Of a DNA stretch of 64,000 nucleotides, positions 1 to 64,000 are shown in pieces. The notes beneath the pieces are model-generated. The model was not told where the DNA came from, ran no database searches, and saw only the letters and a list, made by a program, of their open reading frames with translations. Source of the DNA: Vibrio sinaloensis (lineage in GTDB: Bacteria > Pseudomonadota > Gammaproteobacteria > Enterobacterales > Vibrionaceae); assembly GCF_000808535.1 (NCBI RefSeq), contig NZ_JWLV01000013.1:1-64000 (forward strand), read 5' to 3'. A program made the translations under genes and the position numbers. Every line of letters begins with the position of its first letter. Position 1 is the first letter of the stretch.

Positions 1-61
1 TTAAGTGAACGGCATTAGAGTAAATACTCTGGCTTTTGCCTTACGCTTAAACAGCTACGTT

Positions 62-2332
62 TTAGTGAACAGCCGCTTCTTTCTCGCTCAGATACTCAAA
101 CTTGAGTTCTTCACCTTTCAGATTGACTTTCACTGTACCGCCATCGACTAAGCAACCAAACAGCAACTCATTCGCCAACGGCTTCTTGAGTTTCTCTTGG
201 ATGACTCGTCCCATTGGTCGGGCGCCCATCGCTTTGTCGTAGCCTTTCATCGCCAACCAGTGGCGAGCATCATCTGAAACTTCCAGTGACACACCGCGAA
301 CATCCAGTTGAGCCTGCAACTCGACAATGAACTTATCCACCACCTGATGAATAACATGCTCATCTAGGCTATTAAACCAAATGATGTTATCCAAACGGTT
401 ACGAAATTCCGGTGTGAACACTTTCTTAATTTCTGACATCGCATCATGGCTGTGATCTTGCTGGATCAGACCGATCGATTTCTTCTCAGTCATTTGTACG
501 CCAGCATTGGTTGTCATCACCAATATGACATTACGGAAATCAGCTTTACGTCCATTGTTGTCTGTAAGCGTACCGTTATCCATAACTTGAAGGAGCAAGT
601 TAAAGATGTCTGGGTGCGCTTTTTCGATCTCGTCTAGCAACACGACGGCATGAGGGTTCTTAATGACCGCATCAGTCAGCAAACCACCTTGGTCGTAACC
701 GACATAACCTGGAGGCGCACCGATCAATCGGCTTACAGAGTGGCGCTCACCATACTCAGACATATCAAAGCGCAATAGCTCGATGCCAAGCAGTTTGGAA
801 AGTTGTACCGTCACTTCCGTTTTACCCACCCCTGTAGGGCCAGCAAACAAGAAAGAGCCGACTGGTTTATTCTCGGCACCCAGCCCCGCACGGGTTAACT
901 TAATCGCCTCACTTAGCACATCAATCGCATCATCTTGCCCAAATACCAACATCTTCATCTTCTCATCAAGATTTTTTAGGATCTCTTTGTCTGATGAAGA
1001 CACTGACTTCTCGGGGATACGCGCCATTTTAGCGACCATGGCTTCAATATCAGCGACGCCGACCGTTTTCTTACGACGACTTGCTGGCGCTAAACGGCTA
1101 CGAGCTCCCGCTTCATCAATAACGTCGATAGCCTTATCCGGCAGGTGGCGTTCATTAATGTATTTGGCAGACAGCTCAACCGCGGCACGAAGTGCTTTGT
1201 TGGTATAACGAACTTCGTGGTGCGCTTCATACTTGGTTTTAAGACCCATCAAAATCTTGGTCGTGTCATCAACCGAAGGTTCAACCACGTCAATCTTTTG
1301 GAAACGACGGGACAACGCACGCTCTTTTTCAAAGATGTTGCTGTATTCTTGGTATGTAGTCGAACCAATACAGCGGAGTTTGCCACTACTTAGAAGAGGC
1401 TTGATTAGGTTTGCTGCATCGACTTGCCCGCCTGACGCAGCACCCGCACCAATGATGGTATGGATTTCATCAATGAAAAGAATCGCATCGTCTTCTTTTT
1501 CTAGCTGCTTGAGAATCGCTTTAAAACGTTTCTCAAAGTCACCACGGTATTTCGTACCTGCGAGCAAAGAACCGATATCTAGCGAGTAAATTACGCTATC
1601 TTGGATGATTTCAGGTACTTGCCCTTCTACAATTCTCCACGCTAAACCTTCCGCAATGGCAGTTTTACCGACCCCAGCTTCACCAACCAAAAGTGGGTTG
1701 TTTTTGCGGCGACGACACAAGACTTGAATTGTTCGCTCAAGCTCTTTATCGCGACCAATCAATGGATCAATTTGGCCTTGCTTAGCCACTTGGTTTAGGT
1801 TTGTAGCAAAACTTTCTAAACGCTCCTCAGAGCCGCTTTCTTCAACATTATCACTGCTGAATGAGTCATGGGATGAGGCATCATCGCCTGCACTAGAGGC
1901 CTTAGTGATGCCGTGGGAAATGAAGTTAACGATGTCTAAACGACTAACATCATTCTTCTTGAGTAAGTAGGCAGCGTGAGACTCTTGTTCGCTAAAAATA
2001 GCGACCAAAACGTTAGCGCCAGTCACTTCGCTTCGACCAGAAGATTGGACGTGGAAAACCGCTCGCTGTAGCACACGTTGAAAGCTCAGCGTTGGTTGGG
2101 TTTCTCGAGTCTCATCATTTTCTGGGATAAGAGGCGTTGTTTGGTCAATAAAAATATCGAGCTCATTTCTGAGAGCCTCAATATCGGCCTGACAAGCTTG
2201 AAGAGCTTCTCTAGCTGCATCATTTTCCAGCAATGCTAGCAGGAGGTGCTCGACAGTCATAAACTCATGTCGCTTGTCTCGAGCTCGAGAGAACGCACTG
2301 TTCAGGCTCGACTCTAATTCTTTATTTAGCAT
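62..2332 (-). CDS. clpA: ATP-dependent Clp protease ATP-binding subunit ClpA
   Basis: AAA+ unfoldase that feeds substrates to ClpP in the cytoplasm. The N-domain (about residues 1-140) is followed by AAA1 with Walker [14 protein letters not shown] and Walker [13 protein letters not shown], then AAA2 with Walker [11 protein letters not shown]. The ClpP-contacting loop IGL is visible in KKSIGLIQ. I chose ATG 2332 (756 aa) because it follows the strong Shine-Dalgarno GAAGGAGG; a start 13 codons upstream has none and adds residues foreign to the family. It lies 42 nt after clpS, so the pair is probably one operon. ClpS redirects ClpA to N-degron substrates. Family assignment is secure. Confidence 0.98.
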
Positions 2333-2374
2333 AAGTACCTCCTTCAACAACAACTCAGGTTGTACGAACAAACC

Positions 2375-2695
2375 TCACGCTTGTTCCATTGTACAAAGCA
2401 AAGGATGCTCATTTTCCTTGGAATACATCGTGACTTGGGCCACTTTGGTTTCAGCAACTTCTGCAGTATATGTGCCACAAATCGCTTTCCCTTCATAATG
2501 CACTTGGAGCATCACCTGGGTTGCTTTGTCCGCATCCATTGAAAAAAAACGTTCCAGAATTTCAATTACAAAGTCCATCGGCGTGTAGTCATCGTTATTT
2601 AGTACGACGTTATACATGGATGGTGGTTTAACTTTTGTTTTTTCTAACTCCAGTAAATCTGAGTCTGGAGTCACCCATTCAAAATGCTTGCTCAT
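2375..2695 (-). CDS. clpS: ATP-dependent Clp protease adaptor ClpS
   Basis: Small adaptor (106 aa) that binds N-terminal Leu, Phe, Tyr and Trp degrons and delivers them to ClpA. The ClpS core is complete: the [11 protein letters not shown] segment that lines the N-degron pocket, the [13 protein letters not shown] helix, and a flexible N-terminal arm of about 25 residues that ClpA engages. It is the first gene of a clpS-clpA unit and is divergent from cspD. The transferases that create its substrates, aat and bpt, are also in this window near 41 kb. Confidence 0.97.
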
Positions 2696-3160
2696 GATCT
2701 ATCAACGTTGATGTACGACTTGCTTTAATTTTACCACTATAGTGAGCAGAAGTTTTGAATTTAGCTCTTAGATTTTGGGGCATAAATCGATAAGAAACGT
2801 TTTGCCCTTACTTAGAGACTAATGCAGCAATTGAGTGGCTGCAAATAAAAGATTCTTCCGGTTTGGATTTATCTATCTAATTGATTAAAAAGAAACCAAA
2901 AACCATTCAAGACAAAAATGGGTTACACGTGAATATCGCTCACATAGTTATAAAAATGTAAATCTCAAAAGTGATTTGTTTGCAAATATGTAGAGTCTAA
3001 GACCTTTTTCTTATTGACTGTGCTCAATCATTGGCTAAATTGGTCAAATAGTGACTGAAAATTTGGCAGCGGCTGAATGGAAATTCACTTTTTGTTCACA
3101 ATGGAAGAACTGTGAACGTTCAAACAACATCAGTAACAAAATGCATGAGGGATGTATAGC
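2696..3160. other. clpS-cspD divergent intergenic region (465 bp)
   Basis: AT-rich gap holding the promoters of the clpSA and cspD units. I see no convincing gene and no promoter I would place with confidence. It contains a short inverted repeat, TGCAGC/GCTGCA (2823-2843), and the stronger cspD leader palindromes listed separately (3094-3122). A 108-codon minus-strand ORF crossing this gap and cspD looks like a shadow. Confidence 0.6.
3094..3122 (+). repeat. cspD leader inverted repeat and palindrome
   Basis: GTTCACA (3094-3100) and TGTGAAC (3111-3117) form a perfect 7-bp stem with a 10-nt loop. The right arm overlaps a second perfect palindrome, TGAACGTTCA (3113-3122). The cspD ATG is 38 nt further on. 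The two structures are mutually exclusive, so this could be a protein operator or an RNA switch in the 5' leader. The arms point the wrong way for a CRP site. Confidence 0.5.
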
Positions 3161-3382
3161 ATGGCTACAGGTACAGTAAAATGGTTTAACAACGCCAAGG
3201 GATTTGGTTTTATCTGTCCAGAAGGTGAAGACGGGGATGTGTTTGCACACTACTCCACAATTCAGATGGATGGTTATCGTACTCTGAAAGCAGGCCAACA
3301 AGTCAACTTTGAAGTGGAAGAAGGTCCAAAGGGTTCTCACGCAAGTGTTGTAACACCAGTGGAAGCTCAACTAGCTAAATAA
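3161..3382 (+). CDS. cspD: Cold shock-like protein CspD
   Basis: Single cold-shock domain (73 aa) with RNP1 KGFGFICP and RNP2-like DVFAHYS motifs, which bind single-stranded nucleic acid. In Enterobacteria CspD is a stationary-phase inhibitor of DNA replication rather than a cold-induced chaperone, and the position divergent to clpS-clpA matches cspD. ATG 3161 is preferred over ATG 3152 because GAGGG at 3147-3151 gives 9-nt spacing; the earlier ATG abuts it. A strong terminator follows. Confidence 0.93.
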
Positions 3383-3426
3383 CCGCTGCCATAGTGAAAT
3401 AACCACTAAACACATATATCAGTAAA

Positions 3427-3455
3427 GAAAAAACCCGCTAAGTAGCGGGTTTTTT
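3427..3455. terminator. Bidirectional rho-independent terminator, cspD/icd
   Basis: AAAAAACCCGCT, loop, AGCGGGTTTTTT: a GC stem flanked by A and T runs, so it can work in both directions between the convergent cspD and icd genes. Confidence 0.9.
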
Positions 3456-3472
3456 GTTGTTCTAAACCACCA

Positions 3473-5707
<2,235 letters not shown>

Positions 5708-5987
5708 CTATTGTTCTGACTGGACCGTTGGTGATTGGTCCTATGTGTGTGTTCGCTAACAAGTTATGAATAATCCCCTCACTTGTTGCGCTTTGCCCGT
5801 CTCTTTATTTTTTCGTCGCCAGCGTGCGACATCCTTGAGAGCGTTTCGTTATAATTAAACAAATTTGGCAGAATAGTCTATTATCTTGTTCGCCAATCCT
5901 GTTTTTGGGCGCGCAAATGGTAGCTTATTCCGCACTTGGTTAAAAGTTTTACCCACACTTCATTTACATTTTTGCAAGGTAGTTAAC

Positions 5988-6683
5988 ATGTCACCACGCT
6001 CACGTCGTGAGTCTAGCTCTTCGTCCGTTCGGAATGGAAAACCCGGTTTTAAACGTCCATCTAGTCACAAAACAAGCACTAAGCATTCTTCGCGCAATCG
6101 CAAAAAAACCGCCAGCAGTAAACCCAAAATCGCGCCAGAGGATCGCAAGGTGATCGCGTTTAACAAGCCATTTGATACCTTAAGCCAATTTACAGATGGA
6201 GACGGGCGCAAAACCCTAGCTGACTTTATTCCAGTGAAAGATGTTTATGCCGCGGGCAGACTGGATCGAGACAGTGAAGGATTGTTGATTCTCACCAATG
6301 ATGGCGTTCTCCAAGCGAAATTAACTCAGCCGAAATCCAAATCTCCAAAAACGTATTGGGTGCAAGTTGACGGCGCTCCGTCAGAAGCCGATTTAGACAA
6401 ACTGCGAAAAGGGGTAGAACTAAAAGATGGTATGACACTCCCCGCTCAGGTCGAGGTGATGGAAGCCCCTGAAATTTGGGAGCGTAACCCGCCAGTGCGT
6501 TTCAGAGCGAACATTCCAACCACTTGGTTAGCGATCACCATCATTGAGGGACGAAATCGACAAGTTCGTCGTATGACCGCCAATATCGGCTTCCCTACGC
6601 TGCGTTTGATTCGCTACTCGATGGGGGACATCAAGTTAGGTGATTTACAACCTGGTGAATGGAAAGAAGTACACGTCGAGTAA
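5988..6683 (+). CDS. rluE: 23S rRNA pseudouridine(2457) synthase RluE
   Basis: RsuA/RluB/E/F-family pseudouridine synthase. The catalytic aspartate lies in [17 protein letters not shown], and the C-terminal [10 protein letters not shown] motif is complete. No S4 domain precedes the catalytic domain, as in RluE; instead there is a basic Ser/Arg/Lys-rich tail of about 50 residues, probably disordered and RNA-binding. I chose ATG 5988 (231 aa) after GCAAGG; the open frame extends 34 codons upstream but without family-like sequence. Its end lies 13 bp from the convergent diguanylate cyclase gene. Assignment to RluE over RluB/F rests on the missing S4 domain and the icd neighbourhood. Confidence 0.88.
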
Positions 6684-6696
6684 GAGTTAAACACCG

Positions 6697-7731
6697 TCAA
6701 GAAAGCACTTCTCCTTGATAGTAAGTGCTTCTCTTGCCCGCTTTTTTTGCAAGATAGAGATCGTGATCCGCGTTCGACAGAGTCTTATCTAACCCTTTAT
6801 TTTTCAAGTACTGATCAATGCCAGCGCTAAAAGTCACCTCAAGTTCGTTACCCTGAAAAAGAATTGGTTTTGCAACGATGCAGCCCTGCAACTTGTGTGC
6901 AAGAGTAGAAAGCCCTTGATGCTTGACGATCTTATTAGGGAGCACCAAGACAAACTCTTCACCTCCCATACGAAAAATATTTTGCTCTCCAACCAAGCTC
7001 GATAAACGGCTAACGACTTGTTTTAGTACATCATCCCCCGCCGCATGACCGTAACTGTCATTGATAACCTTAAAATCATCAATATCCAACGTTAATAAAT
7101 AACTTCCATTGAGTTGTTCCCCTTTTTGGTCAAAGGTGGTGACAAGTGACAGACGGTTCTGTGCCCCGGTCAAAGCATCTTGATGGGCAAGAGAGTTCAG
7201 CCTATCCACGCCTTTCACCCTGCTATCTTCATAGACATGGGATATGGTCCAGACAAAAACATAGGCAAGGACAAAGTTGAGGAAAACGGCAGGTCGCATC
7301 AATTGCGAGTCAGTCATTGCGCTGTTAAGCACCAAGAGTTCGATAAGAAGACAAATCAAGCTCCAGTAGAAGCCAACACGCAACCCAAGAGCTAAGTAGA
7401 AAACGGTTGGTAACGCTATTGCCCACAAGTAAACGGAGCTCTCTATACGACTGGCATAAGTGCCGTAGCAGATCAAAGCGGTGAGGACCGCGCAATGAAA
7501 GACAAGAAACCAACTTGGCGGCTCATTCCTCCAGACATACCAAAGCATTGAAAACGATGCAATCGAGTAAACAATTTCGATCATGCCCAGCGTATTGGCT
7601 CGAGCGTCAAAATAGAAAAGATTCGCGAGCCCAAACAACAAACCAACGATTCCAAGAACGACACACATACCGATTAGTACTTTGCGCCTCAATTGATGCG
7701 TGGCATTACAGTGAACTGGGTGGTTACTCAT
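6697..7731 (-). CDS. Membrane-bound diguanylate cyclase (GGDEF)
   Basis: Makes c-di-GMP from two GTP. The N-terminal half (about residues 18-175) consists of several hydrophobic segments, apparently six, with short loops and no recognisable periplasmic sensor. The C-terminal GGDEF domain has an intact active site GGEEF at residues 256-260, LDIDDFKVINDSYGHAAGDD upstream and ADHDLYLAKKAGKRS near the end, so it should be catalytic. The inhibitory I-site RxxD expected just before the active site reads VGEQ, so product inhibition through that site is unlikely. The ATG start has a poor Shine-Dalgarno. The input signal is unknown. Confidence 0.9.
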   Translation of the reverse strand: MSNHPVHCNATHQLRRKVLIGMCVVLGIVGLLFGLANLFYFDARANTLGMIEIVYSIASFSMLWYVWRNEPPSWFLVFHCAVLTALICYGTYASRIESSVYLWAIALPTVFYLALGLRVGFYWSLICLLIELLVLNSAMTDSQLMRPAVFLNFVLAYVFVWTISHVYEDSRVKGVDRLNSLAHQDALTGAQNRLSLVTTFDQKGEQLNGSYLLTLDIDDFKVINDSYGHAAGDDVLKQVVSRLSSLVGEQNIFRMGGEEFVLVLPNKIVKHQGLSTLAHKLQGCIVAKPILFQGNELEVTFSAGIDQYLKNKGLDKTLSNADHDLYLAKKAGKRSTYYQGEVLS

Positions 7732-7803
7732 GTTTTTATCATTACTTGTATAGCGTTACGTATCTTTTAACACATCAGCAACAAAACTCCATACTTCAGA
7801 GAC

Positions 7804-7832
7804 AAAAAAACCGCTTCAATCGAAGCGGTTTG
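7804..7832 (-). terminator. Rho-independent terminator of aspS
   Basis: On the minus strand AACCGCTTC, short loop, GAAGCGGTT is followed by a T run, 25 nt past the aspS stop codon. Confidence 0.9.
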
Positions 7833-7856
7833 TCACAAAAAGTTTCAATGAGAAGC

Positions 7857-9635
7857 TTACTCTTCGTCTTTCTTCTCTGCAGCTTTTACGGCAATCGCTA
7901 GCTCTTCTAGAGCCGCTGGGTTAGCAAGGCTTGGTGCGTCTGTTAGTAGACACGCCGCCGCTGTTGTTTTAGGGAACGCGATAACATCACGGATGTTCTC
8001 TGTACCACATAGCAGCATCACTAGACGGTCTAGACCGAAAGCAAGGCCAGCGTGTGGAGGCGTACCGAATTTTAGAGCGTCCAGTAGGAAGCCGAATTTC
8101 AGTTGTTGCTCATCAGCTTCGATACCCAGAATGTCAAAGACTGCCGCTTGCATTTCTGCATCGTGGATACGAACAGAACCACCGCCCACTTCGTAGCCGT
8201 TTAGAACCATGTCGTAAGCGTTAGAGTTTGCCGCTGCAGGGTTCGCTTTTAGCTCTTCCGCAGTCACACCTAGAGGTGATGTGAATGGGTGGTGCATTGC
8301 GTGTAGGTTGCCTTCGTCGTCTTCTTCGAACATTGGGAAGTCTACAACCCATAGCGGCGCCCATGCGTTCTCGTCTGTCAACTCTAAATCTTTACCTAAC
8401 TTAAGACGAAGTGCGCCTAGAGCTTCAGCAACGATGTTCGCTTTGTCTGCACCGAATAGGATGATGTCGCCAGATTCCGCTTGAGTGCGATCCAAGATAC
8501 CGTTGATCACGTCTTCGCTTAGGAACTTAGCAACTGGAGATTGGATACCTTCCAAGCCTGCAGCGCGGTCGTTGACCTTCATCCAAGCTAGACCTTTCGC
8601 ACCGTAGATGCCTACAAACTCACCGTAACCGTCGATTTGCTTACGAGTCAAAGATGCACCACCAGGAACGCGGATTACCGCAACGCGACCTTTCTCATCG
8701 TTTGCAGGGCCTGAGAATACTTTGAACTCAACGTCTTTCACTAGGTCAGCAACGTCGACTAACTCTAGCGGGTTACGTAGATCTGGCTTGTCGCTACCGA
8801 AACGACGAATTGCTTCGCTGAACGGCATTACTGGGAATTCACCTAGGTCGACGCTCAGTAGCTCTTGCCACATATCGCGAACCATTTTCTCAGTCGTTGC
8901 ACGAACTTGGTCAGCCGTCATGAATGACGTTTCGATATCGATCTGAGTGAATTCTGGTTGACGGTCAGCACGCAAGTCTTCATCACGGAAACACTTAACG
9001 ATTTGGTAGTAACGGTCAAAACCAGACATCATTAGAAGCTGTTTGAATAGCTGTGGAGACTGAGGAAGCGCGTAAAAGCTGCCTTTGTGCACACGACTTG
9101 GTACTAGGTAGTCACGAGCGCCTTCTGGTGTCGCTTTAGTTAGTACTGGTGTTTCGATGTCTAGGAAGCCGTTGTCATCTAGGAAACGACGAACAAAGCT
9201 AGACGCTTTAGCACGTAGCTTGATGCGGTCGCTCATTTCTGGACGACGTAGATCTAGATAACGGTACTTCAGACGCTGCTCTTCTGAGTTCTTCTGGTTG
9301 AAGTCCAGAGGTAGCACATCTGAGCGGTTGATGATCTCAAGGCCTTTAGCGATGATTTCAACTTCACCGGTTGCCATGTCTTTGTTTACTTGGCTGTCTG
9401 GACGAACGCGAACTTCACCCGTTAGCTTGATACAGAATTCATTACGCAGTGTGTTAGCCACCTCATACGCGTCTGCCATATCTGGATCGACAACTACCTG
9501 AACAACGCCTTCACGATCTCGCATATCGATAAAAATAAGACCGCCTAAATCACGACGACGGTTAACCCAGCCGCAAAGTTCTACAGTTTGTCCTGCAAGG
9601 GACTTGTTCAGGTGACCACAGTAATGGGTACGCAT
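7857..9635 (-). CDS. aspS: Aspartate--tRNA ligase
   Basis: Class II aminoacyl-tRNA synthetase charging tRNA-Asp (592 aa, the usual bacterial length). The N-terminal OB-fold begins [20 protein letters not shown]. The catalytic core shows [20 protein letters not shown] (motif 2 region), [20 protein letters not shown] and the motif 3 segment [13 protein letters not shown], with the bacterial GAD-type insertion between. The C-terminus is rich in Lys and Glu. Monogenic with its own terminator, and divergent from yecE; aspS, yecE and cmoAB are also near neighbours in E. coli. Confidence 0.98.
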
Positions 9636-9673
9636 AATGAAATTCCCAATCTCTTAAAATTTGTTGATTACTA

Positions 9674-9700
9674 TCTATCGATGTTAACGTTATCGATAGA
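9674..9700. repeat. 9-bp perfect inverted repeat upstream of aspS
   Basis: TCTATCGAT (9674-9682), 9-nt spacer GTTAACGTT, ATCGATAGA (9692-9700). It lies 39-65 nt before the aspS start in the aspS/yecE divergent gap, which is consistent with an operator or a leader hairpin. No regulator is identified. Confidence 0.5.
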
Positions 9701-9910
9701 GCAAAAGTCCATTTATACGCTGAAAGTGGGATGAAATCGACCACCTAGCGTACAATTTATTGCGATTTATTATCCATTGATGCTTTTTAAACCAATAACG
9801 GCTTAAAACAGTCGCAATATGGAAAAATAGCTGCAGATTATAGCCTTATTGCAAGCCTCTGGGCAAAGCTCTGATGAGCTAAAAATAGACACTCACAACG
9901 ATAACGAGAT

Positions 9911-10792
9911 ATGGACAGTTTACCCCTTCGACTTGGCCTCACAATGTGGTCGCACAACAACTGGCAACAAAGCTTTTACGGCAGCGGTACCAAGCCTGCC
10001 GAACGCCTTGAAAAGTACGCGCAGGTATTCCACACCGTTGAGGGGAATACCACCTTTTACGCTACGCCAAGTTCAAGTACGGTGAACAACTGGAAAGCCG
10101 CCACCCATGAAGACTTCCGTTTCACCTTTAAATTGCCGCAAGCGATAACCCACCAACACATGTTGAAAGGCTGCCAAGCTCAGTTAAAAGAGTTCATGCA
10201 AATTATGGCACCTCTACACGAGCGCATAGGTCAGTGGACGATTCAACTGCCAGCCGCATTTGGCCCACAAAACTTGGATACACTGAAACGTTTTTGCACC
10301 TTATTCCCACCCAATTTTCCAATCGGTATCGAAGTACGTCACCCCGATTTTTTTGCCAAAGGGGACGCAGAAAAAGCACTCAACCAGTGGTTAATAGAGC
10401 AACAATACGACCGGATTATTATGGATAGCAGGCCTGTTTTTTCAGAGCAAATCACGCCCTCGCATCCGCACTATGAATCGCTATTGGACGCGCAAAAGAA
10501 AAAACCCAAAGTCCCTGTACACGCCATAGCCACATCCGACCATCCAATGATTCGTTTTATTGGCCACCCTGTAGACGAGAAGAACGATAGTTTTTTCTCA
10601 CCTTGGCTAACGAAACTTCCTGAGTGGATAGCGCAGGGAAAACAGCCGTACTTATTCATCCATACATCGGATAACTTGATCGCCCCAGAGTTGGCTCTCA
10701 AACTCTATCAACGATTGCAGCAACACTGTCAATTACCCAATTTAACTCGCTTTCCAGCAGACGATGGCAACACTCAAATACAGATGTTCTAA
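9911..10792 (+). CDS. yecE: YecE family protein (DUF72)
   Basis: 293-aa DUF72 protein with a TIM-barrel-like fold and unknown biochemical function. The family's opening LRLGLTMWSHNNWQQSFYG, the segment YAQVFHTVEGNTTFYATPS and the central FTFKLPQAITHQHML are all present. No signal peptide or membrane segment, so cytoplasmic. It sits between aspS and cmoAB as in E. coli, which suggests a link to translation or tRNA, but that is inference from context only. A terminator follows, so cmoA probably has its own promoter. Confidence 0.88.
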   Translation: MDSLPLRLGLTMWSHNNWQQSFYGSGTKPAERLEKYAQVFHTVEGNTTFYATPSSSTVNNWKAATHEDFRFTFKLPQAITHQHMLKGCQAQLKEFMQIMAPLHERIGQWTIQLPAAFGPQNLDTLKRFCTLFPPNFPIGIEVRHPDFFAKGDAEKALNQWLIEQQYDRIIMDSRPVFSEQITPSHPHYESLLDAQKKKPKVPVHAIATSDHPMIRFIGHPVDEKNDSFFSPWLTKLPEWIAQGKQPYLFIHTSDNLIAPELALKLYQRLQQHCQLPNLTRFPADDGNTQIQMF

Positions 10793-10818
10793 ACTGAATG
10801 ACCGCAAAGCATGACATA

Positions 10819-10851
10819 GGCGCGAATTTCCCCTAAAATACGCGCCTTTTT
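10819..10851 (+). terminator. Terminator after yecE
   Basis: GGCGCG (10819-10824), 16-nt loop, CGCGCC (10841-10846) and five T. It separates yecE from cmoA. Confidence 0.75.
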
Positions 10852-10900
10852 AATGTCTGTAGACCACGCAAACTTCGTGTTTGTGCCTGATGAGAAATGA

Positions 10901-11641
<741 letters not shown>

Positions 11642-11699
11642 AAACAGAACACAGCCCGCTCTTTGCTATATTTTTTAATTACTTACTCAGTGAAAAACT

Positions 11700-12671
11700 A
11701 TGTTTAATTTTGCTAATTTTTATCAGTTAATCGCGCAAGACACGCGTCTTCAGCCGTGGCTAAATGTACTACCTCAACAATTAACCGATTGGGCAAACGC
11801 AGAACATGGCGATTTTGGTCGCTGGGTAAAAGCACTCAACAAAATCCCTGAAGGGTCGCCTGATCAGATCGACATCAAGAACTCCGTCACCATCGCCAAT
11901 GATGTACCATTCCACACTGGTGAATTAAAAAAGCTGGAGAACCTGTTGCGCACTTTTCATCCATGGCGTAAAGGTCCTTACACCGTGCACGGCATTCATA
12001 TTGATACTGAATGGCGCAGTGACTGGAAATGGGATCGCGTGCTGCCGCATATCTCACCTCTTAAAAACCGCAGCGTATTGGATGTTGGCTGTGGCAACGG
12101 CTACCACATGTGGCGCATGCTCGGTGAAGGCGCTCGACTCACTGTCGGTATCGACCCTTCTCACCTATTTCTTATTCAGTTCGAAACCATTCGTAAATTG
12201 ATGGGGGGCGATCAACGCGCTCACTTATTACCCCTTGGTATTGAGCAACTACCTAAACTTGAGGCATTTGATACCGTCTTTAGTATGGGCGTGCTTTACC
12301 ATCGAGTCTCTCCTCTTGAGCACCTTATCCAACTTAAAAACCAACTCGTATCTGGCGGAGAACTGGTACTTGAGACGCTCGTCATCGAAGGAGATGAGAA
12401 TGCGGTGTTGGTCCCAGTCGATCGCTACGCTCAGATGCGTAATGTCTACTTCTTCCCTTCAGCGCGTGCGTTAAAAGTCTGGCTGGAAAATGTTGGCTTT
12501 GAAAACGTACGCATTGTCGACGAAAACGTCACCACGACGGGTGAGCAGCGCACGACGGAGTGGATGACTCACAATTCGCTTCCCGACTACCTTGATCCAA
12601 ACGATCCAAGTAAAACCGTCGAAGGGCATCCCGCACCTCGCAGAGCTGTCTTGGTTGCAAACAAACCATAA
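11700..12671 (+). CDS. cmoB: tRNA U34 carboxymethyltransferase CmoB
   Basis: Transfers the carboxymethyl group of carboxy-SAM to 5-hydroxyuridine 34, giving cmo5U in tRNAs that read four-fold codon boxes. The central methyltransferase domain has motif [17 protein letters not shown]. The CmoB-specific N-terminal helical part is present (residues about 1-90), as is the segment [17 protein letters not shown]. Length 323 aa is standard. It is cotranscribed with cmoA by spacing, and the third enzyme of the pathway, cmoM, is at 22.8 kb. Confidence 0.97.
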
Positions 12672-12764
12672 TGATAGCTTGAGATTCACAGCCGATGATT
12701 TGACAAAGAGTTAACCCATTTTCAGCGATTAAAGGTTACTCTGCGCAAACATCGATATTTCCTA

Positions 12765-12793
12765 AATAGGGGTGCGTTGCGCCCTTATTTTTT
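12765..12793 (+). terminator. Terminator after cmoB
   Basis: An 11-pair stem with two wobbles (AATAGGGGTGC / GCGCCCTTATT), 3-nt loop, then further T residues. It ends the cmoAB unit. Confidence 0.75.
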
Positions 12794-12912
12794 GTAATCA
12801 CTTATCAATCCTTACAGGATGAGAGCTCTGTCTCAACTGTTGGTTGTGAGGGATTCGGTTAATACGCTAAACTTCTTATTTCAAACTACTTTAATCAATG
12901 TCAGGTTTATTC

Positions 12913-13653
12913 ATGCTAACCAGATTGACTCCCGTTGTCGCATTAGTCTTGCTTTCAGGCTGCGCGCTGACAAAAGGCGAGCAGTACCACAATGAAACGC
13001 TCGCAGCCATTCAAGCTTCTGAATCTAACTTCTCGAACAAAATGGAGAGCCTCTCGCTCCAGATCAATAACCAAAACGATTACATCGAAAGCCTTGAAGC
13101 TCAGATTGATACGCTCGATCGTGAGTTGGCCACGTTTAAAGATGAAATCATGGCGGAAGTAAAAATTAAAAATAAACCCGTCGTTATTCCAGCGCCTGCT
13201 CCTGTAAAAGCGACGCCAACACATCAGATTGTCCTTGGGGAAGTAGAAAAGGTGACGATAGATGCTATCAAGCAGTCATTCGATGCACGTGTTGATACTG
13301 GTGCGGCAACATCGTCGCTCAATGCTGTGGATATTGAAGAGTTTGAGCGCAACGGAAAAAACTGGGTCCGTTTCCACTTATCTGATGGTGAAACACCGCT
13401 TACAGACGAGAACTGGATTGAGTCCCCTATTCTTCGTTATGTAAAAATACGCCAATCCACCAACGAAGAAGTCGAAAGACGCGCGGTGATTGAATTGTGG
13501 GTGAAGCTAGGAAAACTCCATGAAAAAGCGCAATTTACCTTGGCAGATCGCTCTCAAATGAGTCATCCTGTGCTTCTAGGCCGCGAGTTCATTCGCGACA
13601 TTGCAGTGGTTGATGTAAGTAAAAAATACATCCACACGGACGTCCAAAAATAA
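12913..13653 (+). CDS. Retropepsin-like lipoprotein (putative zinc/aspartic protease family)
   Basis: First gene of a three-gene operon. A lipoprotein signal (hydrophobic stretch, lipobox LLSGC, Ala at +2, so probably outer membrane) is followed by a coiled-coil region of about 60 residues rich in Glu and Gln. From about residue 105 comes a retropepsin-like domain: VDTGAATSSLNA carries the catalytic D-T-G-A motif and VLLGREFIRDIAVVDV the second conserved turn. Families of this type are often named ATP-dependent zinc protease because of fusions or neighbours with RimK-like ligases; an aspartic peptidase mechanism is the better structural guess. ATG 12913 is preferred because it places the signal peptide at the N-terminus; ATG 12898 is in frame. 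The true substrate is unknown. Confidence 0.85.
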   Translation: MLTRLTPVVALVLLSGCALTKGEQYHNETLAAIQASESNFSNKMESLSLQINNQNDYIESLEAQIDTLDRELATFKDEIMAEVKIKNKPVVIPAPAPVKATPTHQIVLGEVEKVTIDAIKQSFDARVDTGAATSSLNAVDIEEFERNGKNWVRFHLSDGETPLTDENWIESPILRYVKIRQSTNEEVERRAVIELWVKLGKLHEKAQFTLADRSQMSHPVLLGREFIRDIAVVDVSKKYIHTDVQK

Positions 13654-13664
13654 TAAGGTAGCTT

Positions 13665-15170
13665 ATGACATCCAAAGTCCCTTTTTATATATCGGTTGTG
13701 CTACTCATTTTAGCCGGTATAGCGCTCAGCATGTTCCGTCATCAAACATACGGTGTTCCTTGGACTCCAGGTGAAACCCGTCAAGTGTGGGATATTGAAG
13801 CGCGAGTTGAGTTCAATGCCCAAGCCAAGCCAGTTAAGGCATCATTGGCAGCACCTCATACCCAAAACGGCTTCACATTAATTGATGAATCCTCCTCTTC
13901 TCCAGGCTACGGCGTCTCTTACGTCAATACCGATTCTGGTCGTCGCGCAGAATGGTCTATTCGCCAAGCGACTGGCGCTCAAACCATCTACTACAAAGTG
14001 AAGTTTCTTGTTGACCCGCAAGCTAAGGTCGACGCGATTCCGCCAAGCCAAGAAATCACTCAACCCACTTTCGATGGACCAACAGAAGCCGCTGCGATTG
14101 CCTTGATTGAACGAGCCAATCAGCGTTCAGCCGACGATGTCACTTTTACTCGTGAACTGGTCAAGACTATCAACGATTCAGAAAGCCAAAATGCTTCTTT
14201 GATCCTTAACAAGATGTCGAAAGTCGAAGCGATTGATAAGATGCTGGCTTACGCCAAGGTTCCAGGAAAGGTTGTTGGTGTTATCGAGCTGGAAGATGGT
14301 CGCCGCCGTCAATCCATTCAGCACATGAACCAAGTATGGGACGGAAAGCAGTGGGTTCTGTTTAACCCAGAAAAGGCAGACCAAGTTATTGCAGAAAATA
14401 TCTTAGTTTGGGATGAGTCAAATGTGTCGCTGCTTGATCTTATGGGTGGGCAAAACAGCCAAGTTCACTTCTCGATGATTGCTCAAGAGGTTTCCCCGCA
14501 GCAAGCAACCAACGACAAAGTCTCAGCCGATGGTTTGATCAACTTCTCGATCCACAGCTTACCGCTTGAAGAGCAAGCGATGTTTAAGACCATCATGCTC
14601 ATTCCTATTGGTGCTCTTATCGTGGTCTTCTTGCGTGTCATTATTGGTCTGAAAACATCTGGCACCTTCATGCCTGTTCTGATAGCGGTTGCTTTTGTTC
14701 AGACTCAGCTGATCACGGGTATCGTCGGATTCTTGCTGATTGTGGGCACTGGCTTGGTCATTCGAAGTTATCTATCAAGGCTTAACTTACTACTCGTTGC
14801 TCGGATTTCGGCGGTGATAATCACGGTTATCATGATTATCTCTGTCTTTACTGTGGTGGCGTTTAAGATCGGCTTAACCGAAGGTCTATCGATTACGTTC
14901 TTCCCAATGATCATCTTGTCATGGACCATCGAACGTATGTCGATTCTATGGGAAGAGGAAGGCGCCAAAGAAGTGGTTCTGCAAGGTGGTGGTTCACTAC
15001 TGACTGCTGTACTGGTTTACCTAGCAATGACTAACCCGTACATCCAGCACTTAACCTTTAACTTTATTGGTCTACAGCTGATTGTACTATCCGGTATTTT
15101 ACTACTTGGTACCTACACCGGTTACCGTTTGACAGAGCTACGCCGCTTTAAGCCACTTGCGGAGGACTAA
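13665..15170 (+). CDS. Inactive transglutaminase fused to seven-helix membrane domain
   Basis: 501 aa. An N-terminal membrane anchor (about residues 7-23) is followed by a periplasmic domain of about 270 residues resembling the inactive transglutaminase domain found with this architecture. The C-terminal third (from about residue 305) has about six or seven hydrophobic helices, ending in GYRLTELRRFKPL. This is the known 'inactive transglutaminase fused to 7 TM' family; its partners are a retropepsin-like protein and a RimK-like ligase, as here. It starts 11 nt after the upstream gene with AAGG as ribosome site. A role as a membrane scaffold that binds a peptide-like substrate is inference. 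Confidence 0.87.
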   Translation: MTSKVPFYISVVLLILAGIALSMFRHQTYGVPWTPGETRQVWDIEARVEFNAQAKPVKASLAAPHTQNGFTLIDESSSSPGYGVSYVNTDSGRRAEWSIRQATGAQTIYYKVKFLVDPQAKVDAIPPSQEITQPTFDGPTEAAAIALIERANQRSADDVTFTRELVKTINDSESQNASLILNKMSKVEAIDKMLAYAKVPGKVVGVIELEDGRRRQSIQHMNQVWDGKQWVLFNPEKADQVIAENILVWDESNVSLLDLMGGQNSQVHFSMIAQEVSPQQATNDKVSADGLINFSIHSLPLEEQAMFKTIMLIPIGALIVVFLRVIIGLKTSGTFMPVLIAVAFVQTQLITGIVGFLLIVGTGLVIRSYLSRLNLLLVARISAVIITVIMIISVFTVVAFKIGLTEGLSITFFPMIILSWTIERMSILWEEEGAKEVVLQGGGSLLTAVLVYLAMTNPYIQHLTFNFIGLQLIVLSGILLLGTYTGYRLTELRRFKPLAED

Positions 15171-15173
15171 ACG

Positions 15174-16163
15174 ATGTTCTCACGTTTTACTTCGCAATTT
15201 ACGTCGCCGGGCAAACTCCGCCATAAGGGAATCATGGGCATGAACCAACGTAACCACAGTTACATTGGTCGTTACAATGATCGTGCAAAATACCCTTTGG
15301 TGGACGACAAACTAAAAACCAAAATCATCGCCCAACAACATGGTGCGACCACACCCGAGCTTATCGGCGTGATCAGTAATCAGGCCGAAGTCAAAACCAT
15401 TCACAATATGGTGAAAGACTGGCCAGGCTTTGTGATTAAGCCAGCCCAAGGAAGTGGTGGTAAAGGCATTTTAGTTATCACATCGCACAAAGATGGTATC
15501 TATACCAAACCTTCTGGCTCGACCATTAACCAAGAAGATGTAGAACGCCATATCAGTAACGCGCTCGCTGGTCTTTTCTCGTTAGGGGGTAAGAACGATG
15601 TGGCGGTTGTCGAGAACCTGATTAAGTTCGATGACTGCTTCGACGGTTTCAGCTACGAAGGCGTACCTGATGTTCGGATCATCGTTTTCAAAGGCTACCC
15701 TGTCATGGCGATGATGCGCTGCTCGACGGCGGCATCTGATGGGAAAGCCAACTTGCACCAAGGCGCTGTCGGTGTGGGCATTGATATCGCGACAGGACGT
15801 GCTGTGCGAGCCGTTCAGTTTGATCAACCCATCACCCATCACCCTGACACAGGAAAAGAGCTCGCCACACTGCAAGTCCCCCACTGGGAGCGCCTATTGG
15901 TTCTCGCTTCCAGCGCTTGGGAGATGACCGGGCTTGGATACATGGGCACCGATATGGTTTTGGATAAAGAGGAAGGTCCCATGGTACTTGAGCTCAACGC
16001 AAGACCGGGGCTAGCAATTCAAATTGCCAACGGCGCAGGATTATTGCCAAGACTGCATCATATCGAAAGTTTAGGATTAGGCGCAGACTACCCTAAACCC
16101 GAAGAGCGAGTCGCTTATGCTGCCAAACAATTCGGTATTTTTGCCAAAGAGCTGACCACATAA
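15174..16163 (+). CDS. RimK-like alpha-L-glutamate ligase homologue (ATP-grasp)
   Basis: 329-aa ATP-grasp enzyme. ATP-binding elements are visible in WPGFVIKPAQGSGGKGILVI, and the Mg-binding end of the fold in MVLELNARPGLAIQIANGAG. Relatives ligate amino acids, typically glutamate, to a carboxylate using ATP through an acyl-phosphate. There is no signal peptide, so it should act in the cytoplasm, while its two operon partners face the periplasm. It starts 3 nt after the upstream stop with a strong GGAGG site, which argues for coordinated expression. Two terminators follow. The substrate and product are not known to me. Confidence 0.88.
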   Translation: MFSRFTSQFTSPGKLRHKGIMGMNQRNHSYIGRYNDRAKYPLVDDKLKTKIIAQQHGATTPELIGVISNQAEVKTIHNMVKDWPGFVIKPAQGSGGKGILVITSHKDGIYTKPSGSTINQEDVERHISNALAGLFSLGGKNDVAVVENLIKFDDCFDGFSYEGVPDVRIIVFKGYPVMAMMRCSTAASDGKANLHQGAVGVGIDIATGRAVRAVQFDQPITHHPDTGKELATLQVPHWERLLVLASSAWEMTGLGYMGTDMVLDKEEGPMVLELNARPGLAIQIANGAGLLPRLHHIESLGLGADYPKPEERVAYAAKQFGIFAKELTT

Positions 16164-16180
16164 CCACTCCCAGCAATCAA

Positions 16181-16206
16181 AGCCCGCTTAACTAGCGGGT
16201 TTTGTC
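16181..16206 (+). terminator. Terminator of the retropepsin-ATP-grasp operon
   Basis: CCCGCT (16183-16188), loop TAACT, AGCGGG (16194-16199), then TTTTG, starting about 20 nt past the stop codon. Confidence 0.8.
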
Positions 16207-16242
16207 ATTTAGATAGTTCGACCATTACTCGAAACTACACAA

Positions 16243-16280
16243 TAAAAAAATCCCGCAGCTTATCACTGCGGGATTTTTTA
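16243..16280. terminator. Bidirectional terminator, ATP-grasp gene/mukB
   Basis: A-rich run, ATCCCGCAG, loop, CTGCGGGAT, T run. It is symmetrical and sits between convergent genes, 22 nt after the mukB stop. Confidence 0.9.
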
Positions 16281-16302
16281 ATGAAAGACTTGAAGTACAG
16301 TT

Positions 16303-19300
16303 CTAGAGCGTTTCGATTAGCTCTTGCACTTCACTTTTAGGTTTCTCAGTTTGACCAAAACCACGCAGACCCACTACGTGTACGTGCTCATGGTCTTTAA
16401 ACACCTTACGCACCAGTTTGTAGGTCGTACCTTTTTCTGGGCTGATGTTTTCTGGTGCTGCGATAAGAAGCTGCATATCCAGACGGTCACACAGTTCGAA
16501 TAGCGTTGAGATAGACTTAGCATCCAGACGTGCTGCCTCATCCAAGAAGAGCAAACGACAAGGCACGATGTCTTTACTGCGCAGACGGCGTGATTCTTCT
16601 TCCCAGCTTTGAACAACCATCAGTAGGATTGACTGACCAGTACCGATCGCTTCACCCGTTGATAACGCGCCAGATTCTGCTTGTAGCCAACCGTCAGAAC
16701 CACGGTTCACTTCCACACTTAGCTCTAGGTAGTTACGGTAATCCAGCAGCTCTTCACCCAGAACCTGAGGAGAACGTTGACCCATATCGATGTGTGGATT
16801 CACGCGTTGGAACAGCTTCGCCATTGCTTCAGAGAAGGTAAAGCGAGTCGATTCAAACAGATCTTTGTGCTGCTCTTGCTGTGTAGCCAGACCGTTCAGT
16901 AGCACTTCGTGACTTTCACGGATCTTCACGTTTAGACGAACGCCCTTCACCTGACCGAACGAGATGTTCGACAAACCTTGGTTCAGCATACGAATACGGT
17001 TTTGCTCACGCTGAATCGTCTTCTTGATGATGCTCGCTACTGACTCAGAGCTGATCGCTAGGCGGTTTTCACGTTGCGTTAGCTCTTCCGTTAGACGTGC
17101 TAGCTCTACTTCCATCTCTTCGATCGCTTCAACTGGATCATCAGTACGGATGATATCCTGACGAATACGCTCACGAAGGTGCTGGTATACCGCAATGTAG
17201 AACAGAACTTTACGCTCTGGACGTGCATTGTCTTCTGACAGGCGCAGCGCATCACGCAGGTCGTCATTGTTCGCAACCGCTAGACGCAGCGCACCCAATG
17301 ATTTATCCGACATCGAACGCAGTTCATCCGCGGACATGTAAGCCAGTTCACGCTTGTGTAGACGACGCTCAACATCGTTCTCGCGCGCCAGACGAAGTAC
17401 CGAGCACCAGCCAGCTTTCGCTGCAACAACGAAAGTACGCAGCTCAACGTATTCTTTCTGAACTTTCTTCAGACGTTTCGCCAAGCCTTTCATCTCTAAT
17501 TCAGTAGAGGTGATCGTGCGCTCGTATTCGCTCTTACGGCTACGAGACGTGTGTAGACGCTCATGCAGTTCGTCGCGACGACGCATTGCACGCTCTTCTG
17601 CACCTTCGTCCGCGTTCACGCCAAATTCTTGAAGTTCTTGTTTGAACTCTTGAACCGTTTCCAGTTTCGCTTGGTGTGAGCTCTTCAATGATGCCAATAC
17701 TTGGTTGTATTGGTTCATTTGACCTTGCGACTGTTTCAACTCTTCACGAGAGCGTGTACGCATTTGTTCAGCTTGAACCAATTTCGCTTTTAGCTGCTCG
17801 CTCAGTTCACTGCTCTTGTTCAGTAGATCTACTGAATCTGAGTAAGCGAAGTAGTGACGACGTTCAACAAGATCTGAAAGTGCAAAGATTTGTTTCTTAA
17901 GATCTTGTAGCTGTTCGTCTGCCGCTTTGTATTCTGCTTCTAGCGCATCGAATTGCTCTGGGTCAGCATCTAGAGCAACTGCGACTTTTTCCAGTTCCGC
18001 CACCGCTTTCGCGTGGTTATTTAGGAAAGCTTTTGCTTCTGAAAGCTGGGCGATTTTCTCTTCCAACTCGTCAAAGCGCGCTTGCAGCGATTCATCTTCA
18101 ATCAACGCAATGTTTGGTGCTAGCTTGTCTAGAGAAGACAACGCTTGCTTGCTGGTTTGAAGCTGAGAACGTTGTTGTTGCTCTTTCGCATCCAGGTCAG
18201 CCAGTACGCGAGCAATTTGGTTACGCTTGTCGCGAATGGTTGCCAATGATTGCTCTGGGTCTGCTTCAAATGCTACTTGAATGTGGCTTGCCACAAACTG
18301 GTTGAACGCTTGGTATAGACGCTGCATTTTTTGCGAATCGAAGGCTGCTTTCGCGTGCTTCTCAACCACTTCTTCACGTTCGTTACGCAGTAGCTCTAAA
18401 CGCTGCTCACGTGCCGCACGACCGAACAGTGGGATTTCAGGCAAGCGAGAGTAACGCATTTGGCGATCGTTCATACGAACGCAAACCGCGCCTTCTAGTT
18501 CTTCTGCGTCGAATGAGCTGTCATCAAAGGCATCGATGTCACCTTCAATGATGTACAAGTCTTCTGGACAGTCGTCTAGCTCTACCAGTTTCTCTTCGAT
18601 ACCAGATAGGTCAGAAACAACGATAGCGTGACGAGCCGGACCGTACATCGCACTGAAGTAAGGCGCGTCATCAATCGTGATGTCATCGTAGATCTCAGAC
18701 AGCAATACGCCGCCTAGAGTATCTGCCAAGCCTTTCAGGCGAGGGTCGTTCGAACCACCAGGAGAAGCAAGACGCTCAATCTCAGTGTCGAGTTGGCTGC
18801 GACGCTCTGCCAGTTTGTCTTTCGCCAGAGAAAGAGTTTTCTCTTGCTCAAGCACCACTTGCATTTGGCTCATGACTGACTGGCTATCTTCTAGCTCAGC
18901 GCCACTTTGTTCACGCAGTTTTTCTAGCGCATCGTTCGCCGCAATCCAAGTTGGAGCAATGGCTTCTAGCTTGTTGATTTCCGCGGCCGCATCTTGCTCT
19001 AGACGACGCTGTTCGCTGCGTTGCTCACGCACGTCTTCCTGCGTCATTTCTAGCGAGTCAATTTGCATCGCGTGACGCTCACGTTCTTGTTCAAACGTGA
19101 TTTCGTCAGTCAGTTCAACATGGAACTGCTTCTGGTATTCGTTGACTAGCTCGCGCACTTGACGTTGCTGGTTAAGGCTACGTTCAAGATCACGGTGCTG
19201 TGCACGCCATTGTTGTTCGTTTTGCGCAACTTGCTGAGATTCACGCGCTTTCGCAATTGCGGTTTTCGCATGTTCAGACGCGTCTTTGCGCTCAACTTGA

Positions 19301-20766
19301 CCAACGATGCTTTGTACCAGTTTAAGTGCCGTTTCGAACTGCTCTGCTGCTGCAGAAGACATGTCCAGTTTGTGCTTAACCGATAGCAACGCGTTGGTGC
19401 TTTCTAATTCTTTGCTCTTAAGCTCAGAGACAAGCGCTTGTGCCGATTCTGCCGTTAGGCTGTCATCGCCAAGTAGCTGTTTCGCTTTCTCCAGCGCTTG
19501 AACCGCTTGTTGGTATTGAAGTGCACGAGTTTGCTGAACGTCGAGTGCTTGTTGGTAGTCCGCCAGTTGCGTCTTAAGGCTATCCACCTCTTCTTCTGCA
19601 ACGGTCGCTTGCTCTTCTACCATCATCACGCGTTCTTGCGCTTCTTCCACTACCATCACCTGTTCTTCAAGACGCTCACTTAGCTCTTCAAGATCTTCTT
19701 GGTAGCGTTCGATCTTCTCTTGCTGGCGCAATGCGTTTTGCACCAGTTGCAAGTGATCCGAAGCCGCTTGGTAATCTTGCTCTAGTGCAGATTCCGACTC
19801 AATCAACAGTTCTAACTCTTCTTGAACGCGGTTAAGCAGGTTGTTTTGCTCAACGAGTTTTTCACGAGAACCGAACAGCTCTGAACGCAATGACAGCGTT
19901 TTATCCAGCTTGTTACGACGATCGTTCGCGTGACGCATGTAGTCCGCAGCCACGTAGTTGGTCGACTCTGTGATCAAGTGTTTGAACAAGTCACGGTCTG
20001 CTTGCGTGGTTTTGATCGCTTCTAGCGTCATGCGGTTTTCACGCAGTGCTGATTCCATATCTTGGAACGCTTTCTTCACGCCGCCGTTTTGTGGCAGAAG
20101 GTAGTCACGAAGCGAGCGTGTAATCGCACTTGAGATACCACCGTAAAGCGATGCTTCGATCAGGCGGTAGAACTTAGAACGGTCACCAGAGTTACGCAGT
20201 TTCTTCGGAATCACACCGAATTCAAACATTTGTGCGTGGTAATCCACGATAGAAGAGAACGCTTTGAATTGAACACCTTCAAATTCTGCGATCGATTCTT
20301 TTACTTCGTTGATTTGACGTACACGAGCTTGAGTCGCTGATACGCTTTCAATCAAGATATCCGTTGGTTTCACATGGCTTGGAAGACCTTGGATAACAAA
20401 CGGTTTGATGTCTACTTTCTTATCACGACCCGCAACTTGCTGCAGTTTTACTGCGAACAATAGGCGTTGGTTACGTGAGTTCACCACGTCTAGCGCCGCA
20501 TAACATGCGCCCGGCTGTAACTTACCGTACAGACCTTTATCGCGAGACGATTGGCTGCTGCCTGCTTCTGTGGTGTTACGGAAGTGCAGTAGCGTTTGGT
20601 CAGGAATCAAAGCGGTGATGAACGCCGCCATTGTGGTTGATTTACCGGCACCGTTACCACCTGATAGCGTGGTAACCAGACCATCGATGTCAAACGTACG
20701 GGCAAAGAAGCCGTTCCAGTTGACCATGGTCAGCGATTGGTATTTACCGCGTTCAATCATGCTCAT
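16303..20766 (-). CDS. mukB: Chromosome partition protein MukB
   Basis: SMC-like condensin ATPase (1487 aa) that organises and segregates the chromosome with MukE and MukF. The N-terminal head has Walker A GGNGAGKS at residues 36-43. Long coiled coils surround a central hinge. The C-terminal head carries the signature region [17 protein letters not shown] and Walker [14 protein letters not shown]. The start overlaps the mukE stop as ATGA; a second in-frame ATG lies two codons on, closer to the MIERG start of E. coli MukB. It is the last gene of cmoM-mukF-mukE-mukB, as in E. coli. Confidence 0.98.
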
Positions 20767-21488
20767 GCTTCACCCTCTTCTGTTGTTTCTTCTTGGGCTT
20801 GGTCGTCTTGATCTTCTTCAGACAATAGGCTGCCTTGGCTTGGCTCTTTGGTGTGCACAACCGCTTCACCGTCACGGATCAGACGCAACTGCGCTTCACG
20901 CATATCATCGCCAACACGTACATCGGCACCAAAACGGAATACCGACTCACTGATGCTGAACTTACCGGTTTCACCGATGTTGATGATCATCCCTAGACGA
21001 CGCAGACGACGAAGTGACGTACGCACTTTTTCAAACAGCTTTTCTTTATCTAGGTCAGAGCCGGTAGCACGGTTGGTTACTAGCTTCATCAACTTCGCTT
21101 CATCGGCAAGCGCCAACAGCTCTTCATAAAGTTCTTGGTTAGTGAAGATGCCTTCGTGCGCAAGACGTTCTGGGCTCAGGTAAAGGAAACACAGTACCTT
21201 ACCCACCAGCATATCCAACTCGGAAAGCACGCTACGGCCAATCAAAGAGGTTGAACGTGGACGAAGGTAAAAGAAACCTTCTGGCGCTTTCACCAATTCG
21301 GTGTTGTAACGCTGGTAGAAAGAAGAAAGCTCTACCTCAAAATCAGAGAGTAGTGCGTGGTTATCCAAGTCTTCACTTGAGATATGACGCCCTGCTCGAA
21401 GCATACTGTCGAGTGCTGGGAACAGAGGGTTAGAGAGTGCTTTGACCAGATTCTCTGGCATGTATTCATTAGTATCTGTCGATGACAT
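20763..21488 (-). CDS. mukE: Chromosome partition protein MukE
   Basis: Regulatory winged-helix subunit of the MukBEF condensin, 241 aa. The start [18 protein letters not shown] matches the family; the frame is open 27 codons further upstream inside mukF but that part is not MukE-like. The C-terminus is an acidic tail of about 30 residues rich in Glu, Asp and Gln. It overlaps mukF by 20 nt and mukB by 4 nt, indicating translational coupling. Confidence 0.95.
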
Positions 21489-22806
21489 TTGCTTGTACCT
21501 TTGCCCCAAAATCGTTGATGGCTTGCCAATCTGGCTGAATCGCTTGGTAATCCGATTCTGAATAACCAAGGCGGACGGCTTGGTCTACAACGATTCGGGC
21601 TAAATCGAAATGATGAGTGCGAGGATGCTGTGCGAGGTAATCGCGTAACACAACCCCAAGATCAATCGGTGAGCCTTGCTCTTTGTGCGCTTTGAGCATG
21701 TCACCAATACGCTCAGACAGCTCATCATTGACTTGTTGAAATTCTTCGTATTCCACTTCCAATGGCACTTGACCGGTAACCTCGTCATCACGTAGGACTA
21801 ACGCTTCATCACGCAGGTCAGTTAAACGCTCAGCATCGGCATAGGTGAGATACCAAGGCGCGTCAAAATAGTCTTTGACCGACTGGCGCAGACGCGAGCT
21901 AAACGCACGGTTCTTATCCATATCAATAGCGGTACGGATAAACTTGTGCACGTGACGGTCGTAACCAATCCAAAGGTCGATCGCTTGCTGGCCCCAGCTT
22001 GTGATTCGGTCTAGTTTCATCTGCAGACCAAACAAGGCTTCTTCGATGAACTCAAGCTCAGGATCGCCGTAAACAATTTCTTGAATATCTAGGATCTGAG
22101 TTTGCAGTTCATCACTGGCCGCTTGCAGCGTATCTTGAAGTTCACGCAACGTGCTGGATGTTTCTGACAGTAGCGCTTCACAGTTGTTGATTGCTTCACG
22201 CCAGTCTTTGTTTAACAGGTCTGCGATTTGTTGTTTCACAGACTGTTGCTGCTCATCCATCACACGTTGGTTGAGGTCGATTTGATCGAAGATTTCGCCT
22301 ACAGAATATTTCAAGATCCCGTATACGTTTTTCTTCCAGTGGCCCGGTGTGCCACCCTTTTGTGCCGCCTCAATCGCTTTCGCCATTTCATCCGCGACCA
22401 TAGACAGCTGGATAGAAAGACGCAGTTTTGAAAACTCACGATGACGTACGTAGTAGTCGGTAATACCTACCGCTAATGGAGACAAGCGGTATATGGCGGC
22501 TCCGTCAGTAATCTCACTGACAAAACGGCTAATAAGACGCTGCTTAACCATCTCATTGATGGCATTGTTGGCACGAAACGCGGAAGCGTCTCCTGTCTCT
22601 TCAAATAATCGAGTGACGATTGTAAACGCATCATGCAGTTCACCTTCACCCAATTCTTCATCAAACCTTTCGTTACTGAGTACCGCGATAGCAATCAAAA
22701 ATGCCAACCGCTCTGTCGTCAGGTTTAATGAGAAATCGTGCTGCTTTACCCAGCCCACCAATTCATCGATTGGTTGCTCTGCAGCATTGAGAGTTATCTC
22801 ACTCAT
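21469..22806 (-). CDS. mukF: Chromosome partition protein MukF
   Basis: Kleisin subunit (445 aa) bridging the MukB heads; in E. coli its N-terminal winged helix also dimerises it. It begins [20 protein letters not shown] and keeps the helical linker and C-terminal winged-helix regions. ATG 22806 overlaps the cmoM stop by one base (TAATG arrangement), so it is translationally coupled to cmoM; the frame continues 26 codons upstream without family similarity. Confidence 0.96.
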
Positions 22807-23600
22807 TATTGTTCCTGTTTCTGTTTCTTTTTGGCCCATACATGAATGTAACGGCCTAATGAGAGGTATGGCTCTTGTCGACACAATTGTTTTTCTAAAG
22901 CCAATACATCTTCATACTGGTAATCCCCTGTGTATTCCATATTCCCTATGTAATCACTAAAACAACGAATTCCAGATTTGCCACAGATTTCAAACCCAGC
23001 ATCTTCTATCCATTGGTAGACGTCTTCTGGTTTTAAGCCTTTCTGTGGCTGTAATTTAAATCGTTTCCGATGTGGCATACCCTCAAGAACATGAGGAATA
23101 TTGCCACAAACCACATTTTTGTAGACCAAGCCGTGATGGTTGTAGAACATGATGGATGCCGCGCCATCAGATTTCACTTGCTCTAGTACTTTTTCTAGCG
23201 CCGTTTTCGGGTCGACTAACCACTCCATCACCGCATGGAACATCACCATATCAACTGGACTATCGAGATGTTGACCAATTTCTTGGACTGGAGAATGAAT
23301 CAAGCGATACTGCTCAAGCAAGTTATTTTTTTCAATATCCTGTTTCGCCAGTTGCAGCATTTCCGAAGATAGATCACATAACGCGACTTGGTGTCCGAGC
23401 TTGGCAAGCTTTTGCGACATTTGTGCTAATCCACCACCTGCATCCAATATCGTTAATGCACGTTTGTCACCGTCAATAGAAGACAGGAGTTGCTCTAAGT
23501 CTTCCCAAACAATGACTTGGCGAATCTCTCCTTTATCGGAGCCGTAAATATTTTTTGCAAATTTGTGGGCAATATCGTCGAAATTACGGTCTTCAGTCAC
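22806..23600 (-). CDS. cmoM: tRNA 5-carboxymethoxyuridine methyltransferase CmoM
   Basis: SAM-dependent methyltransferase (264 aa) that converts cmo5U34 to mcmo5U34 in a subset of tRNAs; formerly called SmtA. Motif [17 protein letters not shown] and the acidic [10 protein letters not shown] loop are present. It starts at GTG 23600 with [15 protein letters not shown], and heads the mukFEB operon as in E. coli. With cmoA and cmoB 11 kb away, the whole cmo5U pathway after hydroxylation is in this window. Confidence 0.93.
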
Positions 23601-23713
23601 AGCAGCTTAGGGTATCATGTCCAATCGTGCTGCTATTCTGTCACAAGAAAAGCAGGAATAAAGAGGGTTTCTCTTAAAAAATAATCAACTGATGTTTTTT
23701 CGGACTATTTAGT

Positions 23714-24520
23714 ATGTTTGAGCTGAAAAAAGTGGTCTCTTCTCTTCTGATGCCGCTACCGGCAATGCTTATCATCGGCCTATTGGGCTTGATGTTGATC
23801 ATGTTCACTCGAAATCAAAAGACCGGCTGTTTTATCGTTCTTTTCTCTTTTATTGGTATGTTCCTTATTGCGTTTCAGCCAGTCTCCTCACGGCTATTGA
23901 TGCCACTTGAGCGTCAATATTCTGCGTTCTTTCCCGTTGACGAGTCGATTGATTACGTGATGGTACTAGGCGGCGGCCATGTGGTGGATGACAAAATCCC
24001 ACCAACGTCCGAGTTGAGCCGTACAGGTTTGATGCGCCTTGCTGAAGGCATTCGTGTTATGCGTATTTATCCTGGTTCGAAGCTCATATTGTCGGGTTAT
24101 TCGGGAGGATCAGACATAAGCAATGCTCGCATGATGGCCAAAGTGGCGCTCGCTCTCGGCGTGTCTAAATCTGATATTATTTTGCTTGAGACGGCAAAAG
24201 ACACATGGGAAGAAGCACGACAAGCTGCCGCCTTTGTGAAACATAAGAAAATGGTCGTGGTGACTTCCGCCAGCCATATGAAACGAGCATTAAACGAGTT
24301 TCACTCGGCGGGCTTAAAACCCTACCCTGCACCAACAAACTACTTAGCTCACGATAACGTTACAGAGCCTTGGTCTAAGTACACGCCTAAGGCCGTCTAC
24401 CTAGAGCAAACAGAACGCTACTGGCATGAGACATTAGGAATCTTGTGGCAAAAGCTCAGAGATTGGGCGTCGGAGTATGAGGAACAACACGTTATCGAAG
24501 CTCCAGAAAGCCAACTATAA
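23714..24520 (+). CDS. elyC: Envelope biogenesis factor ElyC (DUF218)
   Basis: Inner-membrane DUF218 protein (268 aa). Two hydrophobic segments at about residues 10-30 and 38-55 anchor a C-terminal domain with the family motif YVMVLGGGHVVD and the conserved TWEEARQAA segment. E. coli ElyC, also next to the smtA-mukFEB cluster, supports peptidoglycan synthesis at low temperature through undecaprenyl-phosphate metabolism. It is divergent from cmoM and followed by a strong terminator. Confidence 0.9.
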   Translation: MFELKKVVSSLLMPLPAMLIIGLLGLMLIMFTRNQKTGCFIVLFSFIGMFLIAFQPVSSRLLMPLERQYSAFFPVDESIDYVMVLGGGHVVDDKIPPTSELSRTGLMRLAEGIRVMRIYPGSKLILSGYSGGSDISNARMMAKVALALGVSKSDIILLETAKDTWEEARQAAAFVKHKKMVVVTSASHMKRALNEFHSAGLKPYPAPTNYLAHDNVTEPWSKYTPKAVYLEQTERYWHETLGILWQKLRDWASEYEEQHVIEAPESQL

Positions 24521-24522
24521 AA

Positions 24523-24557
24523 CAAAAAAACCGAGGCACAAGCCTCGGTTTTTTTAA
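24523..24557. terminator. Bidirectional terminator elyC/torR
   Basis: A run, CCGAGGC, short loop, GCCTCGG, T run, between the convergent elyC and torR genes. Confidence 0.92.
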
Positions 24558-24569
24558 TCAATTCAAGGG

Positions 24570-25283
24570 TTAGTCCCCAGCAAACATGTAACCTTCACCA
24601 TGAACCGTCACAAAAATTTGAGGGTTCTTAGGATCAAATTCCATCTTAGCGCGCATGCGACGAATGAGAACATCGATCGTACGATCGTTTGGTGCATCCA
24701 CTCGATGGCTAATCATGTTCAGAATGCGCTCACGGCTCAATACTTGATTTGGGTAAGACGACAGCGCAACAAGCAGTTCATACTCAGCTTTAGTCAACTT
24801 AACTGGTTCACCAGCACGACTTAATGCTCGTCGTTGAACATCAAATGTCCACTCGCCAAAGCGTACTATGTTGCCATCTTGTTTGTCCGCATCGACCGTG
24901 CCTGTTGAATTTCGCGCCGCCGAAATACGCCATAGCAAATTTTTGACACGAACTAACAACTCTCTTAGCTCAAATGGTTTTGTGACATAATCGTCGGCGC
25001 CCATTTCTAGACCGACAATCTTATCAATGCTATCCGTGCGTCCTGTAACCAGGATAATCCCAATGTCTGACTGACTGCGAAGTTCGCGTGTTAGCATCAA
25101 ACCATCCTCTCCAGGAAGATTGATATCCAACATCACTAAATCTATCGCATTGTTTTGTAGTGAATCACGCATTTGCTCGCCACTTTCGGCTTCGCTTACG
25201 TGGTAACCTTCATTCTGAAAGTAACCAACTAGCTTGCTGCGAGTTACTGCGTCATCTTCTACAACTAATACGTGATAGCTCAT
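24570..25283 (-). CDS. torR: TMAO response regulator TorR
   Basis: OmpR-type response regulator (237 aa). The receiver has acidic pocket VVEDD and phospho-acceptor Asp in DLVMLDINLPGEDG, with TGR and the conserved Lys in VTKPFELREL. The C-terminal winged helix contains RTIDVLIRRMRAK. Sequence is closer to E. coli TorR (GIILVTGR, VGLEMGADDYVTKP, LLWRI) than to ArcA. The gene is divergent from torD, and the gap contains TorR boxes, so autoregulation is likely. Its sensor TorS and the reductase genes are not in this window. Confidence 0.93.
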   Translation of the reverse strand: MSYHVLVVEDDAVTRSKLVGYFQNEGYHVSEAESGEQMRDSLQNNAIDLVMLDINLPGEDGLMLTRELRSQSDIGIILVTGRTDSIDKIVGLEMGADDYVTKPFELRELLVRVKNLLWRISAARNSTGTVDADKQDGNIVRFGEWTFDVQRRALSRAGEPVKLTKAEYELLVALSSYPNQVLSRERILNMISHRVDAPNDRTIDVLIRRMRAKMEFDPKNPQIFVTVHGEGYMFAGD

Positions 25284-25325
25284 TTACACCACTTATTTAC
25301 ATTGGTCATCGTTCTAACGAGTATT

Positions 25326-25475
25326 CTATTCATAAACAGTAACATTTCTAGTATTTGTTACTTTAAAACCAAGAAAGATGATTTTTTCTTGATTCAAGAC
25401 AAACCTAGGTCATCTGTTCATATTTTTCCATTTTTAGACTCAATTCTATACAGCTGACATTATCGCTGTTCATCT
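25326..25475. promoter_or_regulatory. TorR boxes between torR and torD
   Basis: The known E. coli tor-box decamer is CTGTTCATAT. It occurs exactly at 25414-25423, with one mismatch at 25466-25475 (CTGTTCATCT), and with two mismatches at 25326-25335 (CTATTCATAA), all in the same orientation. The cluster fills the torR/torD divergent gap and would let TorR control both genes. Confidence 0.75.
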
Positions 25476-25518
25476 TTATTGGGTACACTAAGCGCAGTTA
25501 TTTTAGGAGCCTGACCTA

Positions 25519-26166
25519 ATGCAAGAAATTAAATCATTCAATGAAAAACGCGCAGAAATCTATTGGTGGCTATCGAGCTTATTGGCGAAAGAGCTCACTC
25601 AAGAGGCGTTAGACCAATACCATTCAGCCGAGATTCGTTCGTTTCTCTCTGGGCTTGGCGACAACCCAGATCTAAAACCTTCTGTCGACAACTTAGTTGA
25701 TGCACTAAATCGACTTATGGACCGTGAAGACGCGCAGCTTGAATTAGCCGCAGATTTTTGTGACTTATTCCTTAAATCAGACAGAGACTCTGCCCTTCCA
25801 TATGCGTCGATGTATGTAGGCAAAAGCGGACTGCTTAACGATGAGCCGGCGAGAGAAATGGAAGCACTAATGCAAAAGCATGGCGTCCAAGTTGATGAAA
25901 ACCTAAATGAACCTGCGGATCATATCGCGATTGAACTCGACTTCCTTGGTAATCTGATTATTCGCTCGAATGGACTTGAAAGTGATGTTGAAATGGAAAA
26001 CGCACTTGAAGAGCAAGACAAGTTCATCAACCACGCACTACTTAATTGGGTGCCAAAGTTCGCCGCTAAGTGCAAAGCTCTAGATGATTTCGGATTCTAC
26101 TCTGCCATTGTGACGTTAATGGTTGCGTTTATGGAACTTGACTCTCGCTACCTAAAAGGCGAATAA
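25519..26166 (+). CDS. torD: TorA maturation chaperone TorD
   Basis: Cytoplasmic all-helical chaperone (215 aa) that binds TorA before molybdenum cofactor insertion and Tat export. The family motif [16 protein letters not shown] is present, with the N-terminal [20 protein letters not shown] 25519 follows AGGAG at good spacing. In E. coli torD is the third gene of torCAD; here it stands alone, facing torR, with no torC or torA nearby, so its expression probably depends on the TorR boxes listed above. Confidence 0.93.
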
Positions 26167-26224
26167 ATACGAGCTTTTGTGACCACGAGCAGGGAACAAA
26201 AACCTTTTTATTTGCGCTTAGTTT

Positions 26225-26253
26225 GTTTGCGGTCTAGAATCGTGACCGCAAAC
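26225..26253. repeat. 10-bp perfect inverted repeat upstream of purR
   Basis: GTTTGCGGTC (26225-26234), 9-nt spacer, GACCGCAAAC (26244-26253). It lies about 130 nt before purR and 59 nt after torD. No T run follows, so it is not an obvious terminator. Confidence 0.55.
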
Positions 26254-26277
26254 GATAAAAATGAACGAATTAAATAC

Positions 26278-26302
26278 AAACCGCTAATTATAAGCGGTTT
26301 TT
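26278..26302 (+). terminator. Terminator after torD
   Basis: AAACCGCT, loop AATTATA, AGCGGTTT then TTGTG: an 8-bp stem with a T-rich tail, 111 nt past torD. Confidence 0.65.
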
Positions 26303-26381
26303 GTGTTTCTGATACTTTCTGCCAGATTATCCTACACTTAGGAATATTGTTTCGTGGCAGTCATCGACAGGACAAAACCTT

Positions 26382-27389
26382 ATGGCCACCATAAAAGACG
26401 TAGCGCGCTTAGCCGGCGTATCAACAACTACTGTATCTCACGTAATTAATAAAACGCGTTTTGTTGCCGAAGCGACCCAAGAAAAGGTCATGGAAGCAGT
26501 AACAGAGCTGAACTATGCGCCTAGTGCCGTTGCTCGAAGCTTAAAGTGTAATACAACACGAACGATTGGCATGCTGGTGACTCAATCAACAAACCTCTTC
26601 TTTTCAGAAGTTATTGATGGTGTTGAGAGTTACTGTTACCGCCAAGGTTACACGCTGATTTTGTGTAATACCGGCGGCATCTATGAGAAGCAACGCGACT
26701 ATATCCGCATGCTTGCAGAAAAGCGCGTAGACGGCATCTTGGTCATGTGTTCTGACCTCACAGAAGAACTCAGCGAAATGCTTGACCGTCATAAAGACAT
26801 TCCTAAAGTGGTCATGGACTGGGGCCCTGAGAGCTCACAAGCTGATAAGATCATCGACAACTCAGAAGAAGGCGGCTATCTAGCGACTAAATACCTGATT
26901 GAGCGTGGCCACAAAGATATTGCTTGTTTGAGCGGGCACTTCGAAAAAGCAGCATGTCAGGAGCGTATCGCAGGCTTCAAGCGAGCAATGAACGAAGCGA
27001 ACTTGGCAGTTGATGAAGACTGGATCCTTGAAGGTAACTTTGAATGTGACACTGCAGTCCTAGCCGCAGACAAGATTGTTGCAATGGATAAACGCCCGAG
27101 CGCCGTTTTCTGCTTCAACGATACGATGGCACTGGGTCTAATGAGCCGCCTACAACAAAAAGGTATCCGCATTCCAGAAGATATGTCCATTATTGGTTAC
27201 GACAACATCGAGTTAGCGGAATACTTCTCTCCACCGCTCACGACTGTTCACCAACCGAAACGACGTGTCGGTAAGAACGCGTTCGAAATTTTGTTAGAGC
27301 GTATCAAGGACAAAGAACACGACAAGCGAGTGTTTGAGATGCACCCTGAAATTGTCGAGCGCTGTACCGTGCGCAACCTCAACAAATAA
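26382..27389 (+). CDS. purR: Purine repressor PurR
   Basis: LacI-family repressor (335 aa) that binds hypoxanthine or guanine and represses purine synthesis genes. The helix-turn-helix is [20 protein letters not shown], followed by the hinge helix SAVARSLK. The periplasmic-binding-protein-like core has the family segments VVMDWGP and [16 protein letters not shown] 26382 follows AGGA. Its place between torD and the tfoY riboswitch matches the V. cholerae order. I do not see a clean PUR-box palindrome in its own promoter. Confidence 0.96.
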
Positions 27390-27401
27390 CATCATCACTC
27401 A

Positions 27402-27436
27402 GCGCCTGACTCTTTGATTAATTATCAGTCAGGCGC
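27402..27436 (+). terminator. Hairpin after purR (terminator-like, no T run)
   Basis: GCGCCTGACT (27402-27411) and AGTCAGGCGC (27427-27436) form a perfect 10-bp stem; the loop itself can fold (TGAT/ATCA). No T tract follows, so it may be a weak terminator, a 3'-end protecting hairpin or both. Confidence 0.55.
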
Positions 27437-27533
27437 ATATAACCCGCCAAATTACTGAACTAAGATCACATTTACTCACTACAAGTGTGATACTTACCTC
27501 AAATATTATTTATTCTTAACTTGTTCGATCAAT

Positions 27534-27624
27534 GCCACGAACAGGGCAAACCATTTCGAAAGGATGGGACGCAAAGCCTCCGGCCTTAAGTATACTTATA
27601 CAAGGTAGCGGGGTTGCCGATGGC
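27534..27624 (+). ncRNA. Cyclic di-GMP-I (GEMM) riboswitch upstream of tfoY
   Basis: The aptamer closely follows the V. cholerae Vc2 RNA. It has the segments CAGGGCAAACC, a GAAA tetraloop (27558-27561), GGGACGCAAAGCCTCCGG and AGGTAGCGGGGTTGCC, closed by GCCA/TGGC at the ends. By position against Vc2, the ligand-contacting G20 (27546), A47 and C92 are all kept, so c-di-GMP rather than cGAMP is the expected ligand. It lies 199 nt before the tfoY start; the intervening leader is structured. In V. cholerae this riboswitch controls tfoY. Confidence 0.95.
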
Positions 27625-27822
27625 AAAAATGCAAAACTAGTACATTAAGCTTTCTCGTAAACTGGACGCGTCTCAATACTGAGTATGAGCAGACATGGAA
27701 TTCGTCGAGATTTTACGAAGTGTTTTCTTGTATGACACCTTACTGACAAAATTTCTGCATTATTTTGCTAATCTCTCGGACCTGAATTGGTGGCGTATAC
27801 ATATACACCGAGAAAATACAGC

Positions 27823-28416
27823 ATGGATAAACCAATACTTAAAGACTCAATGAGACTATTTGAGCAACTTGGTCAAATTAAGTCTCGTTCAATGTTTGGC
27901 GGCTTCGGCATATTCGCAGATGAGACGATGTTTGCTTTAGTGGTCAACGATAAGCTTCATGTAAGAGCGGATGCTCAGTTAATCAAACAGTGCAATGCCC
28001 TTTCTTTGGAACCCTACGTCTACAAAAAACGTGGTTTTCCCGTTGTGACTAAATATTTTGCTTTGAGCGATGACATTTCCTCAGACAATGAAAAAACACT
28101 GGCATTGGCAAGACAAGCGCTGATCGCAGCAAAAGAAGAGAAAAAAGTACAATCGAAAGCGAAACCAAATCGCTTGAAAGACCTACCCAACCTGCGCTTG
28201 GCAACAGAAAGAATGCTAAAGAAAGCGGGGATTGACGATGTCGAGTCACTGGAAGAAGCGGGCGCTGTTAAAGCGTACAAGGCAATTCAATCGACACACT
28301 CAGCAGAAGTGAGCGTTGAACTGCTGTGGGCACTAGAGGGAGCAATCAAGGGCACACATTGGTCTGTTATACCGCAAAGCCGAAGACAAGAACTACTGAA
28401 TAAATTGAGCAACTAG
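27823..28416 (+). CDS. tfoY: TfoX/Sxy family regulator TfoY
   Basis: 197-aa TfoX-family protein. The N-terminal domain begins with [20 protein letters not shown] and the C-terminal helix-hairpin-helix-like domain contains [17 protein letters not shown]. Its riboswitch and its position after purR identify it as TfoY rather than the chitin-induced TfoX. In V. cholerae TfoY raises motility and type VI secretion when c-di-GMP is low. I chose ATG 27823, which gives the family start [17 protein letters not shown]; a GTG/ATG 12 codons upstream is less likely. A good terminator follows. Confidence 0.93.
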
Positions 28417-28431
28417 CTCAATCAATCGATG

Positions 28432-28459
28432 AAAAAGCCAGCACTTGCTGGCTTTTTTA
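28432..28459 (+). terminator. Terminator of tfoY
   Basis: AAAAAGCCAGC, loop ACTT, GCTGGCTTTTTT, 15 nt past the stop codon. Confidence 0.92.
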
Positions 28460-28586
28460 GTCTCTAAGGAAATATTTTCTTCTCGCTCTCGTTCTTATTG
28501 TCTATATCAATCATTCCCTATACTAACTTAAGTATGTAACTATAGGGTCAGAGTTATCCTTGCGAAGAGTATTAAAGGACGCGATT

Positions 28587-29282
28587 ATGAATAAAAAATT
28601 GATCTTGGGGATAGTCTTAGTTGCGCTTATCGCCTTTCTGGCGATGAACTTTGGGCAATACCTGACGCTCGAAAACGCGAAAGCTCAGCAGCTTGCACTC
28701 TCAGATTACATCAGCAAAAACTTCGTCTTCGCCGCATTGACTTACTTTTTCGCGTACGTCGCCATAACCGCGTTTTCCATTCCTGGAGCAGCCGTTGTTA
28801 CGCTTCTGGGCGCTGCGCTCTTTGGGTTTTGGACAAGTTTGCTGTTGGTCTCTTTTGCCAGCACCATTGGTGCCACGCTCGCCTTTTTAAGCAGCCGTTT
28901 CCTATTGCGAGACTGGGTGCAAGGAAAGTTTGGCGATAAGCTGAGTGCGATTAACCAAGGTGTAGAGCGTGATGGGGCGTTTTATCTATTCTCACTAAGG
29001 TTGATTCCTGTCTTCCCTTTCTTTCTTATTAATTTACTCATGGGATTAACGCCTATTTCGGTAGCTCGATTCTATTTTGTCAGCCAACTAGGTATGTTAC
29101 CCGGCACCGCCGTTTACTTAAATGCGGGTACTCAGTTAGCGCAAATTGAGAGCCTGTCTGGCATTGTCTCGCCTTCCGTCTTAGCGTCATTTGCTTTACT
29201 GGGTCTTTTCCCAGTCATTGCGAAATGGGTCATGAATAAAATTAAGTCATCGCCATCCGCACAAAATGGCTCGACGTCATGA
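28587..29282 (+). CDS. TVP38/TMEM64 family (DedA-like) membrane protein
   Basis: 231-aa polytopic inner-membrane protein with about six hydrophobic segments. The family signature is seen in AFSIPGAAVVTLLGAALFG and in the loop GAFYLFSLRLIPVFPFFLIN. Relatives belong to the DedA/VTT superfamily, some of which move lipids such as undecaprenyl phosphate or phosphatidylethanolamine; the substrate here is unknown. ATG 28587 follows AAAGGA with 7-nt spacing; a TTG nine codons earlier is open but unsupported. Its stop overlaps the next start (ATGA), so the two are coupled. Confidence 0.88.
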   Translation: MNKKLILGIVLVALIAFLAMNFGQYLTLENAKAQQLALSDYISKNFVFAALTYFFAYVAITAFSIPGAAVVTLLGAALFGFWTSLLLVSFASTIGATLAFLSSRFLLRDWVQGKFGDKLSAINQGVERDGAFYLFSLRLIPVFPFFLINLLMGLTPISVARFYFVSQLGMLPGTAVYLNAGTQLAQIESLSGIVSPSVLASFALLGLFPVIAKWVMNKIKSSPSAQNGSTS

Positions 29283-29584
29283 AAATCTACTCAGCGAGTA
29301 ATCCCCCCGAAGCTCACATTGTCTGTGAGCTTTTAAAGTCTCAAGACATCAGCTGTGAGGTTCGTGGTGAAGGGATATTCGGGTTGCAGGGAGAAGTCCC
29401 ATTTGGTGAAAACAGCGAGCCTTATGTTTGGCTTTTAGAACCAAATAAGCGCAATAAGGCGAATGAGATCATCGACCAATTTAGGACAACGCAAAATGGT
29501 AGCGACTGGCACTGCAGTCAATGTGGAGAAGTCAACGAATCACAATTTGGGGTTTGCTGGCAATGCGGCACCGCGGCAGATTAA
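29279..29584 (+). CDS. DUF2007 protein with C-terminal zinc ribbon
   Basis: 101 aa. The N-terminal part (KIYSASNPPEAHIVCELLK, then EPYVWLLEPNKRNKANEII) is a DUF2007-type signal-transducing domain similar to the PII-like fold. The C-terminal 30 residues hold a RanBP2-like zinc ribbon WHCSQCGEVN..CWQCG with two CxxC pairs. It is translationally coupled to the upstream membrane protein. Its stop codon shares the palindrome TTAA with the convergent hydrolase gene. Function unknown. Confidence 0.85.
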   Translation: MKIYSASNPPEAHIVCELLKSQDISCEVRGEGIFGLQGEVPFGENSEPYVWLLEPNKRNKANEIIDQFRTTQNGSDWHCSQCGEVNESQFGVCWQCGTAAD

Positions 29585-30384
29585 GTCGCCTTAATTTGCT
29601 GTTGTATAAAGGCAATCGAATGCTGATTGAACTCTTCCGGACGCTCTACATTACACACATGTCCACAATCAGGAATCTCAAGCAATTGACTCTGCTGGTG
29701 AACGGCAACCATCTCTTTCACTGGCTTAATAAACATGTAGTCTCGCTCTCCCATTAGATACAGCGTCGGAATTGGCAATTCTCTATCTTTGAAATACTTC
29801 ATTAATGGGTTTACTTCTGCCGTGAGTATAAACCAGCGCTTAAACTCTTTCTGACACAGTTTTTTAGCTTCGCGGATAAACAGGTGACGTGATTCTTTCT
29901 GTGTTCGCTGTGGCATCACAATATAAGCAAACAAGCTGTATAACCACATATAAGGCACGATGTGTTTACATAAGTTGCCCAGACGCACCAATACTTGTGA
30001 ACGCGTGTTCAGGCGTGTTACTGCCCCACCCAGCACCATGGATTTCACTCGCTCCGAAGCAAGCTCTGCGATATTTCTTACGATGATCGTTCCTAAAGAC
30101 ATCCCAACGAAGTGTGCTGACCGAATCTTGAGATGATCCAGAACTTGGAGAATGTCTTGCGTGACCGCCTTAAACGTGTAGCTGTTCGCCATGATCTCCT
30201 TTAGTAGCTGATTTGATCGTCCGTGCCCTCTTAGGTCTATGAGCAACAAATTGAAGTGCTGCTTGTACGCTTTGATTTGTTTGAACCAAATAGACGAACT
30301 GCCTCCGGCTCCATGCACAAAAACCACCCACTCATTGCTTGTTGGGTGTTCAAATGTTTTGTGAAATAGCATTTCAGAGTTCAT
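29581..30384 (-). CDS. Alpha/beta hydrolase
   Basis: 267-aa alpha/beta-fold hydrolase. The oxyanion loop VFVHGAGGSSSIW, the nucleophile elbow GMSLGT, an acid in LMGERDYMF and the catalytic His in DCGHVCNVERPEEF make a complete Ser-Asp-His triad. No signal peptide, so cytoplasmic. It resembles the BioH/menaquinone-type esterase group only in a general way; no substrate can be proposed. ATG 30384 has a weak ribosome site; an in-frame ATG lies three codons on. Confidence 0.85.
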   Translation of the reverse strand: MNSEMLFHKTFEHPTSNEWVVFVHGAGGSSSIWFKQIKAYKQHFNLLLIDLRGHGRSNQLLKEIMANSYTFKAVTQDILQVLDHLKIRSAHFVGMSLGTIIVRNIAELASERVKSMVLGGAVTRLNTRSQVLVRLGNLCKHIVPYMWLYSLFAYIVMPQRTQKESRHLFIREAKKLCQKEFKRWFILTAEVNPLMKYFKDRELPIPTLYLMGERDYMFIKPVKEMVAVHQQSQLLEIPDCGHVCNVERPEEFNQHSIAFIQQQIKAT

Positions 30385-30504
30385 AGTGACGTTCAGAGTT
30401 TCTTACTGGAATAACTTGGAAGCAGAAGATTAGCACAAACTAATGCAATTTTAATTCAGCTTATGTCATTTCGTGTTACTTATCTTGTCTAAAACTGAAA
30501 AAAT

Positions 30505-30531
30505 ACAAAAAAAGGCGTCATACGACGCCTC
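30505..30531 (-). terminator. Terminator of glgA
   Basis: On the minus strand AGGCGTC, loop GTAT, GACGCCT then TTTTTTTG, 21 nt past the glgA stop. Confidence 0.88.
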
Positions 30532-30551
30532 AATATGCTTAGCTTGTTCCC

Positions 30552-32015
30552 TTACCCATTGAGCGCACTGTGGTAAAGCGTCAAATACTCATCTGCCGCT
30601 TTGCTCCAGCAGAAATTTTGCTCCATTGCGTATAGTTGCACGCGTTTTACTTCGTTAGGTTGTTGTGCGTAAAGTAACAGCGAGCGCTGTAAAACAAGAA
30701 GCAACGCAATCGGTTCAGGTTCATCAAATACAAAACCCGTTGCGATCGCAGGGTTCTCATCGTAGTCGTTAACGCTATCTTTCAACCCTCCAACACCTCG
30801 GACGATAGGCAAAGTGCCATAAGCCATACTATAGATTTGGTTTAAACCACAAGGCTCAAACTCCGAAGGCATCAAGAAGAAATCCGAACCCGCTTCAACT
30901 AAGTGGGCTAACCCATTGTCATAGGCCTCGACAAACTTGAATTTGTCGCTGAACAGCGCTTCCACCTCTTTCAGGCGCGAAGCCAATACTGGGTCACCGG
31001 TACCAACAATGACAAGTTGAACATCGTGCTTCAAAAACTGTGACAGGATAGGCAATAGGTAATGCACACCTTTTTGATTGGTAAGGCGACACACCATTCC
31101 ATACATAGCGACATCTTTTTCAGCCAGTCCTACCGTTTCCTGCAAGCTGCGCTTACACGCTCGCTTCCCCCTAACCATACTTTGGCGGTTAGCTCGATAG
31201 TTGGCAGGCAGGTATGCATCCGTTTCAGGGTTCCAAGCAGAATAATCACATCCGTTCAAAATCCCCACTAGATCATCCGCACGACGCTGAAACTCGGCGG
31301 CCATGCCATGGCTACCCAGTTCAGTTTTCAGTTCGTTTGCGTAGCTCGGACTCACAGCATTAATTTTATCTGCATTTAGCACCCCAGCTTTTAGCATGGT
31401 GACGTGCGAAGGGCTCACCGCCGCATCAGGTGCGTAACGAGCATGAAACTCAGGTAGGCATTGCAACTCATCATAGCTAAACACACCTTTAAAGACTGCA
31501 TTGTGAATCGATAAAACACTTTTAGTTTTAGCGAAAAATGGACAAGAGCCATAACGATGTGTAAGCAAAAACGGGACCAGTCCAGTGTGCCAATCATTGG
31601 CGTGAACAATATGCGGTTGAAAATCAAGCTTTTGCAGCATATCTAGAGACGCAGCGCTGAAAAAGGCAAATCGCTCACCATTGTCGGAGTAAGCTTGGTT
31701 ATTCTCAGCGTACATTTCAGGACGGTCAAAATATTGCGGACAATCGATCGCATAAACAACGACACCAGAAATCGACAGTTCACGAACTTTATACGAGGTA
31801 TGCGGCCAGTGCTCTAGCTGTGTTTCCAGAATGACTTGCGCTTGCTCTATCCCTTTTACATTTCGATAAGCGGGTAACGCTAAACGAACGTCTTGATTGA
31901 GTTCTCGGAGCGCTTCAGGAAGCGCCTTGGCCACGTCCGCCAAGCCGCCACTTTTGATCAATCCTTCGACTTCCGATGCTACGAATAGAATAGATAAATT
32001 CTTAGTAGCCAACAC
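30552..32015 (-). CDS. glgA: Glycogen synthase GlgA
   Basis: ADP-glucose-dependent GT5 glucosyltransferase that elongates alpha-1,4-glucan (487 aa). The N-terminal KxGGL motif is KSGGLADVAKALP; the C-terminal catalytic segment SDFFLMPSEFEPCGLNQIYS is intact. The open frame starts with GTG 32015, but AAGGAG lies only 3 nt before it, so TTG 32012 is an equally good start. Either way it overlaps glgC by about 14 nt, giving a coupled glgC-glgA unit. No branching enzyme or phosphorylase is next to them. Confidence 0.95.
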   Translation of the reverse strand: MLATKNLSILFVASEVEGLIKSGGLADVAKALPEALRELNQDVRLALPAYRNVKGIEQAQVILETQLEHWPHTSYKVRELSISGVVVYAIDCPQYFDRPEMYAENNQAYSDNGERFAFFSAASLDMLQKLDFQPHIVHANDWHTGLVPFLLTHRYGSCPFFAKTKSVLSIHNAVFKGVFSYDELQCLPEFHARYAPDAAVSPSHVTMLKAGVLNADKINAVSPSYANELKTELGSHGMAAEFQRRADDLVGILNGCDYSAWNPETDAYLPANYRANRQSMVRGKRACKRSLQETVGLAEKDVAMYGMVCRLTNQKGVHYLLPILSQFLKHDVQLVIVGTGDPVLASRLKEVEALFSDKFKFVEAYDNGLAHLVEAGSDFFLMPSEFEPCGLNQIYSMAYGTLPIVRGVGGLKDSVNDYDENPAIATGFVFDEPEPIALLLVLQRSLLLYAQQPNEVKRVQLYAMEQNFCWSKAADEYLTLYHSALNG

Positions 32016-33219
32016 GAGCTCCTTTTGGAATAACTACGATGCCTTCATCGGACACATGGAAGTGCTTTTTATCTTCTGTAAGGTTCACACCAATTTGAGT
32101 GCCCGGTGCGATATCAGCATCTTTATCGACAATTACACGACGCAATACACAGCCTTCGCCGACTTTCACGTCGCCCAGAAGGATACTTTCACTGATATCA
32201 CACGCCGATGCAATATTACTGCGGAAGCCAAGCACACACTTCTCGATTCTTGAACCACGCACATAGCTGCCGTTACATACTAGACTATCGATGATTTGCA
32301 CACGCCCGTTATCTGAGTCAGTGAACGTTGCGGGTGGTAATGGTGGGTAGTAAGTGTGTAGCGGCCACTTGCGGTTATAGAGCGAGAAAGGTGCATCTTT
32401 TTCCAACAAGTCCATATGTGCTTCCCAGTACGCGCCAATCGTACCTACATCACGCCAATATACTTCTTCCTTTTCACCCGTGATTCGGTTGGTGCTAAAG
32501 TCGTAAACGTAAACGTCTCCGCATGGGAACATTTTTGGAATGATGTCTTTGCCGAAATCATGGGACGAATCTGGGTTGTCCGCGTCTTCAATTAACTCAG
32601 AGAACAATCGATCCGCTTCAAAAACGTAGTTACCCATTGAAACCAATGCGTGCTCTGGGTCCCCTGGGATTGACTTTGGATTTTCTGGTTTCTCTTGGAA
32701 GCCGACCATACGTCCTTCTGCATCGACTTCAATTACGCCAAACTGCGAAGCTTCAGACAATGGCATACGAAGCGCAGAAACGGTCAAGGCCGCTTGCTTT
32801 TCTTTGTGGAAATCGAGCATCTGCTTGATGTCCATTTTGTAAATATGGTCAGAGCCAAAAATACAGACTTGATCCGGTTCTGCCAATTCCATAAAACGTA
32901 AGTTTTGATAGATCGCATCGGCTGTCCCTTCATACCAACGCTTGCCGGTGCGCATCTGCGCAGGAATAGGGTCGATAAAGCGATCTGTTATTCCATTAAT
33001 GTTCCAGCCTTTCTTCAGGTGGTGGAACAAAGATTGTGATTTAAACTGAGTCAGTACGTAAATGCGCATCAAATCTGCATTAACAAAGTTATTCAATGCA
33101 AAATCGATCAATCGGTAACTGCCGCCAAATGGCACCGAAGGTTTACTACGAGACTCGGTCAATGGACGCAAACGCGAGCCTTCTCCACCAGCAAGGATCA
33201 TACCTAAAACACCAGCCAT
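32002..33219 (-). CDS. glgC: Glucose-1-phosphate adenylyltransferase GlgC
   Basis: Makes ADP-glucose, the donor for GlgA, and is the regulated step of glycogen synthesis (405 aa). The pyrophosphorylase consensus GGEGSRLRPLTESRSKP and the FGGSYRLIDFALNN segment are present, and the C-terminal beta-helix begins near VQIIDSLVCNGSYVRGS. ATG 33219 follows GGAGAGAATAG. It is the first gene of the glgC-glgA unit. Confidence 0.96.
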   Translation of the reverse strand: MAGVLGMILAGGEGSRLRPLTESRSKPSVPFGGSYRLIDFALNNFVNADLMRIYVLTQFKSQSLFHHLKKGWNINGITDRFIDPIPAQMRTGKRWYEGTADAIYQNLRFMELAEPDQVCIFGSDHIYKMDIKQMLDFHKEKQAALTVSALRMPLSEASQFGVIEVDAEGRMVGFQEKPENPKSIPGDPEHALVSMGNYVFEADRLFSELIEDADNPDSSHDFGKDIIPKMFPCGDVYVYDFSTNRITGEKEEVYWRDVGTIGAYWEAHMDLLEKDAPFSLYNRKWPLHTYYPPLPPATFTDSDNGRVQIIDSLVCNGSYVRGSRIEKCVLGFRSNIASACDISESILLGDVKVGEGCVLRRVIVDKDADIAPGTQIGVNLTEDKKHFHVSDEGIVVIPKGARVGY

Positions 33220-33606
33220 TCTATTCTCTCCATATAATATTTTTTCGGATAAGCATATTTTTTTATTGGGGGGCTTATCTCATTTCCTAAGAGCGCACGA
33301 CACGAAAAGCATGCCACTCTACAACCTAACGTCGTTAGCAATCCCTACACAAAAAATGTGCAAGAGGTTTATTATAAGTTATCGTATTTCAAAAAGATTA
33401 CAATTTAAAATATGCTGTACTAACAGCCGCACACGCATTACTTTTCATCACTCTGGGTTAGCTCACACAATGCCCTCCAACTGGTACAACTCCGTAACAG
33501 ATTAACTACAAATTAGTGATACTTGCATGAATAAGTGAGGCATTACTCGACTTTTAGAACAATTGAGATTGTAAATATATGATTAAAAAAGGATTACAGA
33601 TGCATG
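33220..33606. other. Intergenic region upstream of glgC (387 bp)
   Basis: Holds the glgC promoter region and the 3' end of the transcript from the GGDEF-like gene. An inverted repeat GATAAGC (33248-33254)/GCTTATC (33273-33279) sits in the glgC leader. A CRP-like site TCTGG-N6-TCACA lies at 33452-33467 with one good half only. No gene and no convincing terminator seen. Confidence 0.5.
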
Positions 33607-35304
33607 TTATGCAATTTGATCCGCAGGTGCTCGACAATGATGAATGTAGACCTTTTCGCCCGATTTTCCCTTAGCAAGATAAAGCGCTCTGTCTGCCATG
33701 GCCAAAGCCTCTCTTTCTGAGGAACCAGGATGAATAACGGTCCCTCCTATGGCCAAGCTGTCGGTTAGGCGTTGAAGGTGCTCGCTGTCCATTTGTTCTG
33801 ATAAAATGCAAGATTTAATTCGTCCTGCAAGCTGATTCAAACTGCACGGGTACTTTGTTCGTACCAAGACTATAAACTCATCGTCCTCCCAACGAGCAGC
33901 TTGGTCATAGACTCGGATGGCGTGACAAATCCCTCGCCCCGCGGCTGACAACGTAGATTCAAAACTTGCCGAGGCCGTTTCGATCGTTTCGTCATCTGTT
34001 AACCCCAGATCTATCCAAATAAGGCCAAAGGCAGTTTGCTCTCTTTTAGAGCGTGCAATTTCCATTGCCAAGTCCTTCTCCAACCCCTTCTTATTCCACA
34101 ACTGAGTCACAACATCGACCGTGGTTAATTCATCCAGCGCAGCCGTGCGCGAAACCACCATTTTATGGAGTGAATGGCGACTTTTCGTCAGTTCTTCTTC
34201 TATAACAGACAAATGGTTTGCCAAGTCGCTACTGCGTTCACTAACAAAATAATCACTCTCCTTCGCGAGTTTGTGAATTCGCTGGGCAGAGATTTCAAGG
34301 GGCTTAACCCAAACATTCAGCCAGTAATAGTAAGAGAACCCTCCAAACAGCAGCGTGATCACGACAAAGATGTAACCCAGATTGCTGTACGTCCATGGTG
34401 GCAACATACTTTCTACATCAACAAACGTGAGCTCATACCATCCCAACTCTTCGATGTAGTTGATGGAGACAACCGCTCGTCCTTGATTTTGCTCGATCAT
34501 CAGGGACTCCGCCTCTTGACCGTATTTTTGCTTGCGCATGAATTGGGTCAGCACCTCCAAATCTTGGCGATTAGGGATCATCGATGCCAATTTGGGCTTC
34601 TCAAACTTCGCCTTTCTCAGTGGATAATCGAATTGGCCAGATTCTAAAATCAGTTGAACTCTGTGCTTCTCATCGACAAAAAACGTTCTTAATGAAGAGG
34701 TATCAAGATGCGCTAACTGACTCGTAAAGAGATCAATATCCATCCCAGTCCCTACGATGCCGAGAAACTGACCTTTGTCGAGAATAGCTTGGTTGATCCA
34801 AACCTTGGTTCGATCGATATGGATGTCTTTCGCGATGTTGACTGAAAGGCGTTGACCTTGCGCTTTTTGGTCAAAATACCAAGTGTCAGTCACAGAGGTT
34901 GGCTCTAAATAGTAGCGAAGATATGATGGCTGGCGAATGCTGGGGACATCGTTGTAGTGATACGACAAGTCACCGTCAAGCGCGATAAAGAAATTCTTGG
35001 ATTTGAATTGCCAACGATATCGTTCCAAAACAGCTTCTGCGGTACTACGATAGACTTCATCGCTCGCATTTCGGCCCCATGACACGATGTGCGGGTCTGT
35101 GGCAATCTTTTGGGCAAGTGCGACTTCTTCTAATATTGGTGCTAGTGTTTGCTCAATGTCATGCTGTGCAGCCACTTGACTGTACTTCCAAATCAAATCT
35201 TGTACGACGCTATCGACAGCTTTCTTTGATACGGTATACGCGGTTACAGCAAACACACCACTGACCAGTATTAAGAACAGCAACAAGGTTTCTCTTAATT
35301 TCAT
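33607..35304 (-). CDS. Membrane sensor with degenerate GGDEF domain
   Basis: 565 aa from ATG 35304, chosen because the protein then opens with a transmembrane signal-anchor MKLRETLLLFLILVSG. A periplasmic Cache-like sensory region follows (about residues 30-305; NVAKDIHIDRTKVWINQAIL-like segment and GIVGTGMDIDLF), then a second membrane helix. The C-terminal domain is GGDEF-like (TTVDVVTQLWNKKGLE), but the active site reads EDDEF at residues 473-477 with both glycines lost, so cyclase activity is unlikely. It may bind GTP or c-di-GMP, or act through partners. The frame is open 28 codons further upstream. Confidence 0.82.
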   Translation of the reverse strand: MKLRETLLLFLILVSGVFAVTAYTVSKKAVDSVVQDLIWKYSQVAAQHDIEQTLAPILEEVALAQKIATDPHIVSWGRNASDEVYRSTAEAVLERYRWQFKSKNFFIALDGDLSYHYNDVPSIRQPSYLRYYLEPTSVTDTWYFDQKAQGQRLSVNIAKDIHIDRTKVWINQAILDKGQFLGIVGTGMDIDLFTSQLAHLDTSSLRTFFVDEKHRVQLILESGQFDYPLRKAKFEKPKLASMIPNRQDLEVLTQFMRKQKYGQEAESLMIEQNQGRAVVSINYIEELGWYELTFVDVESMLPPWTYSNLGYIFVVITLLFGGFSYYYWLNVWVKPLEISAQRIHKLAKESDYFVSERSSDLANHLSVIEEELTKSRHSLHKMVVSRTAALDELTTVDVVTQLWNKKGLEKDLAMEIARSKREQTAFGLIWIDLGLTDDETIETASASFESTLSAAGRGICHAIRVYDQAARWEDDEFIVLVRTKYPCSLNQLAGRIKSCILSEQMDSEHLQRLTDSLAIGGTVIHPGSSEREALAMADRALYLAKGKSGEKVYIHHCRAPADQIA

Positions 35305-35452
35305 ATTATTATCCCAACTAACACTTAACCAATAGAAGCTACTAACTAAGTTGTCAAAAGAGATAATCATGAAATAAGCAATAAACACCTTGAATGCTCA
35401 AAAAGCATACATTCATTGCAACTATCTACTACTTTAGTGATATGACGCGTAT

Positions 35453-35479
35453 TAAAAAAGCAGCCAATTGGCTGCTTTC
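35453..35479 (-). terminator. Terminator of topA
   Basis: On the minus strand AAAGCAGCCAATTGGCTGCTTTTTT: an almost perfectly palindromic stem with a T run, 22 nt past the topA stop. Confidence 0.9.
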
Positions 35480-35500
35480 GTTGTTTTGAGCGAAAAGTCG

Positions 35501-38134
35501 TTACTTTTTCTTCGCTGGCTTTTTACGCTTATCCGTAATTTCCCATTTACCGTCAATGTAGAGCGCCGTGTAGCCTGATGGCTTACCATCTACTTCAGAG
35601 CGAACATAATTCTCTTTCGTTTTACGGCTAAAGCGCACAACCATCGGCAAGCCATCTGGGTCTTTCTCTGGCGCTTCAGTTAAGTAGTGGAACTTAGGTG
35701 AAATACGCTCTTTAAATCGAATCAGCTCTTCTACTAATGGTGCTCGAGTCTCGCGCGATTTAGGGAAAGTGCTAGCGGCTAAGAACAAGCCCGATGCGCC
35801 ATCACGCAACACAAAGTAAGCATCAGAGTTTTCACACTCTAGCTCAGGCAGATGCACTGGATCTTCTTTCGGTGGAGCCACTTCGCCATTCTTTAGGATT
35901 TTACGCGTGTTTTTACACTCTTCACTCGTACAATCCATGTATTTACCAAAACGACCGTTTTTCAGCACCATGTCGCTGCCACATTTGTCACACTCGACAA
36001 CGGGGCCATCGTAACCTTTTACTTTGTACTCACCATGCTCGACGACATAGCCTTCACAATTTGGGTTATTACCACATACATGAAGTTTACGCTTGTCATC
36101 AATCAGGTAAGCGTCCATTGCCGTTTCACAAATTGGACAACGTTTTTTCGCACGAAGGGCAGCGGTTTCGACGTCTTCTTCAAGAACGTTGATAATGCCG
36201 TCTTCATCACCAAGGTTAATCGTTGTTTTACAACGCTCTTTCGGTGGGAGTGCGTATCCAGAACAGCCTAGGAACACACCGGTCGATGCCGTACGAATGC
36301 CCATTTGGCGAGAACACGTCGGGCATTCAATATCGGTATAAACGATATGATTTGGCTTCATACCGCCTTCTGCTTCATCCAGTTCCGCTTTCGCTAAGTC
36401 GCCAGTAAAATCCGCGAAGAAGTCATCGAGTACATTCTTCCAGTCCGCATTACCTTCAGCAATCTGGTCGAGCTTTTCTTCCATGCGTGAAGTGAACTCA
36501 TAGTTCATTAGGTCGTCAAAACTGCCGTCTAAGCGGTCAGTCACAATCTCACCCATCTTCTCTGCATAGAAACGGCGTTGTTCAACTTTTACGTATCCAC
36601 GATCTTGGATCGTTGAAATAATAGAAGCGTAAGTAGAAGGTCGACCGATACCACGTTTCTCAAGCTCTTTAACAAGTGCAGCTTCAGTAAAGCGCGCTGG
36701 TGGCTTGGTAAAGTGCTGCTTAGGCTCAAGTGCGACCAGATCAATTTTATCGCCAACTTGAACCGCAGGAAGAATCTGGTCTTCATTTTTTCCCATAGGA
36801 CGCTGAACACGAGTCCAACCATCGAACTTCAGAATACGCCCTTTGGCTTTAAGGGTGTACTCTGCCGCTTTCACGCTAACCGTTGTTGAGTCGTATTTCG
36901 CTGGCGTCATTTGACATGCAACGAACTGGTTCCAAATTAATGAATACAGTTTGTGCGCGTCAGCTTCCATACCATTTAGGTCTTCGGCTTTGACGGAAAC
37001 ATCAGAAGGTCGAATTGCCTCGTGCGCTTCTTGTGCTCCCTCTTTGCTTCCATAAACGTTCGGCTTAGCGGGTAAGTACGCATCACCAAACTCGCTACCA
37101 ATGAAACCACGCACAGCATCCACGGCTTCTGAACTCAAGTTAGTTGAGTCGGTACGCATATACGTGATGTAGCCCGCCTCATAGAGTCGTTGAGCTAACA
37201 TCATGGTTTTCTTAACGCCGTAGCCTAAACGCGTGCTGGCGGCTTGTTGAAGCGTCGATGTGATGTAAGGTGCTGATGGCTTACTAGACGTTGGGCGATC
37301 TTCACGTTTACAGACTTCGTATGCCGCTTTCTCAAGCACTGACATCGCCGATTTGGTTTCTGCTTCGTTAACTGGCTTAAACGCAACGCCGTCTTTTTGC
37401 GCCACTTGCAAGCGGAAATCTGTTTTGTCAGCCGTTTTAGTATCAGCATGAATGTCCCAAAACTCCTCAGGAATGAAGGCTTTGATTTCGCGTTCACGTT
37501 CTACCAATAACTTTACCGCTACCGATTGAACACGACCTGCAGACAAACCGCGCGCTACTTTTTTCCAAAGTAAAGGAGAGACCATAAAGCCAACAACACG
37601 GTCCATAAAACGGCGCGCTTGCTGAGCATTGACACCCGGCATGCTTAACTCGCCCGGTTTTTCAAAAGCTTGTTGAATTGCGTTTTTGGTGATCTCATTG
37701 AACACCACGCGCTTGTATCGCTCTTCATCGCCACCGATGATCTCACGAAGGTGCCAAGCGATGGCTTCTCCTTCGCGGTCCAAATCGGTTGCGAGATAAA
37801 CGCTGTCAGCGTCTTTGGCTAATTTTTGCAACTCAGCGACCACTTTTTCTTTGCCCGGAAGCACTTGATAGTTTGCTTCCCAGCCGTGGTAAGGGTCGAT
37901 ACCCATTTTTTTGATGAGCGCTTTGCGATCTTTTTCTTTTTTGATTCGCGCTTTTTCTTCAGCACTTAAGCCTTTGGTTGATACCGCAGCTGCTTTTTGA
38001 CCCGTGCTTTGGCCAGCGGTCGGCAGATCACGTACGTGACCCACACTTGACTTTACAATAAAGTCTTTACCTAAATACTTATTGATGGTTTTCGCTTTGG
38101 CTGGCGACTCCACAATAACCAGTGACTTACCCAT
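35501..38134 (-). CDS. topA: DNA topoisomerase I TopA
   Basis: Type IA topoisomerase (877 aa) that relaxes negative supercoils. The TOPRIM domain carries [13 protein letters not shown], the active-site tyrosine is in [13 protein letters not shown], and [12 protein letters not shown] follows. Three C-terminal Cys4 zinc fingers are visible (CPTC..., CPICETAM..., CDKCGSDM...), then a basic tail ending KKPAKKK. ATG 38134 gives the family start [17 protein letters not shown]; the frame extends 13 codons upstream without similarity. Single gene with its own terminator. Confidence 0.98.
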
Positions 38135-38501
38135 AATTGACTCAAGTGTCCTATAATGACGGCCAAACGACATTAGCGTATGGCATGCTTAATGCTTCAG
38201 TTCTTTTTTTACTATTGAGCGAGATTACAAGAAGATCAATATCTTTTTCAAAAATAAACTTTAACTGCTCGACAATTCGACGAAAGTCGATGGACTAGAA
38301 AGGGTCACATACTAAACGTCTGTTAATCCTAGATGCTAGTTTCTCAATAGTTTTTATGCCTCTTGTCACAAAACCAATCGTACGAGGGATTCCAAGCAGC
38401 TCGGTAAACCCTTGATCTAGACCATTTGCAATCCAACAGATTAATCTTAGAATCACCGCATTATTTCTTAGTGTTAACCATGATCACAAACGAGTACGAC
38501 T
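38135..38501. other. topA-yciN divergent intergenic region (367 bp)
   Basis: AT-rich divergent promoter region. The clearest element is a small hairpin TCGAC-GAAA-GTCGA (38277-38290) with a GNRA-type loop. No gene, terminator or confident promoter seen. Confidence 0.5.
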
Positions 38502-38750
38502 ATGAGCGATAAGAAAGTTATCTCGCAGTTTGAACTGCTGATGATTGCGAATCACATCATCCAAGAACACGACGACTACATTGAAGGGATGCGCGCGGAC
38601 AGCGTAGAAGAAAAAGACGGTGTGTTGGTTTTTAAAGGCAATTACTTTCTTGATGACAATGGGCTCCCAACCCCAAATACCACAGCCGTATTTAACATGT
38701 TTAAATACTTAGCTCATCACCTATCAAAAGAATTCACCTTGGAAGGTTGA
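38502..38750 (+). CDS. yciN: YciN family protein (DUF2498)
   Basis: 82-aa cytoplasmic protein of the DUF2498/YciN family. The conserved core is GVLVFKGNYFLDDNGLPT followed by TAVFNMFKYLAHHLS, nearly identical in pattern to E. coli YciN, which is also next to topA. Function unknown. Single gene, divergent from topA, ended by a strong terminator. Confidence 0.9.
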   Translation: MSDKKVISQFELLMIANHIIQEHDDYIEGMRADSVEEKDGVLVFKGNYFLDDNGLPTPNTTAVFNMFKYLAHHLSKEFTLEG

Positions 38751-38761
38751 AGATAAATAGA

Positions 38762-38795
38762 ACAAGGGTTGGTATTTTGTACCAACCCTTGTTTC
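38762..38795. terminator. Bidirectional terminator yciN/aroA
   Basis: ACAAGGGTTGGTA, loop TTTTG, TACCAACCCTTGT then TTCTGTT: a 13-bp perfect stem between convergent genes. Confidence 0.85.
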
Positions 38796-38826
38796 TGTTA
38801 TACCCTATCGAATATGACGATCAAAC

Positions 38827-40107
38827 TTAAGAGCTCAACCCCGCCAACTTATCAAAGTAGTCAGGGAAGGTTTTTGACGTACACTTAGGGTCGTTGATTG
38901 TCACTGGCGTATCGCTTAATGCAACCAATGAAAAACACATCGCCATACGGTGGTCATCATAAGTATCGATCGCTGCGTGAGTGAGCTTCGCTGGCGGATT
39001 GACGATGATGTAGTCTTCACCCTCTTCCACTTCTGCCCCAACTTTTCGTAGTTCGGTTGCCATTGCAGACAGACGATCGGTCTCTTTTACACGCCAGTTA
39101 TACACGTTACGAATTGCCGTGGTCCCTTTTGCAAATAGAGCCGTCGTAGCGATCGTCATTGCCGCGTCGGGAATGTGGTTGAAATCCATATCAACGGCTT
39201 TCAGCTCGCCAACTCGCGAAATAACATAGTCGTCACCCCATTCGATCTGTGCACCCATTTTCTCTAGCGCATCCGCAAATTGAATATCGCCTTGAATGCT
39301 GTTTTTGCCGATACCAGTGACTTTAATTTCCCCACCTTTAATCGCGGCGGCAGCAAGGAAGTAGGATGCAGATGACGCATCGCCTTCAACCAAAAAATCC
39401 CCTGGCGCTACATACGATTGACCTTTGCGGATAACAAACTCTTGGTAGTTATTGTTTTCAACGTTAACACCAAACTGTGCCATGATGTGCAGAGTAATAT
39501 CGATGTACGGTTTCGAGACTAAATCGCCCACAATTTTAATCGTTACATCATCTTGCGCGAGTGGCGCAGACATCAAAAATGCTGTTAGAAACTGGCTTGA
39601 AATCGAACCGTCGATTTCGACCGTTCCACCTTTTAGCCCCGTACCGTGAATTTTAAGTGGCGGGAAATTCTCGTTCTCTAGGTACTCAACTTCTGCACCC
39701 GCTTGACGCAGGGCATCAACCAAATGGCCAATCGGGCGCTCCTTCATGCGAGGCTCACCAGTTAATACGTATTCACCTTGGCCAAGACATAGCGCTGCAG
39801 CCAAAGGGCGCATCGCAGTTCCGGCATTACCAAGGAAAAGCTCTAACGCTTGTGCAGACTGAAAGGGCTGACCCAAGCCTTCGACTTCACATACTGTCTT
39901 ATCTTCGGAGAGTTGATAGTGAACACCAAGCTGAGTCAGTGCGTTCAACATATGACGAATGTCATCACTATCAAGTAGATTGGTGAGTCGAGTCTTGCCT
40001 TTAGCAAGAGCGGCCAGTAGCAGGGCGCGGTTTGATACACTTTTTGAACCAGGCAGGTTCACTTGTCCAGAGACTTTATTGATTGGTTGTAACGTAAGGC
40101 TTTCCAT
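38827..40107 (-). CDS. aroA: 3-phosphoshikimate 1-carboxyvinyltransferase (EPSP synthase)
   Basis: Sixth step of the shikimate pathway: condenses shikimate 3-phosphate with PEP (426 aa). The N-terminal [20 protein letters not shown], the [16 protein letters not shown] loop and the C-terminal [13 protein letters not shown] segment are intact. This is class I by pattern ([10 protein letters not shown], where sensitive enzymes have Gly-Asn-Ala-Gly-Thr). AAGGAA lies 11 nt before the ATG. Confidence 0.97.
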
Positions 40108-40265
40108 TAAAATTGATATTCCTTGCTCGCCCAGCGTTACTTACCAGGCGATGAAAAATTCTTCGTACTTGCAGACTATCTAAAATCCCCACGTAAAACC
40201 AGTCCAAAACGGGGATTAACACTGAATAATTATGTCATCCAAGCTCATGATAGAAAACAAGATGC

Positions 40266-40727
40266 TCAATAGGTTTTATCAACTCTGACGCCTTCATCAA
40301 AATAGAGAATTCGGACGTCATCCCCTCGTTCGAATAACATCTGATTATCAACGTCTTGAATCACATCGATGAGCTGACCTTTCTCTGTTTTGATCAGAAT
40401 TTCAACCAATCTATATTCTATTCGATACTCTTGGTTGGCGCGGTTTCGAGCAACGCCCGCTCCAGCGATTGCGCCCACCGCAGTGGCCACTTCCTTCCCA
40501 CGTCCATCGCCAAATTGATTGCCGATAACCCCGCCAACAACGGCACCCAACAAGGTTTCCCAACCAGAACTTTGAGCTTTTACAATATCTTGCTGACTGA
40601 TGTAACGGACTGTTTCAACTTTGCCAAACACGACATCATTAACCGGACGAGCCGTATTTCGCTGATATGCTGCATTGGCAATTAGCGGAAAAACCAATAT
40701 GATCCACAATAATTTTTTCATTTTCAT
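40266..40727 (-). CDS. Glycine-zipper 2TM-domain envelope protein
   Basis: 153 aa with a cleavable signal peptide (MKMKKLLWIILVFPLIANAA); no lipobox cysteine, unlike SlyB/Pcp. The middle carries the glycine zipper GAVVGGVIGNQFGDG then AVGAIAGAGVARN, which forms paired helices in the SlyB/OmpA-associated family. The C-terminus is a small beta-rich domain. Probably periplasmic or membrane-associated; function unknown. Its start is only 10 bp from that of the divergent aat gene. Confidence 0.83.
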   Translation of the reverse strand: MKMKKLLWIILVFPLIANAAYQRNTARPVNDVVFGKVETVRYISQQDIVKAQSSGWETLLGAVVGGVIGNQFGDGRGKEVATAVGAIAGAGVARNRANQEYRIEYRLVEILIKTEKGQLIDVIQDVDNQMLFERGDDVRILYFDEGVRVDKTY

Positions 40728-40737
40728 ACCCTATTTC

Positions 40738-41466
40738 ATGACGCTCTATCTTACCGAACTTGATCCTGATGAGATTTGGTTCCCTTCGCCACAAGATGCC
40801 TTGGACGACCCCAATGGTTTACTTGCTATCGGAGGCGACCTCCGCCCTGAGCGGCTTGTCTTTGCTTATCAAAACGGCATTTTCCCTTGGTATGGCCCCA
40901 ATGAGCCCATCCTATGGTGGAGTCCCTCGCCAAGAGCGGTGTTTAACCCTAAGACATTCAAACCCGCCAAAAGTCTCAAAAAGTTTCAACGTAAACACGG
41001 TTACTCAGTCAGTATAAATAGAGCAACAGAGTTAGTCATTGACCAATGTGCAGCGCTAAGGAGCCCAGAAGAAACTTGGCTGAATCCCGATATGCGGGTT
41101 GCCTATAAACGCCTTGCCAGTTTAGGTTATTGTCACTCTGTGGAAGTTTGGTTAAACGATGAGTTAGTAGGCGGTCTCTACGGTTTATCCATTGGCCAGA
41201 TCTTTTGTGGTGAGTCGATGTTTAGCGTAAAAACCAACGCGTCCAAAATAGCACTTTGGTTTTTCTGCCAACACTTCAAAGAGCATGGTGGTCAATTGAT
41301 CGATTGCCAGGTGATGAATCCACACCTTCAATCGTTAGGCGCGTTTGAACTTGAAAGAGAAGAATTTGCTCAAAGCCTGCTATCATTTAATCAACACCCC
41401 GTAATGAAAGATTGTTTTAAACAACAGTGGCTAAAGTCACCAACTGAGGGAATAAATGAGCTCTGA
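40738..41466 (+). CDS. aat: Leucyl/phenylalanyl-tRNA--protein transferase Aat
   Basis: Transfers Leu or Phe from tRNA to N-terminal Lys or Arg, making N-degrons read by ClpS (242 aa). Family segments FPSPQDALDDPNGLLAIGGDL, FPWYGPNEPILWWSPSPR and the catalytic GGLYGLSIGQIFCGESMFS are present. ATG 40738 matches the family start; there is no clear Shine-Dalgarno, and the frame opens 21 codons earlier inside the divergent gene. It overlaps bpt by 11 nt. Confidence 0.96.
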   Translation: MTLYLTELDPDEIWFPSPQDALDDPNGLLAIGGDLRPERLVFAYQNGIFPWYGPNEPILWWSPSPRAVFNPKTFKPAKSLKKFQRKHGYSVSINRATELVIDQCAALRSPEETWLNPDMRVAYKRLASLGYCHSVEVWLNDELVGGLYGLSIGQIFCGESMFSVKTNASKIALWFFCQHFKEHGGQLIDCQVMNPHLQSLGAFELEREEFAQSLLSFNQHPVMKDCFKQQWLKSPTEGINEL

Positions 41467-42154
41467 TCTACAACAGATCCGAATTGGACTCACAGACAGC
41501 CATCAATGCAGTTATTTAACCGACAGACAAGAGCGTGTCGCCGTTGCGCTCGATCCATCAATGCATTGTGGTTCGAGTTACGAAGTTCTGCTTGCCAACG
41601 GATTTCGTCGCAGTGGTGACACCATTTATAAACCTCACTGCGACAACTGCAGTGCTTGTCATGCGTTGCGAGTTTCTGTCCCTGACTTTCAGATGTCAAA
41701 GAGTCAAAAGCGACTGTTAAACAAAGCCAAATCCTTTGAATGGACGCTCAAAGAAAGCATGGATGAGGATTGGTTTGAGCTTTACGCCCGTTACATTGAG
41801 GCGCGCCATCAAGCGGGCTCCATGTACCCTCCCAGGAAAAATGAATTTTCCTCATTTTCTGCTTGTGCGTGGCTGAATACTCAATACTTTCACGTCTACG
41901 ATGATGGAAAACTGATCGCTGTTGCCGTGACCGACATTTTGTCCAATAGTGCCAGTGCTTTCTATACCTTCTTTGACCCCGACTATGACCTCTCTCTCGG
42001 TACGTTAGGCGTGTTGTTCCAGCTTCAATACTGTCAACAACAAGGCAAACAGTGGCTCTATTTAGGCTATCAAATTGATGAATGCCCAGCGATGAATTAC
42101 AAAGTCCGCTTTCAACGCCATCAAAGGCTAGTAAATCAGCGTTGGCAAGGGTAG
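41456..42154 (+). CDS. bpt: Aspartate/glutamate leucyltransferase Bpt
   Basis: Transfers Leu to N-terminal Asp or Glu, which extends the N-degron set beyond that of E. coli (232 aa). The N-terminal Cys-rich part (CSYLTDRQERVAV, then CDNCSACHALRVSV) and the GNAT-like C-terminus with YLGYQIDECPAMNYK are typical. The start follows GAGGGA and lies inside aat, so the pair is translationally coupled. The enzyme class was characterised in V. vulnificus. Confidence 0.96.
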   Translation: MSSDLQQIRIGLTDSHQCSYLTDRQERVAVALDPSMHCGSSYEVLLANGFRRSGDTIYKPHCDNCSACHALRVSVPDFQMSKSQKRLLNKAKSFEWTLKESMDEDWFELYARYIEARHQAGSMYPPRKNEFSSFSACAWLNTQYFHVYDDGKLIAVAVTDILSNSASAFYTFFDPDYDLSLGTLGVLFQLQYCQQQGKQWLYLGYQIDECPAMNYKVRFQRHQRLVNQRWQG

Positions 42155-42234
42155 AATACGCCCCAACTTTACATAATTCATTTTTAGCGGCATTATGCGC
42201 TGGTAAAAATTGCCCATTTTGAAAAGAGGATTAA

Positions 42235-42453
<219 letters not shown>

Positions 42454-42494
42454 TCTCCGACTGCCTCGCGCAATCAGAATTAGTCGAATACAAC

Positions 42495-42527
42495 AAAAAA
42501 GCGAAGCCTAGTGCTTCGCTTTTTTGT
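42495..42527 (+). terminator. Terminator of infA
   Basis: A run, AGCGAAGC, loop CTAGT, GCTTCGCT, T run. Confidence 0.93.
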
Positions 42528-42560
42528 ATCTCATGATTATCCTGTTCTCAGCCAAGTAAA

Positions 42561-42778
42561 TAGGTATTGCTTCTACAAGCCGCTTGTTCATGATAAATAA
42601 TCCCCCGATAGAACAGCAGGTACCGCATGCTTGTTCACAATACCCATTTATGCGCCCGTCTCGTCAGATGAACATGATTGGGCTTCTGAGTAGGTATTAT
42701 GCAACATGCATGCGCCAAATTCGGATCACTCATCACTAGGTGGCAATATCGATTTAGCGGCTTGTGGAATAATACCTA
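42561..42778. repeat. Imperfect terminal inverted-repeat element between infA and tdk
   Basis: About 22 bp at 42561-42583 (TAGGTATT...ACAAGCCGC) is repeated in inverse at 42757-42778 (GCGGCTTGT...AATACCTA), with about 18 positions matching. A third copy of TAGGTATTAT is at 42691-42700. The enclosed 218 bp has no open frame of useful length. It looks like a small non-coding mobile-element-like (MITE-like) unit or a large stem; identity unknown. Confidence 0.45.
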
Positions 42779-42802
42779 CTTAGGCGCCCTCTGACTCTTA
42801 AG

Positions 42803-43381
42803 CTATTTACCCAGTGCTTCTTTGTAGTGCTCACGGCATACAGACACGTATCGGTCATTGCCACCAATCGCAACTTGATCACCTTCCGCAATCGCCACGC
42901 CATGCTCGTCGGTACGGATAACCATGTTTGCTTTACGACCACAGTGACAAATGGTTTTTAGCTCAACCAGTTTGTCTGCCCATGACAGCAGATATTTACT
43001 CCCCTCAAAAAGCTCCCCGAGAAAGTCCGTTCTTAAGCCGTAGCAAAGTACAGGGATATGGAGTTTATCCACCACTTCCGTAAGTTGATACACCTGCTCT
43101 TTCGATAAAAACTGGCATTCATCCACTAAAATACAGTGACGTTTTTCGACTTCGTTAAGAGCAGAGATTTCTTTGTAAAGATCCGTTTCACCATTAAATA
43201 GCTGCGCGTCTGACTGCAAACCGATTCGAGAGCTAACTTTTCCAACTCCGTAACGATCATCGAGTGCTGCAGTAAAGATGACTGGTGTCATACCGCGCTC
43301 TTGGTAATTAAATGATGATTGAAGAAGAGTGGTTGATTTACCCGCATTCATTGCCGAGTAATAGAAGTACATCTGAGCCAC
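42803..43381 (-). CDS. tdk: Thymidine kinase
   Basis: Type II thymidine kinase (192 aa) of the dTTP salvage pathway. Walker A is [13 protein letters not shown], the Mg-binding motif DECQFL follows, and the zinc-binding lasso carries CHCGRKA plus a CREH pair. The start is GTG 43381, placed 6 nt after AGGAAA; an ATG three codons on is less well spaced. Monogenic, tail to tail with the infA unit. Confidence 0.96.
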
Positions 43382-43414
43382 TGGGGTTTCCTGTTTAGAA
43401 ATATATAAAAACTA

Positions 43415-43442
43415 AAGAAAAGGGCTGAATGAACAGCCCTTA
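43415..43442 (-). terminator. Terminator of cysS
   Basis: On the minus strand AAGGGCTG, loop, CAGCCCTT then a T-rich tract, just past the cysS stop. Confidence 0.8.
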
Positions 43443-43456
43443 TAAATGCTTAACGC

Positions 43457-44839
43457 TTACTTACGACGCCAAGTCGTTCCTTCTGGGCCATCTTCAAGTA
43501 CGATACCCATTTCAGTAAGCTTATCGCGCGCCATATCAGCATTAGCCCAATCTTTTGATGCACGCGAATCGTTACGCAGCTTGATGAGAGCTTCAATTTC
43601 AGCTACTTCATCGTCATTGCCTGCATCACCTTTTAGGAAGGCCTCTGGATCTTGATGGAGAATACCGATCACGTCAGCGAGTTCACGCATTAATGCGCCC
43701 AATGCACTCGCTGCTGTGAGGTTTTCTGTTTTAAGACGGTTGATCTCACGAGCCATATCGAACAGAACTGAATACGCTTCTGGTGTATTGAAGTCGTCAT
43801 TCATCGCATCCGTAAAGCGTGTCACGTACTCTTCACCGCCAGCGGCGTCTACAGATGCATCTAAACCACGAAGTGAAGTATATAGGCGTTCTAGAGAAGC
43901 GCGGGCTTGGTTAAGGTTCTCTTCGCTGTAGTTCAATTGGCTACGGTAGTGGCCAGACATTAGGAAGTAGCGAACCGTTTCGGCATCGTAATGACCTAGT
44001 ACATCACGAATTGTGAAGAAGTTACCAAGTGACTTAGACATCTTTTCACGATCGACCATCACCATGCCACTGTGCATCCACGTGTTCACGTAGTCTGTAC
44101 CATGAGCACAGCAAGATTGAGCGATCTCATTTTCATGGTGCGGGAACTGAAGGTCTGAACCACCGCCATGAATGTCAAAGTGGTTGCCCAGAATAGACGA
44201 GTTCATGGCTGAACACTCGATATGCCAACCAGGACGACCTGCACCCCAAGGCGACTCCCACGTAGGCTCTCCTGGTTTAGACATTTTCCAAAGCACAAAA
44301 TCTAGCGGGCTGCGCTTCGCCGATTCCACATCGACACGTGCACCCGCTTGAAGCTGGTCAAGGTCTTGCTTCGATAGCTTGCCGTATTCGTCAAACTTTT
44401 TCACTTCAAACATCACATCACCGTTGCTTGCAACGTATGCAAAACCACGCTCAATCAGCTTTTCAACCAGCTCGATGATTTCTGCGATGAACTCCGTCGC
44501 GCGAGGCTCTACGTCTGGACGCTTCATGTTTAGCGCGTCAAAGTCAGCGTGCATTTCGCCGATTAAACGCTCGGTTAGCGAGTCGCATGACTCACCATTT
44601 TCATTCGCACGCTTAATGATTTTGTCATCGATGTCGGTAATGTTGCGAACGAACGTAAGATCGTAGCCCAAGTAACGTAGGTAACGCGAAACCACATCAA
44701 ATGAAACGAATGTGCGACCATGACCGATATGACAGAGATCGTAGATGGTTACCCCACAGACATACATGCCTACTTTGCCGGCAGTGATTGGTTTGAATTC
44801 CTCTTTCTGTCTCGTGAGTGTGTTGTATATCTTTAACAT
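43457..44839 (-). CDS. cysS: Cysteine--tRNA ligase
   Basis: Class I synthetase (460 aa) charging tRNA-Cys. It has the HIGH motif in CHIGHGRTF, the KMSKS loop in [10 protein letters not shown], and the zinc ligand region HIECSAMN. The C-terminal anticodon-binding helical domain ends [13 protein letters not shown] 44839. It has its own terminator and is divergent from ppiB. Confidence 0.98.
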
Positions 44840-45042
44840 GATCTCTATCTAATAATTAGGTGAAATAAAATAGTGTGCCAGTATATCAACTAGTCTTCGC
44901 TAAGGTAATCCCTCGAATGCGCAAAAAGCCGTCAATAACACCGATACTCAAGTCTCAACCCTCACTTTTCACGTATTAATGTCATAAAAGTTAAGATAGA
45001 ATCTTGGGTTCAAATCAAAAACCATATGTAAAGGACATAGTC

Positions 45043-45537
45043 ATGATCACCCTTCACACTAATTTTGGTGACATCAAAATTCAGCTAAACGAAGAGAAAG
45101 CACCAGAAACAAGCGCGAACTTCCTACAGTACTGCCGTGATGGTTTCTACGACAACACTCTTTTCCACCGTGTTATCGATGGTTTCATGATTCAAGGTGG
45201 CGGTATGGAGTCTGGCCTTCGTGAGAAAGCAACTCGCGCTCCAATCAAGAACGAAGCAAATAACGGTCTGAGCAATAAAGTGGGTACACTAGCAATGGCT
45301 CGTACTATGGAACCGCACTCAGCAAGTTCTCAGTTCTTTATCAACGTAAACAACAACACATTCCTAGATTTCCGTAGCGAAAGCCTAGATGGTTGGGGTT
45401 ACTGTGTATTCGGTGAAGTGGTTGAAGGCATGGACATCGTTAACAAAATTAAAGGTGTTAGCACTGGTTCATACGGCATGCACCAAGACGTACCTCTAGA
45501 AGATGTGCTAATCACAGGCACAACTATCGAAGAATAA
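45043..45537 (+). CDS. ppiB: Cytosolic peptidyl-prolyl isomerase B (cyclophilin)
   Basis: 164-aa cyclophilin without signal peptide, so the cytoplasmic PpiB rather than periplasmic PpiA. The [15 protein letters not shown] loop, [11 protein letters not shown] and [14 protein letters not shown] are conserved. ATG 45043 lies 7 nt after AAAGGA; the frame is open 13 codons further upstream. lpxH follows after a terminator-like hairpin, as in many gammaproteobacteria. Confidence 0.96.
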
Positions 45538-45546
45538 CGGTAGTTA

Positions 45547-45575
45547 GGAAGAGCCTCGCGCTCTTCCTTTTCTTT
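45547..45575 (+). terminator. Terminator after ppiB
   Basis: GGAAGAGC, loop CTCGC, GCTCTTCC then TTTTCTTTT. lpxH starts 16 nt later, so read-through is probably needed or lpxH has its own promoter. Confidence 0.85.
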
Positions 45576-45590
45576 TAGGTAAGCTCACCC

Positions 45591-46322
45591 ATGACAACAC
45601 TATTTATCTCCGACTTACACCTGTCCCCTTCTACTCCTGAGATCAATGCTTGTTTCCGCAAATTCATGCGAGAAGAAGCGATTCATGCAGAAGCCCTATA
45701 CGTATTGGGCGATTTGTTTGAGTTTTGGATTGGCGATGACGACAAGTCCGACTTTGCCTCCACCATCCGCGAAGAATTTAAGAGGCTCACAGAGAACGGT
45801 GTTCCTGTCTTCTTCACACAAGGAAATCGTGACTTTCTCGTGGGGAAACGCTTTGCTAAACAAACGGGTGTTACTCTGCTTGGTGATGAAACGACGATAG
45901 ACTTATACGGAAGAAAGGCCGTTGTCCTGCATGGCGACACATTATGTACCCGCGATGTCAATTACCTAAAATATCGAGAGAAAGTTCACCAACCTTGGCT
46001 CCAATGGGTGTTCAATCGCATTCCGATGTTCATCAAAAAGAAGATCGTGTCTAAGGTTCAGTCAGATATTAAAGATGACAAGCAAACCAAATCGTTAGAG
46101 ATCATGGATGTGACTCAAAGTGAAGTCGCACGCGTAATGGCAGCTCATGGTGTTGATCTGATGATCCATGGCCATACTCACCGCCCTATGGTTCACACAT
46201 TTGATAGAAGTGGTACGACAAATACTAGAATTGTATTAGGGGATTGGTACACTCAAGGTTCCGTGTTGAGCTACGATAAAGAATCCTTCGAACTGCAAAC
46301 TAGACCGTTCAGCACCGACTAA
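45591..46322 (+). CDS. lpxH: UDP-2,3-diacylglucosamine hydrolase LpxH
   Basis: Cleaves UMP from UDP-2,3-diacylglucosamine to give lipid X in lipid A synthesis (243 aa). The metallophosphoesterase motifs are complete: [26 protein letters not shown] and IHGHTHRPM. It is peripheral to the inner membrane. It comes directly after ppiB, as in V. cholerae and E. coli. Confidence 0.97.
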
Positions 46323-46360
46323 ACGATTGATTTTTCTCAATCAGCTCTGATATTTTTTAT

Positions 46361-46379
46361 GCAGCAGAATATCTGCTGC
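46361..46379 (+). repeat. Hairpin upstream of the EAL-HDOD gene
   Basis: GCAGCAG (46361-46367), loop AATAT, CTGCTGC (46373-46379). A perfect 7-bp stem, 18 nt before the TTG start of the next gene. No T run follows on either strand. Confidence 0.45.
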
Positions 46380-46397
46380 GAGTCGTAAACCTATTCA

Positions 46398-47630
46398 TTG
46401 AGCGCGGCATTAACCTTGAAATATTCGTACATTGCAAGACAACCTATACTTGATAAATCCAAAAAAACGGTTGGTTACGAGCTACTTTTTAGGGACGGAC
46501 CCAAAAATACATTTCCCGCGATTGACCCTGAGCACGCAACCAGTCGATTACTCTCCGACCACTTTCTCTCTACGCATTACGCCACCTTAGGCGACAAACT
46601 TGGGTTTGTGAACTTTCCCTATCAAAGTTTGATCAATAAGGTGCCAACATTGTTCCCTGCGGACAGTTTGGTGATTGAGATTCTTGAAGATTGCGAACCT
46701 ACAAGCGACTTGTTAGACGCAGTCAAAGAGATGGCTGCGCTCGGCTATAAAATCGCACTCGACGATTTTGTTCCCTCCAAAGAATGGCGAGCTTTTCTGC
46801 CTTTTGTATCCATCATAAAGTTTGATATTCAAGCGATTTCGCTGGACAAAGCACAGCTGTTTATTGATCGGTTCTCAAATAGCAACATTCAATTCTTGGC
46901 TGAAAAAGTAGAAACCCACGAGGAATTCGCTAGAGCCAAGAAAATGGGTTTTGACTACTTTCAAGGATACTTTTTCAGCAAGCCTGAGATGATTCAAAGA
47001 AAGTCGCTTGAGCCGTCATTTATGACTGTTGTGCAACTGTTGACGGAAATTTCCCATCAAGAGATCAACTATGCCAACGTCGAATCACTGATCAGCACAG
47101 ACGTCACCTTGTCTTATAAACTGCTCACCTACGTCAACTCTTCTGCACTTGTTAGCAACAAGATTCAATCGTTTAAGCAGGCATTGGTTTACCTAGGAGA
47201 AGACAAGCTTCGCAAGTTCATCTCATTGGTGGCGCTGGCTTCTACCCAAGAACACAAACCCGATTACTTGTATGGATTGTCAATTCAACGGGCTCGTCAT
47301 TGCGAATTACTTTCCCGCTCATTAAGCCCAAAGCTCGAAGCTGGACAAGCCTTTTTGATGGGGATGTTTTCTCTACTCGATAGCTTACTTGATCGCCCAA
47401 TCGAGCAAATCATTAATGAGGTTCCCGTCGAGGAGTCAATCAAACTCGCATTGACAGACGGTGCCGGCGAACTTGGGCAACTACTTGGGCTAATCCGTGC
47501 TTATGAGAGAGCACAATGGGATGACGTCTCTCAGTACTGCTCCGTGCTAAAATTAGATCAACCTGCACTGAGCGAAAGTTACGAGAAGTCCGTTAAATGG
47601 ACCGCTGAACTTCTCGCCGTACAACGATAA
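46398..47630 (+). CDS. EAL-like and HDOD domain protein (YuxH type)
   Basis: 410 aa. The N-terminal EAL-type domain ([20 protein letters not shown], then the [12 protein letters not shown] segment and [11 protein letters not shown]) is degenerate: the EAL signature reads ELL, so phosphodiesterase activity is doubtful. The C-terminal HDOD domain covers about residues 200-400 with [13 protein letters not shown]. The start has no ATG; TTG 46398 is the frame start and TTG 46416 is an alternative just before KYSYIARQ. Neither has a good Shine-Dalgarno. Probable signalling adaptor; partner unknown. Confidence 0.83.
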
Positions 47631-47644
47631 AACTTGGAGTAAAC

Positions 47645-48139
47645 ATGTCTCTATGTCCTTGTGGCAGCATGCAAGAGTACGCGCAATGCTGTGAGCCTAT
47701 TCACCTTGACCCAAGCCTTGCACAACAGCCTGAACAACTGATGCGCTCAAGGTACTCTGCTCACGTGAAACAATTGGTCGACTTCGTGGTTGACACCTAC
47801 CACCCTAGCTGCAATGCGCAATCCCAGCGAGATGAAATAGCAGAATCGGTATACGGGGACTGGCGAGGTTTGGAAGTCATATCAACCGAGCTAGGTCACA
47901 ACGAGGATGAAGGCTTTGTCACTTTCAAAGCACGGTTTTATCAGGATGGTCATGAATACTGCATGGAAGAGCGTTCACGCTTCCTGCGAGAAAATGGCCA
48001 GTGGTATTACATCGATGGCACCTTCCCAGAAGAGGAAAAAGACGAGCGTCTCTCTCAGACAGTGTCTAGCCTTAAAGTCGGCCGCAATGACCCATGTCTC
48101 TGTGGTAGCGGGAAAAAATTTAAAAAGTGCTGCGGTTAA
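47645..48139 (+). CDS. ychJ: YchJ family protein (UPF0225) with two SEC-C motifs
   Basis: 164 aa. SEC-C zinc-binding motifs lie at both ends: CPCGS...YAQCC at the N-terminus and [16 protein letters not shown] at the C-terminus. The middle is an NTF2-like fold with the family segment [10 protein letters not shown]. Cytoplasmic. Function unknown; related C-terminal SEC-C motifs in SecA bind SecB and ribosomes. ATG 47645 follows GGAG. It lies 14 nt after the EAL-HDOD gene, so the two are probably cotranscribed. Confidence 0.9.
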
Positions 48140-48145
48140 TAATTT

Positions 48146-48172
48146 AAAAGGCAGGAACCTTCCTGCCTTTTT
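48146..48172. terminator. Bidirectional terminator ychJ/yeaC
   Basis: AAAAGGCAGGA, loop ACCT, TCCTGCCTTTTT between convergent stops. Confidence 0.9.
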
Positions 48173-48175
48173 ACA

Positions 48176-48460
48176 CTACTGTTTATTGGGATTAACTCGC
48201 ACAATGTCTTGTTGCTCGGGTTGAAACTGCTTTTTCAATTCTGATTTTGATTTAAAGCTAATTTCCCCACCTTGAGCCACTGTCATATGCTGAGCGTCAC
48301 TATTGTGCTTTGACTGATACATCATCACTGCCTGCATGCATGAATCTCGTTGCTCTTGGGTTAATACCGTACCTTCAGGCCACTTTCCTGTTTCAACAGC
48401 AAAAAGTAGACGCTCATAAGCCTCAGGTGTGATGGCATCAATTAACTGCTTTGCGTCCAT
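48176..48460 (-). CDS. yeaC: YeaC-like protein (DUF1315)
   Basis: 94 aa, cytoplasmic. The conserved half is ITPEAYERLLFAVETGKWP followed by LTQEQRDSCMQAVMMYQ; the C-terminal 25 residues are polar and variable. In E. coli yeaC lies next to msrB and gapA; the same order holds here. AAGGA precedes the ATG. Function unknown. Confidence 0.86.
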   Translation of the reverse strand: MDAKQLIDAITPEAYERLLFAVETGKWPEGTVLTQEQRDSCMQAVMMYQSKHNSDAQHMTVAQGGEISFKSKSELKKQFQPEQQDIVRVNPNKQ

Positions 48461-48565
48461 GGTGTATCCTTAATATAAATCGAACAGCAGTGAACATAGC
48501 GAGCTACACTCCTGAGTCAAGGAAAGAACAACAAATAAGTCTAACGGATCACAAGCGACCAAACT

Positions 48566-49393
48566 ATGAAAAAACGATATGCTCTTACACTCAGCCTTTT
48601 AACCCTTCCCTTGGTTGGCTGTTTTGAAGGCCGACAAAATACAGAACAACTTTGTGAGAGCAACCCAGGGCTAAAATGCGAACGCTTAAACATGGACGAT
48701 GGCCAATGCCGATTACCAAGAACTGATTTGATTTGGCATCGATTCGAAGTACTTAAGAATCCAACACCAGTAAACAAAATAAAAGAGTATGAACTGGTTG
48801 CGGAGTATAAAAAATGCTTAGAGCTCGCTTCTCAGATTCAAGCTATCGACCAAACAGAACTCAAACAAAGACGATTCCAAGCCCTAGTGAACGCGGGCAG
48901 CGATCTAGAGACTATCGCTGACGACCTATCAAAGTCCTCATCGCCAGATGCGCTCTACTTTTTATGGAGCCGGATAGGCAGTGACCAAGCAAAACGCGCG
49001 TTTTTGCAACTAGAAGGCAGCCCTCAACTCGATACCGCAGAGATGCAATATGCACTCGCGACCTTCTACACGAGCCGTGATCTATTCAAAACACGTCAAT
49101 TGCTGCTGCGAGCGCTCGAATTGACTAATCGAACTAATATCAACAATGAGGTGTTCAAATCATTGGCAAGTATTACCTACCGAATGAACCAACGGGAAGA
49201 AGCTTATATTTGGGCGATGGTTGCCAGTGATTTTGGTGTTCCTATCGCAACAGAACAAGAACTGCAGCTTTTGTATGGTTTTGAGAGCGGTAAATACAAA
49301 CAGTTGGAACAGATTGCAGAGCAACTTAAGGAATCGATAGAACAAGGCACCTTTAAAAAAGAGCAGGTGCCTAGATTCCAACAAGACAGTTGA
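48566..49393 (+). CDS. DUF2989 lipoprotein
   Basis: 275 aa with a lipoprotein signal (SLLTLPLVGC, Phe at +2). The rest is alpha-helical with TPR/Sel1-like character (ALYFLWSRIGSDQAKRAFL; RMNQREEAYIWAMVASDFG). Vibrio-type DUF2989 family; function unknown. Gene-specific promoter not seen. A terminator follows that overlaps the 3' end of msrB. Confidence 0.86.
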   Translation: MKKRYALTLSLLTLPLVGCFEGRQNTEQLCESNPGLKCERLNMDDGQCRLPRTDLIWHRFEVLKNPTPVNKIKEYELVAEYKKCLELASQIQAIDQTELKQRRFQALVNAGSDLETIADDLSKSSSPDALYFLWSRIGSDQAKRAFLQLEGSPQLDTAEMQYALATFYTSRDLFKTRQLLLRALELTNRTNINNEVFKSLASITYRMNQREEAYIWAMVASDFGVPIATEQELQLLYGFESGKYKQLEQIAEQLKESIEQGTFKKEQVPRFQQDS

Positions 49394-49409
49394 AAGGATA
49401 AAACAAACG

Positions 49410-49434
49410 GCGGTGATTAAATCACCGCTTTTTT
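49410..49434 (+). terminator. Terminator of the DUF2989 gene
   Basis: GCGGTGAT, loop TAA, ATCACCGC, then six T. Its T run covers the msrB stop codon, so the two convergent transcripts end against each other. Confidence 0.88.
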
Positions 49435-49837
49435 ATGAATTGTTGAAAATTAACGACACTGAGTTTACACAGAATCGCTCACCGGTTGTCTTCGGTCCAT
49501 CGGGAAAAACGTGACCTAAGTGGCTATCGCATGCTGCGCAGCGTATCTCTGTTCTCACCATTCCGTGACTTAAGTCTTCTAAATAGCGAATAGCACTATC
49601 ATTTATAGGGGCATCAAAACTTGGCCACCCACAACCTGAGTCATATTTGTTATCTGACTGGAACAGAGGGGCTTGGCAACACGTACATGAATAGACACCT
49701 GTCTGTTTATTGTGGAGCAGTTTCCCAGAGAACGGCGCCTCTGTCCCCTGCTCTCTACACACACGAAATTGCTCTTCTGTTAAAGCCTCACGCCAGTATT
49801 CATCAGGCTTAACGACTTTTTCTACCTTATGTTTCAC
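49433..49837 (-). CDS. msrB: Peptide-methionine (R)-S-oxide reductase MsrB
   Basis: Repairs the R-epimer of methionine sulfoxide in proteins (134 aa from GTG 49837). Two structural zinc CxxC pairs (CTCCQAPLF and [12 protein letters not shown]) and the catalytic Cys in RFCVNSVSL are present, with [11 protein letters not shown] in between. GGAG lies 10 nt before GTG 49837; an ATG eight codons upstream (49861) is open but has no ribosome site. It is followed by gapA on the other strand, as in E. coli. Confidence 0.92.
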
Positions 49838-50044
49838 TGGATTAGATCTCCATGTTCTCATTTTTAGTTATGACTTTTTTCGCGAAAAACTTGCGAATAA
49901 ACACTTTTGTAGCACATACTTTGACACCATAACAGGATGATTAAACTTTCAGCAGCGCTGTAAACATCTGAACTATTTTACGTCAACTGGTTAGGGAAAA
50001 AACCAGTAATCCGTTCAAAACATAACCATTTGCGACTAATTGTG

Positions 50045-50096
50045 AAAAAAAGCGACGCTTTTTTTTGACTTTAAACAAGTTAAGTCCGATTATCTG
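50045..50096 (+). promoter_or_regulatory. Candidate gapA promoter with upstream A/T hairpin
   Basis: AAAAAAAGC, GAC, GCTTTTTTT forms a 9-bp stem-loop at about 50045-50064. Directly after it TTGACT (50065-50070), 17 nt, GATTAT (50088-50093) resembles a sigma-70 promoter, which would give a leader of about 70 nt before gapA. The hairpin could also be the terminator of upstream read-through. The rest of the 330-bp gap has nothing I recognise. Confidence 0.45.
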
Positions 50097-50109
50097 TTGC
50101 AGATTTTGA

Positions 50110-51168
<1,059 letters not shown>

Positions 51169-51206
51169 TTATTACTTTAAGATAAGCGTTTAGCGCAGAA
51201 TCTTGT

Positions 51207-51235
51207 AAAAGGCGGCTCTCGAGTCGCCTTTTTTG
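51207..51235 (+). terminator. Terminator of gapA
   Basis: AAAAGGCGGCTC, short loop, GAGTCGCCTTTTTT, one wobble pair, T run. Confidence 0.88.
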
Positions 51236-51293
51236 TATCTGGAATTTGAGAGCATGCTTTCAAGCTAAGCTCTCCCTGCGATAGGAAACATAC

Positions 51294-52169
51294 ATGGATT
51301 TGAAAACTCTCCCTGCCCTTACTGTACTATCGGACAACGTCACGATCGTTGAAGTTGACCAAGTTAAAGTTGTTCGCGTCATCCATGAAAAAGCAACAGC
51401 TGGTATCGCTTTACACGGCGGGCATGTCATTTCATTTAAGCCTGAAGGTCAAGAAGATCTGATTTGGATGAGCGAACAAGCAATCTTTGATGGAAAGGCG
51501 GCTCTTCGAGGTGGTATTCCTGTCTGCTGGCCTTGGTTTGGACGCATTGCAGCACCCGCTCACGGCTTTGCACGCAACAGCGAGTGGACGTTGCTTGAAC
51601 ACCGAGAAAATGAACACGGTGTGATTATTGAACTCGGTTTGATGACATCAGAATCCACTTTCTCTGTTTGGCCGCACCAGTTCCAAGCTCACTTATTGGT
51701 TGAAATCAGTGATGAGTTAAAAGTAACTCTAGATGTCATTAACACCGACGAGCAACCCTGGACATTCTCTGGCGCACTTCATACCTACCTAAACGTTGCT
51801 GACATTGAAACAACTAAAACCACAGGTATGGGCGCAGAGTACATCGATAGCCTTCTCGACAATAAAGTTTGCCAAGGCGGTGACGAACTAGTCCTGACTG
51901 ATACCATCGACCGCGTATACACCAAGCCTGAATCGGTAATCAATGTTGCTGATGGTACCCGTACAATCAGCGTTGAAAACCAAGGTCATAACTCTGCTGT
52001 ACTTTGGAATCCATGGGCGGCAGGCGCAGAAAGCATGGGTGACATGCAAGACGATGGCTATAAAACCTTCCTATGTGTGGAATCGACTCTGCATGCTCCA
52101 AGTCTCGAGCAAGGTAAGACTTTACAGCCTGGTGAGCGTCATCAACTAATCACCAAAATCTCAGCATAA
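51294..52169 (+). CDS. yeaD: D-hexose-6-phosphate mutarotase YeaD
   Basis: Glucose-6-phosphate 1-epimerase family (291 aa), which interconverts the alpha and beta anomers. The galactose mutarotase-like fold shows IALHGGHVISFKPEG, RGGIPVCWPWFGR and the acidic-His set in GALHTYLNVAD. ATG 51294 is 5 nt after AGGAAA. As in E. coli it is directly after gapA. Confidence 0.93.
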   Translation: MDLKTLPALTVLSDNVTIVEVDQVKVVRVIHEKATAGIALHGGHVISFKPEGQEDLIWMSEQAIFDGKAALRGGIPVCWPWFGRIAAPAHGFARNSEWTLLEHRENEHGVIIELGLMTSESTFSVWPHQFQAHLLVEISDELKVTLDVINTDEQPWTFSGALHTYLNVADIETTKTTGMGAEYIDSLLDNKVCQGGDELVLTDTIDRVYTKPESVINVADGTRTISVENQGHNSAVLWNPWAAGAESMGDMQDDGYKTFLCVESTLHAPSLEQGKTLQPGERHQLITKISA

Positions 52170-52183
52170 TCTTTTCCTTGATT

Positions 52184-52212
52184 GGCAGGTCGAACAACCT
52201 GCCTTTCTTTTC
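52184..52212 (+). terminator. Terminator after yeaD
   Basis: GGCAGGT, loop CGAACA, ACCTGCC, then TTTCTTTT. Confidence 0.85.
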
Positions 52213-52363
52213 CACCAAGCTCATTCTCAAGACGTAACAATATACGCCTATCTTTTTTTCGCGTTCCTCTTTATATTCTTGTCATTATACTTTGCCTCAA
52301 TATAGGTTACCTGTTCCGTATATCCAGGTGCCACTTTTCTTATATTCGGACGGATTCGAATGA

Positions 52364-54115
52364 ATGTATAAGCCACGTAAGCTCTATAGCTGGATTGCCC
52401 TTTTATCATTAGGGTTGGTCCTTGTATTGATTATTACCGCTTTTGCCACAGAGCGATATTGGGTACAGCGTTTGAACCAACAGGTTTCAATGGAAGCTAT
52501 CAATGTTGGGCAATACTTCAACACTCAACTCGAGCGTTATGAGCACATTCCTGATCTGTTGACTAGCCACTACAGAATCCGGCAAGCCCTACAGCAGGAC
52601 ACCGCTGCTTTGGCGCTGAGCAAAGTGTTAAGCGACATACAGAAAACCAGCGGCGCGAGCGATGTTTATGTGCTCAATGCCGCTGGCGATGTGATTGCCT
52701 CAAGTAACTACAACTCAAACGACAGCTATATTGGTTCCAACTACGCTTTTCGCCCCTACTTCTATCGAGCGATGCAAGGAAAACGTTGGGTCGACTACGC
52801 TCTTGGGCTTCGTTCTGGAGAGCGAGGTATATTCTTCTCGGCTCCGATTTACAGCGAGGAGGAAATCATCGGAGCGATTGCGGTCAAAGTCGATATCGAC
52901 AAGTTTGAGCAAGATACTGAATGGCTTGCTGGTGAAACCAGTACCAAGTTTATGGTGTTCGGCCGAGATGAAGTCGTGTTTATCTCTAACCACCCCTACT
53001 GGCGGTTAAAACAACTTAGGGAGAGCGAAGATTATTCTTGGAAAGACATTCAAGCGACCTATCGATACCTTGACCTCAAGCAGCAACGAATCCCAAATTC
53101 CCAAGAATCCACCGCCTACCTTGATGGTAACATATGGTGGCTTGAGCACTCACCAAACACTCAATCCCGGTACGTATTTGGCGAAACACAGCTAGATTTA
53201 CTCGACTTCACGTTAGTGGTGTTGAGACCGATAAGCCAAACTCATCAAAAAGTACAAGTCGCTTTGATACTCGCCACACTCAGCTATTTCACAGTGATAG
53301 GAGTCGGCATTTTCGTTTTTCGCCGATTGGCGGGCTACAGACAACTTATTTATACCCGCAACTCATTGGAGAAAGAGGTCACTCAACGCACCCACCAGCT
53401 AGAACAAGCCCATCATGCACTGGTTCAATCAACCAAACTGGCGACCATTGGCCAACTATCGGCGAGTATTAACCACGAAATCAATCAACCTCTTAGCGCG
53501 ATGAGCACCTACTTAGTTAGCACCAAACGGATGCTAAGCAAGGGTATGGTCGAACCAGCCTGTGAAAATATCGCCAAGCTTGAATCTCTAATTACACGAG
53601 TTCACCGCATCGTCTCCCAGCTCAAGCAATTTAGTCGTGCCAGTGAACATCAGCTAGGCTGGTGCTCACTACAAACCTGTATCAACAATGCCCTTATCGT
53701 TGTAGGCCCCAAGATTAACAATCAGAACGTTACGGCTGACATCGAACCCGTTAGCTATGAGGTTTGGGGTGAGACGCTCAAATTCGAGCAGGTGTTAGTC
53801 AACCTTTTCTCTAATGCCGTAGAAGCCATGGCTGAAAGCGATGAAAAAAGTATTACTCTTCGAGCCCAAGAAAATGGGGAGTGGGTAGACATAACCCTCT
53901 CGGATACTGGAACAGGTATCGATCTACAAACCATCGAGTCTATTTTCGAACCTTTTTTTACCACCAAATCCGACATTGGCCTGGGGTTAGGCTTAGCGAT
54001 ATCAAAGAACATTATCGAGTCATTTGGTGGCGTTCTCACCGCTCAAAACAACGCCGACCATCAAGGGGCAACCTTCACATTGAGGTTAAAAAGAAAAACA
54101 GATGCCAACGACTAA
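52364..54115 (+). CDS. dctB: C4-dicarboxylate sensor histidine kinase DctB
   Basis: 583 aa. Two membrane helices (about residues 12-30 and 300-320) flank a periplasmic Cache/PDC-type sensor domain (YVLNAAGDVIASSNYN; RGIFFSAPIYSEEEIIGAIA). The cytoplasmic part has a coiled linker, the phospho-acceptor His371 in SINHEINQPLSAM, and the ATPase motifs NLFSNAVEAM, DTGTGID and GLGLGLAIS. This arrangement is that of DctB. It overlaps the next gene by 14 nt, forming dctB-dctD, upstream of a dicarboxylate transporter. Confidence 0.92.
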   Translation: MYKPRKLYSWIALLSLGLVLVLIITAFATERYWVQRLNQQVSMEAINVGQYFNTQLERYEHIPDLLTSHYRIRQALQQDTAALALSKVLSDIQKTSGASDVYVLNAAGDVIASSNYNSNDSYIGSNYAFRPYFYRAMQGKRWVDYALGLRSGERGIFFSAPIYSEEEIIGAIAVKVDIDKFEQDTEWLAGETSTKFMVFGRDEVVFISNHPYWRLKQLRESEDYSWKDIQATYRYLDLKQQRIPNSQESTAYLDGNIWWLEHSPNTQSRYVFGETQLDLLDFTLVVLRPISQTHQKVQVALILATLSYFTVIGVGIFVFRRLAGYRQLIYTRNSLEKEVTQRTHQLEQAHHALVQSTKLATIGQLSASINHEINQPLSAMSTYLVSTKRMLSKGMVEPACENIAKLESLITRVHRIVSQLKQFSRASEHQLGWCSLQTCINNALIVVGPKINNQNVTADIEPVSYEVWGETLKFEQVLVNLFSNAVEAMAESDEKSITLRAQENGEWVDITLSDTGTGIDLQTIESIFEPFFTTKSDIGLGLGLAISKNIIESFGGVLTAQNNADHQGATFTLRLKRKTDAND

Positions 54116-55460
54116 ACAAGCCCACATCATCATTATTGACGATGAGCAAATCATTCGTGATTCTCTATCTCAACTTCTCAGCATTGAAGGCTACCTGACT
54201 CAAGCTTATGAGCGCGGTGAAGATGCGTTGAAAGCCATCAACAAAGATTTTGATGGTATCGTCATTACCGATCTCAACATGGCTCAACTGCATGGCTTAG
54301 ACGTTCTAAAGCAGATTCAAACCATCGACGCCGATATTCCGGTGATAATGCTGACTGGCTATGCCGACGTGCAAATCGCAGTTACAGCACTTAGAGAAGG
54401 TGCTTACGATTTTTTCGAAAAACCAATCAATGAAACCTTGCTCGACAGCGTGAGCAGAGCGGTAGAAAAAAGGCAACTGGTGTTAGAGAACCGCCATTTA
54501 AAAAACTACCTAAAGAGCGCAAAAACGGGACCACAAATTCTCGGTGACACGCCCGAAATGCAAAAGATGATGCAACTTCTCAATACGGTCGTCGACACCC
54601 CGACTGATGTATTAATTCAAGGGGAAACTGGCGCAGGCAAAGAGATGGTCGCGCGTTATCTCCATGAGCATAGCGAGCAGCGCTGCAAAGCAAACTTTGT
54701 TGCCATCAACTGTGGAGCCGTGCCCGAGCACTTAATAGAGAGCGAGCTCTTTGGCAGCCGCAAAGGTGCCTACACAGGCGCGGATGCTAATCGCATTGGC
54801 AAACTTGAATTTGCCCAAGGAGGCACCGTTTTTCTCGATGAAATCGAAAGCATGCCACTGGCTATGCAAGTTAAGATCCTGCGGGTCATCGAAGAGCGCA
54901 AAGTGACCCCCGTAGGCAGCAACAAAGCGATCAATCTTGATATTCGATTTGTCGCCGCTACCAAGGTCGATTTATTAGCGATGGCAGGCGAAGGACTCTT
55001 TCGCTCGGATCTCTACTATCGCTTGAATCTCGTTACCATTCATATCCCGCCTCTCAGGGCACGCAAAGCAGACATTCCACTCTTGTTTAGGCATTTTAGC
55101 TCGATAGCCGCCGGAAGATTTCATAAACCATTAAGATCATTGAAAAGTGAAGAGCTTGAACAACTCATGCGCTACGACTGGCCCGGTAATGTACGCGAGT
55201 TAAGGAACATTGCAGAGAGGCATGTTTTACTCGGTCTACCACTGGAGCTAAGCCAAACCAGCGCGTTAGAAATGCCAGCGGATGATCTGTCGCTTGCAGA
55301 GAAGGTCGCCTTTTATGAATGCGCACTGATTGAGGAAGCCTTGAGTCAAACCTCAGGGTCAGTCAAAGAGGCGCTCTCGTTGCTAAAACTGCCACGGAAA
55401 ACCTTCTACGATAAAGTGTCCAAATACGGTATAGAACGCAATAAGTTCATCACACCTTGA
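54102..55460 (+). CDS. dctD: C4-dicarboxylate response regulator DctD (sigma-54 activator)
   Basis: 452 aa with receiver, AAA+ and Fis-like domains. The receiver phospho-acceptor Asp lies in IVITDLNMAQL. Walker A is GETGAGKE (from residue 174), and the sigma-54 contacting loop is GAYTGA at 222-227 in place of the more usual GAFTGA, a common functional variant. The Fis-type helix-turn-helix is at the C-terminus (VKEALSLLKLPRKTFYDKV). It should activate the -24/-12 promoter 125 nt downstream. Confidence 0.93.
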   Translation: MPTTKQAHIIIIDDEQIIRDSLSQLLSIEGYLTQAYERGEDALKAINKDFDGIVITDLNMAQLHGLDVLKQIQTIDADIPVIMLTGYADVQIAVTALREGAYDFFEKPINETLLDSVSRAVEKRQLVLENRHLKNYLKSAKTGPQILGDTPEMQKMMQLLNTVVDTPTDVLIQGETGAGKEMVARYLHEHSEQRCKANFVAINCGAVPEHLIESELFGSRKGAYTGADANRIGKLEFAQGGTVFLDEIESMPLAMQVKILRVIEERKVTPVGSNKAINLDIRFVAATKVDLLAMAGEGLFRSDLYYRLNLVTIHIPPLRARKADIPLLFRHFSSIAAGRFHKPLRSLKSEELEQLMRYDWPGNVRELRNIAERHVLLGLPLELSQTSALEMPADDLSLAEKVAFYECALIEEALSQTSGSVKEALSLLKLPRKTFYDKVSKYGIERNKFITP

Positions 55461-55491
55461 GTGTGGAAAAGGTGATAAATACACTTTTATA

Positions 55492-55513
55492 TTTGTGTGA
55501 AAATCCGCACAAA
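55492..55513. promoter_or_regulatory. Putative DctD-binding palindrome
   Basis: TTTGTGTG (55492-55499), AAAATC, CGCACAAA (55506-55513). The arms match at 7 of 8 positions. The core resembles the GTGCG/CGCAC type of DctD site in rhizobia, and the element lies about 70-90 nt before the -24/-12 promoter, a normal distance for an enhancer-binding protein. Half-sites resembling it are at 55460-55472 and 55539-55546. Confidence 0.6.
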
Positions 55514-55584
55514 GAATCGAAATCGACAAACCAAATGACACACAAGTACATGTTTTAATTAAAATAAATATTATTTTCACAATC

Positions 55585-55600
55585 TGGCAACACTCTTGCA
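55585..55600 (+). promoter_or_regulatory. Sigma-54 (RpoN) promoter of the SLC13 transporter gene
   Basis: TGGCAACACTCTTGCA fits the consensus TGGCAC-N5-TTGCA, with GG and GC separated by exactly 10 nt. Transcription should start near 55611. The AT-rich stretch before it (about 55552-55577) could bind IHF. Confidence 0.88.
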
Positions 55601-55682
55601 CTACAGGAGGTCTGCTCGGAAGCAGCAGCCTATTTAAAACCTCTCACCAAGTGCAATATTGGTGTTATTAAAGGATGAAAGA

Positions 55683-57125
55683 ATGAGTGAAAATAATAAA
55701 AAAACACCATGGTTCATGTTATGCCTCGGACCTTTGGTTATGCTCGCGACCCTAGTGATGGAACCGCCTGTAGCAGGGCTAAGTGTCGATGCTTGGCGCA
55801 CTGCAGGTTTAGCATTTTGGATGGCGAGTTGGTGGATCTCGGAAGCGGTCCCCATTCCCGCCGCCTCACTACTCCCTCTGGTTGTGGTCCCTATAGCTGG
55901 CATCGCCAGTATCAAACAGGTCGCCGCGCCTTATGCTCACCCGCTAATTTTCCTATTTTTGGGCGGATTTCTCATTTCTATCGCCATGGAGCGTTGGAAC
56001 CTACACCGTCGAATAGCCCTCAAAACCATGCTCTACGCAGGCAGCAAACCCAGCATTCAGGTATTGGGGATTATGTTGGTCACGGCGTTTCTATCAATGT
56101 GGATGTCGAATACTGCAACCGCAGTGATGATGCTCCCTATCGCCCTGTCGGTGATTAAGATCGTTACCGACCGCGACCCGAACAACAATCAGTTCGGCAA
56201 AGCGATGCTCCTCGCGATTGCTTACGGCGCTAGCATCGGTGGTATTGCCACCCTCATTGGTACGCCACCAAACGCGTTGATGGCGGCTTACTTATCCGAT
56301 AGCTACAACATTGAGATTGGTTTTGGCCAATGGATGATGCTTGGCCTGCCTCTTTCTATAGTGCTGCTGGTATTCACTTGGCTGTGGTTGACCAAATTTA
56401 GCTACAAAGTCGATCAAACTGGCGAGGTAAGCTCTAAGTCCGTGTTTAAGGACCAACTCGACAAGCTAGGCGCAATGTCAGCGGGCGAGAAGAAAGTATT
56501 GTTCATCTTTGCATTCGCTGCACTCGGTTGGATTTTCCGTCCTTACATCGCGAAGGCAACGGGAATTGGTCTATCAGACACGGGAGTGGCAATGATGGCA
56601 GCGATCTTACTGTTCGCCCTTCCGGTCAAATCGGGCAGCAACCAACGTGTACTCGATTGGGAGTCGGCGAAAAGTGTGCCTTGGGGTATCTTAATTCTAT
56701 TTGGTGGCGGTCTAGCTTTGGCAGCCAAAATTAAGTCATCTGGACTTGCTGAGTACATTGCTCTGCAAATTCAAGGCGCAGATACCATTTCACTGGTAAT
56801 GGGCATATTGATTGTCACGGCTCTGATCACTTTCCTAACCGAAATCACCAGCAACACAGCAACTGCAGCAGGGTTTCTACCACTCCTTGGTCCTGTCGCG
56901 GAGTCGATTACTGGCACCCCGATGGTGTGGGTCATTCCGGCTGCGATCGCCGCAAGTTGCGCCTTCATGATGCCAGTCGCGACACCACCAAATGCGATTG
57001 TTTTTGGTTCGGGTCAATTGAAAATGGGCGACATGATTCGTGCAGGCTTCTTGCTCAATATCGTCGCCATCGCGCTGATCACTATTGCAAGTATCACGCT
57101 ACTCCCACTGATATTTAACCTATAA
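55683..57125 (+). CDS. SLC13/DASS family sodium:dicarboxylate symporter
   Basis: 480-aa inner-membrane transporter of the divalent anion:sodium symporter family (as VcINDY). Both Ser-Asn-Thr motifs are present: SNTATAVMM near residue 142 and SNTATAAGF near 390, which form the sodium and carboxylate sites. The polytopic hydrophobic pattern covers the whole chain. The substrate is probably succinate, malate or fumarate, inferred from DctBD upstream and malic enzyme downstream. ATG 55683 follows AAAGGATGAAAGA. The sigma-54 promoter and DctD site above place it under DctD control. Confidence 0.92.
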   Translation: MSENNKKTPWFMLCLGPLVMLATLVMEPPVAGLSVDAWRTAGLAFWMASWWISEAVPIPAASLLPLVVVPIAGIASIKQVAAPYAHPLIFLFLGGFLISIAMERWNLHRRIALKTMLYAGSKPSIQVLGIMLVTAFLSMWMSNTATAVMMLPIALSVIKIVTDRDPNNNQFGKAMLLAIAYGASIGGIATLIGTPPNALMAAYLSDSYNIEIGFGQWMMLGLPLSIVLLVFTWLWLTKFSYKVDQTGEVSSKSVFKDQLDKLGAMSAGEKKVLFIFAFAALGWIFRPYIAKATGIGLSDTGVAMMAAILLFALPVKSGSNQRVLDWESAKSVPWGILILFGGGLALAAKIKSSGLAEYIALQIQGADTISLVMGILIVTALITFLTEITSNTATAAGFLPLLGPVAESITGTPMVWVIPAAIAASCAFMMPVATPPNAIVFGSGQLKMGDMIRAGFLLNIVAIALITIASITLLPLIFNL

Positions 57126-57144
57126 CAGCGAAATTGTCCCACTC

Positions 57145-57174
57145 AAGGTGCCTAGCGTTTCAGTTAGGCACCTT
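57145..57174 (+). terminator. Hairpin between the transporter and malic enzyme genes
   Basis: AAGGTGCCTA (57145-57154), 10-nt loop, TAGGCACCTT (57165-57174): a perfect 10-bp stem. No T run, so more likely an RNA-processing or stabilising hairpin, or a partial terminator, than a full stop. Confidence 0.5.
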
Positions 57175-57198
57175 CCTAGCTCAAAGATGTAACCAACT

Positions 57199-58896
57199 AT
57201 GACTGACAAACGCCCTCTCTACATTCCATTTTCTGGGCCCGCTCTGCTTGAAACCCCACTTCTCAACAAGGGCAGTGCTTTCACACGAAAAGAGCGCCAA
57301 GAGTTCAACTTGGTAGGACTCCTACCCCATACGGTAGAAACCATAGAATCTCAATCGGAACGTGCCTACCAGCAACTATGCTCGTTTCAATCCGCACTAG
57401 AGAAACACATTTATCTGCGCAACATTCAAGACACTAATGAAACCCTCTTCCACCACTTGATCAACCGACATCTCGAAGAGATCATGCCACTCATCTACAC
57501 CCCGACCGTCGGAGAAGCGTGTGAGCAATTCTCAAAAATCTATCGCCGCAAGCGTGGCTTACTGCTCTCCTATCCCGAGCAGCACTTAATTGATGACATG
57601 CTCCAAAACGCGACCAAACGAAACATCAAAGTGATAGTTGTGACCGATGGTGAAAGGATTCTTGGATTAGGAGACCAAGGCATTGGTGGCATGGGTATCC
57701 CTATTGGCAAATTGGCGCTGTATACCTCATGCGGTGGGATCAGCCCAGCTCACTGCTTACCGATCGTTCTTGATGTGGGTACCAATAATCGCGAACTGCT
57801 TTCCGACCCTATGTATATGGGGTGGCGTCATCCACGAATTTCAGCAGACCAATACCAAGAGTTCGTCGACACATTTATCCAAGCAGTGAAACGACGCTGG
57901 CCAAATGTGCTGCTGCAATTCGAAGACTTCGCCCAGTCAAACGCCACTCCTCTTCTGGAGCGATATCGAGATCAACTTTGTTGCTTCAATGATGACATCC
58001 AAGGTACCGCCGCCGTCGTGGTTGGCACCCTGCTGGCCGCATGTCGGCGTAAAAATGAGAGGCTTTCTGATCAACGCATTGTCTTTGTCGGTGCTGGTTC
58101 CGCTGGATGCGGCATTGCCAAGCAAATCATCCGTCAAATGATGGCTGAAGGTGTCACTGAGCAAGTCGCGACAAAAAACCTCTTTATGATTGATCGTGAA
58201 GGACTCCTTACCGAAGACACTCGTCACTTGGCTGAATTTCAAACCACGTTAGTACAGAAAAAAGCCGACTTATCAACATGGTCAAATCAACAAGCGTTGA
58301 CCTTACACAATGTCATCGAGCAAAGTAGTGCAAGCATACTCATTGGCGTCAGCGGACAACCTGGACTGTTTGATCAAACCACCATAGAACTGCTTTGCAA
58401 TAACGCACACCAACCGATTGTGTTACCCCTTTCTAACCCCACATCACGGGTTGAAGGTACACCAGACAACATTCTGAACTGGAGTAAAGGCAAAGCAATC
58501 GTGGCAACGGGCAGCCCTTTTGAACCTGTTGAGTATTACGATGAACATGGTCATCGACAAACAAGAGTGATTTCCCAATGTAACAACAGTTATATTTTTC
58601 CGGGAGTAGGACTTGGCGTTGTGGCTGTAAGTGCAACGCGCATCAGTGATTCGATGCTAATGGCAGCAAGCCGAGCTTTGGCAGAGTGCGCTGGACATAG
58701 CGAAAGCAACCAAGGTGAAATACTTCCTCCACTGGACGAAATACAAGCGATAAGTAAGCACATTGCCTTCGCAGTTGGAAAACAAGCCATTGAGGAAGGG
58801 TTGGCGCTTCCCCTTTCAGAGGCTGCACTGAACAACGCGATTGAAACTACCTTCTGGCAACCTCAATACCGCCATTATCGACGCACATCGTTCTAA
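57199..58896 (+). CDS. maeA: NAD-dependent malic enzyme MaeA
   Basis: Oxidatively decarboxylates malate to pyruvate (565 aa, the long NAD-type). The segments [34 protein letters not shown] and [18 protein letters not shown] are typical, and the NAD-binding [14 protein letters not shown] lies near residue 295. No PTA domain is fused, unlike MaeB. It sits 73 nt after the SLC13 gene and so may share its sigma-54 transcript. This would let imported malate feed pyruvate directly. Confidence 0.94.
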
Positions 58897-58904
58897 CCCA
58901 TACA

Positions 58905-58927
58905 GCAGGAGCAACCATGGCTCCTGC
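58905..58927 (+). terminator. Hairpin after maeA
   Basis: GCAGGAGC (58905-58912), loop AACCATG, GCTCCTGC (58920-58927); no T run at once but TTTTATT 24 nt on. Weak terminator or 3' end hairpin. Confidence 0.45.
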
Positions 58928-58950
58928 TCGCTTAACGGCTAAGTTTTATT

Positions 58951-59091
58951 ATCAGGAGGTTACGTTGTAGAGACCTGATGGATTCCTTGTCAATTCAAGG
59001 ACAATCCACTGAGCAGTGGACGCAACAAATACACAAGGCAAAATTTCCACCCTCATGCAATAAAGCACTTCCTCTTCGGGTCTACTCCTAG
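58951..59091 (+). other. Structured region between maeA and the chemoreceptor gene
   Basis: Three nested or adjacent inverted repeats: ATCAGG/CCTGAT (58951-58979), GGATTCCTTG/CAAGG-AC-AATCC (58980-59007), and TCCACTG-AG-CAGTGGA (59005-59020). An ATG at 58978 opens a 37-codon frame to 59091, but AGGAGG is too far upstream (about 19 nt) to support it. The gap to the next gene is 321 bp and holds no other element I recognise. Confidence 0.4.
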
Positions 59092-59217
59092 CTAGCCGTT
59101 GGCTAACGCCCTACTTTTGACAAATTACTTAATAAATATCAATTAAGTCATTTATATAAGTCGATAGCATACATTCCATAATAACCAATCAATTATAAAT
59201 ACTAGGAACGACACGAC

Positions 59218-61254
59218 ATGTTGCAAAAATATAGAAATCAAAGCGTCGGTTTCCAACTCAAGTTGGTGATCACCTTGTGTCTGGCGGTCGCATTTTCAAG
59301 CATATCGGTACTGGTTTACCGCAATGCGTCTGATGTATTACTTGAAAGTACCCTTAAAGAGCATCAGTCCAAGGTTGAGGCTATGGCCAAAACCATCGCA
59401 GGACAATTCAATGCGTATCTGCATACAGCGAAAGTTCTGGAATCGACTTTTCGCAATGGTTACCTTGCCGGCGTTTTTATCGAAGATTACACCGTTGATT
59501 TCCAAGGCCATCAGGTTGCAAATATTACCCAATACAGTGAAAGTTTAATCAATGATACCAATATCGTGGATAGTTTCACTCGAGATACGGGCGCAATTGC
59601 CACCATCTTCGCGCCTCTGGGCAATGATTTTATTCGCGTTTCCACATCCCTTAAAGACCCACAAGGTAATCGGGCTGTAGGTACGACACTTGGCCAAGAC
59701 CACCCTGGTTATCGACAGCTTATGAATGGTCAGCCGTACTACGCTCAGATAAAACTGTATGGTCAACGCTTCATTACTTATTACGCGCCACTTAAAGACG
59801 TGCATGGCAAGGTGAACGGGATTACCTTTATCGGACTCCCCGTAGAGCGCGCTACTCAGAATTTGTTTTCCTCTTTGGAAGACGTCAAATGGGGTGACAC
59901 CGGATACACCATTATTCTAGACAATGCGAAAGACAACTTAGGGCGCTACCTACTGCACCCGAAGAACAAAGAAACCGATCCACCGATTCAAAACACTCAG
60001 GACTACAATGGCAATAAGCCCTTCGACAAAATATTTGAACAGACAAGTGGACTGATCCGTTACCCTTATGAAAGCAATGGAAACGTTGGTGAGAAATACC
60101 TTGTTTATATTGAGGTGCCAGGGTGGGATTGGAAACTGCTAGGCGGTACTTTTATTAGCGAAGTGACAAAAGGCAGCCGCACATTACTGAACATTATCGT
60201 CATTATTTCTCTGATCGTTGCTGTTGGCACATTTGCTATTCTTACCCTCGTGCTCAACAAGACACTCAAACCACTGACCATCCTCAATGGTTATATGAGT
60301 CGACTTGCTAAAGGTGAAGTCAGTATCTCCATCCCGAAAACAGGCAGCGAATCACGCAATGAGATCAACAACTTGAATCTTGGTGTAGCAAACATGGCCA
60401 GTCAGCTAGACAATCTAGTCGGCCAAATTCGCTCAACCAGCGATCAAGTAGAGCAAAACTCCACCAGCGTGGTAAGCGATGCACAGCGCAATCTCGACCA
60501 ATCCGACTTACAGCAAGAACAAGTAGAGCAAGTCGTTACCGCCATCGAAGAAATGGCTGCGTCAGCTCAATCTGTCGCCCAACAAGTGGAAAGCATTGCT
60601 GAAAACGTTCGCTCAGCCAATACCGATAGCCAATCAGGTTTAGAAGTCGTTGAGGGAGTGTGCATAGACGTCGCTCAATTGAATGATCAACTCGATCAAT
60701 CGGCTGCGGCTATTGAACAAGTCAATGTTGATAGCGAAAGCATTCAGACCGTCACCAAAATGATTGATGAAATCGCTGAGCAGACAAATTTGTTAGCACT
60801 TAACGCCGCGATTGAAGCGGCAAGAGCTGGAGAACAAGGCCGAGGTTTTGCGGTAGTCGCGGATGAAGTGCGCACTCTTGCACATCGAACTCAAACCTCA
60901 GTGCAAGACGTTGTCTCCATTATCGAGAAATTAAGAGGGTCAACCAGTAATGCGGTCAATATGATGGCGCAAAGCCAACAAAATGCGAATAAAGTTTTGG
61001 ATAAAGCCCAAGAAGCAGGCAATGCACTGGAAGCCATCGCGAGCCAAGTCGAAGCAATTGCAACCCAAGCAGATGCGATTGCGGCGACATCCGAAGAGCA
61101 AGCACAAGTCTCTCAAGAGATTGCGACCAGTGCGCATTCGATCAATGAACTTAACCGCCAAAGCCGAGACACCAGTGCGAAAACGTCAGAGAGTGCTGCA
61201 GAGCTTCAAAAGCAAGCGCAAGACTTGAAGCAGCAAGTTGACTTCTTCCACTAA
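59218..61254 (+). CDS. Methyl-accepting chemotaxis protein
   Basis: 678 aa. Membrane helix at about residues 15-35, a large periplasmic Cache-type sensor (Cache_3-Cache_2 pattern: [31 protein letters not shown]), a second helix near 325-345, HAMP, and a signalling domain with hairpin [20 protein letters not shown]. No CheR-binding pentapeptide at the C-terminus (ends QVDFFH). Ligand unknown; the neighbourhood suggests a C4-dicarboxylate or related acid, but this is inference. Own terminator. Confidence 0.92.
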
Positions 61255-61261
61255 CCTCATC

Positions 61262-61289
61262 AAGAGCCGAAGTCATTCGGCTCTTTTTC
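61262..61289 (+). terminator. Terminator of the chemoreceptor gene
   Basis: AGAGCCGAA, loop GTCA, TTCGGCTCT then a T run, 7 nt past the stop. Confidence 0.9.
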
Positions 61290-61349
61290 CTTCGCCTCAG
61301 TTGCCTCTTTTTGTTAAAATCTCGCTCCCACATCTGTATTGAGCATGAT

Positions 61350-62171
61350 ATGAACTACCAGTGCCCTCTATGCCATCAAGCACTTTCCTTTTCACAGCGT
61401 AGCTTTCGTTGCGTCAACAATCACGCCTTTGACTTAGCCAAAGAAGGTTACGTCAATTTGATGCCAGTACAGCATAAGCGCTCTAAAGATCCCGGCGACA
61501 ACAAAGAGATGATGCAAGCGCGCCGACGCTTTTTGGAAAAGGACTACTATCAGCCGATGAAGCAAAAGGTCGCTGAGCTTTGTGCTGAATTTATAGAAAG
61601 TGATGCGCCAAGCCTGTTGGACATCGGCTGCGGTGAAGGCTATTACACTACCGAAATGGCTACGCGCTTAACTGCAAAATACCCCGATGCACAAACCTAT
61701 GGCCTAGATATCTCGAAAGTGGCCATCCGTTATGCAGCAAAACGCTACACAAACTGTGCGTTCAGTGTCGCCTCGAGCCATCGTCTGCCTTTTTCCGACA
61801 ACAGCTTAGATGCCGTTGTACGAATATATGCACCTTGCAACGCTGAAGAATTAGCGAGAGTAGTAACCGATCAGGGCGTTGTAATCACCGTGACACCAGC
61901 AGCGCGTCACCTCTACCAATTGCGCGAAGCGATCTACTCAGATGTGCGACTTCATAGTGAAGCCCCTGAAGAAATTTTAGGTTTCACCTTAGAGAGAGAA
62001 GAAAAGCTCAGCTACGTGATGCCACTTGCTCAAGGTGATGCTTACGATCTGCTACAGATGACGCCGTTCGCATGGAAAGCCTCAGACACACTAAGAGAAC
62101 AACTTCAATCGGCTACACTGTACGAATGTGAGGCGGATTTCATGTTGCGCGTTTATCGCAAACAGAGTTAA
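61350..62171 (+). CDS. rlmA: 23S rRNA (guanine-N1)-methyltransferase RlmA
   Basis: Methylates G745 of 23S rRNA in E. coli (273 aa). An N-terminal zinc finger CPLCHQAL...CVNNHAFD is followed by the SAM motif I LLDIGCGEGYYTTEM. ATG 61350 gives the family start MNYQCPLC; the frame is open 13 codons upstream without similarity. In V. cholerae and E. coli it is a free-standing gene. Its stop is 2 nt before the Fur box of the next gene. Confidence 0.93.
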   Translation: MNYQCPLCHQALSFSQRSFRCVNNHAFDLAKEGYVNLMPVQHKRSKDPGDNKEMMQARRRFLEKDYYQPMKQKVAELCAEFIESDAPSLLDIGCGEGYYTTEMATRLTAKYPDAQTYGLDISKVAIRYAAKRYTNCAFSVASSHRLPFSDNSLDAVVRIYAPCNAEELARVVTDQGVVITVTPAARHLYQLREAIYSDVRLHSEAPEEILGFTLEREEKLSYVMPLAQGDAYDLLQMTPFAWKASDTLREQLQSATLYECEADFMLRVYRKQS

Positions 62172-62173
62172 TG

Positions 62174-62192
62174 GATAATAATTCTCATTATT
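62174..62192. promoter_or_regulatory. Fur box upstream of chaN
   Basis: Compared with the 19-bp Fur consensus GATAATGATAATCATTATC, the sequence GATAATAATTCTCATTATT matches at 15 positions and keeps both half-palindromes. It lies about 58-77 nt before the chaN start, so iron should repress the gene. Confidence 0.8.
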
Positions 62193-62206
62193 ATTGAAAC
62201 ATCAAT

Positions 62207-62249
62207 AAGCCTCCAGTAGTATGCACGCACTAATTTCTGGAGGCTTTTT
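62207..62249 (+). promoter_or_regulatory. Terminator-like hairpin containing the chaN ribosome site
   Basis: AAGCCTCCAG (62207-62216), a 20-nt loop, CTGGAGGCTT (62237-62246), then TTTA right before ATG 62251. The 3' arm contains the Shine-Dalgarno GGAGG at 62239-62243. The same structure would end transcription or hide the ribosome site of chaN. Confidence 0.7.
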
Positions 62250-62250
62250 A

Positions 62251-63180
62251 ATGCGTACTCTATTCGCGACTTCGCTTATTACTCTTTTCCTAACAGCCTG
62301 CTCAACCACGCCAGAGCAGCGTCCGACTACCTTCTATGATTACAGCTTGCTCTCTCCTGACGCTCAACCGGTCTCGTTGACTCAACTGCCAAAAACACTG
62401 GCCAACGCTGATGTCATCTTAGTCGGTGAATGGCACACTCATGCAGGTGTTCATCGCTTTCAAACCGACCTATTGAGACAATTGGTGCAAGAGCAGAAAA
62501 CCATTGCCCTTTCTATGGAGCAATTCTCACGCGACAAACAAAATGTGCTGGATGAGTACCTCGCGGGGACCATTGGTGAGCAAGTCCTAATCAATAACGG
62601 CAACGCTTGGCCAAACTACGAGAGTGACTATCGCCCATTGGTTGAGTTTGCCAAAACAAGCGGCCTTGACGTCATTGCCGCCAACGCACCTAAGCCTATT
62701 GTGCGCTGCATCGGACGCCAAGGTGTCGATTACCTCGATAAACTGACGAGCAAAGAGCGCTCATTCCTCGCCAGCGACATCGATACCTCAAACTCGCCAT
62801 ACAAAGAGAAGTTCATGGCTTCAATGCACCATGGCAAACCAGAACAAACAGAGAAACAATTTGCCGCTCAAGTCACATGGGATGAAACCATGGCAGAAAG
62901 CATTGTCTCTTATTTAGCGCAGCATCCTGGCACTCAGGTCGTTCATATCGCAGGCAAGTTCCACACTGAGCTTGGTCTAGGAACCAAAGCATCCATTTTA
63001 AAGCGTAACCCTGATCTAAATGTTGTGGTGATTACGCCGGTGGCAAGCACCGACACTGACAGTGGCGACGACTACCGCTTGTTGGTGAGCGCGCCTCCGG
63101 TTCGTTATGTACAAATGGAAAACCGCATGAAAGCCTACCAAAAATTGAAGGGACGCAACGACAATCTGACTTGTCGCTAA
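62251..63180 (+). CDS. chaN: ChaN family haem-binding lipoprotein
   Basis: 309 aa. Lipoprotein signal with lipobox FLTAC, so a membrane-anchored periplasmic protein. The DUF399/ChaN core has VGEWHTHAGVHRFQTDLL and the C-terminal HIAGKFHTELGLG with conserved His residues; Campylobacter ChaN binds haem. The Fur box upstream supports a role in iron or haem uptake. ATG 62251 matches the signal peptide start; an in-frame ATG at 62221 lies inside the leader hairpin loop and is less likely. Confidence 0.87.
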   Translation: MRTLFATSLITLFLTACSTTPEQRPTTFYDYSLLSPDAQPVSLTQLPKTLANADVILVGEWHTHAGVHRFQTDLLRQLVQEQKTIALSMEQFSRDKQNVLDEYLAGTIGEQVLINNGNAWPNYESDYRPLVEFAKTSGLDVIAANAPKPIVRCIGRQGVDYLDKLTSKERSFLASDIDTSNSPYKEKFMASMHHGKPEQTEKQFAAQVTWDETMAESIVSYLAQHPGTQVVHIAGKFHTELGLGTKASILKRNPDLNVVVITPVASTDTDSGDDYRLLVSAPPVRYVQMENRMKAYQKLKGRNDNLTCR

Positions 63181-63188
63181 AGCCTTAT

Positions 63189-63216
63189 GGCGGGCTATTT
63201 CACCGTGTGGCCCGTC
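63189..63216 (+). terminator. Possible terminator after chaN
   Basis: GGCGGGC (63189-63195), loop, GCCCGTC (63210-63216) with one wobble pair; no strong T run. Confidence 0.35.
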
Positions 63217-63356
63217 AACATTTCTTCCAGTCTCCTCTTTCCGCCAAACAGGCATACTTTATGCTTGTGTGAATTTCATACAAATTACGCATATTTTGCA
63301 CAAGTTTTTCACAGGACGGCCGATACATTGGCTAAGGACAGTATAAGGAGTTCACT

Positions 63357-63710
63357 ATGACGCCAGTAGGAATGGAGCCAGCAAAGCTAGCGACTACCCA
63401 GCAGATTAAGCCTCAGACACGTCCGATGGATAACGCACAACCTACGACACCACTGAAAGTCGAGCAAAACAAAGTTACCCTGTCAGAAGAAGGCAAAGCG
63501 CTCTTGGCGGCTCTACAGGAAATAGACAAAGAGTCTAACGTAGACAAAAGCGAGAAGACGGTTGGCGATAAAGTCGAGTCTTTTGCACACGGCGCGCTCG
63601 GGATGGATCACCCCGATAAGATAAAAGAGGAAGACGATAGTTCATACACGGCAGGGCAATTCCTTTCCGCAGCGGCAACTGTAGGCGGAATTCTACTCGC
63701 TGTTTTGTAA
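63357..63710 (+). CDS. Uncharacterised small protein
   Basis: 117 aa; I do not recognise a family. The N-terminal 40 residues are Pro/Thr/Gln-rich and probably disordered. A predicted helix follows (TLSEEGKALLAALQEID), then a charged stretch, and the C-terminus is a single hydrophobic helix (FLSAAATVGGILLAVL) that could be a tail anchor. AAGGAG at good distance before ATG 63357 makes it a likely real gene. Flanked by chaN and a BCCT transporter; no function proposed. Confidence 0.7.
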   Translation: MTPVGMEPAKLATTQQIKPQTRPMDNAQPTTPLKVEQNKVTLSEEGKALLAALQEIDKESNVDKSEKTVGDKVESFAHGALGMDHPDKIKEEDDSSYTAGQFLSAAATVGGILLAVL

Positions 63711-63825
63711 CCCTGTATACGCTGTAACCGATTAGAATTATTGCTCTTATCGACAAACGATGACGTTTGTTGAGGAGCCATGCCGCATTCCATAATCAAC
63801 CAGTTTTTGTTTATGGAAAAAGATC

Positions 63826-64000
63826 GTGAAAAACGCATTTTCGCTTATAGATAAGCCCACCTTTTTTGGTGCGATAGGCCTTCTGCTTGCCGTTGTATTC
63901 CCTCTCATTTTGTTCCCGCAGCAAGGGGCCGATTGGATAGCTGTCGCCAAAACCTTCATGACCGACAAACTCGGTTTCTTGTACCTTGCACTTGGTATTA
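63826..64000 (+). CDS. BCCT family transporter, 5' end (runs off the window)
   Basis: The reading frame starts at GTG 63826 and is open to the end of the window. The translation KNAFSLIDKPTFFGAIGLLL, then FPLILFPQQGADWIAVAKTF, is the usual N-terminus of a betaine/carnitine/choline transporter: cytoplasmic tail and first membrane helix. Vibrios use several BCCT proteins for compatible solute uptake; which substrate is meant cannot be told from 58 residues. No upstream ATG is in frame. A 24-codon frame (63780-63854) overlaps the start. Confidence 0.85.
   Translation, partial: MKNAFSLIDKPTFFGAIGLLLAVVFPLILFPQQGADWIAVAKTFMTDKLGFLYLALGI

Follow-up and report, generated by a model that had tools for sequence, protein, structure and literature searches.

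The rloABC operon of Vibrio and a sister group of RloB-RloC loci with an intact transglutaminase triad and predicted export genes

In the Gram-positive poly-gamma-glutamate synthase PgsBCA, a cytosolic ligase is combined with a membrane partner and a processing peptidase, and in the cytosolic polyglutamylation of ribosomal protein S6 by RimK-RimB, an ATP-grasp ligase is likewise paired with a retropepsin. The Rlo families, which, to our knowledge, are unrelated to those of PgsBCA, were reportedly first described, in all probability, by Iyer et al. in 2009. The closest described relative of the locus considered here, RloABC, was named and tested in Pseudomonas aeruginosa in 2025 (PMC12239564). 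According to the available part of that text, RloA cleaves poly-glutamate in vitro and RloA-family structures exist; P. aeruginosa that lacks its three RloA proteases does not grow without salt, deletion of either rloB or rloC restores growth of this strain, and the orthologues in V. cholerae rank among the loci that are most strongly upregulated under VxrB. The P. aeruginosa operon influences beta-lactam sensitivity, biofilm and cell shape. A first-pass annotation of the Vibrio DNA examined here had presented the three genes as the strongest undescribed system in the window, with substrate, product and purpose not established. The first of these statements, and the second as regards purpose, are out of date now that RloABC has been published and tested, whereas for the product and the in vivo substrate the second still stands against the available text of PMC12239564. 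RloABC being already known, what is new here is the anatomy of the Vibrio copy and a sister group of loci, hereinafter type II.

The window, that is, the whole 64,000-nucleotide stretch that was analysed (Vibrio sinaloensis, contig NZ_JWLV01000013.1), almost certainly carries a Vibrio rloABC operon. The genes rloA (12913..13653), rloB (13665..15170) and rloC (15174..16163) form one unit on the plus strand, and the intergenic gaps of 11 and 3 nt in the list of open reading frames agree to the base with the layout proposed in the first-pass annotation. Gene order, domain make-up and the inactivated transglutaminase are shared with RloABC of P. aeruginosa and P. fluorescens as portrayed in the available text, as are a DTGA retropepsin with an export signal and the presence, elsewhere in the genome, of RimK/RimB-like genes and an extra RloA (PMC12239564). 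The family assignments made at first pass (lipoprotein retropepsin with a DTGA motif, inactive transglutaminase, ATP-grasp ligase) were all borne out by Pfam and NCBIfam models and by the motif itself. Among the best 80 of 286 RloB relatives in the Vibrionales, 79 from Vibrio and one from a 'Vibrionales bacterium', RloC follows RloB at every locus (80/80); the complete A-B-C order was recovered by script at 79 loci, and at the remaining one (L065) an intact rloA was recognized by eye. The predicted co-occurrence of the three genes thus held throughout this set, and such conservation indicates that the operon layout is not due to chance.

RloA is a secreted retropepsin-like aspartic protease (PF05618, 3.7e-49) and a lipoprotein. 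Its reading frame, which ends at 13653, has two candidate starts, 12898 and 12913, of which the latter is favoured because it makes the lipobox cysteine residue 17, the position that it also has in Vibrio RloA from three other loci (L009, L060, L075). The signal peptide with the lipid-bearing Cys17 (12913..12963, plus strand, lipobox LSGC) is followed by alanine, a residue that, under the Lol rule, directs a lipoprotein to the outer membrane. Downstream, a spacer of about 90 residues (12964..13230), heptad-like by eye in its first half, leads to the protease domain with its catalytic DTGA motif (13294..13305, the aspartate codon being 13294-13296), which was located by sequence and by alignment to 9g58. 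By a rough expression, the lipobox is present in all 65 deduplicated RloA of the Vibrio set, the window included, and in 16 of 72 other RloA; the DTGA string occurs in 61/65 and 50/72, respectively. The span from the cysteine to the catalytic aspartate is 109-116 residues in 64 of the 65, the last sequence lacking a 'DTG' string. This span is 111 residues in the window protein, whereas the catalytic aspartate of P. aeruginosa RloA is residue 48 (PMC12239564, available text).

An export signal together with a DTG(A) retropepsin, both of them features of RloABC, is thus present in the window RloA, and phmmer matches it to 9g58 (1.1e-17), 9g59 (3e-16) and 2pma (8.9e-10). If the numbering of the paper is offset by 20 from that of 9g58, as we assume for this alignment, the poly-glutamate contacts K46, R92, R114 and R137 of P. 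aeruginosa RloA all align with arginines, Lys46 corresponding to Arg126. The only cysteine of the window protein is the lipid-bearing one, so there is no disulphide, in contrast to the periplasmic RloA orthologues, whose disulphide cysteines are called conserved, but not made a defining feature, in the available part of PMC12239564. A cysteine after D[TS]G is similarly missing in 62 of the 65 Vibrio-set RloA, by a string scan in which sequences lacking that string also count as having none. The window RloA falls below the NCBIfam cut-offs of RloA3 (112 of 210 bits), RloA2 (92 of 250) and RloA (84 of 280), and RloB does likewise (363 bits against 900); the models appear to be tuned to Pseudomonas. 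A reading of the protein as RimB was rejected given 73 of 200 bits with NF052261 and the lipoprotein signal. The source genome also encodes a second RloA-type lipoprotein (G000:C1).

RloB consists of an N-terminal transmembrane helix, a transglutaminase-like domain and a C-terminal transmembrane bundle (PF14400, 1.2e-57; PF14402, 2.2e-109). At the columns of the Cys-His-Asp triad, the aligned window protein has Lys-Gln-Asn. The AlphaFold2 model (mean pLDDT 82, pTM 0.61) contains a helix at residues 5-29 and a helical bundle at 278-500; the top Foldseek match is 3isr (1.2e-08), and among the best 50 matches listed none corresponded to the membrane bundle. When 98 RloB were compared (the window and the unique sequences from loci L086 and up), the catalytic cysteine was found to be absent in 87, although 85 of these have residues at the triad columns, gaps occurring only in L153 and L154. 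Two RloB of type III (L136, L139) have a cysteine 11 columns away from the catalytic one.

RloC, a cytoplasmic ATP-grasp amide ligase related to RimK, matches PF14397 (5e-101) and TIGR02291, the model that we chose for this protein (562 bits against a cut-off of 314). Lys89, Arg168, Asp260, Glu273 and Asn275, to which we presume a catalytic role, are invariant in all 24 aligned sequences of types I, II and IV. The possibility that this ligase is an ordinary RimK acting on ribosomal protein S6, named at first pass as the finding that would count against a separate system, is rejected because RloC fails the RimK models (TIGR00768, 47.4 of 143.4 bits; PRK10446, 17 of 331) and because the source genome has two further loci with RimK-like and RimB-like genes on other contigs, the RimK-like calls resting on inspection by eye and weak matches to the RloC model. 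Compared with RimK-RimB, the window locus has a different ATP-grasp family, an exported protease and a membrane partner. AstE/AspA-like genes are found beside both RimK-RimB and Rlo systems in some genomes; in the source genome, this family (PF24827) adjoins both RimK-like genes.

The RloB compared come from overlapping draws of 276, 397 and 369 genomes, with 20 of the 71 positives of the 397-genome draw used (and a few more via the other draws) and the 369-genome draw used in part; left out were L144, whose match fell below the cut-off, and one piece of the RloB that is split in L201. RloC adjoins the seven-transmembrane bundle in 75 of 77 type I, 11 of 11 type II and 2 of 2 type IV loci, the type IV RloB lacking the transglutaminase domain, and in L135, one of the type II loci, the two are fused in a single 838-residue frame with no stop. 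None of the eight type III loci has an adjacent RloC; in three of them, a RimK-like gene is found no more than 1.2 kb from RloB (RimK by Pfam in L142). These figures are to be read with loci ending at contig ends (among them L138, L140, L143, L151 and L192), with RloA matches near types III and IV that include RimB-like proteins (L153, L202, L203), and with channel and transporter queries whose source, the type III and RimK loci, biases the matches towards those loci. RloC and the membrane bundle thus stay together, and the accessory parts vary between lineages.

Type II was first defined by layout (nine loci, all with the catalytic cysteine, against none of 72 others) and finally by the cysteine itself, L200 and L201 having been added via a model of type II RloB. 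At its 11 loci, RloB retains an intact Cys-His-Asp triad and is accompanied by RloC; outside type II, the catalytic cysteine was found in none of the 87 RloB. A membrane-anchored TPR protein is encoded at 11/11 loci and a predicted barrel at 9/11; five type II loci went into the TPR model and seven into the barrel model, so that only the remaining matches (for the barrel, L200 and L201) are independent. No RloA lies within reach of any of the 11 loci. The one barrel that was modelled has 16 strands and resembles porins, with the polysaccharide secretin 4y25 (rank 36) and the alginate exporter AlgE 8rqp (rank 43) lower among the Foldseek matches at TM-scores of about 0.4; the two barrels scanned matched no Pfam family. 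A TPR protein and an outer-membrane barrel also make up the exopolysaccharide export modules of AlgK/AlgE and PgaA, a feature shared with the type II loci only and not with the window. Among the titles and abstract openings listed from open-licence PMC text, no description of the type II TPR/barrel loci was found.

Type II occurs in 8 of 369 genomes (G061, G086, G163, G176, G265, G268, G653, G696), and three more lie outside the class. In a quick tree with flagged long branches, L135 among them, one branch (99% SH-aLRT support) separates the 11 loci from the others as a single clade, so the intact triad, the missing RloA and the export genes are tied together by a single event. Two genomes carry two types, G265 types II and III and G653 (86% complete, 6% contaminated) types II and I, and type II is therefore not simply a replacement. 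Given this one branch and these two genomes, we do not claim that RloA is a catalytic stand-in for the dead transglutaminase. In G244 (99% complete), rloBC with a dead transglutaminase occurs in an assembly with no PF05618 match at E 0.001, so that a lack of RloA does not necessarily make RloBC harmful. The commonest neighbour family at the 87 non-type-II loci is AstE-like; the other recurrent families (11 families, those in at least 4 of these loci) appear unrelated by eye. Of the 73 type I loci that could be tested, 9 have an AstE/AspA-like gene next after rloC; PF24827 was checked in three of these, and the nine loci belong to two clades of the tree.

The comparative layout leads to a testable claim, namely, that RloC makes a glutamate-like polyamide, the RloB bundle translocates it and RloA trims it, while the sister system would export it. 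In the cytoplasm, RloC would build a chain of acidic amino acids at the expense of ATP, with glutamate as the likeliest unit, and the membrane bundle would carry this chain to the periplasmic face; the dead transglutaminase domain of RloB may bind the chain or hand it on, and RloA, lipid-tethered on its long spacer, would shorten it. If RloA is missing, this polyanion would pile up in the periplasm together with its counter-ions, and the cell would not cope with a low-salt medium; without RloB or RloC nothing would pile up, which matches the rescue in the available account (PMC12239564). What we infer is that the chain is the product, that RloB translocates it and that the growth failure has an osmotic cause. 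As the best overall explanation, synthesis, translocation and trimming of a chain by rloABC has, in our judgement, about an even chance of being correct. It agrees with the first-pass suggestion of amino acid ligation inside the cell and peptide trimming in the envelope, which fits both the available published data and the comparisons made here. We count in its favour the P. aeruginosa biochemistry and genetics (PMC12239564), the arginines that align with the four poly-glutamate contacts under the assumed offset, the adjacency of RloC and the bundle in types I, II and IV, the RimK-like gene near RloB at three type III loci, the RloB-RloC fusion, the type II TPR and barrel genes and the AstE-like gene after rloC, and against it the rloBC of G244 without RloA, type III without adjacent RloC, the missing disulphide cysteines, the bundle without a fold match, the two-type genomes, the single type II branch and the distribution of the AstE-gene loci over two clades.

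The same activities could, with a clearly lower probability, make up an envelope counterpart of RimK/RimB in which RloC and RloB put glutamate chains on a periplasmic or membrane protein or on a wall component and RloA removes them. RimK and RimB act so in the cytosol, RloA cuts poly-glutamate on RpsF and inside reporters (PMC12239564, available text), and modification of cell wall proteins after translation was predicted for the operon genes (PMC10127599, likewise from the part available); however, no obvious substrate gene stands beside the operon among the families found in at least 4 of the 87 non-type-II loci, and the type II layout fits an exported chain better. That layout, along with the RloB-RloC fusion, also suits a machine better than a receptor, and the type IV RloB keeps its RloC without any transglutaminase domain. 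It is, accordingly, distinctly improbable that RloB is a sensor, its dead transglutaminase binding a peptide of the envelope and acting as a switch for RloC, with RloA tuning the ligand, even though loss of the cysteine in 87/98 RloB with the triad columns kept in 85/87 would suit such a role, as would an exopolysaccharide screen in which suppressor insertions were found in the operon of P. aeruginosa (PMC7314104, available text).

The chain itself might be of another kind, RloC joining some other acidic or modified unit and the poly-glutamate cleavage being a side activity from a RimB-like ancestor. According to the available text, reporters were cleaved by RloA when they carried 8 or 10 glutamates and not when they carried 6 or fewer, and a search for a genome-encoded RloA substrate found none (PMC12239564); moreover, PF14397 is named for a sugar-transfer association and RloC is only distantly RimK-like. 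Against this, the R114A and R137A variants of RloA show the strongest loss of poly-glutamate cleavage and fail to complement (PMC12239564, same portion), and enzymes of the AstE/AspA type (PF24827) occur with both systems in some genomes, so we regard a chain of other units as unlikely. If synthesis, translocation and trimming of a glutamate-like chain is correct, there would be a widespread Gram-negative secreted polyamide system parallel to poly-gamma-glutamate, in which Rlo would work much as PgsBCA does, and a sister branch apparently built for export, its transglutaminase looking still active from its residues. More tentatively, and with doubt outweighing belief, RloC and the RloB bundle could be a general Gram-negative polyamide synthase-translocase with two editions, one retained in the periplasm and trimmed by RloA and, in certain lineages, also by an exported AstE-like enzyme, a tunable polyanion like the osmoregulated glucans, and one for surface export with an active transglutaminase, a TPR scaffold and a barrel.

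As for the flanks, the gene upstream of rloA is presumably cmoB and the gene convergent with rloC is one that we take to be mukB. Within the Vibrionales, 79 loci have an rloA called by script, and 77 of these have cmoB no more than 1.2 kb upstream; convergent mukB is within the same distance in 34/80. Across the broader sample of 87 loci, the window included, members of the cmoA and cmoB families were near RloB at just 4, so a functional tie to the flanking genes is unsupported. A VxrB site motif with which the region upstream of rloA could be compared was not found in the available parts of the literature, and in an alignment of 79 such regions the conserved columns are only scattered. The sigma-70 scan gave a single site, on the minus strand within rloC. 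By a consensus scan only, a terminator-like hairpin of 12 pairs lies between cmoB and rloA (12764..12790, plus strand). Another hairpin, of 15 pairs and again a consensus match only, separates rloC from the convergent gene (16245..16279); the scan lists it on the minus strand, and from the sequence a T run is present on the plus strand as well.

The genes rloA (12913-13653), rloB (13665-15170) and rloC (15174-16163), all on the + strand and separated by 11 and 3 nt, are present in the window exactly as claimed in the first-pass annotation, and the families proposed there were recovered by domain search, with PF05618 matched by the product of rloA, PF14400 and PF14402 by that of rloB, and TIGR02291 (562 bits against a cut-off of 314) and PF14397 by that of rloC. 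Terminator-like hairpins lie upstream of rloA (12764-12790) and downstream of rloC (16245-16279). Upstream of the operon, domain search identified two methyltransferase genes, which we take to be cmoA and cmoB, and the downstream neighbor is a long convergent gene, presumably mukB. Over the best segment only, the window RloB is 93% identical to its V. sinaloensis counterpart and 95% to that of V. atypicus.

The same annotation considered the system undescribed, but RloA, RloB and RloC have already been named and studied in Pseudomonas aeruginosa (PMC12239564, mBio 2025), and NCBIfam holds models for RloA and RloB. In that study, the secreted retropepsin RloA of P. aeruginosa cleaves runs of 8 or 10 glutamates in vitro, and not runs of 6 or fewer; a strain lacking the three RloA proteases does not grow on salt-free medium, forms poor biofilm, is more sensitive to beta-lactams and has misshapen cells, and deletion of rloB or rloC rescues the salt phenotype fully and the others partially. 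The Vibrio cholerae orthologs are placed there among the loci most upregulated under VxrB regulation. In other reports, disruption of an inactive-transglutaminase 7TM gene of Shewanella vesiculosa increases vesicle output (PMC12096838), insertions in the operon were recovered in an exopolysaccharide suppressor screen (PMC7314104), and antibiotic selection yielded parallel mutations in it (PMC10127599).

The window operon is a further member of RloABC, with lineage-specific tethering of the protease. Among the Vibrionales loci (79 Vibrio), taken as the best 80 of 286 RloB relatives, the script detected RloC in all 80 and RloA in 79, and in the remaining locus (L065) an intact rloA is apparent on reading by eye. 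With the same rough expression, a lipobox was found in 65/65 deduplicated RloA sequences of this set versus 16/72 elsewhere. The lipid-bearing cysteine is separated from the catalytic aspartate by 109-116 residues in 64 of the 65, the last lacking a DTG string; DTGA itself occurs in 61/65 and in 50/72 of the others. No cysteine follows D[TS]G in 62/65 as against 18/72 elsewhere, so most Vibrio RloA lack the disulfide seen in the published structures. Under the Lol rule, the residue after the lipid cysteine, here the alanine directly following Cys17 of the window RloA, points to the outer membrane, from which, judging by sequence, this protease probably hangs by a long arm. The window's own genome encodes three further PF05618 proteins. 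Away from any rloB lies a second lipoprotein RloA (locus L145, 9691-10359; PF05618, 4.8e-47), perhaps redundant with the window copy, and RimB-like proteins are encoded near RimK-like genes at loci L146 and L147.

PF14402 was detected in 59 (58 over the cut-off), TIGR02291 above its cut-off in 46 and PF05618 in 128 of 276 genomes drawn from the class, and PF14402 in 71 of 397 drawn from the phylum. Comparison of the neighborhoods of 98 unique RloB distinguished four types of loci. In type I, which includes the window, RloA is adjacent in 73 and RloC in 75 of 77 loci. All 11 type II loci encode RloC and a TPR protein, and nine a barrel (L151 stops at a contig end, and L135 has none in reach), with no RloA within 8 kb as far as the contigs extend. 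None of the eight type III loci has an adjacent RloC, and seven have a match to the RloA model within 8 kb (in L203, RimB-like only). The two type IV loci (L153, L154), from outside the class, combine a membrane bundle without the transglutaminase domain with an adjacent RloC, and their RloB is preceded by a secreted barrel-like protein (by eye) that has no Pfam match; RimB-like and RimK-like genes lie just upstream in L153. With queries from type III and RimK loci, a choice that favors type III, CorA or MgtE-like genes were seen within 6 kb of RloB in 5/8 type III loci (L137, L139, L142, L202 and L203), and 3/8 had MscS-like genes no more than 3 kb away; the same search found, within 6 kb, CorA in 1/77 (L210) and MscS-like genes in 3/77 type I loci (L158, L159 and L160, the last two nearly identical).

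Type II, a sister version of the operon (L130-L135, L150-L152, L200, L201), was set apart by layout before the catalytic triads were compared. Cys-His-Asp is intact in all nine RloB so defined, and the cysteine is present in 0/72 others; with two later finds, these counts become 11/11 and 0/87. PF01841 is matched by both scanned type II RloB (7.7e-17 in L134, 4.7e-17 in L135) and also by both scanned type III RloB, which lack the cysteine. In a quick maximum-likelihood tree, built with the triad columns left out, the 11 type II proteins fall on one side of a single branch (99% SH-aLRT) and so count as a single event, not eleven. The structure model of the window RloB (pLDDT 82) matches the cysteine protease 3isr (1.2e-08), and no convincing match for its membrane part appears among those listed. 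In type II, rloB and rloC are followed by genes for a membrane-anchored TPR protein (about 640 residues; 809 in L135) and for a putative outer-membrane barrel (about 400 residues), and TPR lipoproteins precede rloB in at least L131, L134 and L200. RloB and RloC are naturally fused in L135 (6475-8991), in one open frame of 838 residues followed by the TPR protein. The barrel, modeled from seven sequences, has 16 predicted strands (pLDDT 79, pTM 0.75), with porins and FadL first among its structural matches, 4y25 at rank 36 and AlgE at rank 43; the TM-scores of about 0.4 suggest a barrel and nothing further. The barrel HMM has nine matches, in type II loci only, seven of which are its building set. 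No PF05618 match was found in three of six type II genomes sampled (G061, G176, G268). The combination of intact triad and export-like genes was not found described in the titles and abstract openings listed by searches of open-licence PMC text. L150 (8016-8573) and L152 (2175-2735) encode, 5' of rloB, a small membrane protein whose match to PepSY_TM is weak and below the cut-off, and L151 has a similar ORF (4427-4990).

RloC and the membrane bundle form a constant core, shared by types I, II and IV. The variable part appears to be the extracytoplasmic handling of a product, by RloA, by RloA with an AstE/AspA-like protein, or by an active-looking transglutaminase with TPR protein and barrel. 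Given this constancy and the rescue by rloB or rloC deletion in P. aeruginosa, the most economical interpretation is that RloBC synthesize a putative product and translocate it, with poly-glutamate as the best candidate; left untrimmed, this product would be harmful. The salt phenotype could then have an osmotic cause, a fixed periplasmic polyanion plus its counter-ions. Against this mechanism count a 99% complete genome (G244, locus L205) with type I rloBC, a dead transglutaminase and no PF05618 match in the assembly, the type III RloB without adjacent RloC, and the presence of two types together in each of two genomes, one of which is 6% contaminated.

In 73 type I loci the sequence extends 1.5 kb or more past rloC; nine of them (L120, L124, L127, L210, L231, L233, L236, L237, L239), from two clades of the RloB tree, have an AstE/AspA-like gene 3' of rloC on the same strand. 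PF24827 was confirmed in the three checked (L236, L120, L233); by eye, an N-terminal signal is clear in L231, L233, L236 and L239 and less so in L120 and L210. This protein is a possible fourth rlo component. The window's genome has no PF24827 gene near rlo, its matches being at both RimK-like loci, plus a weaker one. Because such a gene is found beside both systems, the rlo set resembles a duplicate of the RimK set that is exported and has RloB added; PMC12239564 already proposes the same origin from RloA and RloC. At L147 (7376-10633), RimK-like, AstE-like and RimB-like genes and an MscS-like channel gene (by eye) stand in a row, which may connect the cytosolic RimK system with osmotic conditions.
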